Assembly (NCBI RefSeq): GCF_002295065.1
Contig: NZ_NSGG01000002.1
Span: 62,001-126,000 of the forward strand
Direction: 5' to 3'
DNA from: Mesorhizobium sp. WSM3859
Lineage (GTDB): Bacteria; Pseudomonadota; Alphaproteobacteria; Rhizobiales; Rhizobiaceae
DNA: 64,000 nt
The number at the start of each line of letters is the position of its first letter. Position 1 is the stretch's first letter. The notes under the pieces were generated by a model. The model saw only the letters and a list, made by a program, of their open reading frames with translations, had not been told where the DNA came from and did no database searches. Positions 1 through 64,000 of this stretch are shown here, one piece after another. The position numbers were made by a program, and so were the translations under genes.

Positions 1-1
1 G

Positions 2-388
2 CACGCCATGGCGCCCTCCTTCGACGTGTCCGTGCCGGGCGGCGCGCTGGACGCCTATGTGGCGCGCATCGAGGCCGGGCTGAAGCGGATCGACGCCGCC
101 TACGCGCCCTATGTCTACGGCCATCTCGCCGACGGCAATCTGCACATCTCCATCAATTGCGACGGACCGCTTCCGCATGAGCGGCACGCGGCGATCGAGG
201 ACGTGCTTTATGAGGGCCTGCGCGAAGCCGGCGGCTCGTTCTCGGCCGAGCATGGCGTGGGGCTGGAGAAGCGCGAGGCCTATGAGCGGCATGCGGATCC
301 GGTGAAGCGGGATTTGGCGAAGGCGATCAAGGCGCTGATCGATCCCCACAACATTCTCAATCCGGGGAAGATTATTTCCAGAGAGTGA
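2..388 (+). CDS. FAD-linked oxidase, C-terminal part (GlcD/D-lactate dehydrogenase family), cut by window edge
   Basis: This is the last ~128 codons of a flavin oxidoreductase of the GlcD/D-lactate dehydrogenase type; the reading frame is open through the first base, so the true start lies outside. Visible family motifs are HLADGNLHISIN (the conserved G-D-G-N-L-H element of the C-terminal cap domain), SAEHGVGLEK, and the terminal P-H-N-I-L-N-P-G-K signature. The N-terminal FAD-binding domain is not in the window, so the substrate (glycolate, D-lactate or another 2-hydroxy acid) cannot be told. An L-2-hydroxy-acid oxidase-like gene lies 750 bp downstream on the same strand, separated by a TetR gene. 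Confidence 0.9.
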   Translation, partial: HAMAPSFDVSVPGGALDAYVARIEAGLKRIDAAYAPYVYGHLADGNLHISINCDGPLPHERHAAIEDVLYEGLREAGGSFSAEHGVGLEKREAYERHADPVKRDLAKAIKALIDPHNILNPGKIISRE

Positions 389-441
389 GGGCTACGCCTG
401 AGAGGCAGGCAGGACAGAGGGGAGCGCGACGGGTCGCGGCG

Positions 442-1050
442 TCAGCCAAGCTTGGGTTCGATGGACAGGCCGCCTCCCATCAACCTTTTCGCCGCCTCCG
501 CCGCCGCCGTGCAGTAGCTCGCGTCGCCGTGGATCAGCAGCATCACCATGGCGCCTTCGATCAGCAAAGCGAGCTCGCGCGCACGCGCCTTCGGCGACGG
601 GATGTCCGCCCTGGCGAGCAACGTTTCCAGATGCGCTTCCATCAGCGCCTTGTGCTGGCTGGCGATCGAGCGCGCCGGGTGGCCGGAGAGGTCGGCGAGC
701 TCGATCGCCAGCCGCGTGAAGCCGGAGCCGGCCCAGCGTGGCTTGGACGACCATCTGACCAGGCCCTCGAACAGCTTGTCGATCAGCGCGTCCGGGCCAC
801 CCGACAGGTCGATGCCGTAGTTCTGGAAGTCGGCGAAGGTGCGCTCGTGCTGCGAGGCAAGCACGGCGGTCAAGAGCGCGTCCTTGCTGTCGAAGTGATA
901 GTAGAGCGTGCGCTTGGTGACGCCGGCGGCGTCGGCGATCTCGTCCATGCCGACGCGGAAAAAACCCCGGCGGCGAAACAGCTTGTATGCCGCCTGCAGG
1001 ATCACGGGCCTGGTTGCATCGGATGATCTGGGCATGGGCGGCGCTGCCAT
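442..1050 (-). CDS. TetR/AcrR-family transcriptional regulator
   Basis: A 202-residue one-component repressor. The N-terminal helix-turn-helix is clear: ILQAAYKLFRRRGFFRVGMDEIADAAG followed by VTKRTLYYHFDSKDALL is the classic TetR recognition helix. The C-terminal two-thirds is the ligand/dimerisation domain and is not diagnostic. The gene is divergent from the FMN-dependent hydroxy-acid dehydrogenase at 1143, with a palindrome between them, so regulation of that gene (and of itself) is the natural inference. The start is uncertain: ATG at 1050 or ATG at 1035, neither with a strong ribosome site. Confidence 0.92.
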   Translation of the reverse strand: MAAPPMPRSSDATRPVILQAAYKLFRRRGFFRVGMDEIADAAGVTKRTLYYHFDSKDALLTAVLASQHERTFADFQNYGIDLSGGPDALIDKLFEGLVRWSSKPRWAGSGFTRLAIELADLSGHPARSIASQHKALMEAHLETLLARADIPSPKARARELALLIEGAMVMLLIHGDASYCTAAAEAAKRLMGGGLSIEPKLG

Positions 1051-1060
1051 CGCGGTGAAA

Positions 1061-1082
1061 GTATACTCGCTAGTGAATTTAC
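1061..1082. promoter_or_regulatory. Imperfect 22-bp palindrome, likely TetR operator
   Basis: A dyad centred on CTAG between 1071 and 1072 has 8 of 11 mirrored pairs matching (core ACTCGCTAGTGAAT). It sits 10 bp upstream of the tetR start and 60 bp upstream of the lldD-like start, the usual place for an autoregulatory operator controlling a divergent pair. Binding is inferred from position and symmetry only. Confidence 0.5.
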
Positions 1083-1142
1083 ATCGGCAGGCTTGCGGCC
1101 TTCAATGATCAGCGCAAGCTAATATTCGGTAGGAGGACGGCG

Positions 1143-2369
1143 ATGGAAAGAGTAGTCCCCACGGTGCTTGATGTTCCGACAGGAATCGTGGCGCTGCCCA
1201 GCGAATCCAGGGCGGCGTCGACGGCGCCGAAGCTGATGACGGAAATGACCTGCATCGAGGACCTGCGCGAGGCGGCGCGGCGGCGCGTGCCGCGCGTTTT
1301 CAACGACTATCTCGAGGCCGGCTCCTATGCCGAGCAGACCTTGCGCGCCAACCGCGCTGATCTCGAGCGCATCACGCTGAAGCAGCGCGTGCTGGTCAAT
1401 GTCGAGCAGCGCGACACGGCGACCACGATCCTCGGCGAGAAGGTCTCGGTGCCGGTGGCGCTGGCGCCGATCGGTCTTGGCGGCATGCAATGGGCCGATG
1501 GCGAGATCCTCGCCTGCCGCGCCGCCAAGACCGCAGGCGTTCCCTACACGATGAGCACGATGTCGATCTGCTCGATCGAGGACGTGGCTGAGGCCGTCGA
1601 TTATCCGTTCTGGTTCCAGCTCTATGTGATGAAGGATCGCGGTTTCGCACGCTCGCTGGTCGAGCGGGCGATCGCCGGCCGCTGCGGCGCGCTGGTGCTC
1701 ACCGTCGACCTGCAGGTGCTAGGCCAGCGCCATGCCGATGTCAGGAACGGGCTTTCGGTGCCGCCGGCGTTGAAACTTCGCACGATCCTCGACATAGCCG
1801 GCCATCCGGCCTGGGCGGCCCGCATGCTCACCGCCAAACGCTGGACCTTCGGCAACCTCACCGGCCATCTCAAGGGCGAGGACGATGTCCGGGCGGTGGC
1901 GGACTGGGTAGCGCATCAGTTCGACGCGACGCTGAATTGGAGCGACGTCGAGTGGATCCGGAGCATCTGGCCGGGCAAGCTGATCGTCAAAGGCATCCTC
2001 AACACCGACGACGCGCGAAGCGCCTGCGCGGCCGGTGCCGACGCCATTGTGGTTTCCAACCATGGCGGCCGGCAGCTTGACGGCGCGCCCTCGACGATCT
2101 CGATGCTGCCCAGGATCGCGGAAGCCGTCGGATCGGAGGCGGAGGTGCTGTTCGATGGCGGCGTGCGCTCGGGCCAGGATGTGATGCGAGCGCTGGCCCT
2201 GGGTGCCCGTGCCTGCCTTGTCGGGCGCGCCTATGTCTACGGCCTCGGCGCCGGAGGCGAAGCCGGTGTGGCCACGGCCATAGATATCCTGCGCAAGGAG
2301 CTGTCGGTCACCATGGCGCTGACAGGGACGCGCAGCGTCAATGAGATCAATGGCAGGGTGCTGAACTAG
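1143..2369 (+). CDS. lldD: FMN-dependent alpha-hydroxy-acid dehydrogenase (L-lactate dehydrogenase-like)
   Basis: A 408-residue TIM-barrel flavoprotein of the LldD/glycolate oxidase/mandelate dehydrogenase family, which oxidises L-2-hydroxy acids to 2-oxo acids. The active-site signature SNHGGRQLDG carries the catalytic His at residue ~307; VPVALAPIGLGGM, STMSICSIEDV, WFQLYV and the FMN-phosphate loop DGGVRSGQDVMRALALGA are all present. A strong AGGAGG site just upstream supports ATG 1143, which gives about 30 residues before the usual family start. Substrate could be L-lactate or a related acid. The divergent TetR regulator probably controls it. Confidence 0.9.
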   Translation: MERVVPTVLDVPTGIVALPSESRAASTAPKLMTEMTCIEDLREAARRRVPRVFNDYLEAGSYAEQTLRANRADLERITLKQRVLVNVEQRDTATTILGEKVSVPVALAPIGLGGMQWADGEILACRAAKTAGVPYTMSTMSICSIEDVAEAVDYPFWFQLYVMKDRGFARSLVERAIAGRCGALVLTVDLQVLGQRHADVRNGLSVPPALKLRTILDIAGHPAWAARMLTAKRWTFGNLTGHLKGEDDVRAVADWVAHQFDATLNWSDVEWIRSIWPGKLIVKGILNTDDARSACAAGADAIVVSNHGGRQLDGAPSTISMLPRIAEAVGSEAEVLFDGGVRSGQDVMRALALGARACLVGRAYVYGLGAGGEAGVATAIDILRKELSVTMALTGTRSVNEINGRVLN

Positions 2370-2403
2370 GGAGCGTCAATCGCAGATTGAAGGCTCGCCG
2401 CTC

Positions 2404-3207
2404 CTACTCGCACTGGCGGCGCGGGCCGCCGTCGTAGGGCTGATAGCTGTTGTCGCGCGGAACGTAGGAGCGGTAGCGGCTGAAGCAGTAGTCGACATGG
2501 TCGGCCGAGACCTGTCGGCTGGAGGCCTGGGCGGCCTCGGGCGAGATCTCTTCCGGCGGGGCGCCATAGGCGGTGGCGTAGCCGTCGCCGGACGGGGCGT
2601 AGCCCTCCATCTCGGCCTGATCGTCGCTCGTCTGATCGTCGCTGATCCGGGTGCCGGTCGAGGCGGTGCGGTCGCCGCCGTAATAGGGCGAGATGCAGGG
2701 GCGCAGCTCGCCGCTGTAGGAACGGTAGCTGTTTTCTGCCGGGCGATAGCTGCGATAGCGCGACGCGCACCATTGCAGATGGGCGACGGGCAATTGCCGC
2801 TCAGCCTGCTCATCGGCCGGCGCCGGCTGCTGGGTTGCATTGGCGTCCGGCGCGGGCTGGGTGGGAGCGGAAACGTCCGGCAATGGCTGCAGCCGCGGCT
2901 GTGCCGGCGCCACCGGCGCCGCGAGCGCCGTGGCCTGGGCGGCGCCACCCGCCTTGACGGGTTCGCCCGGGGCCGGCTCGCCGCCCGCCTTGGCGGGCGC
3001 GGCCTGCTGGGCGGGAATGCGCTCAAGGTTCTGCTTCTCTCGATCAACCGGCTGGGCGTCCTTCGTCCACAGCTCGGAAACGCCGATCGTGGGCGTTGCC
3101 TGGCGTACCGGCTTGGCCGCCAACATCCAGGTGGCGAAAGCAAGCCCGCTGGCGAACACGGCCAGGGTCAGCACGAACCCACCGGCAATTCCCAACAAAG
3201 CCTTCAC
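2404..3207 (-). CDS. BA14K-family membrane-anchored protein with two BA14K units
   Basis: I chose a GTG start at 3207 because AAGGAG lies 6 bp before it; a longer reading to ATG 3276 has no such site. The 267-residue product starts with a hydrophobic segment (residues ~5-30), then a long Ala/Pro/Gln-rich linker, then two copies of the BA14K motif: residues ~143-171 and ~237-266, each shaped C-x2-RYRSY-x-P-x2-NSY-x8-C. BA14K is a small rhizobial/Brucella immunogenic lectin-like family, normally with one unit. Likely exposed to the periplasm; function not established. Confidence 0.8.
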   Translation of the reverse strand: MKALLGIAGGFVLTLAVFASGLAFATWMLAAKPVRQATPTIGVSELWTKDAQPVDREKQNLERIPAQQAAPAKAGGEPAPGEPVKAGGAAQATALAAPVAPAQPRLQPLPDVSAPTQPAPDANATQQPAPADEQAERQLPVAHLQWCASRYRSYRPAENSYRSYSGELRPCISPYYGGDRTASTGTRISDDQTSDDQAEMEGYAPSGDGYATAYGAPPEEISPEAAQASSRQVSADHVDYCFSRYRSYVPRDNSYQPYDGGPRRQCE

Positions 3208-3637
3208 GCTGCGCTCCTTCAGTCCCCGCTCATAGAATGCGGAGCGCGGAATCCGGTTCCCACAGGAAGAGGGCAATGTTGCGACCGGGGCTCTGCCGAA
3301 CGGGAAGGCCCCGCGTGCTCCGGGGAGAGGCAGGCGGGGCCCAAGGATCGCCAGGAGGGGACCTAGCTGGGGACTTTGTCAGTTGCAGGCTTTGATGGAT
3401 CCAAAAGGATCGATGATCCAAAAGGATCGACCACAGCGTCGCGCCATTTCCGGCCCGCTGCATCGTGCAAACGAAGGAATAAAAGCACGCAATCCTTCAT
3501 TTGCAGGGTGCGGTTTTGACGACCCCGGCCCACGCTCGTCTCAGCCGGCGGGTGGCCACCCGCCCGCCGGTTAGGCCCGGCAGCCGGCAAATTTGCCCCC
3601 AACAGGGCCGCCGGGCCGCCTTGAGCGGCGGAAAACC
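3208..3637. other. Intergenic region with a palindromic tandem repeat and a GC hairpin
   Basis: No convincing gene. A 16-bp unit GATCCAAAAGGATCGA occurs twice with a 17-bp period at 3398-3413 and 3415-3430; each contains a GATCC/GGATC inverted repeat. At 3547-3564 there is a perfect 18-bp palindrome GGCGGGTGGCCACCCGCC, about 75 bp downstream of the radical SAM gene on the minus strand, which may act as its terminator although no T-run follows. Confidence 0.5.
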
Positions 3638-4747
3638 TCAGACACCCGCCAGCACCTCGCGATATTCCCGTACCTTGCCGTCCTGGCCTCTGATCAGCCA
3701 GGTGCCGCCCTCGCATCCCTCGATGTGGCTCGCCGCCAGCGGCACCTTGCCGCCGCCGTCCGGCAGGTCGATGACATAGCTCGGGTTGCAGATGCCGGAG
3801 AGGCGCCGGCGCAGTTCCGCCACCAGCGCCTGGCCCTCGGCGATCGTTGTGCGGCGGTGCGCCATGCCGCGCGCGAGGTCGCCGTGATGCAGGTAATAGG
3901 GTTTTACCCCGAGACGGTACATCAGCTCGCGGCAGAGTTCTTCCAGCACCTCGACATGATCGTTGACGCCTTTCAGCAGAACGCTCTGGTTGAGGAGCAC
4001 GAAACCCGCCTGCCGCATCGCGCGGCAAGCTTCCTCCGTGGCCTGCGTGATTTCCCGCGCGTGGTTGAAATGGGTGACCACGCTCACCATCAGCCGGCCC
4101 TGCAGCGCCTCGACCAGGCCGGGCGTGATGCGCGACGGCAGCGCCACCGGCACGCGGGTGTGAATGCGCAGCAGCCTGAGATGCGGGATCGCCTCCAGGC
4201 GGGCGCGGATCTCGGCCAGTGCCTTGTCGGGCAGCGACAGCGGATCACCGCCGGTCAGGATCACCTCGCGGATCTCCGGGTGGCCGGCGATATAGGCCAG
4301 CGCCGGCTCCAGCGCCTCGCGCGTGTAGCCGCGGCCGATCGAGGCCAGCGACTCTTTCCGGAAGCAGAAACGGCAATAGACGGCGCATTGATAGGTCGGG
4401 AACAGAAGCACGCGGTCGGCATGGCGGTGCGTCAGCCTCGGAACGGGGCTGAAGGCGTGGTCGCCGATCGGATCGTCGAGCTCGCCCTCGGCGGCGACCA
4501 ACTCGTCCGGCGACGGGATCACCTGGGCGCGGATCGGGTCGTTGGGGTCGTTCCAGTCGATCAGGTCGAGATAGGGTTTTGGCACGCGCACCTTGTGGGC
4601 GGCCGCAGCCTCCTGCGCGGCGGCGCGCTCGGCGGGCGAAAGCGGCAGGGATGCAAGGTCGCGGACATGGCGCACGCCGGCGCGGACATCGTCCTGCCAG
4701 CCGGCATCGGGAGCGGCAGCTTGCTTGAGGTTGGCGTCTGAGGTCAT
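3638..4747 (-). CDS. epmB: Lysine 2,3-aminomutase-like radical SAM protein (EpmB/KamA family)
   Basis: A 369-residue radical SAM enzyme. The [4Fe-4S] motif CAVYCRFCFR has Cys 121, 125 and 128; VILTGGDPLSLPD is the SAM-binding GGDP element; the C-terminal DLPDGGGKVPL contributes the PLP lysine (~K334). Length fits EpmB (about 340 residues), which makes beta-lysine for elongation factor P modification, better than catabolic KamA (about 416). In many alphaproteobacteria it sits beside epmA and efp; neither is within this window. Substrate assignment is therefore by family. Confidence 0.85.
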   Translation of the reverse strand: MTSDANLKQAAAPDAGWQDDVRAGVRHVRDLASLPLSPAERAAAQEAAAAHKVRVPKPYLDLIDWNDPNDPIRAQVIPSPDELVAAEGELDDPIGDHAFSPVPRLTHRHADRVLLFPTYQCAVYCRFCFRKESLASIGRGYTREALEPALAYIAGHPEIREVILTGGDPLSLPDKALAEIRARLEAIPHLRLLRIHTRVPVALPSRITPGLVEALQGRLMVSVVTHFNHAREITQATEEACRAMRQAGFVLLNQSVLLKGVNDHVEVLEELCRELMYRLGVKPYYLHHGDLARGMAHRRTTIAEGQALVAELRRRLSGICNPSYVIDLPDGGGKVPLAASHIEGCEGGTWLIRGQDGKVREYREVLAGV

Positions 4748-4921
4748 CAGGGTCTCGGGGCGGTTTTCGGCGGGATATCGGCCGAACAGGCGTCGCGGTC
4801 AATCGCCGCGGTTGCCGCAGACAGCCAACGCCGCGATTTCAATGCTCCCCCGCCGCTTCGGATAGTTGTTTCAGCGGAATGGTATTAATCTGCATCATCC
4901 GTGGCTTCGGGGGCGATACCA

Positions 4922-5857
4922 ATGGATTTCAACGCAGGGCATGGCTACCTCCTCATCGGCGGGCTCATCCTTGTCGGCGCCGGCTTGCTGATCATTTCGC
5001 TGATCGTCAACCTGCGCGTGGCGCACAGCGTGCGCGACGACATGCGCCACCGCGAGAAACTGCTGGAGTACTACCGCAATATCTTCTCGCAGCTCGGCGT
5101 GATCCTGATCGGCATCGGCGTGTCGCTGTTCATCTTCTTCTTCCAGCAAAACTATCAGGACCAGCGCAGGCGCGAGACCGAGCTGCAGCAGGTGCTCGCC
5201 AAACTCGCCGCGCGCGTCGCCCGCGGCGCGCCGGTCGTCGAAACGCTCGGCGAATTCGACGAGGTCCTGGATGCGGGCGGGGCCTATGTCGACCCCGAAC
5301 ACGGCGGAAACAACGCCGCGATCAGCGCTGAGGGAGCCGAGCTCGGCAGGCAGGTCGAAAAGATCCTGCTGGTCGAACGTGATGTCGATGTTCGAGATTT
5401 TGACATTCTGAACCTGTCGCGCGATCTCGAAGCCACCTTTGTCGTCAACGAGCTCGATCCGACGCTCTGGTTCGACATCGTGCGCGACGAGAACGACATC
5501 AAATATGCCACGACGCAACTCGGCCTCGACTACAAGGACCTGCATGACGCGATCGGAGACGAGCCGGTCGAAGCGGCGATCGCCAAGTCTGACAAGGGAC
5601 AGAAGATCAAGCGTGAGGTGCTCGACATCCTCTATGACGCCGATCTCCTGCGCCAGCGCAGCAGGCGGTTTCTCGGCCGCGCGTGCTGGCTCTTCAGCAA
5701 GGGGCGAGGCTTCGTCGCCCTGCCGCCGGCCGACGCGATCGAGGCCGACGCCAAGTCGCAGCAGGAATGGATCGACCGCTCGAAACCGGTGCTGACGCAA
5801 TCGAAGTCGGGCAGCAGCGACTGCTTCAAGCTGCTACGCTACGGCCAGCCATCCTGA
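4922..5857 (+). CDS. Hypothetical membrane protein with two N-terminal TM helices
   Basis: Not a family I recognise. The ATG at 4922 has a GGGGG run 8 bp upstream and is preferred over an in-frame GTG at 4901. The 311-residue product has TM helices at residues ~5-30 and ~55-77, followed by a charged coiled segment (QDQRRRETELQQVLAKLAARVARG) and a soluble C-terminal domain of about 220 residues rich in Asp/Glu. The layout suggests an anchored cytoplasmic domain. It is flanked by convergent and divergent genes, so it appears monocistronic. Confidence 0.75.
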   Translation: MDFNAGHGYLLIGGLILVGAGLLIISLIVNLRVAHSVRDDMRHREKLLEYYRNIFSQLGVILIGIGVSLFIFFFQQNYQDQRRRETELQQVLAKLAARVARGAPVVETLGEFDEVLDAGGAYVDPEHGGNNAAISAEGAELGRQVEKILLVERDVDVRDFDILNLSRDLEATFVVNELDPTLWFDIVRDENDIKYATTQLGLDYKDLHDAIGDEPVEAAIAKSDKGQKIKREVLDILYDADLLRQRSRRFLGRACWLFSKGRGFVALPPADAIEADAKSQQEWIDRSKPVLTQSKSGSSDCFKLLRYGQPS

Positions 5858-5891
5858 CCCCTGCGCGTTGCCGGCCTTTCCGGCGGCGGTT

Positions 5892-7445
5892 TCAATCGCC
5901 CACGCGCCGCAGCGTGCCGAGGTGATTGTCGTCGAGGAACTCGATGGTGACAGTCGACGCCTTGCCATCCGGACCGACGACGAAGCTGACGCCCGTCGGC
6001 CTCTCCGGCGTCTCGGCATCAGGATTGGTCAGGAACAGGTCGCCGTCATAGTGCCTCAGCGGATAGGACCTTACTCCGGCAGGCCCGAGCTTGAGCACGA
6101 CGCCCCCGCCCTCGCCCGATACGGTCGCGTCGCCGATGAAGTCGTTGGCATAGCGGCCGGCATAGGCGCTGGCGGGCGCTGCCGGCCTCGCCGACGACTG
6201 CGGCGCGGCATATCTGGCCTTGGCCGCTTCGACCACCGGACCGAACATGCCGGCATAGATCGCGTCCCATGCCTTGATCCAGTCCTTCTCGACCGAACCG
6301 TCGAAGACCAGATCGGCAAAGCTGTCGGATAGCCCTTCCGGCACGCCGGTCGGGAAGGCATTGGCAAGGATGACGATGCCGAGCTTGTCCTTTGGGAAGA
6401 TCGTCACCAGGGTGCGCGCGCCGACGCTAAAAGCGCCGGCGTGGCCCCAGCTCAGGCCGTGCCGGCCGAACTCGACATTCCAGCCGAGGCCGTAGAAGGA
6501 TTCGCTGCCGGACACCGGGTTCCTGCCGCGCGTCATCAAGGGCACATGCGTCTGGTCGAGCGCATCGGCGGCGATCAGGGTCTTGCCGGCATAGACGCCG
6601 TCGCCCAGCAGCAGGCGCACCCATTGCGCAAGATCGCGGGCGGTGGAGCTGACGCCGCCGGCCGGAGCCTGCGCATCCGGATCGCGCTTGATCTTGGCGG
6701 CCCAGGCGCCGTCGACCCTGACGTGAAGCGCGGCGCGATCGTCGTGCCGGATGAAGTCCGCGTGACGGGAGCTGGTCGAGGCCATGCCGAGCGGACGGTA
6801 GAGCTTCTCCTCGGCGATCTGTTCCCAAGCCTTTCCGGTCGGCATCGCGGCGGCGACGGCGCCCTCGGTCAGACCGAAATTGCTGTAGGAATAGCCGGCG
6901 CGAAAGCTCGACGACGGCGGCACGAAGCGCAGGCGATGCAGGATCGTGGCGCGGTCGTAGCCGAGGTCCTCCAGGTCGTCGCCGGCAGTGCCTGGAAGGC
7001 CACTGCGATGCGAGAACAGGTCACGTATCGTGAGCTGGCTCGTCGGATAGGGGTCGGCCAGTTGGAAGGCCGGGTCGAGGTCGGCGATCCTCGAATCCCA
7101 GGACACCACGTGGTCGCTGACCAGGGCCGCGACGACGGTGGCGGAGACCGGCTTGGACAGCGAGGCGATCTGGAACACCGTATCGGCATCGGCAGGTTCC
7201 GGCTTGCCGGCCTCGCGATGTCCGAAACCCTTGAGGAAGATCACTTGGTCGTCATGCACGACGGCAATGGCCAGACCTGGGACCGAACCGGCCTCGACAG
7301 CGCCTTGCGCCAGCGCTTCGAGCTTCGACAGGGCGGTGGCCATCCGCTCCGGCGAGATCGGGTCCGCCCACACGGCAGGCGGCCAAAGGGCCATCAGGAC
7401 GAATGCCCAGATCCTCAGATGACAGAGATTCCGATCAAGCCGCAT
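5892..7445 (-). CDS. Secreted serine hydrolase, beta-lactamase class C/penicillin-binding fold
   Basis: ATG 7445 is chosen for its GAGAGGGGGG ribosome site and the signal peptide that follows (hydrophobic residues ~11-26, cleavage near AVWA-D). The 517-residue protein has the SxxK nucleophile motif at S95-LSK, the Y-S-N triad element at ~187-189, and a later WGHAGAFS segment matching the third KTG-like box. This fold covers D-Ala-D-Ala carboxypeptidases, class C beta-lactamases and family VIII esterases; sequence alone does not decide among them. A C-terminal ~100-residue extension resembles the DUF3471-like domain found in this group. Confidence 0.87.
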   Translation of the reverse strand: MRLDRNLCHLRIWAFVLMALWPPAVWADPISPERMATALSKLEALAQGAVEAGSVPGLAIAVVHDDQVIFLKGFGHREAGKPEPADADTVFQIASLSKPVSATVVAALVSDHVVSWDSRIADLDPAFQLADPYPTSQLTIRDLFSHRSGLPGTAGDDLEDLGYDRATILHRLRFVPPSSSFRAGYSYSNFGLTEGAVAAAMPTGKAWEQIAEEKLYRPLGMASTSSRHADFIRHDDRAALHVRVDGAWAAKIKRDPDAQAPAGGVSSTARDLAQWVRLLLGDGVYAGKTLIAADALDQTHVPLMTRGRNPVSGSESFYGLGWNVEFGRHGLSWGHAGAFSVGARTLVTIFPKDKLGIVILANAFPTGVPEGLSDSFADLVFDGSVEKDWIKAWDAIYAGMFGPVVEAAKARYAAPQSSARPAAPASAYAGRYANDFIGDATVSGEGGGVVLKLGPAGVRSYPLRHYDGDLFLTNPDAETPERPTGVSFVVGPDGKASTVTIEFLDDNHLGTLRRVGD

Positions 7446-7512
7446 GCTTGCGCCCCCCTCTCCGCATTCATCTTGCGATGTTACAGGCTGGCGCCAGCGG
7501 GGCCAATCCCTG

Positions 7513-7917
7513 TCACCTGTCGAACTTCGCAATCGCCTCCGCCGTCACCGGCGTGAAGAAATTCACCAAATTGCCGTCGGGGTCGCGAAACAGCAGCGAG
7601 CGGTTGCCCCAGGGCATCGTCGTTGGCGCCTGCACCAGTGCGCCGTCGAGGATCTCGCCCAACCGCCGGTACTCGGCATCGACATCGGCGACGCGGAATT
7701 CGATGATGGCAGTGCGATTTGCCGCCGGGCTTGCCACGTGGTCGCCGCCGAAGAGCTGAAGCGTGCGCGTGCTGCCGATCGCCAGCGTGCCGGCTTCCGT
7801 GACGAGCTCGGCGAAATCCTCCGTGTAGAGCGTGAGCTTGATGCCCGTCGCCGCCTCGTAGAAGGCGACGAGCCGCTTGACGTCGGCGGTGATGATGCGG
7901 GTCGAAACGAAATTCAT
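7513..7917 (-). CDS. VOC-family (glyoxalase/bleomycin-resistance-like) protein
   Basis: A 134-residue single-domain vicinal oxygen chelate protein with the beta-alpha-beta-beta-beta pattern and the ending SLLFRDPDGNLVNFFTPV, the typical F-x-DPDGN-x-V/I motif with its metal-ligand region. GGAG lies 7 bp before ATG 7917. VOC proteins include glyoxalases, dioxygenases and drug-binding proteins; no specific substrate is evident. It is divergent from the WYL regulator at 8065 with a palindrome between, an arrangement common for YafY-type regulators and their targets. Confidence 0.88.
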   Translation of the reverse strand: MNFVSTRIITADVKRLVAFYEAATGIKLTLYTEDFAELVTEAGTLAIGSTRTLQLFGGDHVASPAANRTAIIEFRVADVDAEYRRLGEILDGALVQAPTTMPWGNRSLLFRDPDGNLVNFFTPVTAEAIAKFDR

Positions 7918-7951
7918 TGATCTTCTCCGTGGATCGGCCGCAAGGAGTTTC

Positions 7952-7971
7952 TTGGTCGGCTGGCCGACAAA
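7952..7971. promoter_or_regulatory. Palindrome between VOC and WYL genes, candidate operator
   Basis: GTCGGC (7955-7960) and GCCGAC (7963-7968) form a perfect 6-bp dyad around TG; the symmetry extends to 9 of 10 mirrored pairs over 7952-7971. It lies 35 bp upstream of the VOC start and about 95 bp upstream of the regulator start. Confidence 0.45.
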
Positions 7972-8064
7972 GAGGTCTTCGCGGCTGGACGCGCCCGTTC
8001 AGGCGCCCTGCCCCGGCTTGTGGACCAGGCCTGCTGCCAGCATAGTGGCAACAGGAGATTTGCC

Positions 8065-8763
8065 TTGCGCCGCGCCGACAGACTGTTCCAGATCATCCAG
8101 ATCCTGCGGCGCTCGAGCCGGCCGATCACAGCCGGCCGGATCGCCGAGGAACTCGAAACCTCGCGCCGCTCGGTCTATCGCGACATTGCCGACCTGATCG
8201 GACAGCGCGTGCCGATCCGGGGCGAGGCCGGCCTCGGCTATGTGCTCGACCGCGATTACGACATGCCGCCGCTGATGCTGACGCCGGACGAGCTGGAGGC
8301 GGCGGTGCTCGGCGCGCAATGGGTGGCCGACAAGGGCGATCCGGTGCTGGCGGGCGCGGCGCGCGACCTGATCGTCAAGATCGCCACTGTGGTGCCCGAG
8401 CGGCTGCGTCCCTTCGTCAGCAATCCGACCGTCGGCGCGCCGCTCAGCCGCGCGAGCCTGCCGGACGGGCTGGATGTCGCGAAGGCGCGGGCGTCGATCC
8501 GCAAGGGCCACAAGATCCGGATCCGCTACCGCAACGGACATGGCAACGAGAGCGAGCGCGTCATCTGGCCGACCATGATCGGCTATGCCGAAACGGTGCG
8601 GCTCATCGCCGCCTGGTGCGAGCTGCGCCAGGATTTCCGCCATTTCCGCACCGACCGGATCAGCGAGGCGGAGTTTCTCGACGAGCGCATCGGTTGCCGG
8701 CCTGCTGAACTGCGCAGCCGCTGGAAACGCCATATGCAGGCACAGGGGCTACGTTTGCCTTGA
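8065..8763 (+). CDS. YafY-type transcriptional regulator (HTH_11 + WYL-related domain)
   Basis: TTG at 8065 is the likely start: AGGAG lies 7 bp before it and the protein then begins LRRADRLFQIIQILRRS, the standard beginning of this family. The 232-residue product has an N-terminal winged helix (ITAGRIAEELETSRRSVYRDIADL) and a WYL-type ligand/effector domain (IRIRYRNGHG...WPTMIGYAETVRLIAAWCELRQDFRHFRTDRI). A longer start at ATG 8020 lacks support. It probably represses or activates the divergent VOC gene. Confidence 0.88.
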   Translation: MRRADRLFQIIQILRRSSRPITAGRIAEELETSRRSVYRDIADLIGQRVPIRGEAGLGYVLDRDYDMPPLMLTPDELEAAVLGAQWVADKGDPVLAGAARDLIVKIATVVPERLRPFVSNPTVGAPLSRASLPDGLDVAKARASIRKGHKIRIRYRNGHGNESERVIWPTMIGYAETVRLIAAWCELRQDFRHFRTDRISEAEFLDERIGCRPAELRSRWKRHMQAQGLRLP

Positions 8764-8836
8764 GCCGGGGCTCAACTTTCGCCGCAATCGACCCGCGTCC
8801 TCTTTTCGGGCAATCTCCCTCCAAGGGAGGACCGCC

Positions 8837-10495
8837 ATGACCAAGACGCCAGCGCTGCCGCGCTATGAGGATGCCGTTGCGCGCTTCCGTATCGAGGACG
8901 AGATCGCGCGCCTTCATGGCGACCCGGCCATCGGCATCAACGCCTATGTCGAATGCTGCGGCCGCTATACCGGCGAGAACCGGCTGGCGCTGCGCGCGAT
9001 CTCGGCCGGCGGCGAATTGCGCGAATATTCCTTCGACGACCTCGCCGACCTGTCGGGCCGCGTCGGCACCCTGCTCAAAAGTCTCGGCGTCGATCCCGGC
9101 GATGTCGTGGCCGGCATGCTGCCGCGCATCCCCGAGCTGGTGGCGCTGATCCTCGGCACATGGCGGATCGGCGCCGTCTACCAGCCTTTGTTCACGGCTT
9201 TCGGGCCGAAGGCGGTCGAGCATCGCCTGAGCTACAGCAAGGCGAAGCTGGTGGTGACCAACCCCGCCAACCGCGGCAAGCTCGACGAGGTGGAAAACCA
9301 TCCGTGCATTGCCACCATTCTCGCCCCCGGCGAGACGCTGCCCGAAGGCGACGTCGATTTCCGCGCGGCGCTCGCCGCCGCCTCCCCCGACTGCGCGCCG
9401 GTGATACGCAAGGGCTCGGATCTGTTCATGATGATGTCGACCTCCGGCACCACCGGGCACCCGAAAGGCGTGCCGGTGCCGCTCAGCGCGCTCACCGCCT
9501 TCGGCGCCTATATGCGCGACGCGATCGGGCTTCGCTCCGACGACGTCTTCTGGAATATCGCCGACCCCGGCTGGGCTTACGGGCTCTACTACGCCATCAC
9601 AGGGCCGCTTCAGCTCGGCATCGCCACCACCTTCTACGAAGGCGCCTTCAACGCCAGATCGACATACGACATCATCGAGCGGCTGGGCGTCACCAGCCTT
9701 GCCGGCTCGCCGACGGCCTATCGCCTGCTGATGGCGGAAGGGCCCGAGGCCGCGGCTCGCGTCAAAGGAAAACTGCGCGTGGTGAGCAGCGCCGGCGAGC
9801 CGCTCAACCCGGAAGTGATCCGCTGGTTCGACGCGCATCTCGCCGCGCCGATCCACGATCATTACGGGCAGACCGAGAACGGCATGATGGTCAACAACCA
9901 TCACGGGCTCAAGCATCTTGTACGCGCGGGTTCGGCCGGCTTCGCCATGCCGGGCTACCGCATGGTGGTGCTGGATGACGAAGGCAACGAGCTCGGCCCC
10001 AACCAGCCCGGCGTGCTCGCCGTTGATATCGCCAACTCGCCGCTGCGCTGGTTCGACGGCTACCACCAGGCGGAAACGCCGGCGATCGCCGGCGGCTATT
10101 ATCGCACCGGCGATACTGTGGAGTACGAGCCGGACGGCTCGGTCTCCTTCATCGGCCGGGCCGACGACGTCATCACCTCGTCCGGCTACCGCATCGGGCC
10201 TTTCGATGTCGAAAGCGCGCTGATCGAGCACCCTGCGGTCAACGAGGCGGCGGTGGTCGGCGTGCCAGATCCGCAGCGCACCGAGATCGTCAAGGCCTTC
10301 GTGGTGCTGGCGCCCGCTTACCAAGGCAGCGAGGCGCTCGCCGAGGAGCTCGCCCAACATGTGAAGAAGCGGCTGTCGGCGCATTCCTATCCGCGCGAGG
10401 TCGAGTTCGTGAGCGAGCTGCCGAAGACGCCGAGCGGCAAGATCCAAAGGTTCCTGTTGCGCAAGGCGGAGGTCGAGAAGCGCAAGGCGGAATAA
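8837..10495 (+). CDS. AMP-forming acyl-CoA synthetase (acetyl/medium-chain-like)
   Basis: ATG 8837 has AAGGGAGG 6 bp upstream, and the upstream in-frame extension overlaps the previous gene. The 552-residue enzyme has the full ANL set: STSGTTGHPKGVP (P-loop), YGQTE (A5), GYYRTGDTVEY (A7), GYRIGPFDVESALIEHP (A8) and the catalytic lysine near the end in PKTPSGKIQRFLLRK. It adenylates a carboxylic acid and transfers it to CoA. Short N-terminus and motifs resemble acetyl/propionyl- and medium-chain ligases; the exact acid is unknown. No pathway partners adjoin. Confidence 0.9.
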   Translation: MTKTPALPRYEDAVARFRIEDEIARLHGDPAIGINAYVECCGRYTGENRLALRAISAGGELREYSFDDLADLSGRVGTLLKSLGVDPGDVVAGMLPRIPELVALILGTWRIGAVYQPLFTAFGPKAVEHRLSYSKAKLVVTNPANRGKLDEVENHPCIATILAPGETLPEGDVDFRAALAAASPDCAPVIRKGSDLFMMMSTSGTTGHPKGVPVPLSALTAFGAYMRDAIGLRSDDVFWNIADPGWAYGLYYAITGPLQLGIATTFYEGAFNARSTYDIIERLGVTSLAGSPTAYRLLMAEGPEAAARVKGKLRVVSSAGEPLNPEVIRWFDAHLAAPIHDHYGQTENGMMVNNHHGLKHLVRAGSAGFAMPGYRMVVLDDEGNELGPNQPGVLAVDIANSPLRWFDGYHQAETPAIAGGYYRTGDTVEYEPDGSVSFIGRADDVITSSGYRIGPFDVESALIEHPAVNEAAVVGVPDPQRTEIVKAFVVLAPAYQGSEALAEELAQHVKKRLSAHSYPREVEFVSELPKTPSGKIQRFLLRKAEVEKRKAE

Positions 10496-10589
10496 AGATT
10501 TGCGCCTGCCTTGATTTCCGCCACGCAAAAGCCGCCAAGTCGGGCGATGGCTCGCATGGGCTCTTGATCGCTAATTTGGGGTTTGCAGC

Positions 10590-11483
10590 ATGCGGCTGGT
10601 CTTGACACTTCTCCTGGCGCTGGCAGGCAGCACGGCGCTCGCCGCCTCGCCGGAAGACGATTATATCGCGGCGCGCGACAAGGCGATCGCCGACATCACC
10701 GCGCAGGAGAGCGCCAACACGGCCATCGAAACCATCGACGCCCAGAACGAGAAGGCGCTGGCCGACCTGCAGCAGCGTCTCGCCGCCATTCTCGGTCCGC
10801 TTTCGGTCAAGGGTTTCCCGGCGACCGGCACCAACAACATCGAAAGCCTCAACGCCTCCGATATCGGCTACGGCATGCTCGACGGGCTGCGGTATGCCCA
10901 GAGCGACGACGGCCCGAGCATCGTCGTCTCGACGCGGGGAATGACCGAGCGCTGGCTCAAGTCCAAATCGACTGAGGCAGAAGCGGATTTCAAGCTGCCC
11001 ACCGATATCGCCGCGGCGTTGAAGCTCGATAGCTTCTATACCCAGGCCATCGGCAGCGACGCCGCCTTCTCCGGCACGCTCGACTTTCCGCTGAAGAAGC
11101 CCGACGGCGCCGACATGGTGGTGGCTCGGCTCGGCGGCTGGACGCAGGATGTCGGGCCGATCTACGAGCAGCATGTCGTGGTGGGGGTCGTCAAAGGCGA
11201 CCGCGTGATGATCGCCGAGGCGCCCGCCTCGCCCGCCGTGCCGAAGATCGCCGCCTGCGATTCAATCTGGGCAGCCGCCGACGCGGCCGCGCAGAAAGCC
11301 CAGCAGGCGGACGAGGGCTCCGACCAGGACAACCCGCAGGCCTCCGACCCTGCCAATGCCGCCTGGGAAAAGGGCGATGCCGACTACCGCGCCTGCATGG
11401 CGGAGCGTCTGCCCGGCGATCCGGCCTTCCCGGCGCTGCTCAAGCAGGCGCAGGACCTTGCCGACGGCATGGCGGGCAAGTAG
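10590..11483 (+). CDS. Hypothetical secreted protein
   Basis: Not recognised. The 297-residue protein opens with a clean signal peptide (MRLVLTLLLALAGSTALAA, cleavage after ALA). Residues ~24-60 are helical (Asp/Glu/Ala-rich), followed by a mixed region with the phrase GTNNIESLNASDIGYGMLDGLRYA and a C-terminal half containing two cysteines (in IAACDSIWAA and YRACMAERL) that could pair in the periplasm. It follows the acyl-CoA ligase by 94 bp and may be read from its own promoter. Confidence 0.75.
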   Translation: MRLVLTLLLALAGSTALAASPEDDYIAARDKAIADITAQESANTAIETIDAQNEKALADLQQRLAAILGPLSVKGFPATGTNNIESLNASDIGYGMLDGLRYAQSDDGPSIVVSTRGMTERWLKSKSTEAEADFKLPTDIAAALKLDSFYTQAIGSDAAFSGTLDFPLKKPDGADMVVARLGGWTQDVGPIYEQHVVVGVVKGDRVMIAEAPASPAVPKIAACDSIWAAADAAAQKAQQADEGSDQDNPQASDPANAAWEKGDADYRACMAERLPGDPAFPALLKQAQDLADGMAGK

Positions 11484-11516
11484 CCCGCCAAAGCAGTTCC
11501 AGGCGCGGCGGTTTTC

Positions 11517-12941
11517 TCAGCCAGCGTTCAGTCGCAAGTTCCGCCGCGGAACACGCCGCGCGGCGGGGCGCGCCGTTTCGGCGATGATCCCATTGGCCTG
11601 AGGCGCGGCATCCTTGCGTGACCTTGCGTCGGTCACCCGATGCAGCCGCTCGTAAGGCAGCAATTCCCGGATGCGGGCGTTGAGCGCTTCGACCTCGGCG
11701 CGCAAATCCTCGCATTCCTGCTTCTGGATATCGAGCTGGATCTGCTCGGACGCCTGCTGCAGGGAGAGCTGGGAGAGATTGGTGTTGACCACCGACAGGC
11801 TCTTCTTGTCGGCTTCGCTCTCCTCCTTGAGGACGGCCAGTCTTTCCTGGGCGATCTGGCGTTCGGTCACGGCATCGTTGAGCTCAGCCTTCAGCCTGAC
11901 GATCTCGGCCGAGCTTTCGCCATTGGTTGTCGTGGCCTGATCCAGGCGCGACTGCAATTCCTGGATTTCCGAGCGCAGCCCGCGCATCTCGGCCTGGGCG
12001 CGGGCCAATTCGGCCGCGTTGTCGCTTTCGGCAATACGGGCCGCCTCCGCGGTTTCGGCAAGCCTGGCCTGCGTTGCCTCCAGCGTCTTCTGCAGCCGGC
12101 TTTCTTCCTTTTCGTGGTTGCCGATCTGCGCCATCAGCTCGGCAATGTGGGCGGTTTCGCTGGCATGAGTCGCCGCGAACTCATCGAACTTGTGCCGGGC
12201 CTCAGCCTCGCGTTTTTGCGCCTGCTCCAGGTCGACCGTGAGGCCGACTTGCTTCTCGCGCAGCAGCTTGTTCTCGGCGCCGCGCCTGTCGACTTCGACA
12301 GTCTTGGCGGTCAGAGCCTTGACGATCTCGCCGAACTCCGTTTCGCGCCTGGCGCTCTCATTGCTCATCTCCACCAGCTCCAGTCGCACGGCCGCAAGCG
12401 CCGAGCGCAGCTGCTCACGGTCCTGGACGAGGCTCGCCTCGCGCTGTTGCCAAGCTTCGGCCGCGCCGTCGCGCTCGCGCAGCTTGCGGGCGGCGTCGAG
12501 CAATTGTTCGGAAAGCATCTTGTGTTCGGTGGTGAGAGCGAGATTTGCCAGTTCCAGCTCGTTGGAGCGCAACACGTCGCGATGGAAGACGTTGAGGACT
12601 TCGCGCGTCATATGATGCGCGGTGGCGATCTCCGCCAGCTTCGCCTCGATCTCCTGGAGATGGCCCTGCCCGTCCCGGAAAAGCCCTGCGACCGCCTCCA
12701 GCGCCGCGAGCCGCGTCTGGGTATGGGGCGTCAACCGCGATGAAGCTGGCTCGGGCTGCTCTTCTGGCGGCGCATTCTCGTCGCTTGCTACTAGTTCCTG
12801 GCCTGCAACGGCATCGTCTCCCGACGGCGGCTGTTCATCATCTTTCAGAACGTCCTCGAATGCTTCCGCCAGATCCGATTGAAGGTCCTGAAATTCCTTA
12901 TCGACGTCCTCGGCCCGCTTGATCAGAGACTTGAAATTCAT
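11517..12941 (-). CDS. Long coiled-coil protein, SMC-like in composition
   Basis: A 474-residue acidic protein dominated by heptad-like coiled coil from about residue 95 to 430, with an N-terminal Glu/Asp/Pro-rich region and a basic C-terminal tail (ARRVPRRNLRLNAG). No ATPase motifs, so it is not a true SMC. A GTG codon directly precedes ATG 12941 and could be used instead; AAGGG lies upstream. No signal peptide or TM segment, so cytoplasmic. Upstream DNA carries a near-consensus CtrA-type motif at 12976, hinting at cell-cycle-linked expression. Function unknown. Confidence 0.8.
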   Translation of the reverse strand: MNFKSLIKRAEDVDKEFQDLQSDLAEAFEDVLKDDEQPPSGDDAVAGQELVASDENAPPEEQPEPASSRLTPHTQTRLAALEAVAGLFRDGQGHLQEIEAKLAEIATAHHMTREVLNVFHRDVLRSNELELANLALTTEHKMLSEQLLDAARKLRERDGAAEAWQQREASLVQDREQLRSALAAVRLELVEMSNESARRETEFGEIVKALTAKTVEVDRRGAENKLLREKQVGLTVDLEQAQKREAEARHKFDEFAATHASETAHIAELMAQIGNHEKEESRLQKTLEATQARLAETAEAARIAESDNAAELARAQAEMRGLRSEIQELQSRLDQATTTNGESSAEIVRLKAELNDAVTERQIAQERLAVLKEESEADKKSLSVVNTNLSQLSLQQASEQIQLDIQKQECEDLRAEVEALNARIRELLPYERLHRVTDARSRKDAAPQANGIIAETARPAARRVPRRNLRLNAG

Positions 12942-12944
12942 CAC

Positions 12945-13323
12945 GGCACATCCCTTACTCGCGCCCCGCGCGTACTTAACGAATTGCTAACCTATCCCTT
13001 TACCTTCCGTTCGGGAAGCCTGTGCAAAGGAAACCAAAATTAAGGTTATCGCCGCTCACAATCTTATGCGGATACGCTGCCAGGTGATCGCCCCACGGCT
13101 CTTAACTTATGTTAATTTCCTCTCCGCGCTCGCGCTGAAAGCCCGCGCCGCAACAGGGAAAGACTGCGTGCTGCTTGTCATCATTCACATGACCGATGCG
13201 AAGACTTTTGCACTAAAAAATCTAGCTTCCGTCGCATGAATTTCCTCTATCCTCGGCCGCCCTCGAGCGGCTGCGAAGAGTTGCGCTGCGCCGGCATCTG
13301 TTCAAGGTGGGTTCGAGGATTGC
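12945..13323. other. AT-richer intergenic region with CtrA-like motifs
   Basis: No gene is evident in this stretch between the coiled-coil gene (reading left) and the end of the hsp20 operon. At 12976-12991 TTAA-N7-CTAAC is one base from the alphaproteobacterial CtrA consensus TTAA-N7-TTAAC, 35 bp upstream of the coiled-coil start. At 13102-13115 there is a perfect inverted repeat TTAACTTATGTTAA. The remainder shows nothing I can name. Confidence 0.4.
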
Positions 13324-13352
13324 GACGCGGGAGGCGCATCGCCTCCCGCGTC
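13324..13352 (-). terminator. Hairpin terminator after hsp20 operon
   Basis: A perfect 13-bp stem (GACGCGGGAGGCG / CGCCTCCCGCGTC) with a 3-base CAT loop starts 7 bp beyond the hsp20 stop codon. There is no T-run after it, so it may terminate weakly or protect the 3' end. Confidence 0.7.
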
Positions 13353-13358
13353 GATGCA

Positions 13359-13868
13359 TCAACTCTTGATGTCGATGCGCTTGACTTGCGACTGCGCCTT
13401 CTCGCTCTTCGGTAAGGTGACGGTCAGCACGCCATTCCTGAAGCGCGCCTCCACCTCGTCTTCCTTGACCTCGTAGCCGAGCGGGATGCGGCGTTCGAAG
13501 CGGCCATAGTAACGCTCCGAGAATTGCCTATCCTTGTCATCCGTCTCGGAGCGCTTCTCGCCTCGCAGCGTCAGCACGCCGTCGTCGAACAGGACTTCGA
13601 TGTCTTTCTGTTCAAGGCCGGGCACCTCGGCCGTCACCTTGATCTCCTTCTCGCCGTTGGAGATCTCGACGCTCGGCCAACTGGCGCCCAGGGCGGAGGC
13701 ACCGCCAACAGACGGCCACCGGCTGTCGAAGCCGCGGAAAACATCGTCGAACAGACGATTCACCTCACGATGAAGCGACAGGAACGGATCGCGTTCGCCG
13801 TCGTGGAACACGCTTGGAACCTGGTTGCCGTTGCTCCGGCCCCAGGGAATCAGATCACGGACACTCAT
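13359..13868 (-). CDS. Small heat-shock protein Hsp20 (alpha-crystallin family), second gene of operon
   Basis: ATG 13868 is favoured by AAGGAGG seven bp upstream; the product of 169 residues begins MSVRDLIPWGR, typical of the rhizobial class-A Hsp20. The alpha-crystallin domain spans ~residues 58-160: VEISNGEKEIKVTAEVPGLEQKDIEV, GVLTLRGEKR, and the A-x-x-x-n-GVLTVTLPK signature. It acts as an ATP-independent holdase that binds unfolding proteins. It follows the other hsp20 by 95 bp containing a hairpin, and is probably co-transcribed from the thermometer-controlled promoter upstream of that gene. Confidence 0.95.
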   Translation of the reverse strand: MSVRDLIPWGRSNGNQVPSVFHDGERDPFLSLHREVNRLFDDVFRGFDSRWPSVGGASALGASWPSVEISNGEKEIKVTAEVPGLEQKDIEVLFDDGVLTLRGEKRSETDDKDRQFSERYYGRFERRIPLGYEVKEDEVEARFRNGVLTVTLPKSEKAQSQVKRIDIKS

Positions 13869-13911
13869 GGTTTCCTCCTTTCTGCTCATTGGTCTGGAAT
13901 GGCTTCCTGTT

Positions 13912-13934
13912 GCGCCGGGCCATGTGCCCGGCGC
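13912..13934 (-). promoter_or_regulatory. Intercistronic hairpin between the two hsp20 genes
   Basis: GCGCCGGGC and GCCCGGCGC form a perfect 9-bp stem with a 5-base loop. It lies between the two hsp20 reading frames; it could stabilise or attenuate the transcript between cistrons. Confidence 0.5.
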
Positions 13935-13963
13935 GTTGCGCGGATGCGCCGACAGGGAGGCCC

Positions 13964-14440
13964 TTAGGCCGCGTGCTTCTCGGCTTCGATCTTCTTCGTC
14001 GCGTTTTTGGGCGTCGCCTTGTCGGCTCCGATCTCGATCCGACGCGGTTTCATCTCTTCCGGAATTTCACGCTTCAGATCGATCGTCAGCAGGCCATTGA
14101 CCAGGCTGGCGCCGACGACCTTGACGTGGTCGGCAAGCTCGAAACGGCGCTGGAACGCGCGGCCGGCGATGCCTCGATGCAGGTACTCACCCTTATCTTC
14201 GCCGGCTTTCTGGCCCGAGACCATGAGCATGTTCTGCTCCTGGGTAATGTCCAGTTCGTCCTGCGCGAAGCCTGCCACCGCCATGCTGATGCGGTAGTCG
14301 TCTTCCGAGGTCTTGGCGATGTCGTAGGGTGGCCAATTGTCGACGGTCTCGATCCGGCTCGCCGTTTCGAGCGCGTTCAACATTCGATCGAAGCCGATGC
14401 TCGACCGGAACAGAGGACTGAAGTCAAAGGTGGTTCTCAT
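13964..14440 (-). CDS. Small heat-shock protein Hsp20 (IbpA-like), first gene of operon
   Basis: The 158-residue protein starts at ATG 14440 (MRTTFDFSPLFRSSIGFDRML, the IbpA-type N-terminus), with GGAGG 8 bp before the start. The alpha-crystallin domain includes YDIAKTSEDDYRISMAVAGFAQDELDI and GLLTIDLKREIPE; the C-terminal I-x-I-like motif is RRIEIG. It is a holdase chaperone for aggregating proteins. The start site is embedded in a ROSE-type RNA hairpin, so translation should rise with temperature. Confidence 0.95.
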   Translation of the reverse strand: MRTTFDFSPLFRSSIGFDRMLNALETASRIETVDNWPPYDIAKTSEDDYRISMAVAGFAQDELDITQEQNMLMVSGQKAGEDKGEYLHRGIAGRAFQRRFELADHVKVVGASLVNGLLTIDLKREIPEEMKPRRIEIGADKATPKNATKKIEAEKHAA

Positions 14441-14530
14441 AGCTATATCCTCCATTGAGCAACATAGATACGAGGAGCGCCAAGGAAGCGGCGCTCCTTG
14501 ACCTTGCCGGTCTCTCAAGACCCGGCAAAA
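14441..14530 (-). promoter_or_regulatory. ROSE-type RNA thermometer in hsp20 5' leader
   Basis: Read on the minus strand the leader forms three stems. Stem I (14504-14528): TTGCCG plus GTCT pairing with AGAC plus CGGCAA around one bulge. Stem II (14474-14497): perfect GGAGCGCC/GGCGCTCC. Stem III at the start codon (14448-14462): UUGCUC pairs with GAGGA across loop AAUG, sequestering the Shine-Dalgarno and placing a G opposite a G, the hallmark of ROSE 3' hairpins (UUGCU-type anti-SD). ROSE elements are known to control rhizobial small heat-shock genes by melting at heat-shock temperature. Confidence 0.85.
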
Positions 14531-14532
14531 TC

Positions 14533-14561
14533 CATCTGGGAATTCAACGCCGGCACGTCAA
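14533..14561 (-). promoter_or_regulatory. Candidate sigma70-type promoter for the hsp20 operon
   Basis: On the minus strand TTGACG (14561-14556) and CAGATG (14538-14533) are separated by 17 bp, placing transcription start just before the first ROSE stem. The -10 is weak. ROSE-controlled genes commonly use housekeeping promoters, which fits. Confidence 0.4.
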
Positions 14562-14591
14562 GACCCCCGGATCGAATCGCCTTCAGATCAT

Positions 14592-14614
14592 GAAAAGTCA
14601 CACTTTTCGTGTGA
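14592..14614 (-). terminator. Intrinsic terminator after the usg operon
   Basis: Minus strand: TCACAC, loop GAAAA, GTGTGA, then CTTTTC. It lies 60 bp past the Usg stop codon and just before the hsp20 promoter, insulating the two minus-strand units. Confidence 0.55.
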
Positions 14615-14674
14615 ATCCAGGCGGACAGATGATGAAGGCGGCCGCATAACACGACCGCCTTGCGGAGCTGATCC

Positions 14675-14953
14675 TCACTGGATCGCGATGATCCCGTCGA
14701 CGGCCCGCCATTCGGATGGCCTGATGAGCCGATGGTGGGCGACCCGGACGGAATGCAAGGCGCCGGCCAGCTCGCGTTGCCAAAAGCCCAGAAAGCCCTT
14801 CAGCGCGGGGAAACCCGGGGCCAGATCATAGTCCTGCCAGACATAGAGCTGGAGCAGGCTGGGATGGTCGGGCAGATGATAATGGATCTCGGCAGTGGTC
14901 AGGCCATAGCCATTCATCTGCAAGCGGAATTCCGTGCTGACCGCGTTCACCAT
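14675..14953 (-). CDS. usg: Usg family protein
   Basis: A 92-residue protein matching the alphaproteobacterial Usg family, first noted near trp genes of Caulobacter. Characteristic features are the N-terminal LQMNGYGLTTAEIHYHLPDHPSLLQ-type stretch and YVWQDYDLAPGFPALKGFLGFWQRELAG. Role unknown; it is probably a small cytoplasmic protein. It lies 12 bp downstream of the 114-residue hypothetical, so the two form one minus-strand operon next to the chaperone genes. Confidence 0.85.
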   Translation of the reverse strand: MVNAVSTEFRLQMNGYGLTTAEIHYHLPDHPSLLQLYVWQDYDLAPGFPALKGFLGFWQRELAGALHSVRVAHHRLIRPSEWRAVDGIIAIQ

Positions 14954-14965
14954 CGTCTGCCGCCC

Positions 14966-15310
14966 TTACGCGCTCAGCCGCTCGACCAACTGCCGGTGGT
15001 CGTCATCCGCAGGGTCGCTGGGTGGGCCAAGCGCATCGAGCCGGCGCAGCGCATCCATGATGTCGTCGAAGGAGACCGGCCGGTCGGCGCCCGGCGGCTG
15101 GCGCAGCGCCGGCATCGATTCAACGGCGCAGGCGTCGGACGCCCAGGACGAGAGGATCGCCCGCTTTTCCCATATGTTGAGCGAGCCGTCCTCCAGCACA
15201 TCCCGCGGGTGCTGAAAATGGCTGGCCGGCGACAGCAGCCGGTCGAGCGAAAGGTCTGATATGTCGGGAGCAAGGGAAGGAATGATCGGCGATAGCGTCT
15301 GTCGGTCCAT
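14966..15310 (-). CDS. Conserved-type hypothetical protein upstream of usg
   Basis: A 114-residue soluble protein with no motif I can name. The segment LSLDRLLSPASHFQHPRDVLEDGSLN followed by IWEKRAILSSWASDACAVES reads like a helical domain conserved in rhizobial proteins of this size, and the C-terminal part (SFDDIMDALRRLDAL) is amphipathic. It starts at ATG 15310, facing away from the groES control region, and runs into usg with a 12-bp gap. Confidence 0.7.
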   Translation of the reverse strand: MDRQTLSPIIPSLAPDISDLSLDRLLSPASHFQHPRDVLEDGSLNIWEKRAILSSWASDACAVESMPALRQPPGADRPVSFDDIMDALRRLDALGPPSDPADDDHRQLVERLSA

Positions 15311-15462
15311 TTCTGTCCTCCGTCTCCAAAACTCCTTGGTTCGGGTTCCAAATTTCTCAGTGGTCCCGGCGCTGCCGGGCGCCGATAATTTTGTTCAGCT
15401 GAATCGCGAATTCAAGCCTTTCCTTTGTCGCGCGATTGGATTTATCGCATGTTTTCAGCACG

Positions 15463-15489
15463 CTAGCACTCGGCGGTCGAGAGTGCCAA
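15463..15489 (+). promoter_or_regulatory. CIRCE element (HrcA operator) upstream of groESL
   Basis: CTAGCACTC (15463-15471), 9-bp spacer, GAGTGCCAA (15481-15489): the consensus is TTAGCACTC-N9-GAGTGCTAA. HrcA repressor binding here is established for this element family. About 18 bp downstream CTTGAAAG (15507-15514) matches the -35 of alphaproteobacterial heat-shock sigma32 promoters, so dual HrcA/RpoH control is possible; the matching -10 is not clear. Confidence 0.9.
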
Positions 15490-15637
15490 AAAATTTTCGA
15501 CACCCCCTTGAAAGTACAAGAAGGCAAAATTAGCTCGACATGCGCGCGACGCCGAAAGGGTCGCGAGCCCCGCTCCGGTCCTGCCGGTCCGGAGCGGAGG
15601 GACCTCTCGCAATCTGTTTGTCCTGAAGGAGAACGAT

Positions 15638-15952
15638 ATGACGTTCCGTCCATTGCATGACCGCGTGCTCGTCCGCCGCATCGAGGCCGAAGAGAAGACG
15701 GCCGGCGGCATCATCATCCCTGACACCGCCAAGGAAAAGCCGCAGGAAGGCGAAGTCATCGCCGTCGGCCCGGGCGCCCGCGACGAGAGCGGCAAGCTCG
15801 TGCCCCTCGACGTGAAGGTGGGCGACCGCATCTTGTTCGGCAAGTGGTCGGGCACCGAGATCAAGCTTAACGGCGAGGATCTGCTCATCATGAAGGAAAG
15901 CGACGTGATGGGCGTGATCGACCAGGCCGCGACGCTGAAGAACGCCGCCTGA
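15638..15952 (+). CDS. groES: Co-chaperonin GroES
   Basis: A 104-residue 10-kDa chaperonin forming the heptameric lid of GroEL. It begins [35 protein letters not shown] (family signature with the mobile loop [12 protein letters not shown]) and ends with the conserved [19 protein letters not shown] lies 6 bp before the start. A CIRCE element is 150 bp upstream, and groEL follows after 61 bp in the standard operon order. Confidence 0.98.
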
Positions 15953-15989
15953 CCGAGGGGCTTCGATCGAACCGCAACCCAGTCAATGA

Positions 15990-17642
<1,653 letters not shown>

Positions 17643-17653
17643 GATAGATGGGA

Positions 17654-17683
17654 GCCCGCTCCCGATTACGGGAGCGGGCGTTT
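17654..17683 (+). terminator. Terminator after groESL
   Basis: A perfect 11-bp stem (GCCCGCTCCCG / CGGGAGCGGGC, loop ATTA) 12 bp past the groEL stop, followed by GTTTC. Strong stem with a short T-run. Confidence 0.8.
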
Positions 17684-17705
17684 CACCAGAACTTGGGAGG
17701 CCCTT

Positions 17706-17927
17706 ATGAACATGATGAGCGCAGATGGCTCGATTGCCGCGCCGACGCATCCGGCAAGCGAATTCCTCGCCTATGAAGCCGAATGCCGGAACGCGCTGAA
17801 GCCGCTGCTGGCAGGTCTGCTCGACGCGGCCGAAGCCGCCGGATGGAACCGGCGGACCGTCGCCTCGACGCTGATGTTCCTTGCCGCGCAGCAGGTATCG
17901 GCTACCGAAACATCGGCGCGAAGCTGA
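17706..17927 (+). CDS. Small hypothetical protein in the chaperone island
   Basis: A 73-residue protein with a GGGAGG ribosome site before ATG 17706. It contains a helical core (FLAYEAECRNALKPLLAGLLDAAEAAGWNRRTV then ASTLMFLAAQQ) resembling small helical rhizobial proteins encoded near heat-shock genes. No catalytic or DNA-binding motif is evident. It follows the groEL terminator and precedes a small HTH protein. Confidence 0.6.
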   Translation: MNMMSADGSIAAPTHPASEFLAYEAECRNALKPLLAGLLDAAEAAGWNRRTVASTLMFLAAQQVSATETSARS

Positions 17928-18002
17928 GCGAAGTCGGCCCCGCCACGGCGGGTCCGTCCGACTCTGTCGCGATGGGATTGGGCGAAGGGAATTGCAATTG
18001 CC

Positions 18003-18404
18003 ATGATTGCAGGACGCTTGCGGGAATGCCTGAGAAGCTTGCGATGGGAAGCCAGCGACCTGGCGCAGGAGCTTGGCTGTTCCAGGACCGATGCGACGCG
18101 CTGGATCGAGGGGCGCGCGCCGGTGCCGCTGGCGGTCGCCGCCTGGATCGAGGCCCTGGTCAAGGCGCATAAGGCGCTGCCGCCGCCGCGCCTGAACCAG
18201 CAGATTTCAGCGACGCACACCACGCCTGCGGGCCTGGTCAATGTGCAGGCCTTCACCGGCACAGGCCAGCCGCGGCCGCACGGCGTAGTCCTGCAACCGC
18301 CCTATCCGCGCCGGCATGCGCTGGCCGGGGCGACCGGCCTTCGCCCGGGCAACGTGGGCATCCACCGGAAAGAGGGTCCAGACCATGAACCACGACCGCT
18401 TTGA
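18003..18404 (+). CDS. Small HTH (Cro/XRE-like) protein
   Basis: A 133-residue reading frame whose first ~60 residues look like an XRE-type helix-turn-helix: MIAGRLRECLRSLRWEASDLAQELGC followed by SRTDATRWIEGRAPVPLAVAAWIEAL. The remainder is Pro/Arg-rich and of low complexity, and its last 20 bp overlap the next gene, so the C-terminal part may be short or variable. Could be a regulator of the neighbouring heat-shock genes; that is inference from position. Confidence 0.6.
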   Translation: MIAGRLRECLRSLRWEASDLAQELGCSRTDATRWIEGRAPVPLAVAAWIEALVKAHKALPPPRLNQQISATHTTPAGLVNVQAFTGTGQPRPHGVVLQPPYPRRHALAGATGLRPGNVGIHRKEGPDHEPRPL

Positions 18405-18687
18405 AGAGCCTGTCATGGTGCTTGTCGGCATGGGCTTGCCGGCGCGGCTTGAGACCGTGGCGGAAGCCTATGCCCTGCTGCAGGATTGGCCGGTCGCGGG
18501 CAGGAGCAGCGCGCATGCGATCGCGCTCAACGCCTGCAAGGCCGGCATTGCCGGCGAGATCGACGCAGAAACGGTGCGGGCAACCCTTGTTGCCTTCGCC
18601 CGCCGCCACGATATTCTGGCGCCGGACATGGCTTCGCTGGCGCCCGCAGTGCTGGCAGGGCGCGCGTCCACAAGCAACAATGGCTGA
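18385..18687 (+). CDS. DUF982 family protein
   Basis: A 100-residue protein of the rhizobial DUF982 family, recognised from the order F-x-E-P-V-x-V-x-V-G-x-G, A-E-A-Y-A-L-L-Q-D-W-P and a conserved alanine/cysteine helix (AHAIALNACKAGIAGEIDAE) ending in a helix rich in Ala/Arg. ATG 18385 overlaps the HTH gene by 20 bp, indicating translational coupling. DUF982 proteins are small, abundant and multi-copy in rhizobia; function unknown. Confidence 0.8.
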   Translation: MNHDRFEEPVMVLVGMGLPARLETVAEAYALLQDWPVAGRSSAHAIALNACKAGIAGEIDAETVRATLVAFARRHDILAPDMASLAPAVLAGRASTSNNG

Positions 18688-18746
18688 AGATTTGAAGCCC
18701 GGCGCGTTTTGGCGCGGCGGACAAACGACCAACCCAGGAATTTTGA

Positions 18747-20639
18747 ATGACGACTGACACCAAGACGGCGGAAACCAGAACATTCGAGGCGGACGTCTCG
18801 CGGCTGCTGCACATGATGGTGCATTCGGTCTATTCGGACCGGGATGTCTTCCTGCGCGAGCTGATCTCCAACGCGGCGGATGCCTGCGAGAAGCTGCGCT
18901 TCGAGGCGGTGAGCCGTCCCGAGCTTCTGGGCGACGATCCGAAGCCGCGCATCACCATTGCCGCCGATCCGGACAATAAGCAGCTTTCCGTCGAGGATAA
19001 CGGCATCGGCATGAGCCGCGACGAGATGGCGGAAGCGCTGGGCACGATCGCGCGCTCCGGCACGCGCGCCTTCATGGAGCGCGTCGAGGCCGGCAAGGCG
19101 GCGGAGGATACGCAACTCATCGGGCAGTTCGGCGTCGGCTTCTACTCGGCTTTCATGGTCGCCGACCGGGTGGACGTCATAAGCCGCCAGGCCGGCAGCG
19201 AGGAGGCTTTCCGCTGGTCGTCCGACGGCAAGGGCACCTATGAAATCGCGCCGGTGCCGCTCGAGGCGGCGCCCAAGCGCGGCACGCGCGTGGTGCTGCA
19301 CCTGATGGAGGACGCCTCCTCCTACACCGCGCCCTACAGGCTCGAAGGGCTGGCGAAGTCGCAGTCGGGCCATGTGCCGGTGCCGATCACGCTTGTCGAG
19401 AAGCCCGGCGCCGAGGCGCGCGACATCGCAGACGGCACGGCGCTCTGGGTGCGGCAGAAGAGCGAGATCAAACCGGAGGAATATACCGATTTCTATCGCA
19501 GCGTCGCCGGCCAGTATGACGAGCCGGCCTCGACCATTCATTTCCGCGCCGAAGGCCGGCAGGAATACAGCGTGCTTGCCTTCGTGCCCGGATCGCGGCC
19601 GTTCGACCTGTTCGACCAGGACCGCAAGGGCCGCATGAAGCTCTATGTGCGGCGCGTCTTCATCACCGACGATGCCGATCTGCTGCCGCGCTACCTGCGC
19701 TTCGTGCGCGGCGTGGTCGACTCCGCCGACCTGCCGCTCAACGTCTCGCGCGAGATGATCCAGGAAAGCCCCCTGCTCGCCGCGATCCGCAAGGGCGTGA
19801 CCAACCGTGTCTTGGGCGACCTTGCCAAGACCGCCGAAAACAATGCCGAAGCCTACACAAAGATCTGGGAGAATTTCGGCGTCGTCCTCAAGGAAGGCCT
19901 CTATGAGGATTACGAGCGGCGCGAGCAGTTGCTGAAGCTTGCCCGCTTCCGTTCGACTGCTTCGGGCGAAGGCTGGCGCAGCCTTGCCGACTATGTGGCG
20001 GAGATGAAGGAGGGCCAGAAGGCGATCTTCTTCATGGCCGGCGACGACCGCGCCCGGCTGGAGGCCTCGCCGCAGCTCGAAGGGTTTCGCGCGCGCGGCA
20101 TCGAGGTGCTTTTGCTCACCGATCCGGTCGACAGTTTCTGGGTGACGATGGCGCCGGAATTCGACGGCAAGCCGTTCAAGTCGGTGACGCAGGGCGCGGC
20201 AGAGCTTGCCGATATCCCGCTGCCCGACGATGCGGCGAAACCGGATGCCGAGACGTCATCCGACATCGCGACGTTCCTTGCCTTCGTGAAGACTACACTT
20301 GGGGACGAGGTGTCGGACGTGAAGGCCTCCGACCGGCTGACCGAAAGCGCCGTCTGCCTCGTCGCGCCCGAGCATGGCCCGGACCGCCAGTTCGAGCGCC
20401 TGCTCAATGCTGCCGGCCGGCTCGACAAGGCCGCCAAGCCGATCCTCGAGATCAACCCGCGCCACGAGCGCGTGGCGGCGCTGGCAAAGCTCGGCGATGG
20501 TGACAGGGCGTTCAAGGAGGACGCCGCGCATCTGCTCTACGACGAAGCCCGCGTGCTCGACGGCGACAAGCCGGCCGACGCCAAGGCGTTCTCGGCGCGT
20601 CTTGCGCGGCTGATCGATCGGGGGTTGGCGAAGGGGTGA
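18747..20639 (+). CDS. htpG: Molecular chaperone HtpG (Hsp90)
   Basis: A 630-residue bacterial Hsp90. The GHKL ATPase domain is intact: YSDRDVFLRELISNAADACEK-type helix, DNGIGM, and GQFGVGFYSAFMVAD. The middle domain contains LYVRRVFI and FVRGVVDSADLPLNVSRE, and the C-terminal dimerisation domain follows. ATP-driven clamp that assists late folding of clients. AGGA lies 7 bp before ATG 18747. It terminates the chaperone island and may be transcribed from its own promoter or from the DUF982 unit 59 bp upstream. Confidence 0.98.
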   Translation: MTTDTKTAETRTFEADVSRLLHMMVHSVYSDRDVFLRELISNAADACEKLRFEAVSRPELLGDDPKPRITIAADPDNKQLSVEDNGIGMSRDEMAEALGTIARSGTRAFMERVEAGKAAEDTQLIGQFGVGFYSAFMVADRVDVISRQAGSEEAFRWSSDGKGTYEIAPVPLEAAPKRGTRVVLHLMEDASSYTAPYRLEGLAKSQSGHVPVPITLVEKPGAEARDIADGTALWVRQKSEIKPEEYTDFYRSVAGQYDEPASTIHFRAEGRQEYSVLAFVPGSRPFDLFDQDRKGRMKLYVRRVFITDDADLLPRYLRFVRGVVDSADLPLNVSREMIQESPLLAAIRKGVTNRVLGDLAKTAENNAEAYTKIWENFGVVLKEGLYEDYERREQLLKLARFRSTASGEGWRSLADYVAEMKEGQKAIFFMAGDDRARLEASPQLEGFRARGIEVLLLTDPVDSFWVTMAPEFDGKPFKSVTQGAAELADIPLPDDAAKPDAETSSDIATFLAFVKTTLGDEVSDVKASDRLTESAVCLVAPEHGPDRQFERLLNAAGRLDKAAKPILEINPRHERVAALAKLGDGDRAFKEDAAHLLYDEARVLDGDKPADAKAFSARLARLIDRGLAKG

Positions 20640-20676
20640 ATGAGGGCGCCCATACCGATATGCGCCGCCCATACCT

Positions 20677-20832
20677 CGTCATCCTAGGGCGAAGCAAGGA
20701 GCGCAGCGACGCGCGCAGACCCTAGGATCCATGCCATGACGCTAAGGCGCTGCAACAGTTACAGAATTCTGCACTGTTGAGCTCTACGGCATGTGTCACG
20801 GCATGGATCCTCGGGTCAAGCCCGAGGATGAC
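20677..20832. repeat. Composite palindromic intergenic element (rhizobial dispersed repeat)
   Basis: Three nested inverted repeats: ATCCTAGGG/CCCTAGGAT (20681-20689 with 20720-20728), AGGATCCATGCC/GGCATGGATCCT (20724-20735 with 20800-20811) and hairpin CCTCGGG-TCAAG-CCCGAGG (20809-20827). The ends CGTCATCC and GGATGAC are mirror images. No coding capacity. Phrases of this type (CCTCGGGTCAAGCCCGAGGATGAC split here) recur between genes in rhizobial genomes; only this copy is in the window. Confidence 0.7.
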
Positions 20833-20933
20833 AAATGGAGGGGCGGCGCCGCCAAACACGATCGGAGGCTGGCACATTGCCAATGACCCGCTAAGCTCTA
20901 TCGTAGTCTCGCGGATGAGCGGCAGGAGCTCCG

Positions 20934-21614
20934 ATGAAGCGCATCGTTCTGGTCAGGCATTCGGAAGAGCCGGGCGACGATCATGTCCAGACGACGCTTG
21001 AGGCGAATGGCCATGCGGTCACGACCGCCATGCCGTTCAAGGGCGAGCGGATCGATCTCGAAAATGTCGACGGGGCGGTGATCTATGGCGGGCCGTTCAA
21101 TGTCTTCGACACCGACAATCATCCGTTCCTCGATCACGAAGCCGCGCTGATCGAGCATTGCCTGGACAACGACCTGCCGCTGCTGGGCATCTGCCAGGGC
21201 GCGCAGCAGATCGCCTGGTATCTCGGCGCCGATGTCCGCCCGATGGAAAGCGGCATCAGGGAGTTCGGCTATTTCGAGATCACGCCGACGGCGGAGGCCG
21301 GCGACTTCCTCGATCGGCCGCTCTTCCTGCCGCAGAACCATTTCCACACCTTCGACCTGCCGTACGGTGCGGTGCACCTCGCCTCGAGCGAGATTTTTCC
21401 CAACCAGGCGTTCCGCATCGGCGAGAAGACCTACGCCTTGCAGTTCCACGCCGAGCAAGGCCCGGCAGGCTTCAGGCGCTGGCAGGAGCGGCAAGGCGCG
21501 CCCTATGGAACGCTCGGCGCGCAGGACCGGGACGAGCAGGACCGGCTGATGGAAGCCCACCACGCGGCGCAGCTTGCCTGGTTCAGCGGCTTCGTGACCA
21601 AGCTGTTCGGCTGA
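20934..21614 (+). CDS. Class I glutamine amidotransferase-like protein
   Basis: A 226-residue stand-alone GATase1 domain related to GuaA-type amidotransferases. The triad is complete: Cys 87 in LLGICQGAQQIAW, His 172 and Glu 174 in LQFHAEQ. AGGAG lies 5 bp before ATG 20934. Stand-alone proteins of this type hydrolyse gamma-glutamyl bonds or hand ammonia to an unseen partner; no synthetase domain is adjacent, so the reaction is unknown. Follows the palindromic element and precedes a serine hydrolase by 76 bp. Confidence 0.88.
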   Translation: MKRIVLVRHSEEPGDDHVQTTLEANGHAVTTAMPFKGERIDLENVDGAVIYGGPFNVFDTDNHPFLDHEAALIEHCLDNDLPLLGICQGAQQIAWYLGADVRPMESGIREFGYFEITPTAEAGDFLDRPLFLPQNHFHTFDLPYGAVHLASSEIFPNQAFRIGEKTYALQFHAEQGPAGFRRWQERQGAPYGTLGAQDRDEQDRLMEAHHAAQLAWFSGFVTKLFG

Positions 21615-21690
21615 GGCGCCTGGTGGCAACCGCGTTAAGCCGTGACGGTCTGGACGGCTTCATCCTTCGGCACAAAGTGAGGCTTCGCGC

Positions 21691-22818
21691 ATGAACATAG
21701 ACGGTCACTGCGATCCGCGTTTTGCCGGCGTGCGCGACGCGTTTGCCTGGTGTTTCGCCCAAGACCTCGAACATGGAGGTGGCGTCTCGGTCGTGACCGG
21801 CGGCAAGACGGTCGTCGAGCTTTGGGGCGGCCACGCCGATGCCGCACGCACGCTGCCGTGGCGGCGTGACACGCTGATCAATGTCTGGTCTTGCACCAAG
21901 GGCGTCGTGGCGCTGGCGATCGCCATGCTGGTCGAGCGCGGCAAGCTGGACTATGCCGCACCGGTCGCGCACTACTGGCCGGAATTCGCGGCCGGCGGCA
22001 AAGAGCGCATCACCCTCGATCAGGTGATGTCGCACCGGTCCGGGCTGAACGGCCTTGCCGTGCCGATGGACGAGGCAGGCCTGCTCGCCTGGGCACCCTA
22101 TACGGACGCGCTTGCCGCCATGGCGCCGCTGTGGGAGCCCGGCAGCCGCTGCGTCTACCACGCGCTCAGCTACGGCCACCTTGCTGGCGAGGTGCTGCGG
22201 CGCGTCGACGGGCGCAGCGTCGGCCGCTTCGTCGCGGAAGAGATCGCGGGACCGCTCGGGGCGGATTTCCATGTCGGCCTGGCGGAGCCCGAGGATGCCC
22301 GGGCAGCCGAGATGATCGAAGGCCCGAAGACGTCAGACTGGGTCGAGTTCGTGCGCGCCTCTCCGTTTCCCCACGCATGCGACAACCCGGCGCCCCGCGC
22401 CCTGGCGCCCAACGACCGAGCCTGGCGCGCCGCCGAGGTGCCGGGCGGCAACGGCCAGTCCACCGCCCATGCGCTGGCCCGCATTTACGGCATGATGGCG
22501 GCAGGTGGGACTTTTGAAGGCAAGCGCCTGATCGGCCGTGCGGCGATCGAAGAGGCCGCATGGCCGCGCTTTCGCGGCATGGACGACAGCTTCGCGCTGC
22601 CGACTGCCTTCGCCGCCGGCTATCAGATCGAGGATCCTGTCTATGGAGGCCGCGCGTCGCCGCAAACCTTCGGCCACACCGGCTGGGGCGGCGCCATCGG
22701 CTTTGCCGATCCCGGCGCCGGCGTCGGGTTCGGCTACGTCACCAACCGCATGCTGGGGTTCGACGATGTGGACCCGCGCCGCAAGGCGCTCATCGACGCG
22801 GTCTACGGCGCGCTCTGA
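21691..22818 (+). CDS. Serine hydrolase, class C beta-lactamase/EstB-like esterase family
   Basis: A 375-residue cytoplasmic-type member (no signal peptide) of the beta-lactamase-like superfamily. SxxK nucleophile at S67-CTK; conserved Tyr at ~156 in W-x-PGSRCVYHALSYGHL; late FGHTGWGG box. The sequence resembles family VIII carboxylesterases (EstB) more than true beta-lactamases. A GTGAGG site lies 8 bp before ATG 21691. Its stop is 9 bp from that of the convergent ABC-F gene. Confidence 0.88.
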   Translation: MNIDGHCDPRFAGVRDAFAWCFAQDLEHGGGVSVVTGGKTVVELWGGHADAARTLPWRRDTLINVWSCTKGVVALAIAMLVERGKLDYAAPVAHYWPEFAAGGKERITLDQVMSHRSGLNGLAVPMDEAGLLAWAPYTDALAAMAPLWEPGSRCVYHALSYGHLAGEVLRRVDGRSVGRFVAEEIAGPLGADFHVGLAEPEDARAAEMIEGPKTSDWVEFVRASPFPHACDNPAPRALAPNDRAWRAAEVPGGNGQSTAHALARIYGMMAAGGTFEGKRLIGRAAIEEAAWPRFRGMDDSFALPTAFAAGYQIEDPVYGGRASPQTFGHTGWGGAIGFADPGAGVGFGYVTNRMLGFDDVDPRRKALIDAVYGAL

Positions 22819-22827
22819 ATAAGATCG

Positions 22828-24450
22828 CTACCCTCTCAGCCCCGGCGCTTCCTGGCCGGTGCGCGCGACATATTCGGTGTAGCCGCCGCCATAGGTGTGG
22901 ATGCCATCGGGCGTGAGCTCCAGCACGCGGTTCGACAGCGCCGCCAGGAAATGGCGGTCATGCGAGACGAAGAGCATCGTCCCTTCGTACTGCGACAGCG
23001 CCTCGATCAGCATCTGCTTAGTGGTGATGTCGAGGTGGTTGGTCGGCTCGTCGAGCACCAGGAGGTTGGGCGGGTCGAACAGCATCAGCGCCATCACCAG
23101 CCGCGCCTTCTCGCCGCCTGACAGCACGCGGCACTTCTTCTCGATCTCGTCGCCGGAAAAGCCGAAGCAGCCAGCAAGCGCTCGCAGCGGCGCCTGGCCG
23201 GCCTGCGGGAAGTTATCCTCCAGCGTCTGGAAGACGGTGCGCTCGCCGTCGAGCAATTCCATGGCGTGCTGGGCGAAATAGCCCATCTTGACGCTGGGAC
23301 CCCGCGCGACGGAGCCTTCGTCCGGCTCGAAGGCGCCTGCGACCAGTTTCAGCAGCGTCGACTTGCCGGCGCCGTTGACGCCCATGACGCACCAGCGCTC
23401 GCGGCGGCGGATCTGGAAGTCGAGGCCTGAATAGATATTGCGGCTGCCATAGGATTTGTGGATGCCCTTCAACGTCGCCACGTCCTCGCCGCAGCGCGGC
23501 GCCGGCTGGAACTCGAAGGCCACGGTCTGGCGGCGCTTCGGCGGCTCGACGCGGTCGATCTTGTCGAGCTTCTTCACCCGGCTCTGCACCTGCGCGGCAT
23601 GCGAAGCGCGCGCCTTGAAGCGCCCGATGAAGGCGATCTCCTTGGCCAGCATCGCCTGCTGGCGCTCGAACTGCGCCTGCAGCTGCTTGTCGGCGAGAGC
23701 CCGCTGCTCTTGGTAGAATTCGTAGTTGCCGGAATAGGAGGTGAGCGCGCCGGCGTCGATCTCGATGATCTTGTTGACGATGCGGTTCATGAACTCGCGG
23801 TCGTGCGAGGTCATCAACAGCGCGCCGTCATAATCCTTGAGGAATTTTTCCAGCCAGATCAGGCTTTCGAGGTCGAGATGGTTCGACGGCTCGTCGAGCA
23901 GCATCACATCGGGCCGCATCAGCAGGATGCGGGCAAGCGCGACGCGCATCTTCCAGCCGCCGGAAAGTTTTGAAACGTCGCCGTCCATCATCTCCTGGGA
24001 AAAGCCGAGGCCGTCCAGCACCTCGCGGGCGCGGCCATCGAGCGCATAGCCATCGAGTTCCTCGAAGCGGTGCTGCAACTCGCCGTAGCGCTCGATGATG
24101 GCGTCCATCTCGTCGGCGCGCTCGGGATCGCCCATGGCGTGCTCCAGCTCGCGCATCTCCGCGGCCACGGCGCTCACCGGTCCGGCGCCTTCCATGACTT
24201 CCGCGACGGCGCTCAATCCCCCCATGTCGCCGACATCCTGGCTGAAATAGCCGATGGTGACGCCGCGATCGACCGAGACTTGGCCCTCGTCCGGCTGCTC
24301 CTCACCGATGATCATGCGGAACAAGGTCGTCTTGCCGGCGCCGTTCGGGCCGACCAGCCCGACCTTCTCGCCCTTCTGCAAGGCGGCCGAAGCTTCGATG
24401 AAGACGATCTGTCGGCCGTTCTGCTTGCCGATATTTTCGAGACGGATCAT
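22828..24450 (-). CDS. ABC-F family ATPase (ribosome-associated, YbiT/Uup type)
   Basis: A 540-residue tandem ABC ATPase without TM domains. First domain: GPNGAGKTT, LSGGW, DEPSNHLD. Second: GVNGAGKST, LSGGEKARL, DEPTNHLD. The two are joined by the Glu/Arg/Lys-rich P-site tRNA interaction linker (QEQRALADKQLQAQFERQQ). ABC-F proteins act on ribosomes stalled or idle rather than in transport. ATG 24450 (MIRLENIGKQ) matches the family start; an upstream extension runs into repeat DNA and is rejected. Confidence 0.93.
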   Translation of the reverse strand: MIRLENIGKQNGRQIVFIEASAALQKGEKVGLVGPNGAGKTTLFRMIIGEEQPDEGQVSVDRGVTIGYFSQDVGDMGGLSAVAEVMEGAGPVSAVAAEMRELEHAMGDPERADEMDAIIERYGELQHRFEELDGYALDGRAREVLDGLGFSQEMMDGDVSKLSGGWKMRVALARILLMRPDVMLLDEPSNHLDLESLIWLEKFLKDYDGALLMTSHDREFMNRIVNKIIEIDAGALTSYSGNYEFYQEQRALADKQLQAQFERQQAMLAKEIAFIGRFKARASHAAQVQSRVKKLDKIDRVEPPKRRQTVAFEFQPAPRCGEDVATLKGIHKSYGSRNIYSGLDFQIRRRERWCVMGVNGAGKSTLLKLVAGAFEPDEGSVARGPSVKMGYFAQHAMELLDGERTVFQTLEDNFPQAGQAPLRALAGCFGFSGDEIEKKCRVLSGGEKARLVMALMLFDPPNLLVLDEPTNHLDITTKQMLIEALSQYEGTMLFVSHDRHFLAALSNRVLELTPDGIHTYGGGYTEYVARTGQEAPGLRG

Positions 24451-24550
24451 GGGACGGTCCGGGAAACTGCGCTGATGTGGCGGGATTTGCCCGGGCGTGT
24501 ACGCGAATGAGGGTGCCGAGGGAAGAGGCAGAAGCGCCGCAGGATGAAGG

Positions 24551-24681
24551 TTCCTCGCCCCCACGAAGTGGGGGAGAGGTGGCTCGGCGCAGCCGAGACG
24601 GAGAGGGGGAGCGCCCTACGAAGACCCCCTCTCCGTCCGCTTCGCGGACACCTCTCCCCCGCCTTTGGCGGGGGCGAGGAA
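24551..24681. repeat. GC-rich palindromic repeat, family A, copy 1
   Basis: Bounded by perfect 11-bp inverted repeats TTCCTCGCCCC (24551-24561) and GGGGCGAGGAA (24671-24681). Internal hairpins include CCCCCAC-GAA-GTGGGGG and CCCCCGCC-TTT-GGCGGGGG, and GGAGAGGGGG facing CCCCCTCTCC. A second copy, inverted, is at 58502-58627. Non-coding; sits downstream of the oxygenase gene on its 3' side and upstream of the ABC-F gene. Confidence 0.85.
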
Positions 24682-24700
24682 CCCAAGCCTTCGGAAGTCG

Positions 24701-24756
24701 GCGGGACAGCGCCCCCCTCTGCCCTGCCGGGCATCTCCCCCACAAGGGGGGAGATT
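24701..24756. repeat. Palindromic repeat, family B, right half only
   Basis: Carries the right arm of family B: GCGGGACAGCGCCCCCCTCT, then the CTGCCGGGCATCTCCC stretch ending CACAAGGGGGGAGATT. The left arm is missing; instead a family A element abuts it 20 bp to the left. Full copies are at 25613-25797 and 63069-63248. Confidence 0.75.
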
Positions 24757-24775
24757 GAGCGCTCCGTCGCCGCGC

Positions 24776-25519
24776 CTACTTCGCGTCGTGGAAGATGATC
24801 CCCACCGTATGCCGCCGCCCCGACCGCAACCGGCTGACGCCATGCCGCAAATTCACCCGATAGTACCCCTTGGTGCCCTGCACCGGCCGGTTATGCACCG
24901 CAAATACCACTGCGTCGCCGCGCTTGAGCGGCACCACCTCGGCGCGGCTTTGCATGCGCGGGCGCTGTTCGGTGAGCACGAACTCGCCGCCGGTAAAATC
25001 CTCGCCGGGCTCGGACAACAGGATCGCCACCTGCAGCGGAAAGGCGAGCGCACCATAAAGGTCCTGGTGCAGGCAGTTGAAGTCGCCGGGGCCGTATTGC
25101 AGCAGAAGCGGCGTCGGCCTCGTCTGGCCTTCGTCGTGGCAGCGTTTCAGGAAAGCGGCGTGGTCAGCAGGATAGCGAAGCGCCACGCCCATCTTCTCGT
25201 TCCAGTCGTTGGCGACCGTGGCCAGTTGCGGATAGAGCGCAGTGCGCAGACCCTCGATCAGGTCCGGCAGCGGGTAGTTGAAGTAGCGGTATTCGCCTTT
25301 GCCGAAGCCGTGGCGGGCCATCACCACATGGCTGCGGAAATGCTCCACATGCGGATAGAGGCCGGCGATGTCGGCGCATTCTTCCGCCGACAGCAGGCTG
25401 GGCATGACGGCGCAGCCATGGGCGTTGAGGTCGGAGACGATGCCGCGCCAATCCTGCGCGGCGACGCGGGATTCGGCCGAGCGACTGGCACGTTTGGTGT
25501 TCAGGGAGTGGATGGTCAT
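24776..25519 (-). CDS. 2-oxoglutarate/Fe(II)-dependent oxygenase
   Basis: ATG 25519 has AAGGAG 7 bp upstream; the longer frame to 25786 runs through repeat DNA. The 247-residue protein has the jelly-roll iron ligands H151-x-D153 (NCLHQDLYG) and H226 (LRHGVSRL) with the 2OG-binding Arg ~236 ten residues later. The segment FTGGEFVLTEQRPRMQSR is typical of prolyl-hydroxylase-like oxygenases. Substrate unknown; in this class it may be a protein or nucleic-acid modification. Flanked on both sides by family B repeats. Confidence 0.85.
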   Translation of the reverse strand: MTIHSLNTKRASRSAESRVAAQDWRGIVSDLNAHGCAVMPSLLSAEECADIAGLYPHVEHFRSHVVMARHGFGKGEYRYFNYPLPDLIEGLRTALYPQLATVANDWNEKMGVALRYPADHAAFLKRCHDEGQTRPTPLLLQYGPGDFNCLHQDLYGALAFPLQVAILLSEPGEDFTGGEFVLTEQRPRMQSRAEVVPLKRGDAVVFAVHNRPVQGTKGYYRVNLRHGVSRLRSGRRHTVGIIFHDAK

Positions 25520-25612
25520 GAATTGGCTCCTTCGCTTGCCATCAAAGTGGGGCGAAGGCCGATGCGGGGCCACCCGATTCCTGCGGAGGTGGGTGCCTAC
25601 GATGGAACTGCT

Positions 25613-25797
25613 GATCTCCCCCCTTGCGGGGGAGATGGCCGGCAGGCCAGAGGGGGGTGTGAAGGAACGCAACCCTCTCTGGCTTGTCCTTTCCAAGCGA
25701 AGCAGCTTCCGGAAGCTGTCGCTATTTGCGCGGATAAGCAGGCGGGACAGCACCCCCCTCTGCCCTGCCGGGCATCTCCCCCGCAAGGGGGGAGATT
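25613..25797. repeat. Palindromic repeat, family B, full copy
   Basis: The left arm (GATCTCCCCCCTTGCGGGGG with AGATGGCCGGCAGGCCAGAG) and right arm (CCCCTCTGCCCTGCCGGGCA then TCTCCCCCGCAAGGGGGGAGATT) are near-perfect inverted copies, enclosing a ~75-bp non-coding core. It separates the oxygenase gene from the AhpD-like gene. Confidence 0.85.
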
Positions 25798-25811
25798 GGC
25801 TCTCTGTCGTC

Positions 25812-26339
25812 TCAGCCTTTTCTGCTATACCTCTCCAGCTCCGGATCGAGATCGACCTTCACCGCACCGGTGAACACGCAGGTCGCGACCATGATGCCGG
25901 CGAAGGCTGTGAGGTTGACCAGCAGCGTTTCGTCATAGCGCGATTTGAGCGCGGCCCAGGTCTCGTCCGGAACGGCGTTGGCATCGGCCGCGACCGCTTT
26001 GCCGAATCCGATCAAAAGCGCCTCATCCGCGGTGAGCTCGATCGCCTCGGGATCGAGGCCATTGTCGATGAGCGCCCTGCGGAAGAAGGTCACGGGGACC
26101 TCGGCATGCTTCGTCTCGGCAATCTCCTTGGAGAACAGCCAGATAGCTCGGTCGTCGAGTGTGGGCTTGAGAAGGTCGCGCAGCGTGAACCATTCGGCGT
26201 AGATGCGGTGGGCGGCCGGCGAATGCAGCAGGATGCGTTTCATGTTGGTCATGCGGCCGCGCAGCCTAAGCTCGCGGTCGTGCTCGGCGCGGATCTCGTC
26301 GGAGGCGGTGGCGTAGTCGATCGCGGAGAGATGCGCCAT
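25812..26339 (-). CDS. AhpD-like/carboxymuconolactone decarboxylase-family protein
   Basis: A 175-residue helical protein with the AhpD-like pattern LFSKEIAETKHAEVPVTFFRRALIDNGLDPE and a C-terminal DETLLVNLTAFAGIMVATCVF. The catalytic C-x-x-C of peroxidatic AhpD is replaced (KHAEVPV), so alkylhydroperoxidase activity is doubtful. The start is at 26339 (ATG) or 26348 (GTG overlapping the osmC stop); the frame overlaps or abuts osmC, implying translational coupling. Confidence 0.8.
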   Translation of the reverse strand: MAHLSAIDYATASDEIRAEHDRELRLRGRMTNMKRILLHSPAAHRIYAEWFTLRDLLKPTLDDRAIWLFSKEIAETKHAEVPVTFFRRALIDNGLDPEAIELTADEALLIGFGKAVAADANAVPDETWAALKSRYDETLLVNLTAFAGIMVATCVFTGAVKVDLDPELERYSRKG

Positions 26340-26344
26340 CGGCC

Positions 26345-26767
26345 TCACCCGAGCGTCGCGTGCAACATCGGCGCGCCGCGCAGCGTGTTGGAGACGGTGC
26401 AGATGTCCTCGGCGTCAGCCAGGATCCGCTCTTTCGTCGCGGCGTCGAGATCGCCGGTGATCTCGAGCTTGATGTTGAATGCCTCGACCCGCGAGGGCTC
26501 GTCCTTCGCCTTCTCGCCGCCGACATCCGCCCTCACCTCGCCCAGCCGGTCGGCGACGCCGAGGCGGGTTGCGGCGATGCGGGCGCTGAGCACCATGCAG
26601 GCGGCCAGCGAGGCGTAGAGCAGATCGAGCGGATTGAAGCCCGGCGCGCTCACCTGGGTGACGACGTCGATCGTGCCGCCGGTCGGCGTGGTGACGACCG
26701 GCAGGCCGCCCGGCGGCATGACGGCAAGCGCGCCAGTGTTGCGGGTTCTGATCTTCAGCTCGCTCAT
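26345..26767 (-). CDS. OsmC/Ohr-family protein
   Basis: A 140-residue peroxidase-fold protein. The two redox cysteines of the family are present, in LYASLAACMVLSARI and ADAEDICTVSNTLRG. AAGGA lies 7 bp upstream of ATG 26767. OsmC proteins reduce organic hydroperoxides with thiol partners. It is read together with the AhpD-like gene, suggesting a small peroxide-defence or cofactor-free oxidoreductase pair. Confidence 0.88.
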   Translation of the reverse strand: MSELKIRTRNTGALAVMPPGGLPVVTTPTGGTIDVVTQVSAPGFNPLDLLYASLAACMVLSARIAATRLGVADRLGEVRADVGGEKAKDEPSRVEAFNIKLEITGDLDAATKERILADAEDICTVSNTLRGAPMLHATLG

Positions 26768-26914
26768 TGCAAAATCCTTCCGGCCGGCATGGCTGACAGA
26801 TCTGTCATAGCGGGCATGAATTCAACAGGGCAATCGCTGAATGCAAAGGAGGCAACGCGGGCGGGCGCAAGCCTCTTGGAACCGGTCGCCGCGCTTATTC
26901 CCCCCTTGCGCTGC

Positions 26915-28405
26915 TTATGCCAGCCCCCGCAGCACCTGCTTCTGAACCTTGCCCGACGCCGTGCGCGGCAGCGCTGCCACCGCCCGGAATTCCTTGGGCA
27001 CCTTATAGCGGGCGATGTGCGCGGCGCAGTGGCTGACCAGCGCCTCGGAGTCGAGCGCGCGGCCGGGCCGCAGCACGACGAAGGCGCGGCCGACCTCGCC
27101 CCAGCGCGCGTCGGCGATGCCGATCACCGCCGCCTCGGTGATGTCGGGATGGGCAAGCAGCGCCGTCTCGACCTCGGCCGGGAAGACGTTCTCGCCGCCG
27201 GAGATGAACATGTCCTTGCGGCGGTCGACCAGGGTCACGAAACCGTCGTCGTCGCGCCGCGCCATGTCGCCGGTGCGGAACCAGCCGTCCGCGCTGAAGG
27301 CGCTCGCCGTCTCGTCCGGCCGGTTCCAATAGCCCGGCGTGACGTTGGGGCCGGCGAGCCAGATCTCGCCCGTGTCGCCCGGCGCGACATCGTTGCCGGC
27401 GTCATCGACGATGCGCAGCGAAACCGACGGCGCCGGCAGGCCGGCGGACCCCGCCTTGACGGCAATGCGATCCGCCTGCTGCGGCACGCAGAGCACAGTG
27501 CCGGCTTCCGTCATGCCGTAGCCGTCGGCCATGAGCACGCCCTGCTGGAGCCACCAAAGCACATCCGCGGCGGGGTTCGGCGCGCCGCCGGTGAAAAGGG
27601 CCTTGAGCGACGTCCAGCGCGCGGGCGCGAAGCTTGCATGCTCGCGCAGCATCTTCGCCATCTGCGGCACGCAGAAATAATGGGTGACGCCGAGCGCCGG
27701 ATCGGCCAGCCGGCGATTGGTGGCGCCGGCGTCGAAGCCGGAGGAGATCAGGACCGTGCCGCCCTTCAGCAGGACGGGGCGAAGATTGGTGATCAGGCCG
27801 ATGACATGAAACATCGGCGCGTCGCAAAGGACGATGCTGTCATGGCCGACGCGGCCGACGACACCGAAATTGACGGCGGTGGCGAAAGCGTTGGCCTCTG
27901 TCACGATGACGCCCTTGGGCCGGCCCGACGTGCCTGAGGTGTAGAGGATGATCGAAGGCCGGTCGGCTTCCGGCAAGGGACGGCGCGGCGCCGGCGCCGC
28001 CGCTTCCACCGCCGCCGCGAAGCGTACGACCGCGACAGGCATGCAACCGGACGGCGCTGCGATGTCCAGGTCGGCGTCGTGCACCAGAAGCAAGGGACCG
28101 CAATCGGCAAGGATAGCCTGGCACTCGGGCACGGCGAGCCGCCAGTTGACCGGCACGAAAATAGCGCCAAGACGCATCGCGGCCTGTTGCAGGATGACGA
28201 GGTCGGCGCTGTTGCGGGCGAGCGCGGCGATCCGCTGCCCCTGCCCGATGCGATTGTTTTCGAGCACAGCGACCGCGCGCTGGATGGCGTCGTCGAGCGC
28301 CGCGTAGGTCCAGTTGCGCCCGGATGCGAGGTCGACGCAAGCGAGGCGATCTGGCTGCGCCCGGGCATGCAGGGCGACAGGGTCGGGTGTCGTCCAGGCC
28401 GGCAT
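26915..28405 (-). CDS. fcs: Hydroxycinnamate (feruloyl/p-coumaroyl)-CoA ligase
   Basis: A 496-residue AMP-forming ligase with ILYTSGTSGRPKGV (P-loop), YGMTEAG, GWFRTGDMARRDDDGFVTLVDRRKDMFISGGENV and the C-terminal lysine in PRTASGKVQKQVL. By itself the acid is uncertain, but the gene lies 79 bp downstream of a clear hydroxycinnamoyl-CoA hydratase-lyase and shares its direction, so activation of ferulate, p-coumarate or caffeate to the CoA thioester is the likely role, feeding the lyase that releases acetyl-CoA and the aromatic aldehyde. Confidence 0.85.
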   Translation of the reverse strand: MPAWTTPDPVALHARAQPDRLACVDLASGRNWTYAALDDAIQRAVAVLENNRIGQGQRIAALARNSADLVILQQAAMRLGAIFVPVNWRLAVPECQAILADCGPLLLVHDADLDIAAPSGCMPVAVVRFAAAVEAAAPAPRRPLPEADRPSIILYTSGTSGRPKGVIVTEANAFATAVNFGVVGRVGHDSIVLCDAPMFHVIGLITNLRPVLLKGGTVLISSGFDAGATNRRLADPALGVTHYFCVPQMAKMLREHASFAPARWTSLKALFTGGAPNPAADVLWWLQQGVLMADGYGMTEAGTVLCVPQQADRIAVKAGSAGLPAPSVSLRIVDDAGNDVAPGDTGEIWLAGPNVTPGYWNRPDETASAFSADGWFRTGDMARRDDDGFVTLVDRRKDMFISGGENVFPAEVETALLAHPDITEAAVIGIADARWGEVGRAFVVLRPGRALDSEALVSHCAAHIARYKVPKEFRAVAALPRTASGKVQKQVLRGLA

Positions 28406-28484
28406 TTGCGTTCTCCTCCCGTGTCACGCGCCGTATCAGTTGCCGGCCGGCATCTGTGCCGTCACGGCGTCAGGTCATTCCGGA

Positions 28485-29318
28485 TCATCTCGCCTTGTCG
28501 TAGGCGCCGAGGCCGGGCTTGTAGCTCTTTTCGTCGATGAACTGGCGGATGCCTTCCTTGCGGCCTTCATTGTCGAAGGAATTCGCCGCCTCCTGCGCGC
28601 GCACCAGATAGTCCTCGGCATTGTCGTAGGTCATCTCGGCGACGCGGCGAATAGCATCCTTGGTCGCCTTGAGCGCGACCGGGTTCTTCTTCAACAGGAC
28701 CCCGGCCACTTCGGCGACGCGCGCCTTGAGCCCGCTGAGCGGCACGCTCTCATTGACCAGCTTCCAGGCCGCCGCCTTGCGGCCGTCGATCAGTTCGCCG
28801 GTCAGCGCGTGATACATGGCATCGCGCATGGATAGGAGATCGACCACCACCTTGGTGGCGCCGCCGCCGGGCAGGATGCCCCAGTTGATCTCGGAGAGCG
28901 CGAACTGCGCCTCGTCGGCGGCAAAGGCGAGGTCGCAGGCAAACAGCGGGCCGTAGCCGCCGCCGAAGCACCAGCCATTGACCATGGCGATGGTCGGCAC
29001 TCGGTACCAGCGCAGCCGCCGCCACCAGCCATAGGCTTCGGATTGCGCCTTGCGCACCGCGCCCAGGCCTTTCGCCTCGGTCTCGCGAAAATATTCCTTG
29101 AGGTCCATGCCGGCCGACCAGGCGGCGCCCTCACCTGACAACACCAGAACGCCAACATCGTGCCGGAATTCGAGCTCGTCGAGAACCTGCATCATGCGCC
29201 GGTTGAGCGTCGGGCTCATCGAGTTGCGCTTGGCCGGCCGGTTGAAGCGCACCCAGGCGATGCCGTCCTCGACATCGAAGGCAACCGCGTCTTCGGTTTC
29301 ACTGGTCTTCCCGGTCAT
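28485..29318 (-). CDS. ech: p-Hydroxycinnamoyl-CoA hydratase/lyase (feruloyl-CoA hydratase-aldolase)
   Basis: A 277-residue crotonase-fold enzyme closely matching HCHL/Ech by eye: VRFNRPAKRNSMSPTLNRRM, AWSAGMDLKEYFRE, IAMVNGWCFGGGYGPLFACDLA, FALSEINWGILPGG (catalytic Glu in the SEINWG loop), and the C-terminal QFIDEKSYKPGLGAYDKAR, with the essential C-terminal tyrosine region. It hydrates and cleaves feruloyl- or coumaroyl-CoA to vanillin/4-hydroxybenzaldehyde and acetyl-CoA. First gene of the minus-strand operon; divergent from a MarR regulator. Confidence 0.9.
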   Translation of the reverse strand: MTGKTSETEDAVAFDVEDGIAWVRFNRPAKRNSMSPTLNRRMMQVLDELEFRHDVGVLVLSGEGAAWSAGMDLKEYFRETEAKGLGAVRKAQSEAYGWWRRLRWYRVPTIAMVNGWCFGGGYGPLFACDLAFAADEAQFALSEINWGILPGGGATKVVVDLLSMRDAMYHALTGELIDGRKAAAWKLVNESVPLSGLKARVAEVAGVLLKKNPVALKATKDAIRRVAEMTYDNAEDYLVRAQEAANSFDNEGRKEGIRQFIDEKSYKPGLGAYDKAR

Positions 29319-29338
29319 GCCGATCTCCTCCTCCGATT

Positions 29339-29353
29339 GCTATGCTGCATAGC
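29339..29353. promoter_or_regulatory. MarR-type operator site 1
   Basis: Perfect 7-1-7 palindrome GCTATGCTGCATAGC, 21 bp upstream of the ech start. It shares its half-sites with the second site 24 bp away (centre to centre). Confidence 0.7.
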
Positions 29354-29362
29354 TTTATCTTT

Positions 29363-29377
29363 GCTATGTCGCATAGT
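29363..29377. promoter_or_regulatory. MarR-type operator site 2
   Basis: GCTATGTCGCATAGT, same half-sites as site 1 with CTATG/CATAG arms, 21-45 bp upstream of the marR start candidates. Two sites in a divergent promoter region fit repression relieved by a hydroxycinnamoyl-CoA, as known for other MarR regulators of such operons. Confidence 0.65.
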
Positions 29378-29397
29378 CTTTTTGCCTTGACAAGGGC

Positions 29398-29880
29398 ATG
29401 GCTTGCGGCGATCGATCGGGCATGGATGAGACCAGGGTTCGCGATGTCCCCGACGAGGACGCGCTCGACGCACAGATCGGCTACAATTTGCGGCGCGCAT
29501 CGGCGCTGGCGCTCAACGATTTTTCCGTGGAGATGGCGGAAGCGTCACTGCGGCCGGTGACCTATGCCATGCTGGCGCTGATCGACGAACGGCCGGGCAT
29601 CCGCGCCGCCGAGCTCTGCCGGCTGCTCGGCATGAAGAGCGCCAACATGGCGCCGCTGCTCGCCGAGTTGGAGGAGCGCGGCCTGATCGAGCGCGACGAT
29701 CATGCGGAGGACAAGCGCGTGCGGAAACTCAGCCTGACCGGGGCGGCCAAGGCGGCAATGCCCGCCTGGCGGCTCAAGGTGCGCCGGCACGAAAACCGAT
29801 TCCTGCAGCGTCTCAGCAGGAAGGAACGGGCGACGCTGCTGCGGCTGCTGCGCCTGATCTGGACAGACGAGGCGGAGTGA
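29398..29880 (+). CDS. MarR-family regulator of the hydroxycinnamate operon
   Basis: A 160-residue winged-helix protein: LRPVTYAMLALIDERPGIRAAELCRLLGMKSANM then APLLAELEERGLIERDDHAEDKRVRKLSLTGAAKA is the MarR DNA-binding domain with the conserved wing D-x-R-V-R-K-L-x-LT. Starts at ATG 29398 or 29422; neither has a good ribosome site. Divergent from ech across two palindromes. Function as repressor of ech-fcs is inferred from this arrangement and from known FerC/CouR-type regulators. Confidence 0.88.
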   Translation: MACGDRSGMDETRVRDVPDEDALDAQIGYNLRRASALALNDFSVEMAEASLRPVTYAMLALIDERPGIRAAELCRLLGMKSANMAPLLAELEERGLIERDDHAEDKRVRKLSLTGAAKAAMPAWRLKVRRHENRFLQRLSRKERATLLRLLRLIWTDEAE

Positions 29881-29943
29881 GCGCGCCGCGCTCCCACTCA
29901 AGCAAAACAATCCGATGACGGCGCATTCTGCCGGGTCGAGTCA

Positions 29944-30027
29944 AGCTACTGCGCAGAGGGAACATCGGAGAGGCTGGCGGGACAGTTCCCCTCTGCCCGG
30001 CAGGACAGAGGGGGTGTGAGGGACGGG
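29944..30027. repeat. Degenerate family B repeat
   Basis: Contains recognisable fragments (GCGCAGAGGGAACATC, GGCGGGACAGTTCCCCTCTG, GCCCGGCAGGACAGAGGGGG) of the family B arms in shortened, rearranged order. It abuts the acid phosphatase gene remnant. Confidence 0.55.
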
Positions 30028-30041
30028 CTTGCTTCACGCCC

Positions 30042-30209
30042 TCACCGCGTCAGATCCAGCGCCGTTGTCAGGTCGCCCATCGGCGGCTGGTCGTGGTTGC
30101 GCAGCGCCTTGTCGCGGGCGACGATGCCTTGCAGCACCGGCAGGTCGCAGCGGTTGGTGATGAAGCGCAGGATCGAGGTGGTGTCGTACTGCGTGAGCGG
30201 GAAAGCCGG
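30042..30209 (-). pseudogene. C-terminal remnant of an acid phosphatase/phospholipase C-type phosphoesterase
   Basis: A minus-strand reading frame of 55 codons ending in TGA at 30044-30042, with an in-frame stop directly upstream and no start codon. The peptide includes FPLTQYDTTSILRFITNR, CDLPVLQGI and PMGDLTTALDL, matching the C-terminus of the AcpA-type phosphoesterase family (Q-Y-D-T-T-S-I-L then M-G-D-L-T-x-A-L-D). The first ~400-500 residues of the family are missing; a degenerate repeat borders the other side. Probably a deletion relic. Confidence 0.7.
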
Positions 30210-30270
30210 TCATCAATCCGTTGCACCCGGTCCTTACGTCGCGAAGGAAACTTGGCGAAAGAAATCAAGG

Positions 30271-31536
30271 ATGTCGCGGAAGACGATGGGATTGAGGAAT
30301 CACGCGATCGCCCTTGTGGCGGCTTCGACCGTCGGCTTCACCGCGCCTGCCGGCACGGCTGAGCCGTCGGGAGTCCATCCTGGTCCCATGTCGCGCCAGG
30401 AAGCTTATGCGCGGGCCGAAGTGCTGACGGCGCTTGGGCGGAAGATGTTCTTCGACCCTTCGCTGTCGGCATCGGGCAAGCAGGCCTGCTCGTCCTGCCA
30501 CGATCCCAACCACGCCTTCGGACCGACCTCGGCCTCGCCGGTCGAGATGGGCGGAGCCAAGCTCGACCAGCCCGGCGTCCGCGCGGTGCCGTCGCTGCGC
30601 TATTTGCAGGCGGCGCCTGCCTTCACCGAGCATTTCCACGACTCCGAGGACGAAGGCGACGAAAGCGTCGACAACGGCCCGACCGGCGGCCTGACCTGGG
30701 ATGGCCGCGCCGACCACGGCAAGGACCAGGCGAGGATCCCGCTGCTCTCGCCCTTCGAGATGGGCAACAAGGACGAGGCCCAGGTGGCCGCCAGCCTGCG
30801 CAAGGCGCCCTATGCAGAGGCCTTCAAGGCTGCCTTCGGCGCCGATGTCTTCGACAATCCGCAGGACGCTTTCGACGCCGCGGTGGAAGCGCTCGGCACA
30901 TTCGAGCAGAGCAGCGCCGATTTCTATCCCTATTCCAGCCGCTACGACGCCTTCCTTGCCGGCGAGGCGCAGCTTTCGGCGCAGGAAATGCGTGGACGCA
31001 TGCTGTTCGAGGACGAGGCGAAGGGCAATTGCGCGAGCTGCCATCTCAGCGAGCCCGCCAATGACGGCGAGCCGCCGCAATTCACCGACTACGGACTGAT
31101 CGCGATCGCCGTGCCGCGCAATCCGGCCATCCCCGCCAATGCCGATCCGGATTACTTCGACCTTGGGCTGTGCGGTCCGCTGCGCACCGACTTCAAGGGC
31201 CGCACCGAATATTGCGGCCTGTTCAAGACGCCGACGCTGCGCAACGTGGCCTTGCGCAAAAGCTTCTTCCACAATGGCTATTTCCACACGTTGCGCGAGG
31301 CGGTCGCCTTCTACGCCAGCCGCGACACGGATCCCGGGCGCTGGTATCCGAAGAGGGCCGGCGGCACAGTGAACAAATTCGACGACCTGCCAAAGACCTA
31401 CTGGCCGAACCTCAACACCGACCCGCCCTTCAACGGCAGAAAGCCCGGCGACAAGCCGGCGCTGACCGACGCCGAGATCGACGACATCGTCGCCTTCCTC
31501 GGAACGCTCACCGACGCCGACCAGGCGGGACAGTGA
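30271..31536 (+). CDS. Diheme cytochrome c peroxidase/MauG-family protein, exported
   Basis: Start taken at ATG 30271 (MSRKTMGLRNHAIALVAAST...), giving a 421-residue protein with an N-terminal signal peptide; ATG 30286 is an alternative. Two heme-binding motifs: C73-SS-C76-H77 and C254-AS-C257-H258. The fold segments GRKMFFDPSLSASGKQACSSCHDP, LTWDGRADHG, and FKTPTLRNVALRKSFFHNGYF are typical of bacterial diheme peroxidases and MauG. Periplasmic; reduces hydrogen peroxide or oxidises an unknown partner. Followed after 74 bp by two giant TPR genes on the same strand. Confidence 0.9.
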   Translation: MSRKTMGLRNHAIALVAASTVGFTAPAGTAEPSGVHPGPMSRQEAYARAEVLTALGRKMFFDPSLSASGKQACSSCHDPNHAFGPTSASPVEMGGAKLDQPGVRAVPSLRYLQAAPAFTEHFHDSEDEGDESVDNGPTGGLTWDGRADHGKDQARIPLLSPFEMGNKDEAQVAASLRKAPYAEAFKAAFGADVFDNPQDAFDAAVEALGTFEQSSADFYPYSSRYDAFLAGEAQLSAQEMRGRMLFEDEAKGNCASCHLSEPANDGEPPQFTDYGLIAIAVPRNPAIPANADPDYFDLGLCGPLRTDFKGRTEYCGLFKTPTLRNVALRKSFFHNGYFHTLREAVAFYASRDTDPGRWYPKRAGGTVNKFDDLPKTYWPNLNTDPPFNGRKPGDKPALTDAEIDDIVAFLGTLTDADQAGQ

Positions 31537-31610
31537 GGCTCAGCCAGCGCTGTCCGATAATCGATCCTCGGAGGCAACCAGCGATTGCCCGCTGAAACGG
31601 CTCGGCTAGA

Positions 31611-34052
31611 ATGGACCGACGCCGCTGGCAGCGGCGCTGCGGGTTTCGGTCGGCGGGGTGGGTGGAATTGATCCGGATTTGGCTCAGGCCTTCATGGCGG
31701 GCAATGGCCTGCTTGCTGCTGCCGCTTATGCTTGCTTCACCGGCAGCGGCCGCCGTTCAGGAGTATGACGACCATCCGGCCTGCGGCGGCCAGACGGTCG
31801 ATCCGGCGCGTCGCATCGTTGCCTGCACGCAGATCATCGAGGATCGATCCGAGACGAAGAACAACCGCGCCGCGGCCTTTGTGATCCGCGGCAGCGCCTT
31901 CCTCAATCAGGGCGACAAGGATCGCGCAATTGCCGACTATGGCGAGGCGATCAAAATCAATCCGAGCGACGGGGACGCGCACTTCAACCGTGGCATCGCG
32001 TGGACCCGCAAAGGCGACGACGATCGCGCCATCGCCGACTACGGCGAGGCCATCAAGATCAACCCGAAAGACTTCGAGGCGTATTTCAATCGCGGCCTCG
32101 CCTGGAATCGCAAAGGCGACAGCGATCGCGCCATCGCCGATTTTAGCCGAACCATCACGATCAACCCAAAGGACGCCGACGCCTATTACAATCGCGGCCT
32201 CGTCTTCTTCGGCAAGGCCGATTACGACCGCGCCATCGCCGACTTCGACCAGGTCGTGGCCCGTACGCCGGGAGACGTCAACGTCTACTATAATCGGGCC
32301 TCGGCCTTGGTGAAAAAGAACCAACTCGACCGCGCAATCGCCGACTACAGCGAAGTGATCAAGCTCGACCCGATGGGCGCCAATGCCTACTACGACCGCG
32401 CCCTTATCCTGGCCCGCAAGGGTGAACACGACAAGGCCATAGAAGACTATAGCCAAGCGATCCGCCTCAACCCGGAGGATTCCGACGCATATTACCATCG
32501 CGGTCTAGCCTCGGCCGGCAAGGGCGACGACGATCGTGCCATCGCTGATTTCGACAAAGCTGTCGAGGCTGGTTTCAAGGAGGCGGTTATCTACGTCGAC
32601 AGAGGTTCGGCCTGGAGACGGAAAGGACAGTACCAGCGCTCCGTGGCCGATTACGACCGGGCTGCCGCCATCAATCCGAGCAATCCGCTCGTTTACGTCC
32701 TGCGCGCCATAACCTGGGTGCAGGCGGGCAACTATGAGCGCGCTGCGGCCGATTGCAACCGGGCGATCAGCATCGATCCCAAAGGTTCGGATGCCTATGG
32801 CGTCCGCGCCTCGATCTGGTCGCGAAAGATGGACTATGACCGCGCAATAGCCGATTACAATCAGGCGGTCGGTCTCGACCCAGCGAACGCGAGCAATTAC
32901 TACGACAGAGGCCTGGTATGGAAAAAGATGGGCGACTACGACCGGGCCATCGCCGATTATGACCGTGCGATCAGCCTGAATCCGAAGAACGCCACATATT
33001 ACGACGACCGTGGCCTCGCCTGGCGGCACAAGGGCGATCTCGACCGCGCAATGGCCGATGCCGACAAGGCGATCGGCCTCGACCCGAAAGATGCCGGCGC
33101 TTACAACGACCGTGGGCTTGTCTGGGCGGCCAAGGGCGATGACGATCGCGCGATGGCTGACTATGGCAAGGCCATTGCACTCGATCCGAAGCAAGCCACC
33201 GCGTTCTATAATCGGGGCAATGCCTGGGTGCGCAGAGACAATTACGACCAGGCCATCGCCGACTACAACCGGACGCTTTCCATCGACGGCAACGATGCCA
33301 GCGCCCTTGTCAACCGCGGCGACTCCTGGTCGCACAAAGGCGAAAACAAGCGCGCGCTGGCCGATTTCGATCTGGCTCTCGCGCTCAATCCAGCCAATCC
33401 CAGATACTTCCATGGTCGTGGCAATGTCTGGATCTCAATGGGCGAATACGAACGCGCGATCGCCGACTTCGCTCGCGCGTTCGAGCTCGATCCCCAAAAT
33501 GCCCAAACCTATGACGGCCGCGGCTTCATCTGGTTGACCAAGGGCGATTATGCCCGCGCCGTGGCCGACTATGACAAGGCAATCACACTCGACCCGAAGA
33601 TTGCCTACGTCTATCTCGGCCGCGGCATGATCAGCTTCCATTCCGGCGCGGCGGAGAGGGCCGCCGCCGATTTCCGACGGGCCGCAATGCTCAAGCCCAG
33701 CGATGCCTATCTTGCCATGTGGCTCTATCTCGCAGAGCGGCTCGGGGGCGGGCCTGGTCACCTGCGCGAGGCGACGGCCAAACTCGACATGAAGAAATGG
33801 CCGGCGCCGGCGGTGCGCATGCTGCTTGGCGAAACAAGCCTGGCGGAAGCCATGGCGGCGTCCGCGGACTCGAACCCGTTCAAGCAAAGCGGCAACCGCT
33901 GCGAGGCGACCCTCTTCGCCGCCGAGCTCGCCCATGTTGAAGGACGAGGCGACGAAGCGCTGCGGCTTTATCGCGGCGCAGCCAGGGACTGCCCCAATGC
34001 CTATTACGAGCGTGCCGCGGCCAAGGCCGCATTGCACGAGTTGGCGCAATGA
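31611..34052 (+). CDS. Large exported TPR-repeat protein, first of a tandem pair
   Basis: An 813-residue protein. After a basic start and hydrophobic stretch (residues ~33-48, cleavage near AAAA-VQEY), a short Cys-containing head (C58...C72, D-x-A-R-R-I-V-A-C-T-Q-I-I) precedes about 18 tetratricopeptide repeats of 34 residues with consensus Y-x-x-R-G-x-A-x-x-x-K-G-D-x-D-R-A-I-A-D-Y-x-x-A-I-x-L-N/D-P. From residue ~696 a non-TPR domain of ~118 residues follows (KWPAPAVRMLLGE; C764 and C794). True start may be GTG 31662 or ATG 31704. Probably a periplasmic scaffold; partner unknown. Confidence 0.85.
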   Translation: MDRRRWQRRCGFRSAGWVELIRIWLRPSWRAMACLLLPLMLASPAAAAVQEYDDHPACGGQTVDPARRIVACTQIIEDRSETKNNRAAAFVIRGSAFLNQGDKDRAIADYGEAIKINPSDGDAHFNRGIAWTRKGDDDRAIADYGEAIKINPKDFEAYFNRGLAWNRKGDSDRAIADFSRTITINPKDADAYYNRGLVFFGKADYDRAIADFDQVVARTPGDVNVYYNRASALVKKNQLDRAIADYSEVIKLDPMGANAYYDRALILARKGEHDKAIEDYSQAIRLNPEDSDAYYHRGLASAGKGDDDRAIADFDKAVEAGFKEAVIYVDRGSAWRRKGQYQRSVADYDRAAAINPSNPLVYVLRAITWVQAGNYERAAADCNRAISIDPKGSDAYGVRASIWSRKMDYDRAIADYNQAVGLDPANASNYYDRGLVWKKMGDYDRAIADYDRAISLNPKNATYYDDRGLAWRHKGDLDRAMADADKAIGLDPKDAGAYNDRGLVWAAKGDDDRAMADYGKAIALDPKQATAFYNRGNAWVRRDNYDQAIADYNRTLSIDGNDASALVNRGDSWSHKGENKRALADFDLALALNPANPRYFHGRGNVWISMGEYERAIADFARAFELDPQNAQTYDGRGFIWLTKGDYARAVADYDKAITLDPKIAYVYLGRGMISFHSGAAERAAADFRRAAMLKPSDAYLAMWLYLAERLGGGPGHLREATAKLDMKKWPAPAVRMLLGETSLAEAMAASADSNPFKQSGNRCEATLFAAELAHVEGRGDEALRLYRGAARDCPNAYYERAAAKAALHELAQ

Positions 34053-37000
34053 ACGCGAAGATAAACATGCCGTCCCCGCTGCCGGGCTCGGGGTTGAATG
34101 GGCTCCGCTTCGGCCGACCGATCCTCGCCGCCAGTATATTTCTGCTCGCCTGCATGCTCCCTGCCCTCGCTGCCAGGAGCGACTGTGTCAGCGACGACGA
34201 GGTCGATCAGACGGTTCGCATCCAGGCCTGCACACGCATCATCGACGACGCGACGGAGCCACGCCGCAACCATGTCATCGCCTATTTCAAGCGCGGCAAT
34301 GTATGGGCGGAACGACATGACTATGACCGCGCTATCGCCGATTTCAGCGCCATGATCGACCTCGATCCGATCCAGGCCGATGGCTACTACAACCGTGGAA
34401 TCAGTTGGATACTCAAGGGCGATCAGGACAAAGCGATCGCCGATCTCAGCCAGGCGATCAGCCTCGATCCCAAGAATGGCGAATATTACTACAATCGCGG
34501 TGTCGCATATTCCTACAAGGGCGAGGACGACAATGCCGTTGGGGACTACGGCAAGGCGATCGAGCTCAACCCGAAGGATGCCAGAGCCTTCCACAATCGC
34601 GGACTGATCCGGTCCAGCAAAGGCGACAATGACGGCGCCATCGCCGATTTCGACGATGGGCTGAAGTTGAAGCCGAACGATATTGATTCGCTGAACAGCC
34701 GGGCCGATGCCTGGGGCAGCAAGAACGACAGGGTGCGCGCGCTTCTCGACTATGAGAAGGTCATCAGCCTGGCCCCGAAGAACCTGCACGCCCTTTACCG
34801 GCGCGGCAACGCCCGGATGGACAAGCGCGACTATGACGGCGCCATTGCGGACTATGACGTGGTCGTCACGCTCGACCCGAAAGATGCCAGCGTACGCTAC
34901 AATCGGGGTCTTGCCTGGTACAGCAAGGGGGATCAGGACCGCGCACTGAGCGATTTCGATGCGGCCGTCGGCCTCGAGCCGAAGTTCGGACAAGCCTATT
35001 ACAGCAGAGGGGCGGTGTTGTCTGGCCGGCCGGGCAAGGTGGACAAAGGCCGCGCACTCGCCGATTACAACACGGCCATCGCACTCGAGCCGAAATTCTC
35101 GACCGCTTATTACGCACGCGGTTCTGTCAAAGCCGATCTCGGCGACCCTGACGGTGCCATAGCCGACTACGACCAAGCTATCGCGCTAGACCCGACATTT
35201 GTCGACGCCTACAACAATCGTGGCTTGGCGCGGGCGGCAAAAGGGGATTTCGACCACGCGTTCCTTGACTATGAAAAAGCGATAAGTCTCGACCCAAATC
35301 ACCCTCAACCTTATGCCAATCGCGGGCTGGCGCGTGCAAGCACGGGTGACTTCGATCACGCGCTTGCTGACTACGATAAGGCGATCGCGCTCGACCCGAA
35401 TTTTCTCAACGCTTATTTCAATAGGGGTATCGCGTGGTTCGCGAAAGGCGACAACGCCAACGCCATCGCCGACTACACCCGGGCGATCAGCCTCGATCCA
35501 ACAAAGCCGGATATCTATGTCGAGCGCGGCCGAGTTTTTAAAATCAAGGGAGAAATCGATCGGGCCATCGCCGACTTCAAGCAGGCGATTCATCTCGATC
35601 CGGCTCGGGCCGTGGCCTACGCATATTTGGGCGAAATCTATTCCGAAGCTGGCGATCTCGACCAGGGCCTGGCCAATTTCGACAAGACAATCAGCCTTGC
35701 GCCCAAACAGGCCGACGCCTTTAACGGCCGGGGCTACGTCTGGCTCAACAAAGGCGACTATGACCGGGCGCTGACCGATTTCAACACATCGGTCGATCTC
35801 GATCCCAAGCGCGCCGAGACCTTCAACAACCGGGGACTGGCCTGGATGCGCAAGGGCGATCCCGATCGCGCCCTTGCGGATTTTGGACAGGCCATCAGTC
35901 TCGATCCGAAATATACGTTGGCCTACTACAATCGCGGCATGACCTGGGCCGCCAGGCAGGACAATGAACGCGCGATCGCCGACTACGATCAGGCGATCAA
36001 CGCCGACCCGAACAATATCGATGCCTACAACAACCGGGGGCTGATATGGGCGGCGAAGAATGATCCTGACCGCGCCATCGCGGACTATGACAAAGCGCTC
36101 AGCCTCGACCCGAAACACGTGATCACCTATGCCAACCGTGCAATCGCGCGCGGCATGAGAAACGACCTCGACGGCGCCATTGCTGATTTCGACATTGCGG
36201 TCAGCCTCGGCCCGAACGATGCTTCCAACTATTTCAACCGGGGCCTGGCCTGGGCGAACAAGGGTGATGCCGACAAAGCCGTCGCCGACTACGACAAGGC
36301 AATAGACCTCGATCCGAAAATGATGCGCGCCTATTACAGACGCGCCGCGATACGGCTCGATAAAGGTGACAATGACCGCGCCATCGCCGACTACGACAAG
36401 GCGATTGCGCTCGATCCAAAATTCGCGATGGCCTATAATGATCGCGGCTTCGCCTGGAGCAACAAGGGCGACTACGACCTTGCCATGGCCGACTACGACC
36501 GTGCGATCGACCTCGACGCCAAAACCGTGAAGGCGTATCAGAATCGAGGCGTCGCCTGGACCGCAAAAGGCAAATATGACCGCGCCCGCGCCGATTACGA
36601 TGAAGCGATCAGGCTCGATCCAAAGGACGGCCGCACCTATGCCGCCCGGGGCATGCTGTATCTCCATACCGATGGGGAGCAGGCGAAGGCGCCGGCTGAT
36701 CTAGCACAGGCAGCCGCGCTGGAGCCAAAGCAAACCTATATCGCCATCTGGCGCGAGCTGGCTGAGCGGCGTGCCGGGATTCCCGGCCATCTGCGAGAAG
36801 CCGTGGGTGAGCTCGACATGACAAAATGGCCGGCCCCGGTGGTTCGCATGCTGCTCGGTGACAAGACACCGGCCGAGACCCTTGCCGCGGCCCAAGATCC
36901 CCACCCAGCTACCAGACAGGGACAGGTCTGCGAGGTCAACTTCTATACGGCGGAGGTCGAGCGGACCCAGGGGCAATCTGATGATGCTCTTCGGCTCTAC

Positions 37001-37087
37001 CGGCTTGCTGTGAAGGATTGCCCCAAGGATTTCATCGAATACCGTGCCGCCCTCATGGCCTTGCAGATGCTTCATGCCTCGCCCTGA
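34049..37087 (+). CDS. Very large exported TPR-repeat protein, second of the pair
   Basis: A 1012-residue paralogue of the preceding protein, its ATG overlapping that gene's stop (ATGA). Signal-like segment at residues ~22-42, then the same Cys head (C46 and C61, D-Q-T-V-R-I-Q-A-C-T-R-I-I), about 24 TPRs, and the same ~117-residue C-terminal domain from ~896 (KWPAPVVRMLLGD; C961, C990). Shared architecture points to duplication followed by repeat expansion. No catalytic residues. The role is unknown; scaffold for an envelope complex is a guess. The operon may start at the peroxidase. Confidence 0.87.
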   Translation: MNAKINMPSPLPGSGLNGLRFGRPILAASIFLLACMLPALAARSDCVSDDEVDQTVRIQACTRIIDDATEPRRNHVIAYFKRGNVWAERHDYDRAIADFSAMIDLDPIQADGYYNRGISWILKGDQDKAIADLSQAISLDPKNGEYYYNRGVAYSYKGEDDNAVGDYGKAIELNPKDARAFHNRGLIRSSKGDNDGAIADFDDGLKLKPNDIDSLNSRADAWGSKNDRVRALLDYEKVISLAPKNLHALYRRGNARMDKRDYDGAIADYDVVVTLDPKDASVRYNRGLAWYSKGDQDRALSDFDAAVGLEPKFGQAYYSRGAVLSGRPGKVDKGRALADYNTAIALEPKFSTAYYARGSVKADLGDPDGAIADYDQAIALDPTFVDAYNNRGLARAAKGDFDHAFLDYEKAISLDPNHPQPYANRGLARASTGDFDHALADYDKAIALDPNFLNAYFNRGIAWFAKGDNANAIADYTRAISLDPTKPDIYVERGRVFKIKGEIDRAIADFKQAIHLDPARAVAYAYLGEIYSEAGDLDQGLANFDKTISLAPKQADAFNGRGYVWLNKGDYDRALTDFNTSVDLDPKRAETFNNRGLAWMRKGDPDRALADFGQAISLDPKYTLAYYNRGMTWAARQDNERAIADYDQAINADPNNIDAYNNRGLIWAAKNDPDRAIADYDKALSLDPKHVITYANRAIARGMRNDLDGAIADFDIAVSLGPNDASNYFNRGLAWANKGDADKAVADYDKAIDLDPKMMRAYYRRAAIRLDKGDNDRAIADYDKAIALDPKFAMAYNDRGFAWSNKGDYDLAMADYDRAIDLDAKTVKAYQNRGVAWTAKGKYDRARADYDEAIRLDPKDGRTYAARGMLYLHTDGEQAKAPADLAQAAALEPKQTYIAIWRELAERRAGIPGHLREAVGELDMTKWPAPVVRMLLGDKTPAETLAAAQDPHPATRQGQVCEVNFYTAEVERTQGQSDDALRLYRLAVKDCPKDFIEYRAALMALQMLHASP

Positions 37088-37195
37088 GGACAAGGGAAGT
37101 TTTTTCGCCTGACGGCGAGCGGCCAATGTGAGCCAGGTCATAGGAACGACAATCAGCATCTGCTATATTAGAATCTCATCAGAGCGGGGGCTCGA

Positions 37196-37453
37196 ATGAG
37201 GTTCGTCGCGGTGCAGGAGCCGCCCCATCACAGTTGGGCGGTGGTTGATACGATCAACGACGCGCCGGTGGAATTTGCCGGCCGGGTGCTAATCGGACTT
37301 ACATCGCGCGAAGCGCGCTGGTTCGCCGCCGTGGCGAATGATCCTATGCCTTGGCCGCAAGGCGGCCGGCGGGTTGCGTGGCTGCGGGTCATCGGTCAGA
37401 GCGCCGATGGCAGGTTGCTGGCTTTGGAAAAACACGGCCGCACAGCCAGTTAA
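37196..37453 (+). CDS. Small hypothetical protein
   Basis: An 85-residue protein (MRFVAVQEPPHHSWAVVDTI...) with a GGGGG run 7 bp before ATG 37196. The core W-A-V-V-D-T-x-N-x-A-P-V-E-F-A-G resembles small rhizobial proteins of unknown function that look like DUF-type single domains; no motif is decisive. A palindromic repeat begins at its stop codon. Confidence 0.6.
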   Translation: MRFVAVQEPPHHSWAVVDTINDAPVEFAGRVLIGLTSREARWFAAVANDPMPWPQGGRRVAWLRVIGQSADGRLLALEKHGRTAS

Positions 37454-37454
37454 A

Positions 37455-37558
37455 GCATGTCTCCCGAAAGTGGTAACCGGTTTCGGGATAAAGACATGCG
37501 CAAAATCAAAAACCTAAAGCGCATAGAGCGAATCTGAAAGATCGCGACGCGCTTTAGG
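37455..37558. repeat. Small rhizobial dispersed repeat with two hairpins
   Basis: First hairpin: GCATGTCT plus CCCGAAA (37455-37469) pair with TTTCGGG (37481-37487) and AGACATGC (37492-37499). Second hairpin: CCTAAAGCGC (37513-37522) with GCGCTTTAGG (37549-37558), perfect 10 bp. This combination is a familiar rhizobial intergenic repeat. No coding capacity. Confidence 0.8.
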
Positions 37559-37613
37559 AAGGCACGTTGCCGAATTGATTCAAGGTAGGTCGTTCTGCGC
37601 TGTCCTCGGCCTC

Positions 37614-38201
37614 TCACGGCGCCGGTGCGTAGCGGCTCACCACCATGCCGCATACATAGGACTTCGAGCCGAGGAGCGTCAGCCTGCTAAACCCGCCTCT
37701 GTCGAAGATGCGACGGCCTCTCCCCAGCACCGCCGGATTGATGAAGAGCTGGAACTGGTCGACCAGGCCGGCGGCGATCAACGCCGAGGCGAAGCCGGCG
37801 CCGCCGAACACGGCGATGTCGCCGCCCTCGCCCTGCTTCAGCGCATCGACCTCGCGCGGCAGATCGCCGCTTACGACCAGTGTCCGTTCCCAGCGCGAAG
37901 CCGCTAGCCTGTTGCTCGCCACCACCTTCTCAGCCTCGACGATGCGCCGCGCGAAAGCATAGGAGCGATCCTTCGGATATTTCTTCGCCGCATTGCCCCA
38001 ATGGGCAAGGTAGCCCTCCTCCGCCATCTTGCGGCTCAACAGGATGGTGTCGACGGTCATGAAGACGGCATTGAAATCCTGTTTGAGCTCCTCGTCCCAG
38101 GCGCTGTCGTCGCCCCATTCCCACAGCTGCCAACGACGATCCTCATCGGAGCCGACAAAGCCGTCCACCGACATTTGCATCTGAAGGATCAGCTTCCTCA
38201 T
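37614..38201 (-). CDS. RibD/dihydrofolate-reductase-fold protein
   Basis: A 195-residue protein of the RibD C-terminal/DHFR-like family: MRKLILQMQMSVDGFVGS at the start, TILLSRKMAEEGYLAHW, and GGDIAVFGGAGFASALIAAGLVDQFQLFINPAVLGRG-type NADPH-binding ending. Such stand-alone proteins are NADPH reductases of unknown substrate. It is divergent from an HxlR regulator with a palindrome between, a common pairing. Confidence 0.9.
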   Translation of the reverse strand: MRKLILQMQMSVDGFVGSDEDRRWQLWEWGDDSAWDEELKQDFNAVFMTVDTILLSRKMAEEGYLAHWGNAAKKYPKDRSYAFARRIVEAEKVVASNRLAASRWERTLVVSGDLPREVDALKQGEGGDIAVFGGAGFASALIAAGLVDQFQLFINPAVLGRGRRIFDRGGFSRLTLLGSKSYVCGMVVSRYAPAP

Positions 38202-38266
38202 GTGGTTCTCGTCGCCAATGATTTACTTTTGGAACCATTTGACGCAACCAGGCAGTGGTGTCAATA

Positions 38267-38280
38267 GTAAATTGATTTAC
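38267..38280. promoter_or_regulatory. Palindrome in the divergent HxlR promoter region
   Basis: GTAAATTGATTTAC is a perfect 6-2-6 dyad 17 bp before the hxlR start. A direct repeat of its right side, TGATTTAC, recurs at 38219-38226 near the reductase start. Confidence 0.55.
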
Positions 38281-38296
38281 AAATGGAAGCATACTG

Positions 38297-38713
38297 ATGG
38301 CAATCAAGGGACGGTCCGGCTGCCCGATCAGCCTCTCGCTCGAACTCTTGGGCGACCGCTGGACGCTGCTCATCATCCGCGACCTGGCTTTCGCCGGGAA
38401 ACGGCATTTTCGCGAATTCCTGCTGTCCGACGAAGGCATCTCGTCGCGCACGCTGGCCGAGCGGCTGCAGACGCTGCAGGACGAAGGTATCCTCACCCGC
38501 AGCGACGACCCCAGCCACGGCCTGAAGGCAATCTACCGGCTGACCGAAGCCGGCATCGACCTGTTGCCGGTGCTGGCGACCCTGGGCGCCTGGGGCAGCA
38601 AACACCGCAATGCCGACGACAAGCTTGCCCGAATCGCCGATGACCTCGCCGCCGGCGGCGAGCCGGCGCTCGAGCGGATGAAGGAGACGCTCAGGGCGCA
38701 ACATCTGGGATAG
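38297..38713 (+). CDS. HxlR-family transcriptional regulator
   Basis: A 138-residue winged-helix regulator. It begins GCPISLSLELLGDRWTLLIIRDLAFAGKRHFREF, the HxlR signature with its redox/aldehyde-sensing N-terminal cysteine, and continues GISSRTLAERLQTLQDEGILTR. GGAAG lies 8 bp before ATG 38297. Probably controls the divergent DHFR-fold reductase and itself. Confidence 0.92.
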   Translation: MAIKGRSGCPISLSLELLGDRWTLLIIRDLAFAGKRHFREFLLSDEGISSRTLAERLQTLQDEGILTRSDDPSHGLKAIYRLTEAGIDLLPVLATLGAWGSKHRNADDKLARIADDLAAGGEPALERMKETLRAQHLG

Positions 38714-38778
38714 CGAAGGCGAAATACGCACTCCGCCGGCCACCTGTGCGGCCGGAGTCTTTGTCCAAACGCTTCGTG

Positions 38779-38958
38779 TCAGTCGGCCGCCTTGCGTGCC
38801 GTCTTGAGTGCGTCAAGGCGCTCCTGCAGGTGGCTGTTCAGCACGATCATCTCTTTCAGAGCCTTCACCGCATCGCCCTTGTGTTGGGCTATAAAGCTCT
38901 CGGCGACCGCCTGAAGCGCGGCTTCCTGGCGGCTGTCCAACCTAATGATGTGATCCAC
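38779..38958 (-). CDS. Small helical protein (59 aa), GTG start
   Basis: A short gene on the minus strand: GTG 38958 with CAGGGAG 9 bp upstream, stop at 38779. The peptide V-D-H-I-I-R-L-D-S-R-Q-E-A-A-L-Q-A-V-A-E and following is amphipathic helical throughout, ending in a basic tail (TARKAAD). It has better coding character than the overlapping plus-strand frame upstream of 39040. No family recognised. Confidence 0.55.
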   Translation of the reverse strand: MDHIIRLDSRQEAALQAVAESFIAQHKGDAVKALKEMIVLNSHLQERLDALKTARKAAD

Positions 38959-39039
38959 GACGGCTGCTCCCTGCGGCTTGTATTAGAAAGTGAACAAAAA
39001 GGGAACAAATATGTCAAGCGTGAATTGACTCGACGAGGA

Positions 39040-39357
39040 ATGGCTTCCTATTTTGTCAGCAGGTGGGGCGGTTGCTCGATATCAGGGAGAGCCGCGTTGG
39101 GCAGACGGAAAAGCCGCTATGACAGATTGTTCCATTCGGACGCGGAGGCAATCATTCGCGATGCGCTGAAGCTGCGCGAGACGGTGCTCGCGACGCAGCT
39201 AAACCTCAAAGTGAATGGTGAAATGTACTGGCGGCTCAATGGTTTGGTCGACCGCCTGCATGAGGTGATGGGCGCGGTGGCGGGCCGGGAGCCGGATTTC
39301 CGGTCCGCCATGCTCGGGCTTTTGCCGCTGCCCGAGGATTATCGCGACCGGACATGA
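39040..39357 (+). CDS. Small hypothetical protein
   Basis: Up to 105 residues; the likely functional core is SRYDRLFHSDAEAIIRDALK to the C-terminal LPLPEDYRDRT, a helical soluble protein. The start is unsettled: ATG 39040 has AGGA directly adjacent, while TTG 39097 has AGGGAG 7 bp upstream and would give 86 residues. Runs on to the zinc-ribbon gene with a 3-bp gap, so the pair is probably co-transcribed. Confidence 0.6.
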   Translation: MASYFVSRWGGCSISGRAALGRRKSRYDRLFHSDAEAIIRDALKLRETVLATQLNLKVNGEMYWRLNGLVDRLHEVMGAVAGREPDFRSAMLGLLPLPEDYRDRT

Positions 39358-39360
39358 GGG

Positions 39361-39621
39361 ATGGCCGGACCCATGGACAGCGTCGGCCGCGCGGCCAAGG
39401 CCAATATGCTGCTCGTCGTCGAATGCCGCCATTGCTACCACGCCGGCCGCTTCAAGGCGAACGACGTGGCCAAGGTGGTGGGCTGGAACAAGCCGCTGGG
39501 AGCCGTCCGCTTCCGCTGCAAACGCTGCGGACGCAAGGACACGGTGGTGAAGACCCAGTTCATCGACCAGGACCATCCGCCGAAGGGCTATATCTGGGTG
39601 CTGCAGAAGGCGCGAGGATGA
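39361..39621 (+). CDS. Small zinc-ribbon protein
   Basis: An 86-residue protein with a C-x2-C ... C-x2-C zinc ribbon (VECRHCYHAG and RFRCKRCGRKD). Zinc ribbons of this type bind nucleic acids or proteins. It starts 3 bp after the preceding gene. No further function can be assigned. Confidence 0.7.
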   Translation: MAGPMDSVGRAAKANMLLVVECRHCYHAGRFKANDVAKVVGWNKPLGAVRFRCKRCGRKDTVVKTQFIDQDHPPKGYIWVLQKARG

Positions 39622-39635
39622 GCGACTGCTGTTTT

Positions 39636-40373
39636 TCAGGCGCGCCGCGCTATTCGTTCGAGTCGCAAGCTATTTTTCGCGATTAGGGAAAACAGCGCCG
39701 ACGCAGCGCCAACCATCCAGTAACCGTAAGACAGAATCAGACATTTCTTCAACGTATACGAAAACGGATCGTCGAATACGCTAGGCGCTCGAAGAGAACG
39801 TGTTTCTGACAAATTGAAGCAAGAATACAACAATAAAGCGACAGCTAAAAGAACACAGAACAAAGCGATCTGAATCAACCTCTGCTCGAGCCCTGGTTGG
39901 CCGGTTTCCTTGAATGTTGGGATGTAGCCGCCTCGATCACGCACGTCGCGATAGAAACGCCAAGCCAGCCAAAGAAGCCAAACCAAACTCGTCGCGCTGC
40001 AGGCCGCCATGTAGGCGGGTAAGCCCGGCAAAAACGTTTCGTTGACTATGCCTTTCGCAATGAGTTGCTGAACGTGGGCAACTTCATTTGCCGCCGGCGG
40101 CCAAAAGAAGGACAGCAGTCTGTAGTCCCGATCGTATGAGTGATCTCTTTGAATGAATTGCGGTGCTAGGAGGACGGAAAGCACGCTCAACCCAGCAGGA
40201 TAAATCGACGATCTTACAAAAACGCTGAACCCGTAGACTGTGAGATAGCGTAGCTTTTTGTCTTCATCCTCCTTGGGCATTTTCGAAATACGCATGTGCC
40301 CAAAAACCCTGGTGTACTCCTCCAACGGGACCGTAGCTGGGTCTGCCCTCAGAATTTGCCTCCGGGTCAGCAT
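39636..40373 (-). CDS. Hypothetical four-helix membrane protein, AT-richer than surroundings
   Basis: A 245-residue protein starting at ATG 40373 (AGGGGGA 3-5 bp upstream; longer frame overlaps the SRAP gene). TM helices at residues ~43-72, ~117-140, ~164-186 and ~211-233, with a soluble loop between the first two and basic ends. Base composition is clearly lower than its neighbours: three sampled 60-bp lines count 24, 26 and 24 G+C, whereas flanking genes run near 65%. Suggests recent transfer. No family recognised. Confidence 0.7.
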   Translation of the reverse strand: MLTRRQILRADPATVPLEEYTRVFGHMRISKMPKEDEDKKLRYLTVYGFSVFVRSSIYPAGLSVLSVLLAPQFIQRDHSYDRDYRLLSFFWPPAANEVAHVQQLIAKGIVNETFLPGLPAYMAACSATSLVWLLWLAWRFYRDVRDRGGYIPTFKETGQPGLEQRLIQIALFCVLLAVALLLYSCFNLSETRSLRAPSVFDDPFSYTLKKCLILSYGYWMVGAASALFSLIAKNSLRLERIARRA

Positions 40374-40381
40374 GCGTCCCC

Positions 40382-41086
40382 CTAGAACAACGATCCCTGC
40401 GCCGGCGGTTCGGCCGGAAACTTGATCTGCGTCGCCGGCTTTTCCACGATCACCAGCGCGTCGTCGGGCGCCGGCCGCTGCAGCTTCCTTGCCTCCGGCC
40501 ATGGCGCGGTCAGCCACAGTTCGGTCTGTTCCTGCGTGGTCAGGATCACCGGCATCGCCTTCTCGTGGATCGGCGCGATTAGCGCGTTGGGCCTCGTGGT
40601 CAGAAAGCCGTAAAGCTCGTGATCGCCCGCGCCCTCCTTCACCTTGCGCACGCCATGCCAAGGTGTCCAAAGGCCGGCGAAGAAGAACAGCGGCCGCTCT
40701 TCGCCGAGCGCGAACCAGAAGTTCTTCTGCACGCCGGTTTCCGGGTCCTTGTCGCCCGGGGTCGGTGACGGTTCGGCGAAGCTTGTCACCGGAACGACGC
40801 AGCGGTTCTCGACCCCAAGATAGGGAAGCCAGTGGGCATATTGAGGATTGCGGATGTTGGTGGTGCCGGAATCGGCGTTGCCGCGCACCCGCTCGGCTGG
40901 CGTCGGCATGCCCCAGCGCAGCCTGGCGAGTTCGCGGCTGCCGTCGGCGGCGTTTCGCACGACCGGCGCCGGCTGATTGGGATAGATGTCGACCGACGGC
41001 TCCAGATTGCCGACTATGTCACGCAACGCCCGCGTCCACTGGCGGATCGCTTCCTGGCTGGTGGTGATGTTGTAGAGATTGCACAT
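40382..41086 (-). CDS. SOS response-associated peptidase (SRAP/HMCES-YedK family)
   Basis: A 234-residue protein starting at MCNLYN, so Cys2 is exposed after Met removal; this residue forms a thiazolidine cross-link with abasic sites in single-stranded DNA, the known YedK/HMCES activity. Conserved elements RCVVPVTSFAEP, AGLWTP and IHEKAMPVIL (with the catalytic His/Glu region) are visible. ATG 41086 rather than 41131 is chosen to put Cys at position 2. Protects abasic sites during replication. Confidence 0.93.
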   Translation of the reverse strand: MCNLYNITTSQEAIRQWTRALRDIVGNLEPSVDIYPNQPAPVVRNAADGSRELARLRWGMPTPAERVRGNADSGTTNIRNPQYAHWLPYLGVENRCVVPVTSFAEPSPTPGDKDPETGVQKNFWFALGEERPLFFFAGLWTPWHGVRKVKEGAGDHELYGFLTTRPNALIAPIHEKAMPVILTTQEQTELWLTAPWPEARKLQRPAPDDALVIVEKPATQIKFPAEPPAQGSLF

Positions 41087-41188
41087 CGGCAGCGTTCCCC
41101 GTCCGCCGATAGTTCTCGCATTTTCACACAAAGCGCAAACCGCACGAAGGCAAGCAGCGCCTTTCGTTGGCTATGAACGTCGACGATC

Positions 41189-41404
41189 TCAGCCAACCGG
41201 TCCGCTCTGCTGCGGCCCGGCCGGCTCCTCGGCCGGTGGTTCCCCGGGAAGTCCCAGCCGCAGCCGCTCCTCCTCGGCAAAGCTCTCCGCCTGTTCGTGA
41301 ATATCGAACACTTGCTGAGTCAGCCTGCCACCCTCGACGACGCGCACGATCCATTGGCCATTGACGGCTTTTACACGGACACTGTCTGGCTCGCTTGTTA
41401 CCAT
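41189..41404 (-). CDS. Small hypothetical protein
   Basis: A 71-residue protein (MVTSEPDSVRVKAVNGQWIVRVVEGG...) with a beta-strand-like N-terminal half and a charged helical middle (FAEEERLRLGLPGE), ending in a Pro/Gly tail. Reads like a small conserved rhizobial protein. A GGAGGG run lies upstream. Function unknown. Confidence 0.6.
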   Translation of the reverse strand: MVTSEPDSVRVKAVNGQWIVRVVEGGRLTQQVFDIHEQAESFAEEERLRLGLPGEPPAEEPAGPQQSGPVG

Positions 41405-41816
41405 ATACGGCCCCTGCCCTCCGGCCCAAGTATTTGGTGTCTAGACCCAATATGATCTAGAGCGCGCGAAGTAGCCGAAAAGCGGTGCTGGCCGCTCTTT
41501 AGTTGCAAAGGTACTCGCCGATACTCAACAGATTTTTGGAATCTGGGAAACAAAAACGATTTATGGCGCCTACGCGCCTCATCCCGGGCGGACATAACTC
41601 GCGGAGGGGTGGGCGGCCCGGCAGCCTTGGGGGGTGATACTGGGTTCGGCGGCCGGGCCTGACCGGAGTTTGCGAGGCCGCCGGCTACAGGAAAGGATGC
41701 GCTCGCGCCCATGCAAGGGCAAGAACGACCTAGGCCCTAGGACCAAAGCTTCAAGCGCAGGGCCAAAACGGACCAATCACAATCAGACTGGAAAACCACT
41801 TGCAGCAGGCCGCGCG
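41405..41816. other. Non-coding region
   Basis: No gene is convincing. A short inverted repeat (CGGCGGCC 41647-41654 with GGCCGCCG 41676-41683) is present. I see no tRNA, rRNA or recognisable element; the plus-strand frame through here has no ribosome site. Confidence 0.4.
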
Positions 41817-41963
41817 TCAAAGGCCGAGATAATGCCGGCCGACGAGAAAGCCGAGCGCGGCGACGACCAGCGGAAACAGCGCCGGCGCCGCCTTGCTGAA
41901 CAGCGAGGCGCTTATCTCCTTGGCTGGAGCGCTGGGTTTGGCATTGCCGAGGTTTTTGGTCAT
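41817..41963 (-). CDS. Small single-TM membrane protein (48 aa)
   Basis: Minus strand, ATG 41963, stop 41817-41819. The peptide MTKNLGNAKPSAPAKEISAS is followed by LFSKAAPALFPLVVAALGFL, giving one TM helix at residues ~25-44 with the short tail VGRHYLGL. GGGTAGCGAG lies upstream. It is too short for usual gene tracks; the hydrophobic helix bounded by basic residues supports a real membrane peptide. Confidence 0.5.
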   Translation of the reverse strand: MTKNLGNAKPSAPAKEISASLFSKAAPALFPLVVAALGFLVGRHYLGL

Positions 41964-42060
41964 GGCTCGCTACCCGTTGGGGCTGATTGCCGGCGGAGCC
42001 ATTAAATTAGAAGTCGCTTATTAAGTTTCCGGCAAGCCCAACGCTACAATTCGCGGCAAT

Positions 42061-42294
42061 TTATTCCGATTGCTGGGTGCGCTCGGCAAGCGCGAAAGCC
42101 TGGAGGTTGCGCGATTTGCCGGGGTCCTGGTCGGCATTGGCGATGATGGCGTGGAAGGCGGCGCGGGCGATGTCCTTCTTCTTGGCGTCGGGATGCTCCT
42201 TGCGCACCGCCTTGACCAGATCCTTCGGCGTCATGCTTGGAGTGACGAGGCGCATCAGCGTGTCGCCTATGGCCTGCAATTCGCTGGCATCCAT
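42061..42294 (-). CDS. Small hypothetical protein
   Basis: Start taken at ATG 42294 (MDASELQAIGDTLMRL...), giving 77 residues; an upstream ATG at 42351 lacks a ribosome site. The segment MTPKDLVKAVRKEHPDAKKKDIARAAFHAII is a helical basic stretch resembling small DNA- or RNA-binding regions. No family name. Divergent from the YqaA-like gene. Confidence 0.6.
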   Translation of the reverse strand: MDASELQAIGDTLMRLVTPSMTPKDLVKAVRKEHPDAKKKDIARAAFHAIIANADQDPGKSRNLQAFALAERTQQSE

Positions 42295-42457
42295 AACGAT
42301 GACCCTGTTTTGACGAGGTAAGCCTAGCATATAGGGCAGCGAGCGCGTCACTTTTGTGATACGCGCCCGTCAAAATCGGAGCTGGGCGACGGTCGCCATG
42401 ACCCAAGCCGTGGATGATCGGGATCCGAAATGGCCAAAGTCGAACTGACGGGCGGCA

Positions 42458-42895
42458 ATGCTTGGTGACCTTGCCGCCTTCGGCGGACTTTTCCTGACCG
42501 CTTTCGCCGCCGCGACCATCCTGCCGCTGCAATCGGAAGCAGTGCTGGTCGGCCTGCTCCTGGCCGGGACCCATTCGCCGGCCGCGCTGGTTCTGGTCGC
42601 GACAATCGGCAACATGCTTGGTTCGGTGGTCAACTGGCTGCTGGGCCGCGGCATCGATCGCTTCCGCGACCGCAAATGGTTTCCGGCAAAGCCTGCCGCG
42701 CTCGACCGCGCGGCGGCACGCTATCACCGTTACGGCCGATGGAGCCTGCTGCTGAGCTGGGCTCCGGTTGTAGGCGATCCGCTGACGGTGGTGGCCGGCC
42801 TGCTGCGCGAGCCCCTATGGAGCTTCATCGCCATCGTCACCGTTGCCAAGGCCGGCCGGTACCTGGCGGTGGCGGCCGCAACCCTTGGCCTCTAG
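42458..42895 (+). CDS. YqaA-family membrane protein (SNARE-associated/DedA-like)
   Basis: A 145-residue integral protein with hydrophobic segments at ~5-35, ~40-60, ~90-112 and ~120-143. The pattern ATIGNMLGSVVNWLLGRG and RYGRWSLLLSWAPVVGDPLTVVAGLLRE is the SNARE-associated Golgi/DedA domain motif. YqaA proteins are short DedA relatives of uncertain transport function. Ribosome site is weak. Confidence 0.85.
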   Translation: MLGDLAAFGGLFLTAFAAATILPLQSEAVLVGLLLAGTHSPAALVLVATIGNMLGSVVNWLLGRGIDRFRDRKWFPAKPAALDRAAARYHRYGRWSLLLSWAPVVGDPLTVVAGLLREPLWSFIAIVTVAKAGRYLAVAAATLGL

Positions 42896-43054
42896 CCTAG
42901 AGATCCTCATGGCGAAGGCATCCAGCCTGAATTCTCGCGATAGCAAAGCCGCACGGCCAGGGCGGCCGCGACATGCCCCTATGGGCCGGCCTTGGTAAAT
43001 CGCCAAGGCCTTCCGTCGAGCGGTTGAGCGGTTCTATGATGAGTCGCTCTATCT

Positions 43055-43477
43055 TTACGCGGGCACAAGGACGGCGATGCGATGCACGCCGACTTCCTTG
43101 CTGGTATTCGTCGCCTCGTCGGTCTTGCCTTTGGAGCAGGTGTACATGTCACCGACCTTGAGCTTGAATTCCTTGTCCGCCTTCTTGATGGTGAATGCGC
43201 CGGAAGTAATAGTGCACACCATGTCGTTATCCATCACGGTCTGAGGGGCGTGCGCTCCGGGCTGAAACACCACGTCGACAATCGAGATGCTCTTGTAGGC
43301 GGGAATGTCGGAGTTGCCGGTGCCGACCTCGACCACTCTGACGCCCGGCGCGATCTCCTTGCCTTCGTTCGCACCGTACTTCTTTGTTTTCGCAAATGTT
43401 GCCGTTGCGAACAGGGGAGCAACCGTTGCGGCCGTCACGCCGAGCGCGATTGCAGACCTGCGATTCATGGTGTTCAT
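43055..43477 (-). CDS. Exported cupin-domain protein
   Basis: Starts at ATG 43477 (GGGAGG 5 bp upstream), giving 140 residues. The N-terminus MNTMNRRSAIALGVTAATVAP is a twin-arginine-like signal peptide ending near ATFA-K. The mature part is a single cupin: ISIVDVVFQPGAHAPQTVMDNDMVCTITSGAF then KLKVGDMYTCSKGK, though the usual cupin His motif is degenerate. Possibly a small sensor or binding protein of the periplasm; substrate unknown. Faces the cytochrome c gene upstream. Confidence 0.75.
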   Translation of the reverse strand: MNTMNRRSAIALGVTAATVAPLFATATFAKTKKYGANEGKEIAPGVRVVEVGTGNSDIPAYKSISIVDVVFQPGAHAPQTVMDNDMVCTITSGAFTIKKADKEFKLKVGDMYTCSKGKTDEATNTSKEVGVHRIAVLVPA

Positions 43478-43576
43478 CGCATCCTCCCAAAACCTGTCAT
43501 GCACGGATGAGCATGGCTTCAGTATATTAGCACAAACTGATTTGACTGTGCGGAAAAGCGCGTGTCGGTGAGGCCT

Positions 43577-44134
43577 TTACTGCTGCTTTTGCCGGAACTT
43601 CGAATGGCAGCTCGTGCAATCCTGCAGGATCAAGTGCAGGAGGTGTTCGGCCGGCATTTGGGCTGGGTCGGCCTCGGCGCCCGGCCGCTTGCCGAGCAGG
43701 CTGCCGCCATCCATCGGCAGGCCGGTCATGCGCATGTCGGCGGTGATCCCGGGCGGCGCGTTCCCGGCCTTGATCGCGAGCGCATCGGCGAGCCGGCCGA
43801 TATGGCGGGCGAGCGCCTCGAACTGCGGCCGGGCCTGGTCGATCTCCGGTTTGGCGGCCGACGGCGCGCCAAGCGTGCCCTGCGGGAATTCGCCAATCAG
43901 GGCGTCGGTGCGGCCGCTCAGCGTGTCCGCCGCCGCCTTGAAGGCCGCCGGCTCATAGGCGCGCTTGCCGTCGAACATTTCGGCGATCGCCCTGGCGGCG
44001 GTCGCCATCTCCTTCATCGAGGCCTGGCGCGCCGCCACGATGGGATCGCCCGGCCCCGCCACCAGCGACGAGGCAAGGATCAGGGGACCGGCGAGCGCCA
44101 GCAACGCCGCCCCCAGAATGACACGAGACCTCAC
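43577..44134 (-). CDS. Exported c-type cytochrome (cytochrome c' -like)
   Basis: A 185-residue protein with a signal peptide (MRSRVILGAALLALAGPLILASSLVAG) and one heme-c site near its C-terminus (C173-TS-C176-H177), the class II/cytochrome c' arrangement, preceded by a four-helix-like helical body. GTG start at 44134 overlaps the stop of the multicopper oxidase (GTGA), so the two are translationally coupled. Such a cytochrome could accept electrons from the oxidase or protect it. Confidence 0.9.
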   Translation of the reverse strand: MRSRVILGAALLALAGPLILASSLVAGPGDPIVAARQASMKEMATAARAIAEMFDGKRAYEPAAFKAAADTLSGRTDALIGEFPQGTLGAPSAAKPEIDQARPQFEALARHIGRLADALAIKAGNAPPGITADMRMTGLPMDGGSLLGKRPGAEADPAQMPAEHLLHLILQDCTSCHSKFRQKQQ

Positions 44135-45657
44135 GCCTGCACGTCGACGATGCCCATCATGCCGAGCTGCTCATGCTCCAGGATGTGGCAGTGATACATG
44201 CGCGCGCCCGGCCGTTCCTGACGCGTGAGAAGCCGCACCGTCTCGCCACGCGCCACGTTGACTGTATCCTTCCACGCCAGATAGGGCGGCTTGGCGACCT
44301 TGCCGTCGCGTTCGCGCTCGACCACCTGGAACTGCGTGCCGTGGATATGGAACGGATGGTCCATGTCCGCCTGGTTGACGATTTCCCAAAGCTCGGTATC
44401 GCCGGCCCGGGCGATGATGTCGACGCGCCCCATGTCGAACGTCTTGCCGTTGATCAGGAAGTCCATCCCCATGCTCGCGGCATTCATCGTCATGGCCTCG
44501 GTAAGGACGAGGCGGCGGCTGACGCCGGGGGTCCCAAGCGGCGCGATCGGCCGCAGCCGCTCGGGCAGCGGCGGCATCGCCTCGGCCGGCGTTTCGGAAA
44601 CACCGACCGTCAGCAGCGTCAACCCGGCGTCCGTGGGCCGGCCCGGCCCCATCCAGCCGCGGTCGTAGGGAAGTGTGGTGAGCGTGGCGGAACCCGGCCG
44701 GTCGAAGGCGACGACCAGTTCGACGCGCTCGGCCGGGCTGAGCAGGATCTCGTCGGCTGCAACCGGTGCCTCGAGGAGGCCGCCATCGCTGCCGATGACG
44801 GTCATCGAGGCGTTGGCGAAGGCGAGCCTGAGGAAGCGCGCATTGGTGGCGTTGTAGAGCCGCAGGCGCCGCTTCGCGCCCACCGCCACGGCCAGCTTCG
44901 GGTTCTTCTGGCCGTTGACCAGCACATGGTCGCCGACGCGGCCGTTCATCATGTCGATCATGGTGTTGTCGGGCATGGACCCGTCGGCGGCCAGGCGCAG
45001 GTCGGTGAACATCAGCGCGGTATCGCCATAGGCCGCCGGAACCGGATCGGTTTTCGCCTTGATGACGAAGGCGCCGGCAAGGCCGCGATAGACCTGCTCG
45101 GCCGTCCGGCCATGCGGATGCGGGTGATACCAGTAAGTGCCGGCCGAACCCTCGGGCAGATCGAAAGCATAGACGCGGTCGGCGCCCGCTGCGACAGGGT
45201 CCATCGGGTTGCCGTCCTGGTCGGCGGGCACCGGCATGCCGTGCCAGTGAATGGTGCTTGGCTCGCCCTCAATCCGGTTGAAAAAGGTGATCTCGACGCG
45301 GTCGCCCTCATAGGCCTCGATCAATGGCCCTGGACTCGTGCCGTTATAGGCGAGGATCGGCGTGTCCTGGTCGGCCGTGAAGCGCGCCGTGGCGGGCGCG
45401 GCCGTCAGCCGCGCCCTGAACAGACCGGGCCGGCCAGCCTCGTTGGCCAGCAGCGGCAACTCGCGCAAGGGCTGGCCCTCGGGCAGCGACACGGGCCCTT
45501 GCCCCATCGCGCCCATGTCATGGCCGGAATGGTCGCCCATATCCATGCCGGGCATGGAGTCCATGTTCGACCTGTCGTCCATCTTCATCTGCGCCAGCGC
45601 GCGCGGGCCAGCCAGAACCGTCGCCAGGCCTGCCGCCAGAAAACCGCGTCGATGCAT
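44131..45657 (-). CDS. Tat-exported multicopper oxidase (CopA/laccase-like)
   Basis: ATG 45657 with AGGAG 7 bp upstream; product 508 residues starting MHRRGFLAAG, a twin-arginine signal. A Met/His-rich stretch (~residues 24-52, M-x-x-M-x-M-D-M-G-D-H-S-G-H-D) precedes the cupredoxin domains. All copper motifs are intact: H137-W-H-G, Y-H-P-H-P-H-G (177-183), H-P-F-H-I-H, and H489-C-H-x3-H495-x4-M500. Oxidises Cu(I) or phenolics with O2 in the periplasm. Preceded by a promoter of CueR/HmrR type; followed by a cytochrome gene in the same operon. Confidence 0.93.
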   Translation of the reverse strand: MHRRGFLAAGLATVLAGPRALAQMKMDDRSNMDSMPGMDMGDHSGHDMGAMGQGPVSLPEGQPLRELPLLANEAGRPGLFRARLTAAPATARFTADQDTPILAYNGTSPGPLIEAYEGDRVEITFFNRIEGEPSTIHWHGMPVPADQDGNPMDPVAAGADRVYAFDLPEGSAGTYWYHPHPHGRTAEQVYRGLAGAFVIKAKTDPVPAAYGDTALMFTDLRLAADGSMPDNTMIDMMNGRVGDHVLVNGQKNPKLAVAVGAKRRLRLYNATNARFLRLAFANASMTVIGSDGGLLEAPVAADEILLSPAERVELVVAFDRPGSATLTTLPYDRGWMGPGRPTDAGLTLLTVGVSETPAEAMPPLPERLRPIAPLGTPGVSRRLVLTEAMTMNAASMGMDFLINGKTFDMGRVDIIARAGDTELWEIVNQADMDHPFHIHGTQFQVVERERDGKVAKPPYLAWKDTVNVARGETVRLLTRQERPGARMYHCHILEHEQLGMMGIVDVQA

Positions 45658-45707
45658 ATTTCGCTCCTGGATCTCGATTGGGAGGTCCCGCCGAAGGCCC
45701 CGCGCTA

Positions 45708-45738
45708 ACGCTAAGGGTTCCAGCGGCTGGAAGGTCAA
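45708..45738 (-). promoter_or_regulatory. CueR/HmrR-type copper-responsive promoter
   Basis: Minus strand: -35 TTGACC (45738-45733), 19-bp spacer holding the perfect dyad TTCCAGCCGCTGGAA (45732-45718), -10 TAGCGT (45713-45708). A 19-bp spacer with a TTCCAG/CTGGAA dyad is the signature of MerR-family copper regulators (CueR, rhizobial HmrR). It lies 51 bp upstream of the multicopper oxidase start; the same DNA may also influence the divergent gene. No regulator gene is in the window. Confidence 0.75.
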
Positions 45739-45840
45739 GCGGGCTCGGAGCGGAAAAATTCGCCTGACGGATCGCAATCGGCGCAGGGGCGTTCATCCGC
45801 AGTACAACCAGCCGTTTCATCGAACAGCGCGAGAAACCGC

Positions 45841-47754
45841 ATGCTTATCCAACCGATCGATTATTTCCTCGTCGCCTGGTTCGTGCTCGCGGCCGGGTCG
45901 ACGCTCTATGTCGGTTTCGACCAATACCGCAACAATCCCGAGCCGGTGGTGATGAAATGGGGGTTCATCCTGGTGACGCTCTATATGGGCCCGCTCGGGC
46001 TGTTGCTCTACGTGCTCGCCGACAAGGAGCCGCGCCCCGGCGAGCACGAAACCTTCACCGAACCGCTCTGGAAGCAGGGCGTCGGCTCGACCATCCACTG
46101 CGTCGCCGGCGACGCCACCGGCATCATCCTTGCCGCGGTCGTCACCGCCACGCTCGGGCTGCCGATGTGGCTCGACCTCATCGTCGAATACCTAGCCGGC
46201 TTTGCCTTCGGCCTGTTCATCTTCCAGTCGCTGTTCATGAAATCGATGATGGGCGGCAGCTATTGGGAGAATGTGAAGAAGAGCTTCCTGCCCGAATTCA
46301 TCTCCATGAACTTCATGATGGCCGGCATGGCGCCGGTCATGAGCTTCCTGATGATGGGCCGCGACATGCGCGCCATGGAACCGGGCGAGCTTCTGTTCTG
46401 GGGCGTGATGTCGCTCGGCGTGATCGCCGGCTTCACACTTGCCTACCCCGCCAATGTCTGGCTGGTCGCGCGCGGCCTGAAGCATGGGCTGATGACCGAG
46501 CGTGCGCGCAAGGTCGGGGCAGCGCGCCATCCTGCCGGAGGTCAGCATGCGCACATGCAAATGCAGCAAGCCGACGCCAGCGGCCATGGCGATCACAAAC
46601 ACGCCACGACCTCTCAAAAAGGCAAGGGAAGCGGCGGCCATCACATGCTCTCGGACGCGACCACGCCGCAGATCGCGGCGCTGGGCGCGGTGTCCGCGCT
46701 GGCCCTGGCGATCGGCATGGCGGCGCCGGCGAACTGGCTGAACCTCAGGCTGTCGGCCCGCGACGTCGGCGGGGTGATCATGCCACAGGGCATGATCATG
46801 GACCGCGACACACCCGCCGAGACCATGCGCGACATGGCGGCGGCCGATCCGCGTCTCGTCACCGCCTCCTATGGCCTCACCGCGAAGGGCGACCAGGAGC
46901 TGCCGTTCCGCATGGAAAACGGCGTGAAGGTGTTCGAGCTCACACCGTCGGTGATCCGCTGGCAGATCCTGCCAAATGTCACGGTCGACGCCTATGCCTA
47001 TAACGGCCAGATCCCGGGACCGCGCATCCATATCCGCCAGGGCGACCGGGTGCGCATCAAGGTCACCAACGGACTGCCGGAAGAGACCACGGTGCACTGG
47101 CATGGTTTGATCCTGCCCAACCAGATGGACGGGCCGGCCGAAATCACCCAGCCGCCGATCGAGCCCGGACAGAGCTATTCCTACGAATTCACCGCCACCC
47201 AGCACGGCACCTATTTCTACCACCCGCACGCCAAGCCCGACCGCACCCAGGCGCTCGGCCTCTATGGCGCGCTGATCATCGATCCCGCCAACCCCGCCGA
47301 CGAGGTCGCCGCCGACCACGACTATGTCATCGAGCTGCAGGAATGGCTGGTGCGCGAAGGCCTGACCTATCCGTCGATGCCGATGGACGGCGGCATGCCG
47401 AACTTCTTCACCATCAACGGCAAGGCCTATCCGTCGACCGATACGATCCGCATGAAGGTCGGCGAGACGCTGAAGGTCCGCTTCATCGGCACCAACAACG
47501 GCTTCATCCATCCGATGCACATCCATGGCGGGCCGTTCGAAGTGGTCGCCCGCGACGGCGAGGCGATTCCCGCCACCGCGCGTTTCCTTGCCGACACAAT
47601 CAATGTCGGACCGGGCCAGCGCTATGATGTCGTGTGGAAGGCACAGCGACCCGGCAAGTGGCTCATCCACTGCCACATCGCGCATCACACCACGAACAAC
47701 AATGCCGAGGAGAACGGCGGCGGCGGGCTGATGGTTGTTATCGATGTCACGTGA
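45841..47754 (+). CDS. DUF4396 membrane domain fused to a multicopper oxidase
   Basis: A 637-residue fusion. Residues 1-215 form a multi-TM region with the conserved feel of DUF4396 (helices near 5-25, 40-60, 90-110, 112-135, 155-172, 185-210). A His/Gln/Lys-rich linker (~230-268, with H-A-H-M-Q-M-Q-Q and GHGDHKH) follows, then another TM at ~277-298, then a cupredoxin oxidase: H419-W-H-G, YHPHA 460-464, HPMHIHG 557-563, and H610-C-H-x3-H616. After the last His the usual axial Met comes late (M631) past an insert TTNNNAEENGGGGL. Divergent from the copper operon. Confidence 0.85.
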   Translation: MLIQPIDYFLVAWFVLAAGSTLYVGFDQYRNNPEPVVMKWGFILVTLYMGPLGLLLYVLADKEPRPGEHETFTEPLWKQGVGSTIHCVAGDATGIILAAVVTATLGLPMWLDLIVEYLAGFAFGLFIFQSLFMKSMMGGSYWENVKKSFLPEFISMNFMMAGMAPVMSFLMMGRDMRAMEPGELLFWGVMSLGVIAGFTLAYPANVWLVARGLKHGLMTERARKVGAARHPAGGQHAHMQMQQADASGHGDHKHATTSQKGKGSGGHHMLSDATTPQIAALGAVSALALAIGMAAPANWLNLRLSARDVGGVIMPQGMIMDRDTPAETMRDMAAADPRLVTASYGLTAKGDQELPFRMENGVKVFELTPSVIRWQILPNVTVDAYAYNGQIPGPRIHIRQGDRVRIKVTNGLPEETTVHWHGLILPNQMDGPAEITQPPIEPGQSYSYEFTATQHGTYFYHPHAKPDRTQALGLYGALIIDPANPADEVAADHDYVIELQEWLVREGLTYPSMPMDGGMPNFFTINGKAYPSTDTIRMKVGETLKVRFIGTNNGFIHPMHIHGGPFEVVARDGEAIPATARFLADTINVGPGQRYDVVWKAQRPGKWLIHCHIAHHTTNNNAEENGGGGLMVVIDVT

Positions 47755-47850
47755 TCGCGCTAGGGCGCGCCGCATTCCCAGCCCGACCAACCCGTCTGGA
47801 GCTTGGAACCCTTGCCGCTCTCGCAGGGTTTATATGCGAGGCGTATTGCC

Positions 47851-48009
47851 ATGGAAGACAAACCACCTGCCGAAAACCCGGGAAGGATCTTCGTCACCGT
47901 GCTCGCGGTCTGTCTTATCGTCATCGCCTTGTTTTTTATTGGCTTCAGATATTCGGAGCCCGATCAGGGAGCTTTGATCGTGCCCGGAGCGGCGCAGGGC
48001 AGCAAGTGA
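47851..48009 (+). CDS. Small single-TM membrane protein (52 aa)
   Basis: ATG 47851 with GCGAGG nine bp upstream; peptide MEDKPPAENPGRIFVTVLAV then CLIVIALFFIGF. One TM helix at ~14-33 and a short soluble end (YSEPDQGALIVPGAAQGSK). Lies 96 bp downstream of the DUF4396-oxidase gene on the same strand, so it may belong to the copper module as a small subunit. No family. Confidence 0.5.
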   Translation: MEDKPPAENPGRIFVTVLAVCLIVIALFFIGFRYSEPDQGALIVPGAAQGSK

Positions 48010-48241
48010 TCGGCCCGAAATCCTTGCCCACTAAGACATGGAAAAGGCTGTAACGCTTTGATTTTGCCTATCATTCCCTCATAGATTTTTAGATTCAGGA
48101 TCACGCGCCAGGGAAGAAACAGGTTTTCCGAAACGTTTATCGAACAGGCAACGCTCAGCGTCTGGCGCCCGACAAGGCGCTCATGAGCAAGAAATCCTCC
48201 GGCAACAGCGCGCACTGCGCCCGAGGCCAGGGAGACAGTAG

Positions 48242-49309
48242 ATGTCCGCCAACGCCTACATCAACCGGATCGCCACAGCGGTTCCGGAACACGAAGTCCA
48301 CCAGTTCTACCTGTGCTACGCGGCCTCCATGCTAACCGCCGATCGCAGGAGAATATTCCAGCGCATGGCCGGCCTTGCCGGCATCGAGCACCGCTTTTCC
48401 TGCTTTGCGCCCGCCCTCGACCCCGAAGGGATGTCGGCCGACCTTGCCGGGACATTCAGGCGCGGCGCGTTTCCTGGAACGGCCGCCAGGATGGCTATGT
48501 TCAGCCAAGCAGCACCCATTCTGGCGCAAAAGGCCGTCGACGGACTGCGGCTTGGCGGCGAGGCATCGCGCATCACCCATCTTATCATCACCACCTGCAC
48601 CGGTTTCTCCGCGCCGGGAATCGACCTCGACCTTGCCGCACGCTGCGGCCTGCCGGACGGCATCGAACGCACGATGATCGGGTTCATGGGCTGCTATGCC
48701 GCGGTCAACGCCCTCAAGCTTGCCCGCCACATCGTCCGCTCCGACCCGCTGGCGAGGATTCTTGTGGTCAATATCGAAGTCTGCACGCTGCATCTGCGAG
48801 AAACCACCGAACTGGAAAAGCTGCTATCCTTCTGCCTTTGGGGCGATGGCTGCGCGGCAACGCTCGTCACCGCCGAGCCGCTCGGCATCGAGCTCGACAG
48901 CTTCCGCTGCACCGTCGCGGATGAGCGACGGGAGCTGATGACCTGGGATATCCGCGACCACGGCTTCGATATGTTTCTTTCCGGCAAGGTGCCTGCGGCG
49001 GTCCAGGAAACGTTGCGAAGCAACCAGGACGCTATCCTCGGTGGGCGGCCGCCGGAGGACATCGACCTCTGGGCCGTGCATCCCGGTGGGCGCAGTATTC
49101 TTGATGCCGTCGAGAGGGCGCTCGATCTCGCGCCGGCCGCGCTCGGGCCGTCGCGCGAGGTGCTGCGCCGATACGGTAACATGTCGTCGGCGACGGTCAT
49201 GTTCGTGATGGAAGAGATGCTGAAGGCGCCAAGCGATCAGCTCGGCTGCGGCATGTCGTTCGGACCAGGACTGACGGCCGAGACCATGTTGTTCCGAACC
49301 GTGTCATGA
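48242..49309 (+). CDS. Type III polyketide synthase (chalcone synthase-like)
   Basis: A 355-residue homodimeric thiolase-fold synthase. Catalytic Cys151 (IGFMGCYAAVNALKLA), His280 (WAVHPGGRSI) and Asn313 (RYGNMSSATVMF) form the Cys-His-Asn triad, and the gatekeeper/product-end GFGPGLTAE-like sequence FGPGLTAETML is present. It elongates an acyl-CoA starter with malonyl-CoA and cyclises the chain. First gene of a three-gene operon whose other members overlap by 4 bp. AGGGAG lies 9 bp before the start. Confidence 0.95.
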   Translation: MSANAYINRIATAVPEHEVHQFYLCYAASMLTADRRRIFQRMAGLAGIEHRFSCFAPALDPEGMSADLAGTFRRGAFPGTAARMAMFSQAAPILAQKAVDGLRLGGEASRITHLIITTCTGFSAPGIDLDLAARCGLPDGIERTMIGFMGCYAAVNALKLARHIVRSDPLARILVVNIEVCTLHLRETTELEKLLSFCLWGDGCAATLVTAEPLGIELDSFRCTVADERRELMTWDIRDHGFDMFLSGKVPAAVQETLRSNQDAILGGRPPEDIDLWAVHPGGRSILDAVERALDLAPAALGPSREVLRRYGNMSSATVMFVMEEMLKAPSDQLGCGMSFGPGLTAETMLFRTVS

Positions 49310-50028
49310 ACGCGCTCGAGCAACGGACACTCGTCCCGGAAATCCTCGATGGCCTTGCCGCGGACGATCCGCGGGCGCTCCGCTCGCGGCGCGATCTCGC
49401 CCGCATCAACGCGCTGATGTTCCAGGTGCCGATCATGGTCTCGCTCATGAGGACATTCATGGCCAAGCCGCCAGGCCGCATCCTTGAGATCGGCGCCGGC
49501 GACGGCACCTTCATGCTGAAAGTGGCGCGGCGCATGGCAAGAGACTGGCCGCAGGTGGAGCTGACGATGCTCGACCGCATCGGCCTCGTCACCCCTGGGC
49601 TTACGACGGATTTCGCCGGTCTGGGATGGAAGCTCGAAACCGCCACCGACGATGTCTTCGACTGGGCGCAGAAGGCGGATAGCGTGGCCTTCGATGTGAT
49701 CACGGTCAACCTGTTTCTACATCATTTCGACGACGCCGGCCTGCTGCGCCTGTTTTCGCTGCTGGGTCGCAGGGCGCCATTGCTGCTGGCGACGGAACCG
49801 CGGAGGAAGGGATTGGCGCTCGCGGCGACCCGCCTTCTGCCGGCGATCGGCGCCAATGACGTGACCAGGCATGACGCCGCCCAGAGCGTGCGCGCCGGCT
49901 TCCGCGGCAGCGAACTTTCCGATCTCTGGAGCGCCGCGGGCGGACGGCCGCTCGAGGAGCGGTGCGCCGGTCCCTTCTCCCATGTCTTTGCCGGCGCCGC
50001 GTCGATGCCTGCCGCAAATGCGCCATGA
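49306..50028 (+). CDS. Class I SAM-dependent methyltransferase
   Basis: A 240-residue methyltransferase with motif I I-G-A-G-D-G-T-F (LEIGAGDGTFMLKVARRM), motif II TMLDRIGL and D-V-I-T-V-N-L-F-L-H-H-F-D post-I element. ATG 49306 overlaps the polyketide synthase stop (ATGA), a sign of translational coupling. Likely O- or C-methylates the polyketide product. No regiospecificity can be inferred. Confidence 0.92.
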   Translation: MNALEQRTLVPEILDGLAADDPRALRSRRDLARINALMFQVPIMVSLMRTFMAKPPGRILEIGAGDGTFMLKVARRMARDWPQVELTMLDRIGLVTPGLTTDFAGLGWKLETATDDVFDWAQKADSVAFDVITVNLFLHHFDDAGLLRLFSLLGRRAPLLLATEPRRKGLALAATRLLPAIGANDVTRHDAAQSVRAGFRGSELSDLWSAAGGRPLEERCAGPFSHVFAGAASMPAANAP

Positions 50029-51278
50029 GACCGGCATCGACCCACGATGCGATCGTCATCGGCGCCGGCCCGGCTGGCACCTCGGCGGCGCTGGCGCTAA
50101 TCCGGCGCGGTTGGGCCGTAGCGATCGTGGAAAGGAACGTTTTTCCGCGTCGCAAGGTGTGCGGCGAATATATCTCGGCAAGCAATCTCGCGCTCCTCGA
50201 GCGGCTGGAGATTGGCGATGCGTGGCGGGCCGAGGCAGGCCCCGAAATTCGCCGGGTCGGCCTCTTTTCCGGCGACACCAGCGTCGAGGCGCCTATGCCG
50301 AGGTCCGGACCAGCGGCAGGAAACGGTTTTGGTCGTGCGCTCGGCCGCGATGTGCTGGACTCCTTGCTGTTGAATGCGGCCCGATCGGCCGGCGCGGAAG
50401 TCTTCCAGCCGTGCCGCGCCACCGCAATCGAACGCGATGGCGCCTGCCAGGCGGTGCGAATCCAGGCAGGAGCCGCGAATTCCCGCGACGAGGCCGCGAT
50501 CCTGCGGGCGCCGGTGATTGTCGCCGCGCACGGCTCGTGGGAGCCGGGGCCGCTGCCCAGCCATTTCGCGAAGAAAAGCCACCCCTCGGACCTGCTCGGC
50601 TTCAAGGCGCATTTTTCAGGATCGACGCTGCCGCCCGACCTGATGCCACTGCTGACGTTTCCCGGCGGCTATGGTGGCATGGTGCTCGCAGACCATGGGC
50701 GCATGTCCCTCTCCTGCTGCATAAGGCGCGATGTGCTCGCCCGGTTGCGCGGCAGCCATGCCCGCGAGCGCGGTAGCCAGATCTCCGCGGCCGAAACCAT
50801 CGAGCATCATATTGTGGCGAGATGCCGAGGCGCGCGGGAAGCCTTGGCACAAGCGCATCTCGACAGTCCATGGCTTGCTGCCGGCCCGATTCGTCCAGGC
50901 ATCCGCCCTGGCTACGCGGCGGACATCTTCCGCGTTGGCAATGCCGCCGGCGAGTCGCATCCGATCATCGCCGAAGGCATATCGATGGCGCTTCAGTCCG
51001 GCTGGCTCCTGGCTATGGAACTGAGCGAGGCGGCAAGCGGGCAGAGAGGACGCGAGGCGGCCGGCAGACGGTATGAGGCGGCCTGGAGAGAATTGTTCTC
51101 GACCCGCATCCATGCTGCCGATGCCATCGCCCGGTTGGCGGTTGGCACCGGCGGCGCTGCCTTGATGGAGGCGGTCGTCCGCAATTTCCCGCGGGCGCTC
51201 ACCTTGGGAGCTCGGCTTAGCGGCAAGACGAAACCCGTTCCCGGCTTGACCGAGGCACGCCCGGCGGGGGGCGGCTGA
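50025..51278 (+). CDS. FAD-dependent oxidoreductase (geranylgeranyl reductase/monooxygenase family)
   Basis: A 417-residue flavoprotein starting at ATG 50025, which overlaps the methyltransferase stop (ATGA). N-terminal FAD Rossmann motif DAIVIGAGPAGTSAALALIRRG, then VERNVFPRRKVCGEYIS (the P-x-x-K-x-C-G of the geranylgeranyl-reductase group), and GNAAGESHPIIAEGISMALQSGWLLA, the second FAD motif. Probably hydroxylates or reduces the polyketide. This three-gene set is a recognised type III PKS cluster arrangement in proteobacteria; the product is unknown. Confidence 0.9.
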   Translation: MRPASTHDAIVIGAGPAGTSAALALIRRGWAVAIVERNVFPRRKVCGEYISASNLALLERLEIGDAWRAEAGPEIRRVGLFSGDTSVEAPMPRSGPAAGNGFGRALGRDVLDSLLLNAARSAGAEVFQPCRATAIERDGACQAVRIQAGAANSRDEAAILRAPVIVAAHGSWEPGPLPSHFAKKSHPSDLLGFKAHFSGSTLPPDLMPLLTFPGGYGGMVLADHGRMSLSCCIRRDVLARLRGSHARERGSQISAAETIEHHIVARCRGAREALAQAHLDSPWLAAGPIRPGIRPGYAADIFRVGNAAGESHPIIAEGISMALQSGWLLAMELSEAASGQRGREAAGRRYEAAWRELFSTRIHAADAIARLAVGTGGAALMEAVVRNFPRALTLGARLSGKTKPVPGLTEARPAGGG

Positions 51279-51447
51279 GCTGCCACCCCTGTCAGCTTGC
51301 GACCAGGCAGTGTCGTGGACCGGGGGTTTTGGAACATTCCGGACCATCCTGAGTTTCATGTTTGTTCCGGCTTTTTGCCGCCAAGCCCGCAATGCGGAGT
51401 GATGTGGCCCGAAGGCGGCGCTCGCCACGCTTACGGGAGGCAGTGCC

Positions 51448-51927
51448 ATGGCTCAGCATACGATCCCCCACAATCCGCACAGCACGGCAAGCATTGCGGG
51501 CCATCCCATCCACGCAATGCTGATCCCTTTCCCGATCGCCTTCTTCGTCGCGACTTTCGTCTGCGACCTGATCTTCTGGCGAACCGGCAACCCAGGCTGG
51601 GTTTCCGCGTCGCTCTGGCTTCTCGGCGCGGGCCTGATCATGGCCGCGCTGGCCGCTCTTGCCGGCCTCACCGATGTGCTCGGCGATACCCAGATCCGCA
51701 ATCTTCAGGACGCATGGCTTCATGCCGGCGGCAACGTGATCGTCGTCCTGATCGAACTCTACAACTGGTACTCGCGATATAGCCATGCGGAGGCGGCCGT
51801 GGTCCCCGTTGGCCTGATGCTGTCGCTGATCGTCGTTCTCATTCTTCTGTTCACCGGCTGGAAGGGCTGGGGAATGGTTTATCGGCATCATGTCGGTGTC
51901 GCCGATGGGACGGACGAAACGCCCTGA
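51448..51927 (+). CDS. DUF2231 membrane protein
   Basis: A 159-residue protein starting at ATG 51448 (GGGAGG 6 bp upstream). Three to four TM helices (HPIHAMLIPFPIAFFVATFVCDL, WLLGAGLIMAALAALAGLTDVLG, HAGGNVIVVLIELYNWYSRYS and LMLSLIVVLILLFTGWKGW). The N-terminal G-H-P-I-H-x-M-L-I-P-F-P-I is the DUF2231 signature. Family is associated with gas- or redox-related membranes in some bacteria; function unclear. Separate from the PKS operon by 170 bp. Confidence 0.85.
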   Translation: MAQHTIPHNPHSTASIAGHPIHAMLIPFPIAFFVATFVCDLIFWRTGNPGWVSASLWLLGAGLIMAALAALAGLTDVLGDTQIRNLQDAWLHAGGNVIVVLIELYNWYSRYSHAEAAVVPVGLMLSLIVVLILLFTGWKGWGMVYRHHVGVADGTDETP

Positions 51928-52458
51928 ACGCGCCAGGGTGGGATCGCGGTCAGGAGCTTGAATTCCGACGCCGGTGACAAGGCTCCACAACGCATGGATT
52001 CCACCCCTTCAGTCGCCCCCGCTTTCCAGCGCAGGTGACCTTTTTTTGGGGTGATCTCCGCGCCGCAATGCCTGCTGCCGGTTCTGCCGGTTGGCCCACC
52101 GCATCCTTTGTCTGGCTGTTCCACTGCCAGGCGTCGGGCCGCATTTTGACCCCAATCGATCGATACGCGGCCAAGATCGCTGCGGTTCCGGTCTTCACGG
52201 TTTCTTGACAGAGGCCGGAAAAACGGGCAGCAAGGCGGGTGAGGGAGAGCATTTTTACCGTGGCGAAGACCATGGAAGGCTCTTTTTTCGTATGGACCGT
52301 CGCCAAAATCGGCGATTGGTGGAGGGATTGGTTAACCATCTTTGTCCATCTTTTGAATCAATCGGCAACAGACGCGTGAAGGTGCAGGGGGCACCGGCGA
52401 ACTGTGATCGTGACGGGTGCCAGGTCCGCAAACCGGCATGCCGATTGAGAGTGGTCGT
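51928..52458. other. Long intergenic region
   Basis: About 530 bp without a convincing gene between the DUF2231 gene and the DUF2778 gene. It holds a TTGACA hexamer at 52205-52210 but no clear -10 at the usual spacing, and the frames in both directions lack ribosome sites. I can name nothing else here. Confidence 0.4.
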
Positions 52459-54084
52459 ATGGCGTTTTTGCGTTTGAAAAACCGGGGTGACGCTCCTCAA
52501 GGGGGGGTAACTTCGAAAAAGTCTGGTCATCGTTGGGTCCTGGTGCCTGCTGTCGGCGCCGCCCTCGCCCTGTGGTCCGCCGCCACCTTGGCGGGGCTCT
52601 ATTCGGTGAGCACCTCGCTGACCGCCGCTTCCAACGGATTGCCGCAGGGCGTGCTTTCGCCACGCACCATCGCGCTTGGCGACCAGCGCCGGCAGATCGC
52701 CAATACCTGGGCGCCGCATCTTGGTGTCTATGGCGGCTACAAGGCAGGCTCGCTCACCGGCGGCTGCGATGCCGGCTGCTTCAGGCTCGCGACAAGCTTC
52801 AGGCAGGGCGGCCAAATTGCTGAAAAACTTAAGAATAAAGTTCTCGACGGCAAGATGGCGCGCCTCAGGCTGCCCTCGCCCGACAGCGTCGCGCATGAAA
52901 AGGTCGTCGTGGTTGCTTCGGCTGCCGGAGCCGCCGACCGCTTCGATGGCGTGGTGAAGCGCGCCGCGCTTTCGCCGCAGAAGCTTGCCGATGCCTTTGC
53001 CCGCGCCGAGAAGGCGCCGTTCCTGCTGGCCAGCCTGCCTTCGGCAAGCCGCTTCGGCGGCGCACAGCCGGACGCCTACGCCCCGATCGAGGCGCGCTTC
53101 GGTTTGCAGCCGCCCGAGACCCCCGGCGCTTCCGAACTGGCGCTGGCGCTTGCCAACGTCGCGCCCGAGGATACGGCGGATGTTCCGACCGCCGTCGCGC
53201 TGCAAAACAGCGACGCGCCGGATGTCGCCGGCCCCGATGCTGCGGACAACGGCCTGGACGGCCAATACCAGGTCGCCTCGCTGCCGCCGCAGGACGATTT
53301 GCCCGATGCCATTGCCGTGCCCGGCCTTCGCCCGCGCACCACGCTGGAGCGCGCCACCCAGGCGCCTGAACAGAACGCGGCCAAGCCGCAGAAGCCGGAG
53401 GCCGTGAAGCCGCAGGCCGCCAAGGCCATGCCGCAGCCAGCCGCGGCCGACACCGCGCAAAGCGCGCCGACGGCGGTTTCACCGAGAAGCGGCGACCAGG
53501 CCCTGCCTGGCGTGGCGAATTCGAAGCCGATAGTGGCCGACACCAAGCCCGGCAAGCGCAAGGCGCAGGCGTCGGAGATGCTCGCCTATGCCAAGCCGGA
53601 CACGCCGGAGCGCGGCAACCTTGGCGGCGCTTTCCGTAACCTGTTCAATGGGCCTTCGACGGGCAATGGCGTGGCGGTCTATGACATTTCGGCGAGAACC
53701 GTCTACATGCCTGACGGTTCGAAGCTGGAGGCGCATTCGGGATACGGCTCGATGGTCGACCAGCCGCGCTTCGTCAACCGCAAGAATGTCGGCCCGACGC
53801 CGCCTGACACCTACAATCTGTCGATGCGTGAATCGCGCTTCCATGGCGTCGAGGCCATCAGGCTCACGCCGACCAGCGGCAGCAACAAATATGGCCGCAA
53901 CGGCTTGCTCGCCCACACTTACATGCTGCGCGGCGGCCGTGCGGAATCCAATGGCTGCGTCGTCTTCAAGGACTATCACCGCTTCCTTGCCGCCTACAAA
54001 AGCGGCAAGATCAAGCGCCTTGTCGTCGTCCCACGCCTGACAAGCTCCCCCACCCGGGTCGCCCAGGAGGGCCGCCAGGGTTAA
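52459..54084 (+). CDS. Membrane-anchored DUF2778 (Tlde1-like L,D-transpeptidase) protein with long linker
   Basis: A 541-residue protein (start MAFLRLKNRGDAPQ at 52459; alternatives 52417/52438). A TM anchor follows at ~30-50, then a long Ala/Pro/Asp/Glu/Lys-rich periplasmic linker (roughly to residue 390), then a DUF2778 domain (~393-530). The catalytic set H486 (LLAHTYMLRGG) and C500 (AESNGCVVF) matches the L,D-transpeptidase-like Tlde1 family, known as a type VI secretion effector. Here the anchor, linker and lack of adjacent secretion or immunity genes suggest a resident cell-wall enzyme. Confidence 0.8.
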   Translation: MAFLRLKNRGDAPQGGVTSKKSGHRWVLVPAVGAALALWSAATLAGLYSVSTSLTAASNGLPQGVLSPRTIALGDQRRQIANTWAPHLGVYGGYKAGSLTGGCDAGCFRLATSFRQGGQIAEKLKNKVLDGKMARLRLPSPDSVAHEKVVVVASAAGAADRFDGVVKRAALSPQKLADAFARAEKAPFLLASLPSASRFGGAQPDAYAPIEARFGLQPPETPGASELALALANVAPEDTADVPTAVALQNSDAPDVAGPDAADNGLDGQYQVASLPPQDDLPDAIAVPGLRPRTTLERATQAPEQNAAKPQKPEAVKPQAAKAMPQPAAADTAQSAPTAVSPRSGDQALPGVANSKPIVADTKPGKRKAQASEMLAYAKPDTPERGNLGGAFRNLFNGPSTGNGVAVYDISARTVYMPDGSKLEAHSGYGSMVDQPRFVNRKNVGPTPPDTYNLSMRESRFHGVEAIRLTPTSGSNKYGRNGLLAHTYMLRGGRAESNGCVVFKDYHRFLAAYKSGKIKRLVVVPRLTSSPTRVAQEGRQG

Positions 54085-54093
54085 GCATGCCCC

Positions 54094-54119
54094 TGCCGGC
54101 GAACGTGTCGCCGGCATTT
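54094..54119 (+). terminator. Terminator after DUF2778 gene
   Basis: Nine-bp stem TGCCGGCGA / TCGCCGGCA with a 5-base loop, starting 10 bp after the stop codon, followed by TTTG. Good stem, short T-run. Confidence 0.7.
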
Positions 54120-54327
54120 GTCAGTCCCCACTTGCTGGTCCGAAGGGCCTCGCGCCAAAAAATGCGCTCGGGCCACCGCCATGCCGTCGCGGCTTGCGGC
54201 CATGACGGCAACCTGGGAAGCGATAACGACCCTTCCCAGGATGTAGATATGGCGCGGCCCGGGCTTGCGGCAAGCCCCCGGGCATGGCGTATCAACGCTG
54301 CTCCGAAAAAAGAAAACGGAGCACGGA

Positions 54328-55575
54328 ATGCGGATCTTGTTATCGACCTACGGCTCGCGCGGCGACGTCGAGCCTTTGGCGGCGCTGGGCGCGGCCCTGC
54401 AGGCGCATGGCGTCGAGGCCCGGGTGAGCGCGCCGGGCGACGCGGAGTTCGCCGCGCTTCTGGAGCGCGCCGGCGTGCCGCTGGCGCCGGCTTTCGCGCC
54501 GGTGCGCGAATGGGCGAAGGAGATGGTCAATCGGTCACGATCGGCCTCGCCCGAGGACAGGGCCAGGCTCATCTCCGGCCAGGCGGCCGAGATCGCCGCC
54601 AGACAATATGAGGCGCTGAGCGCGGCCGCCGAAGGCTGCGACGCGGTGGTGGCGTTCGGGCTCTTCCCATCCTGCGCCGCCGCGCGGCTGGTCGCGGAAC
54701 AACGCGGCATGCGCTACATGCTCGGCACGTTCTGCCCTATCTGGCTGCCGTCGCAGCACAACCGGCCGCATGAATATCCAGGACATCCGCTGCCGGCCGG
54801 CGTGACCGACAACCGGCTGCTGTGGGAAACAGATATCCGGACCAAGAACGCGCTCTTCGGCGAGGCGGTCAACGGCCAGCGCGCATCGCTCGGATTGCCG
54901 CCCGTGCAGAATGTCCGGGATTATGTCTACGGCAATCCCGTCCTGCTCGCCTGCGATCCGGTGCTGGGGCCGTGGCTGCCCTCGGACCTGATCGATGCCG
55001 TGCAGACCGGCGCCTTGATCCTGCCGGACGAACGGCCCCTCCCCGATCGGCTCAACGCGTTCCTCGATGCCGGTCCGCCGCCGGTCTATGTCGGCTTCGG
55101 CTCGATATCGGTCGCGAGCGAAACCGGCCGCGCCGCCATCGAAGCGATCCGCGCCAAGGGCCTTCGCGCGGTGCTCGCGCGTGGCTGGGCTGGGCTCGGC
55201 CTCGTCGACGATGGCGACGACTGCCTTGAGATCGGCGAGGTCAACCAGCAGGCGCTGTTCAGCCGCGTCGCAGCGGTCATCCATCACGGCGGCGCCGGCA
55301 CCACCGTTGCCGCCGCGCGGGCGGGAGCGGCGCAGCTGGTCGTGCCGCAGATCGGCGACCAGCCTTATTGGGCCAAGCGTGTGGCCGAGCTCGGCATCGG
55401 CGCCGCGCATGACGGCCCGGTGCCAACGACGGGGTCTCTGTCGGCGCCATTGGACGTGGCGCTGGCGCCGGAAACCCGCTCTCGCGCGGCGGCAGTGGCT
55501 GGCAAGATCCGCGCCGACGGCGCCGAGGTGGCGGCAAGGCTGCTGATTGAGCTGCTCGGCCAATCCAGGCGGTGA
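54328..55575 (+). CDS. GT1-family glycosyltransferase (UGT-like)
   Basis: ATG 54328 with GGAG seven bp upstream; 415 residues. N-terminal MRILLSTYGSRGDVEPLAALGAALQAHG is the acceptor-side motif of sterol/vancosamine-type glycosyltransferases, and the C-terminal HHGGAGTTVAAARAGAAQLV then PQIGDQPYWAKRVAELGIG is the nucleotide-sugar binding signature. Likely glycosylates a lipid or secondary metabolite, cytoplasmic. It is the first gene after a terminator and is convergent with the membrane protein gene. Confidence 0.9.
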   Translation: MRILLSTYGSRGDVEPLAALGAALQAHGVEARVSAPGDAEFAALLERAGVPLAPAFAPVREWAKEMVNRSRSASPEDRARLISGQAAEIAARQYEALSAAAEGCDAVVAFGLFPSCAAARLVAEQRGMRYMLGTFCPIWLPSQHNRPHEYPGHPLPAGVTDNRLLWETDIRTKNALFGEAVNGQRASLGLPPVQNVRDYVYGNPVLLACDPVLGPWLPSDLIDAVQTGALILPDERPLPDRLNAFLDAGPPPVYVGFGSISVASETGRAAIEAIRAKGLRAVLARGWAGLGLVDDGDDCLEIGEVNQQALFSRVAAVIHHGGAGTTVAAARAGAAQLVVPQIGDQPYWAKRVAELGIGAAHDGPVPTTGSLSAPLDVALAPETRSRAAAVAGKIRADGAEVAARLLIELLGQSRR

Positions 55576-55577
55576 AC

Positions 55578-56345
55578 TCATTGCGTGGTCAGTTCCGCCA
55601 GCGCCCTTTGCAGGGGCGCAGGCGAGATCTGGATCGGACCTGAAAAGGGCGAGTCCATGTCGATGATCAGATAGATCGCCGCGGCCACCAGCGCCGCGGA
55701 AATGAGGCATGTGAAGACGACGGTCCCATTGCGCGGCGCCCTGAAACCGAAGCTGGCGAAGATCAGCGTCAGCCAGGCGATGAGCAGGACGATCAATGGT
55801 GCGGGAATGGCGCCCTCGGACTGCTCGGCAAGTATCCAGCGTTGCTCGACCAGCTTTTGCAGCTGCTGTGTCGCGGCCTGCTGCGCAGCGGTCTGCCTGG
55901 CATCTGTGGGCGTCAATCCCGCCATGAGGTCGCCGACTTGATTGAGCAGCAGCTCCGACAGCCTGTTCGGGACGACGGTCGTGTCGCTGTCGGCCGTGGA
56001 GGTCTCGACGACGCGCTGGACATAGGCGGTGAGCGACTGTCGGGCGCTGTCCGCCTCCGGCCCATAGAGTCGGAGCGTTCGGTCGAGCAGAATGAGATCG
56101 GTGGCGAAGGTGTGCACGTTGCCGTTGATGGACTCGAATGTGTTCCGGGCCGAGTTGATCATCAGGCCAAGCATGAGCGAGGCCATCACCACGAAAAGGT
56201 TCGCGGCAAGCCGCAGCACCGCGCTGGTGTCGTCCCCAAGGTGGTGAGCGGGGAAGCGCTCGTGCACCATCAGGCTGACCAGCGACGCCCCGGCCAGGCA
56301 AGCAAAGATCGCTGTCCCTACAAGCACTTCGCCCATGGCTGACAT
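55578..56345 (-). CDS. Bestrophin-like/DUF4239-type membrane protein
   Basis: A 255-residue protein (start at ATG 56345 or 56336; no strong ribosome site). TM helices near residues 8-26 and 44-64, a long central soluble region (~70-175, Ser/Ala/Gln-rich with TAAQQAATQQ), and two C-terminal TMs at ~180-203 and ~212-233. The layout with VHERFPAHHLGDDTSAVLRLAANLFVVMASLMLGLMINSA matches DUF4239 proteins. Possibly a channel-like or regulatory membrane protein. Convergent with the glycosyltransferase, 2 bp apart. Confidence 0.75.
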   Translation of the reverse strand: MSAMGEVLVGTAIFACLAGASLVSLMVHERFPAHHLGDDTSAVLRLAANLFVVMASLMLGLMINSARNTFESINGNVHTFATDLILLDRTLRLYGPEADSARQSLTAYVQRVVETSTADSDTTVVPNRLSELLLNQVGDLMAGLTPTDARQTAAQQAATQQLQKLVEQRWILAEQSEGAIPAPLIVLLIAWLTLIFASFGFRAPRNGTVVFTCLISAALVAAAIYLIIDMDSPFSGPIQISPAPLQRALAELTTQ

Positions 56346-56550
56346 TGTAGCCGAGGCGCGGCGCTTGCCAATCGGCTGCGCGGCGGCTTAATCAGCGTCG
56401 AAGCATACGGACCTATATCGTTGGCCGACAAGGGAGACTTTCCCGCCGGTCTCCATGCACTGCGAAGCGAAGGTCGAAAACCGCTTTCAATACCGGGCGA
56501 AGGCGCTATCTATGGCGCGGGGCGGCTCCCAATCACTCACGAGGCAATCC

Positions 56551-57336
56551 ATGACAATTCGCGCTGTCGTCTGGGGCGAGAACATCCATGAGCGGACCAA
56601 TGAGGTGGTGGCCTCCATCTATCCGGAAGGCATGCATGCGACCATCGCCAAGGCGCTGAATGCCGACGAGGCGATTTCGGCCTCGACGGCGACGCTGGAG
56701 CAGCCGGAGCACGGCCTGCCGGTATCCCGTCTTGCCGACACCGACGTGCTGGTCTGGTGGGGGCACAAGGATCATGGCGCGGTGGCCGACGAGGTTGTCG
56801 AGCGTGTTGCAAAACGCGTTTGGGAAGGAATGGGGCTGATCGTGCTGCATTCCGGCCATTTCTCCAAGATCTTCAAGCGGCTGATGGGCACGCCCTGCAC
56901 GCTGAAATGGCGCGAGGCCGGCGAGCGCGAGCGGCTCTGGGTAACAAGCTCCAGCCATCCGATCGCCGAAGGCGTCGGCGAGTTCTTCGAGCTCGAGAAC
57001 GAGGAGATGTATGGCGAGCAGTTCGCCGTGCCTGAGCCGCTGGAAACCGTTTTTATTTCCTGGTTCCAGGGCGGCGAGGTGTTCCGCTCAGGCCTTACCT
57101 ACCGGCGCGGCGCCGGCAATGTCTTCTACTTCCGGCCCGGACACGAGACCTATCCGACCTATCACGACGCCACCGTGCACAAGGTGCTGCGCAATGCGGT
57201 GAAATGGGCGCACAACCCGCAAGGGTCGAAGCCCGCCATCCTGAATGCGCCGAACGTGCCGGTCGAGAAGGCGCTGGAGCCGATCGTCGAGCGCGGCGGT
57301 AAGCTGCACGCGCATGGCGAGGCCGGCTTCCGCTAA
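56551..57336 (+). CDS. thuA: ThuA-domain protein (trehalose utilisation family)
   Basis: A 261-residue GATase1-like ThuA protein starting [29 protein letters not shown] at ATG 56551. Typical segments: [73 protein letters not shown], and [37 protein letters not shown]. ThuA of Sinorhizobium works with ThuB in degrading trehalose or related disaccharides. ACGAGGC provides a weak ribosome site. Confidence 0.9.
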
Positions 57337-57437
57337 AAATGCGCTTCCCTCTTTACTTTGGATTGCGCGGAGACAGCGCCTGGGTCACATTCGCCTGGCG
57401 TTATTGAATCGAACCAAATCGCTCGGAGAAGCAGAAA

Positions 57438-58496
57438 ATGCGGCTTTTGATACTGGGTACCGGCTGGATGGCGCAGGAGCATGCCCGCCGCTTCGGCGCC
57501 ATCGAGGGCGTCGACATCGTCGGCGCGGTTGATGTCGATGCGGCTCGCGTCGCCGAGTACGCTGACGCCTACAAGATTCCGAAGCGCTTTACCTCGCTGG
57601 AGGAGGCGATCGACTGGGGCGGCTTCGACGCGGTCGCAAATGTCACCCCCGACCGCATCCACCATCCGACCACCATGGCGCTGGTCGCCGCCGGCAAGCC
57701 GGTATTGTGCGAGAAGCCGCTGGCGGAAAATTTCAGCAAGGCCAGCGAAATGGCCGACGCGGCGGAAGCCGCCGGCATCGTCAACATGGTCAACCTCACC
57801 TATCGCAATGTGGCCGCGCTGCAGAAGGCGCGCCACATGGTCCAGGCCGGCGAGATCGGCACCGTGCGCCATGTCGAGGCGTCTTATCTGCAGAGCTGGC
57901 TGGTGTCGAAATTCTGGGGCGACTGGCGCACCGATCCGAAATGGCTGTGGCGGCTGTCACGCGGCCACGGCTCCAACGGCGTGCTCGGCGACGTCGGCAT
58001 CCATATCCTCGATTTCGCCAGCTATGGCGCCGCGCTCGACATCGACCATGTCTTCTGCCGGCTGCGCGCCTTCGACAAGGCGCCGGGCAACCGCATTGGC
58101 GACTACCAGCTCGACGCCAATGACAGCTTCGCCATGACGCTCGACTTTTCCAACGGCGCCTTCGGCGTGGTGCATGCCAGCCGCTGGGCCACCGGCCATA
58201 TCAACGAACTGCGCCTGCGCATCCATGGCGACAAGGGCGGCGTCGAGGTGGTGCACAATCTCGAAGGTTCGCAACTGAAGGCCTGTATCGGCGACAATAT
58301 CGAGAGCGCCAAATGGGAGGAACTTGACGCAGGATCCGTGCCGACCAATTACCAGCGCTTCGTCGAGGCGGTGAAGAGCGGCGTGCAGACCGAGCCGACT
58401 TTCCGCCACGCGGCGGGCTTGCAGAAGGTTCTGGACCTCGCCGTGGTGTCGGATGAGAAGCGCGCCGAGTTGAGGGCCCACGCGGATACGCAATAG
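57438..58496 (+). CDS. thuB: ThuB-like GFO/IDH/MocA oxidoreductase
   Basis: A 352-residue NAD(P)-dependent oxidoreductase: Rossmann motif MRLLILGTGWMAQEHARRFG, PDRIHHPTTMALVAAGKPVLCEKPLAENFSKASEMADAAEAAGI (the E-K-P catalytic loop), and the dimer/substrate half. Follows thuA by 101 bp on the same strand. In Sinorhizobium thuA-thuB oxidise trehalose to a 3-keto sugar derivative; here the transport genes thuEFGK are not adjacent, so another sugar is possible. Confidence 0.88.
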   Translation: MRLLILGTGWMAQEHARRFGAIEGVDIVGAVDVDAARVAEYADAYKIPKRFTSLEEAIDWGGFDAVANVTPDRIHHPTTMALVAAGKPVLCEKPLAENFSKASEMADAAEAAGIVNMVNLTYRNVAALQKARHMVQAGEIGTVRHVEASYLQSWLVSKFWGDWRTDPKWLWRLSRGHGSNGVLGDVGIHILDFASYGAALDIDHVFCRLRAFDKAPGNRIGDYQLDANDSFAMTLDFSNGAFGVVHASRWATGHINELRLRIHGDKGGVEVVHNLEGSQLKACIGDNIESAKWEELDAGSVPTNYQRFVEAVKSGVQTEPTFRHAAGLQKVLDLAVVSDEKRAELRAHADTQ

Positions 58497-58501
58497 CGCC
58501 T

Positions 58502-58627
58502 TTCCTCGCCCCGCCAGAGGCGGGGAGAGGTGGCCGCGAAGCGGACGGAGAGGGGGGCTTCGTAAGGCGCTCCCCTCTCCGTCTCGGGTTCGCCGAGCCA
58601 CCTCTCCCCACTTCGTGGGGCGAGGAA
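58502..58627. repeat. GC-rich palindromic repeat, family A, copy 2 (inverted)
   Basis: Ends TTCCTCGCCCC (58502-58512) and GGGGCGAGGAA (58617-58627) match copy 1. The internal stems (GGGGAGAGGTGGC, GACGGAGAGGGGGG and CTCCCCTCTCCGTC) appear in the reverse order, so this copy lies in the opposite orientation to that at 24551. Non-coding, just past the stop of the ThuB gene and before the BKACE gene. Confidence 0.85.
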
Positions 58628-58633
58628 CCAGGA

Positions 58634-59356
58634 TCACACTCCGCGATAAATCCCCACCGCCGCGGCAACCAGCGCGGCGTTGCCATCCGCCACGCTGCCG
58701 TCCGGCAACTCCTTGCCATCCTCCAACCCAACTCGGGTCGAAAATTTCCGCAGCGCCGCCCGCTGAACAAAAGGCCACACCGTCGCGTTCTCGCCATGCA
58801 GCAGGATCGAACGCTGGATACCCTCGCGCTGCAGCACCTTTTCGATGCCGTTGGCGACAGCGAAGGCCTCGTCCAGCGTCTGCTCGGAAATCTCGATCAG
58901 CACGCGCAGCACCCGCCCGCCATGGTCGAGACTGGCAAGCCTGAGCGCGTCGCCGATCGAGGCCAGCCCGGCCTCGATACCGATGCCGCGCTGGCGCAGG
59001 CTTTCCATGACGACGGGCGCCGCTGTCTCGCTGAGATTGACCGAGGCATAGTCGGGCAGCACGCGCCATCCGGAGATGGCAACCAGCGTGCGCAGGTCGT
59101 CCCTCTCGATCCAGGCGCCGGTGGAAACGCCAATCAGCGTGCCCGGACAGGCGCGGCGGAGTGCCGCGACCGTCCTGTCCATCGCTTCCGGCGCCAGGCT
59201 TTCCTGGCCATCGCCTCCGCGCGCATTGACATGCAGTTCGGCCGCGCCCGCAGCGATCGAGGCGGCTGCGTCGCGCGCTATCGCCTCGGGATCGAGCGGC
59301 AAGGCAGGATGGAAGCTGGCGGGACGGGCACCGTTGATGCAGGCCTGGACGATCAT
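58634..59356 (-). CDS. BKACE-family (3-keto-5-aminohexanoate cleavage enzyme-like, DUF849) protein
   Basis: A 240-residue TIM-barrel protein, slightly short for the family (about 270-310). Typical elements: ACINGARPASFHPALPLDPEAIARDA, ELHVNARGGDGQESLAPEAM, GRVLRVLIEISEQTLDEAFAVANGIEKVL, and the C-terminal VGLEDGKELPDGSVADGNAALV. BKACE enzymes cleave beta-keto acids with acetyl-CoA in lysine-like catabolic pathways; the keto acid here is unknown. A terminator separates it from the upstream guanidino hydrolase, but all three genes share the LysR-controlled strand. Confidence 0.85.
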   Translation of the reverse strand: MIVQACINGARPASFHPALPLDPEAIARDAAASIAAGAAELHVNARGGDGQESLAPEAMDRTVAALRRACPGTLIGVSTGAWIERDDLRTLVAISGWRVLPDYASVNLSETAAPVVMESLRQRGIGIEAGLASIGDALRLASLDHGGRVLRVLIEISEQTLDEAFAVANGIEKVLQREGIQRSILLHGENATVWPFVQRAALRKFSTRVGLEDGKELPDGSVADGNAALVAAAVGIYRGV

Positions 59357-59455
59357 CTTTGCGGCAATCCTGTTTTCGGCTGGCCGGAGCCTAGCCCAGG
59401 GCCAGGATGATCGGAACGGATGTGGCGAAGTCTCCTGACAGGCCGGGCCTGCAAT

Positions 59456-59485
59456 AGAAAATACCCCTGGCCCGAAGGCCAGGGG
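59456..59485 (-). terminator. Intrinsic terminator after the guanidino-hydrolase gene
   Basis: Minus strand: CCCCTGGCC, loop TTCG, GGCCAGGGG, then TATTTTC; 9-bp perfect stem with a T-run 41 bp past the stop codon. It is read before the BKACE gene on the same strand. Confidence 0.8.
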
Positions 59486-59526
59486 AATAAGCGTTCCCCT
59501 TCGGTGGCTTCGGACTCGACAGCCCG

Positions 59527-60459
59527 TTACGCCGGCACGCGCTTCAGGGCCTGCGCCATGCAGTGGATGCCGCCGCCGGTCTTGGAGATCTCACTCATGT
59601 CGACAGCCGCGACCTCGAAGCCTTGAGCCTTAAGCTTCTCGATCAGCGTCTTGCTGGAGGTCGGGGCGATCACCCTGTCCTTGCCAAGCGACATGAAGTT
59701 GCAGCCGAGCGCCATCGTGTCCTGGAAGGGCACGTCGATGATCTCATGGCCCTTGCCCTTCAGCCAGTCGACGATGCCGGGCTCGGTGCAGGCAAGGCAG
59801 ACGGCGGTGAGCTTTTCGGCGATCGGCACCACCATCAGGTCGATATGGACATAGTACTCGTCGATGAAGGCGAGCCGCGTCTCCCAGCCTTCCTTGTCGA
59901 ACCATTCCTTCACCTGGCGCGCGCCTTCTTCCTGGGTTCGGGCGCCGCCGCAGCCGATCAGCACGACGCCGTCCTCGATGACGTTGAAGTCGCCGCCCTC
60001 GAAAGTGCCGGCGGTCACCATGTCGTAGATCGGGATGCCGAGCTTCTCATAGGTGCGGATGGCGGCATAGTTCTCGCCGCGCCGCCACCAGTTGGCCATG
60101 GCGGTGATGAAGGCGCCGTAAGGCGTCATGACGCTGGAGTCGCGCGAATAGACCTGCATCGGCAGTTCCGGCGTCGGCTCGTGCCAGTGGATGTTGACGC
60201 CGAAATGCTCATAGGCCGCGACGAGGTCCTTGTGCTGCGCCTGAGCGATCTGGACGTTGCAGGGCGCCTCGCGCAGATGTTTTCTGGACAGCGAGCTGGT
60301 CGACAGATGGCGCAGGAAATTGGGCGAGCCGAGCAGCACGTCGGTCAAGACATCCGTCTCGTTGGCGAAGCCCCAGGCGGTCAGCGGCTTGGTTCCGCCA
60401 TTGGGGTTGCGGCGCTGCAGCGAGAACGGCTCGGCGACGATGCGGTCATGGACAGTCAT
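59527..60459 (-). CDS. Guanidino-group hydrolase/amidinotransferase-family protein (arginine deiminase/DDAH-like)
   Basis: A 310-residue pentein-fold enzyme starting at ATG 60459 (AGGAG 6 bp upstream). Motifs of the guanidine-modifying superfamily: QVYSRDSSVM, EGGDFNVIEDGVVLIGCG (Asp/Glu ligands), the catalytic His in YYVHIDLMVV, and the nucleophile Cys near the C-terminus in KTGGGIHCMAQALKR. Could act on arginine derivatives, agmatine or methylated arginines. Its upstream ATG overlaps the stop of the M20 gene (ATGA), so the two are co-expressed. Confidence 0.85.
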   Translation of the reverse strand: MTVHDRIVAEPFSLQRRNPNGGTKPLTAWGFANETDVLTDVLLGSPNFLRHLSTSSLSRKHLREAPCNVQIAQAQHKDLVAAYEHFGVNIHWHEPTPELPMQVYSRDSSVMTPYGAFITAMANWWRRGENYAAIRTYEKLGIPIYDMVTAGTFEGGDFNVIEDGVVLIGCGGARTQEEGARQVKEWFDKEGWETRLAFIDEYYVHIDLMVVPIAEKLTAVCLACTEPGIVDWLKGKGHEIIDVPFQDTMALGCNFMSLGKDRVIAPTSSKTLIEKLKAQGFEVAAVDMSEISKTGGGIHCMAQALKRVPA

Positions 60460-60485
60460 GGTGTTCTCCTCGATCGGTTTTGTTG

Positions 60486-62081
60486 TCATGCGGTGGAAGC
60501 AGCCGGGATCCACCAGTCCCGCCCGCGCGGCGTGGTGACATATTCCGGCCAGCGGAAGTTGATCGGCGCCTCGTAGTCGCAAAGCGGCGCTATCCAGTTC
60601 GAGCCGCCGACGCCGCCGCCGGTTCGCTCGACGAACTCGTCCATGGCGGCGTCGCGCGCGGCCTTGTCCTCCAGCAGGCGCAGCGCCGTCAGCGCGACGG
60701 TCTTGGCGGCGCAGGTGACCATCGGATCGATGGTGGCGGAAATACCGCCTAGCGCGTTCATCGCCCAGGATGGATAGACATGGCCCTTGGCCGCGCGCAA
60801 TGCCGGGCGGGCGACATAGAAACGCGACGTCGGCGCGTGCCAGCTCATGTCGGTGTAATCGTCGGAGGTGGAGTTCACCTGCGACGGCGGCAAGTCGCGG
60901 CGCAGGATCGCTTCTGCCTCCTGCGGCGTGATCAGCCGTTCCAGTTCATCGATGAACGGGTTTTCCGTCGCCTCGCCGCCGGCGTTGACCTGGACCTCGC
61001 GGGCAATGGCCCTCGGCTCTTCGTTCCATTGCGGCGCGCCGACGGTCGACAGCGCCTGATAAGTGATGTCGGCCATGGCGTGGTTGGCGAGCCCCGGCCG
61101 CGACTTCGACACCCAGTGGCGCTCGTAGCGGCAGCCGCTCATCTTTGCCGCCGCTTCGGCGTTGCGGTCGAGCACGGCAGTGACCTGCCCCGCCATGGCA
61201 ATGGTCGGCACGCGGATCATGTACTGGATCTCGGCGAGGCCAGCCGGCAAATTGTCGGCCGTCGCCTGCCCTGCCGTCAGGATCGCCTCGCTGATCGACC
61301 AGCCGCCCTGATGGGTGAGCATGGAATCGCGCAGCGCCTTGGAGGCCATGTACATCATCATCAGCGCGTCGTTGGCGCCGGGCGCCCTGACCGCGGAGTG
61401 CGCTTGCGGGATCGGCGCGCCATGCCCTGCCGCGCGGCCCCAGTTCTCGGGTTCGTCGCAGACGAAGCGATAGATCATCGAATAGGCGGCGCCGCAATGC
61501 GTGTCCCAGCGCGCGGTGTTGCAAAGCGGCAGCATGTAGAAGGGATGGAACGAGATCATGCCGGCAAGGCCATCATAATAGCCTTTTGCCGCATGGATCG
61601 GCTTCGAGCCCCTCACCTTCTCGGCCGGCTCGCCGGTGAAGCGAAGCGTGCCCTTGATGCCGTGCTCCAGCATAGCCGCCTTGGTGGCCAGAAGCCCGCC
61701 AAGGCTGCCGATGCCGAGACCCGAATGCGGATCGGTGTGGCCGCCTGCCTCAAAGCCCAGACCGGACCGCGGCTGCTTCACCGTCGCTGCATCCTGGCAG
61801 TTTCCGGGCACGGCGTCGTACTCGCCATACATGCCGATCACCGGGCCCTCGCCATTCGTCCAGTGCGCACAGAAGGCCGTCGGCATGCCGCCCGACCTTT
61901 CCTCGACCGAGAAGCCCTCGCGCTTCAGCCGGTCGACATACCAGGCTGCCGACTGGTACTCGCGCCAGGCGGTCTCGCCGAAGTCGAAGATGGTGCGCGT
62001 CCAGGCCGACAGCAGCGGCTGGATGCTGTCGATCGTGGCAAGGGCGGTTTCCTGCGCGGAACTCGTCACCGGTTTGTCCAT
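60486..62081 (-). CDS. M20-family amidohydrolase (AbgB-like)
   Basis: A 531-residue metal-dependent hydrolase starting at ATG 62081; an extra upstream segment to 62180 is rejected because it overlaps the divergent LysR start region. The M20 domain shows IFDFGETAWREYQSAAWYVDRLKREG, GMYGEYDAVPGN-type metal loop, GGHTDPHSGLGIGSLGGLLATKAAMLEHGI, and the C-terminal catalytic part (SSDDYTDMSWHAPTSRFYVA). Removes an acyl or aminoacyl group from an unknown small molecule, possibly releasing a guanidino compound for the neighbouring hydrolase. Confidence 0.85.
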   Translation of the reverse strand: MDKPVTSSAQETALATIDSIQPLLSAWTRTIFDFGETAWREYQSAAWYVDRLKREGFSVEERSGGMPTAFCAHWTNGEGPVIGMYGEYDAVPGNCQDAATVKQPRSGLGFEAGGHTDPHSGLGIGSLGGLLATKAAMLEHGIKGTLRFTGEPAEKVRGSKPIHAAKGYYDGLAGMISFHPFYMLPLCNTARWDTHCGAAYSMIYRFVCDEPENWGRAAGHGAPIPQAHSAVRAPGANDALMMMYMASKALRDSMLTHQGGWSISEAILTAGQATADNLPAGLAEIQYMIRVPTIAMAGQVTAVLDRNAEAAAKMSGCRYERHWVSKSRPGLANHAMADITYQALSTVGAPQWNEEPRAIAREVQVNAGGEATENPFIDELERLITPQEAEAILRRDLPPSQVNSTSDDYTDMSWHAPTSRFYVARPALRAAKGHVYPSWAMNALGGISATIDPMVTCAAKTVALTALRLLEDKAARDAAMDEFVERTGGGVGGSNWIAPLCDYEAPINFRWPEYVTTPRGRDWWIPAASTA

Positions 62082-62163
62082 GCCGCAAAGAAAGCAGTGA
62101 AGCGGCTTGTCAAAAAGTGATATGTTTTCCCGGCTCGTGCAAATTCGGTTCACCTGAGGCCTC

Positions 62164-63051
62164 TTGCGAATACCGTCCACGCAGGCGCTGCGCGCCCTAG
62201 ACAGTTTTGCCCGTCATGGCAGCGTATGGCGCGCCGCCGACGAACTCCACCTCACCCGCAGCGCCGTATCGCATCAGCTTCGGCTGCTCGAGCGCGATCT
62301 CGGCTTCGATCTGTTGCAGCGCATCGGCAAGGGCGTGGCGCTCACGCCGCGCGGCCAGCGCTACGCTTCGGATGTGCGCAAGGCGCTGACCGTGCTAGGC
62401 GACGCCGGCACGCAGACCAACGGCGCTGGCGTCGGCGGCTCCTTCGCCATTTCCTGCCCGCCGGGCTTCGCTTCGATGTTCCTGTGCACCCATATCGGCG
62501 AGTTCCAGCAAATGTATCCGGATGTGGCGCTGTCCGTACTCACGCCACGGCGGCTCGACGATGTCAGCAATCCGGACGCCGACGCCTTCATCGCCTTCGG
62601 CGTCGGCAACTGGCCGAACCGGGCGGTGGAGTTGCTTTGCGAGGTCTCTTTCATGCCGCTCTGCAGCCCGACGCTGCTCAACAAGGTCGGAGGCTTTGCG
62701 AAGCCCGCCGACGTGCTGCGCGCCAATCTGCTGCATCTCAGCGACACCGAGGACTGGGCGCGCTGGCTGGCGCTGTCCAAGGTGGAAAATCCCGATACCG
62801 AAGGCGGCATCTTCTTTTCCGACATGAACCTCGTCTTCTCGGCGGCGATTGCCGGCCAAGGGATCGCCCTGGGCGACGAATTGCTCGGCCGCCGTGCACT
62901 GAGCGAGGGCCGGCTGGTCAAGCCGTTCGAGGCGTCAGTGCCCTCGCCGCGCGCCTATTTCTTGGTCTTCGAGCACGCCAAGGCGGGGCACCCAGTGCTT
63001 AATGCCTTCAGTGACTGGCTGAGGGCGAAGCTTTCGGAAAGCAGGGTTTAG
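62164..63051 (+). CDS. LysR-family transcriptional regulator (GcvA-like)
   Basis: A 295-residue LysR protein with a TTG start at 62164 (GAGG 4-5 bp upstream). The N-terminal helix-turn-helix is canonical (MRIPSTQALRALDSFARHGS then VWRAADELHLTRSAVSHQLR with LLERDLGFDLLQRIGKGVALT), followed by the effector-binding half. Divergent from the M20 gene with an 82-bp shared region, so it probably controls the amidohydrolase-guanidino-hydrolase genes. Confidence 0.9.
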   Translation: MRIPSTQALRALDSFARHGSVWRAADELHLTRSAVSHQLRLLERDLGFDLLQRIGKGVALTPRGQRYASDVRKALTVLGDAGTQTNGAGVGGSFAISCPPGFASMFLCTHIGEFQQMYPDVALSVLTPRRLDDVSNPDADAFIAFGVGNWPNRAVELLCEVSFMPLCSPTLLNKVGGFAKPADVLRANLLHLSDTEDWARWLALSKVENPDTEGGIFFSDMNLVFSAAIAGQGIALGDELLGRRALSEGRLVKPFEASVPSPRAYFLVFEHAKAGHPVLNAFSDWLRAKLSESRV

Positions 63052-63068
63052 GCAGATTGCGATTAGCT

Positions 63069-63248
63069 AATCTCCCCCCTCGTGGGGGAGATGTCCGGCA
63101 GGACAGAGGGGGGCGCTGTCCCGCCAGCCTATCCGCTATTTTGAACCCGCACATCGCCGGTTGCGCCCGGGACAGATTGCCGCGAAAGTAGCGTCCCTTC
63201 GCGCCCCCCTCTGCCCTGCCGGGCATCTCCCCCACAAGGGGGGAGATT
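63069..63248. repeat. Palindromic repeat, family B, full copy
   Basis: Ends AATCTCCCCCC (63069-63079) and GGGGGGAGATT (63238-63248) are mirror images, with arms GTGGGGGAGATGTCCGGCAG and CTGCCGGGCATCTCCCCCAC and a shared GGGGGGCGCTGTCCC core. Same family as 25613-25797 and 24701-24756. Sits between the LysR gene and the ABC ATPase gene. Confidence 0.85.
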
Positions 63249-63374
63249 GGCAGCTCCTGCGCGGCTCCTCTCTCCCACCCGTGAATCAAATTTGCCGATC
63301 AGGCGAAAACTATTCGGTTGCGGTGAGCCGCAGCCATGCCTACGATTTCATCGGGAACTGAGGAAAGAGCCAGG

Positions 63375-64000
63375 ATGCAGCAACCCGGCCGGGCCGCAGA
63401 AATCAAAGCGAACGGGATCGGCAAGAGCTTCGGCTCGTTCCGGGCGCTCGACAATCTGTCGCTCGATATCGGCCGCGGCGAGTTCCTGACGCTGCTTGGC
63501 CCTTCCGGCTCCGGCAAGACCACTTTCCTGATGATCCTCGCCGGCTTCGTGCAGCCGAGCGAGGGCAAGCTTTTCAGCGACGGCGTCGACATCACCAACC
63601 GCCCGGCCGAGCAGCGCGCCGCCGGCATGGTGTTCCAGGGCTATGCGCTGTTTCCGCATATGAGCGTGGAGCAGAACATCGCCTTCCCACTCAAGGTGCG
63701 AAAGAAATCCGCCGCCGAGATCAAAACCCGCGTCGGCGAGATGGTCGAGCGCGTCGGCCTCAAGGGCCACGAGAAGAAATTGCCGGCGCAGCTTTCCGGC
63801 GGCCAGCAGCAGCGCGTAGCGCTCGCTCGCGCGCTGGTGTTCGGGCCGGGCGTGCTGTTGCTCGACGAGCCGTTCTCGGCGCTCGACAAGAGCCTGCGCG
63901 GCCAGATGCAGGCCGAGATGAAGCGGCTGCACCAGGAGACCGGCACCACCTTCGTCTTCGTCACCCACGACCAGAGCGAGGCGCTGGCGCTGTCCTCGCG
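63375..64000 (+). CDS. ABC transporter ATP-binding protein (PotA/spermidine-putrescine type), cut by window edge
   Basis: Starts at ATG 63375 and runs off the end with 208 codons visible. ABC motifs: LLGPSGSGKTTFL (Walker A), FQGYALFPHMSV (Q-loop), LSGGQQQRVALARAL, VLLLDEPFSALD (Walker B), VFVTHDQSEAL (H-loop). The P-H-M-S-V-E-Q-N-I-A-F and GYALFP style is typical of polyamine/opine/organic-cation importers. It lies downstream of a guanidino-compound catabolic cluster, which would fit import of the substrate. Confidence 0.85.
   Translation, partial: MQQPGRAAEIKANGIGKSFGSFRALDNLSLDIGRGEFLTLLGPSGSGKTTFLMILAGFVQPSEGKLFSDGVDITNRPAEQRAAGMVFQGYALFPHMSVEQNIAFPLKVRKKSAAEIKTRVGEMVERVGLKGHEKKLPAQLSGGQQQRVALARALVFGPGVLLLDEPFSALDKSLRGQMQAEMKRLHQETGTTFVFVTHDQSEALALSS

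Follow-up and report, generated by a model that had tools for sequence, protein, structure and literature searches.

The Cu(I) oxidases of the CopA/PcoA and CueO families are three-domain soluble proteins that carry a Met-rich segment. Among shorter enzymes, the solved structures 3g5w (Nitrosomonas europaea) and 2zwn (from a metagenome) belong to what we take to be the group labelled "type C" two-domain oxidases. In type B two-domain oxidases, it is the C-terminal domain that holds the type 1 copper, and the authors of a study on the Cellvibrio japonicus enzyme CjMCO state that they know of no His-rich N-terminal region such as that of CjMCO in other multicopper oxidases (PMC13151041). A three-domain plasmid laccase (PMC8753806) and a Zn/Cd-responsive Mesorhizobium multicopper oxidase (PMC3668242) have also been described; no correspondence between the latter and the gene studied here could be established. 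Pfam assigns no function to the membrane domain DUF4396, whose name is mentioned in passing in a single paper of the searched literature; searches of the same literature for PF14342/IPR025509, and for DUF2231 together with copper, returned nothing. No description of a DUF4396-oxidase fusion was present in the accessible text of the literature matches listed for two-domain, membrane-anchored and fused multicopper oxidases and for Mesorhizobium. In the databases, members are annotated as "DUF4396 domain-containing" or "multicopper oxidase domain-containing" proteins.

Here, we analysed such a fusion gene in Mesorhizobium sp. WSM3859. The window, by which we mean the whole stretch of DNA that was analysed, is 64,000 nucleotides long, and the gene is organised as follows.

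45841-47754, + strand: fusion gene of 637 amino acids, made up of DUF4396, a His-rich linker, TM7, a Met-rich segment and a two-domain multicopper oxidase
45853-46026, + strand: predicted membrane helices 1 and 2, of which helix 2 is broken (residues 5-62), not part of the Pfam core, from AlphaFold2 and hydropathy
46069-46482, + strand: DUF4396 (PF14342) core, residues 77-214, with four further predicted long helices, from Pfam and the model
46096-46113, + strand: H86-C87-x-x-G90-D91 motif in TM3, from the alignment
46504-46656, + strand: His-rich low-complexity linker, residues 222-272, putatively cytoplasmic, from the alignment (pLDDT <50 at 222-268)
46663-46734, + strand: TM7, residues 275-298, from the model and hydropathy
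46765-46845, + strand: Met-rich segment after TM7, residues 309-335, putatively periplasmic, with M314, M318, M320, M329 and M332
46960-47289, + strand: cupredoxin domain 1 (Cu-oxidase_3, residues 374-483), with HWHG and HPH motifs and without a type 1 Cys
47311-47751, + strand: cupredoxin domain 2 (Cu-oxidase_2 at 517-619), with HPMHIH and HCHxxHH motifs and the type 1 Cys611
47668-47733, + strand: type 1 loop, residues 610-631, with an invariant Leu630 at the axial position, as judged by alignment

A preliminary description of the sequence had proposed that a single 637-residue chain joins a DUF4396-like membrane domain to a multicopper oxidase. This is borne out by 637 codons that are open on the + strand with zero internal stops and by Pfam matches to both halves. 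No stop lies between the halves, and a frameshift is very unlikely, most relatives being equally clean, as detailed below. The DUF4396-like nature of the N-terminal part was likewise confirmed, PF14342 being matched at 138.7 bits (gathering cut-off 27) over profile positions 2-141 of 141. An AlphaFold2 model of the full chain (monomer; 46 sequences) had a mean pLDDT of 79.8. Residues 5-210 formed six long helical segments, with a break in the second, and the part after TM7 was beta-rich. Modelling residues 1-222 on their own gave closely similar helices.

Relatives of the fusion were found at 145 places in a scan of species-level genomes, the closest of them in Mesorhizobium. The loci considered below number 79 (the best 80 of the 145 relatives). 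In 73 of them the matching stretch was examined, and in 66 it forms a single clean frame. The remaining seven contain a stop or shift inside the match (L045, L072, L073, L081, L084, L085 and L088); in the Chloroflexota locus L081, the stop falls between the two halves. The phyla with a clean frame include Pseudomonadota, Acidobacteriota, Gemmatimonadota, Nitrospirota and Actinomycetota. For the main alignment, the 66 loci and the window were aligned and 47 rows were kept at <93% identity; loci with a partial match or a start at a contig edge (L024, L075, L076, L077, L080 and L086) were left out. A second alignment, A1, holds 46 rows, since L091 was left out of it and of the linker count on account of an insert.

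The oxidase half was matched by Cu-oxidase_3 and Cu-oxidase_2 well above the cut-off, with an additional Cu-oxidase match overlapping that of Cu-oxidase_2. All 11 copper-ligand residues are invariant in the 47 dereplicated rows: His 419, 421, 461 and 463 in domain 1, and His 557, 560, 562, 610, 612 and 616 together with Cys611 in domain 2. The trinuclear ligand set (H419, 421, 461, 463, 560, 562, 610 and 612) is thus complete in every row. The type 1 Cys lies in the C-terminal domain in all 47 rows, and domain 1 has HPH and no Cys. The proposal of a full cupredoxin oxidase therefore holds as to the kind of enzyme and fails as to domain number, which is two cupredoxin domains and not three. The best solved matches, by sequence and by fold alike, were 2zwn (titled a two-domain laccase) and 3g5w, both of two-domain length; three-domain oxidases rank among the next rows. 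Domain 1 carries YHPH where 3g5w and 2zwn have YHCH, so that the N-terminal type 1 site that marks type C is missing. Because HCH is in domain 2 and HPH in domain 1, the oxidase half is, by its predicted anatomy, a type B two-domain multicopper oxidase in the sense of PMC13151041. Against the profiles of the three-domain families, the fusion scored below the curated cut-offs (173.2 vs 478.95 bits for CopA/PcoA, TIGR01480; 106.8 vs 525 bits for CueO, NF008205).

The last copper motif had been read as carrying an insert that displaces the axial Met to position 631. The distance is correct, Met631 being 15 residues from His616. However, 38 of the 47 dereplicated rows have Met at residue 631 and the other 9 have Thr, so Met631 is no essential axial ligand, and its candidacy was ruled out; residue 630 is Leu in all 47. 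Nor is the loop an insert: it is the normal loop of the fusion family, and domain 2 of 3g5w has a comparable HTTN..GG loop. We infer from the alignment that Leu630 occupies the axial position, the monomer model being of low confidence here (pLDDT <50 at residues 617-623).

Between the two halves, the predicted His-rich linker (222-272) followed by an additional transmembrane segment was recovered, a hydrophobic helix spanning residues ~275-298. This helix precedes the oxidase, in agreement with the proposed membrane tethering, and by eye no separate export signal was seen in the chain. The linker is fast-evolving (mean pairwise identity 23%) but keeps a median of 6 His (range 2-15), and 40 of 46 rows have 4 or more. 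The tail after TM6 holds 9 Lys/Arg vs 4 Asp/Glu, and by the positive-inside rule the linker is probably cytoplasmic, opposite a periplasmic oxidase. Since it would then lie on the far side of the membrane, the linker is unlikely to load the oxidase directly, which argues against the role of metal-loading linker first suggested for it. The conserved segment after TM7 appears to be the better candidate: M314, M329 and M332 are found in 47 of 47 rows, M318 in 46 and M320 in 43, and each row holds 4 or 5 Met in residues 309-335.

In two loci, L091 and L087, a DUF2231-like membrane domain is inserted inside the His-rich linker, giving a three-part fusion. The L091 insert matches PF09990 at 112.5 bits, and its hydropathy suggests four helices, an even number, so that the orientation of the chain would be kept. 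The L087 insert is 45% identical to a DUF2231 membrane gene of the window, which lies at 51448-51927, 3.7 kb downstream of the fusion.

In the DUF4396 half, H86 and C87 are present in 47 of 47 dereplicated rows and D91 in 46, and helix 5 is Met-rich. C87 and G90 are also nearly invariant across 25 diverse DUF4396 members. Among 21 unfused members, HCxxGC occurs in 15, HCxxGD in 2 and neither in 4, and a Cys stands at the D91 position in 19. Foldseek returned no solved fold for the DUF4396 model at E <= 0.001. VIA-align superposed 109 of its residues on the TRIC structure 5wuf at 5% identity, with a Z of 7.1, which for helical bundles is within the tool's chance range, and hhalign gave a probability of 0.2% for the TRIC cation channels (PF03458). 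Each other Pfam family compared with the 25 sampled members matches only one or two of them. Sub-threshold DUF4396 matches in two ABC-transporter-like proteins (L131, L132) and an MlaE-like permease (L133) were judged by eye to be chance matches. One further locus (L121:7035-7730) has DUF4396 in a 468-aa open frame with a cytochrome c-like CxxCH stretch, recognised by eye, on its N-terminal side.

The genomic context was examined with 30 copper-type reference proteins as queries, the fusion's own match being excluded. At least one copper-type neighbour was present in 46 of the 79 fusion loci (best 80 of 145 relatives) and in 41 of the 65 that span at least 10 kb, compared to 1 of 22 stand-alone DUF4396 loci (12.5-14 kb) in the identical test. 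It should be noted that these counts are not independent, because the references come mostly from plasmids with the fusion and many loci are from related Mesorhizobium. Moreover, 24 of the 65 longer fusion loci lack any copper-type neighbour of the kinds sought, which counts against a copper function. Two Variovorax loci have consecutive genes for a P-type ATPase, CueR and the fusion, all on the same strand. Stand-alone DUF4396 genes lie mostly away from copper genes and thus lend no support to copper handling throughout the family; a Pfam scan of 20 neighbouring proteins, drawn from 11 of the 22 loci, revealed no common theme. One of these genes, L128, adjoins CopB and a multicopper oxidase.

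In the window itself, the surroundings of the fusion gene are as follows.

44131-45657, - strand: divergent multicopper oxidase of CueO/CopA type with a Met-rich start, from profile matches, the start codon picked by eye
45718-45732, no strand assigned: CueR/HmrR-like dyad TTCCAGCGGCTGGAA, whose TTGACC reads toward the divergent oxidase gene
48242-51278, + strand: type III polyketide synthase, methyltransferase and FAD oxidoreductase, directly after the fusion

Beside the divergent oxidase, at 42458-44134, lie a VTT-domain gene (+ strand) and cupin-like and cytochrome c-prime genes (- strand). Among the 79 fusion loci (best 80 of 145), 14 contain a relative of the VTT gene and 7 contain one of the cytochrome c-prime gene.

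The dyad pattern TTCCA(3-6)TGGAA, which we take to be the core of CueR/HmrR operators, has a single match in the 64-kb window, and this match falls in the gap between the fusion and the divergent CueO-like gene (183 bp, if the latter starts at the ATG ending at 45655). Of 66 regions of 400 bp directly upstream of the fusion, 13 contain a dyad, namely that of the window and those of 12 of 65 loci (L078 was left out, having <400 bp upstream). For comparison, when the loci were cut into 2098 tiles of 400 bp, with the upstream tiles among them, 14 tiles had one, and the rate in block-shuffled upstream regions was 0.0007. Two observations count against a copper function: 53 of the 66 regions lack the dyad, and in the window its TTGACC side faces the divergent gene and points away from the fusion. 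In L033, L036, L037, L062 and L087, TTGACC faces the fusion. The host genome encodes a CueR above the cut-off (166.4 vs 147.4 bits).

In our view, the fusion is likely to serve copper homeostasis as a Cu(I) oxidase that is anchored in the membrane and works in the periplasm. The oxidase would stand in the periplasm, the chain presumably forming a trimer, and Cu(I) at the inner membrane or in the periplasm would be captured by the Met-rich segment. It would then be oxidised to Cu(II) at a type 1 site with a non-ligating Leu in the axial position, and the electrons would pass to the trinuclear centre, where O2 would be reduced to water. DUF4396 may bind or pass Cu(I) through C87, H86 and D91 and the Met-lined helix 5.

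The DUF4396 half may thus do more than anchor the oxidase, and delivery of Cu(I) by this domain is plausible, if doubtful. A bolder version, which we put forward only tentatively, makes DUF4396-TM7 a new type of Cu(I) channel or permease, which would take metal from the membrane or from the cytoplasmic His-rich linker and supply it to the Met-rich segment as well as to the oxidase, both halves of the chain being trimeric; if true, this would be a transport-coupled copper oxidase in one chain. Conversely, DUF4396 could be a mere membrane anchor or signal for the oxidase, with no chemistry of its own. The transmembrane helix directly ahead of the oxidase is kept and any membrane domain could tether an oxidase; for that purpose, however, TM7 by itself would be enough. 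Moreover, no part of the chain is better conserved than the DUF4396 half (mean pairwise identity over 47 rows of 82%, vs 71% for cupredoxin domain 1 and 78% for domain 2), with H86, C87, E116, Q129, S155 and N157 invariant in the 46 rows of A1, and DUF4396, the linker and TM7 are also found without the oxidase (L009, L010, L096 and L125). An anchor alone is therefore rather unlikely.

It is also unlikely that the oxidase acts on the quinol pool or on a metal other than Cu(I), for instance Mn(II) or Fe(II). The neighbours and the operator are of copper-resistance type, although this does not fix the substrate. In favour of such other substrates, a characterised type B two-domain oxidase has, according to PMC13151041, a broad substrate specificity, and type 1 sites that lack an axial Met are higher in potential.

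In the host lineage, the three genes that follow the fusion on the same strand raise the idea that the enzyme is a laccase whose substrates would be the phenolic lipids or quinones produced by this type III polyketide operon. The synthase-methyltransferase-FAD trio also follows the fusion in 6 other Mesorhizobium loci, and a seventh has the synthase and methyltransferase before a contig edge. Within the 79 loci (best 80 of 145), however, the synthase was found in only 7, all named Mesorhizobium, and the other 72 lack it in flanks of up to 6 kb (shorter in some), whereas copper-type genes recur across phyla. This makes a phenolic-lipid laccase a minor rival, which we hold to be improbable.

The Cu(I) oxidase reading concerns a widely distributed gene. 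The architecture had been called unusual, which it is among oxidases; rare it is not, as there are the 145 related places, and in 28 plasmid records (split genes and two-piece copies included) a single place covers 80% or more of the chain. In the genus, the fusion is an accessory gene, found in one frame in 7 of 25 genomes, the window's own counted. In 398 sampled genomes of the phylum, DUF4396 was above the cut-off in 24, and 3 of 25 matches lay in a frame of at least 600 aa, so that most DUF4396 proteins of the sampled phylum are unfused. Plasmids of Nostoc and Chroococcidiopsis carry separate annotated genes for DUF4396 and a copper oxidase, side by side and ordered as in the fusion, and one Deinococcus plasmid has DUF4396 and then the oxidase as neighbours, the oxidase frame being unlisted there. 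The Sinorhizobium meliloti megaplasmids (H20-H25 and H30-H32) carry two-piece relatives without a listed gene, in a plasmid table that lists no pseudogenes; these are perhaps decayed copies.

In a tree of the DUF4396 half, 34 fused rows formed one clade (98/94), with the split and oxidase-free rows outside it, several on long branches. Phyla are mixed within the fused clade, which suggests horizontal spread. In the oxidase tree, the split rows (L081 and L093-L095) were not separated from the fused rows, so that this tree speaks neither for nor against a single fusion event. Although split versions occur as neighbouring genes, an assembly artefact or a chance read-through of two such genes has next to no credibility: a frameshift or false join is very unlikely because 66 of 73 relatives, at separate loci, read as one clean frame, and the fused clade is supported.

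How does the fusion compare with known systems? With the type B two-domain oxidases (SLAC and CjMCO), it shares two cupredoxin domains, a type 1 Cys in domain 2 and complete trinuclear ligands; it differs from them in its seven-helix membrane module, in Leu and not Met at the axial position, and in having 3g5w and 2zwn as its closest solved sequences. Those two structures, the best matches in sequence and fold, show the reverse arrangement, with HCH in domain 1 and HDH in domain 2, even if domain 2 of 3g5w shares the HTTN..GG-type loop. CjMCO also has a His-rich stretch ahead of its oxidase (PMC13151041), whereas that of the fusion sits beyond TM7 and recurs across a family. The copper-resistance context, multicopper chemistry and Met-rich segment recall the Cu(I) oxidases CopA/PcoA and CueO, from which the fusion differs in not being a three-domain soluble protein. 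Like other DUF4396 proteins it matches the family profile in full, but the fused rows have HCxxGD where the 21 unfused members mostly have HCxxGC. The fusion gives DUF4396 a concrete partner, a testable Cu(I)-handling hypothesis and invariant residues to mutate. It also represents a widespread copper-oxidase design, on plasmids and in several phyla, in which the enzyme is coupled to a membrane module; to our knowledge, models built on soluble CueO/CopA omit such coupling. The parts are of known kinds, and what is new is their combination and a testable role for DUF4396.
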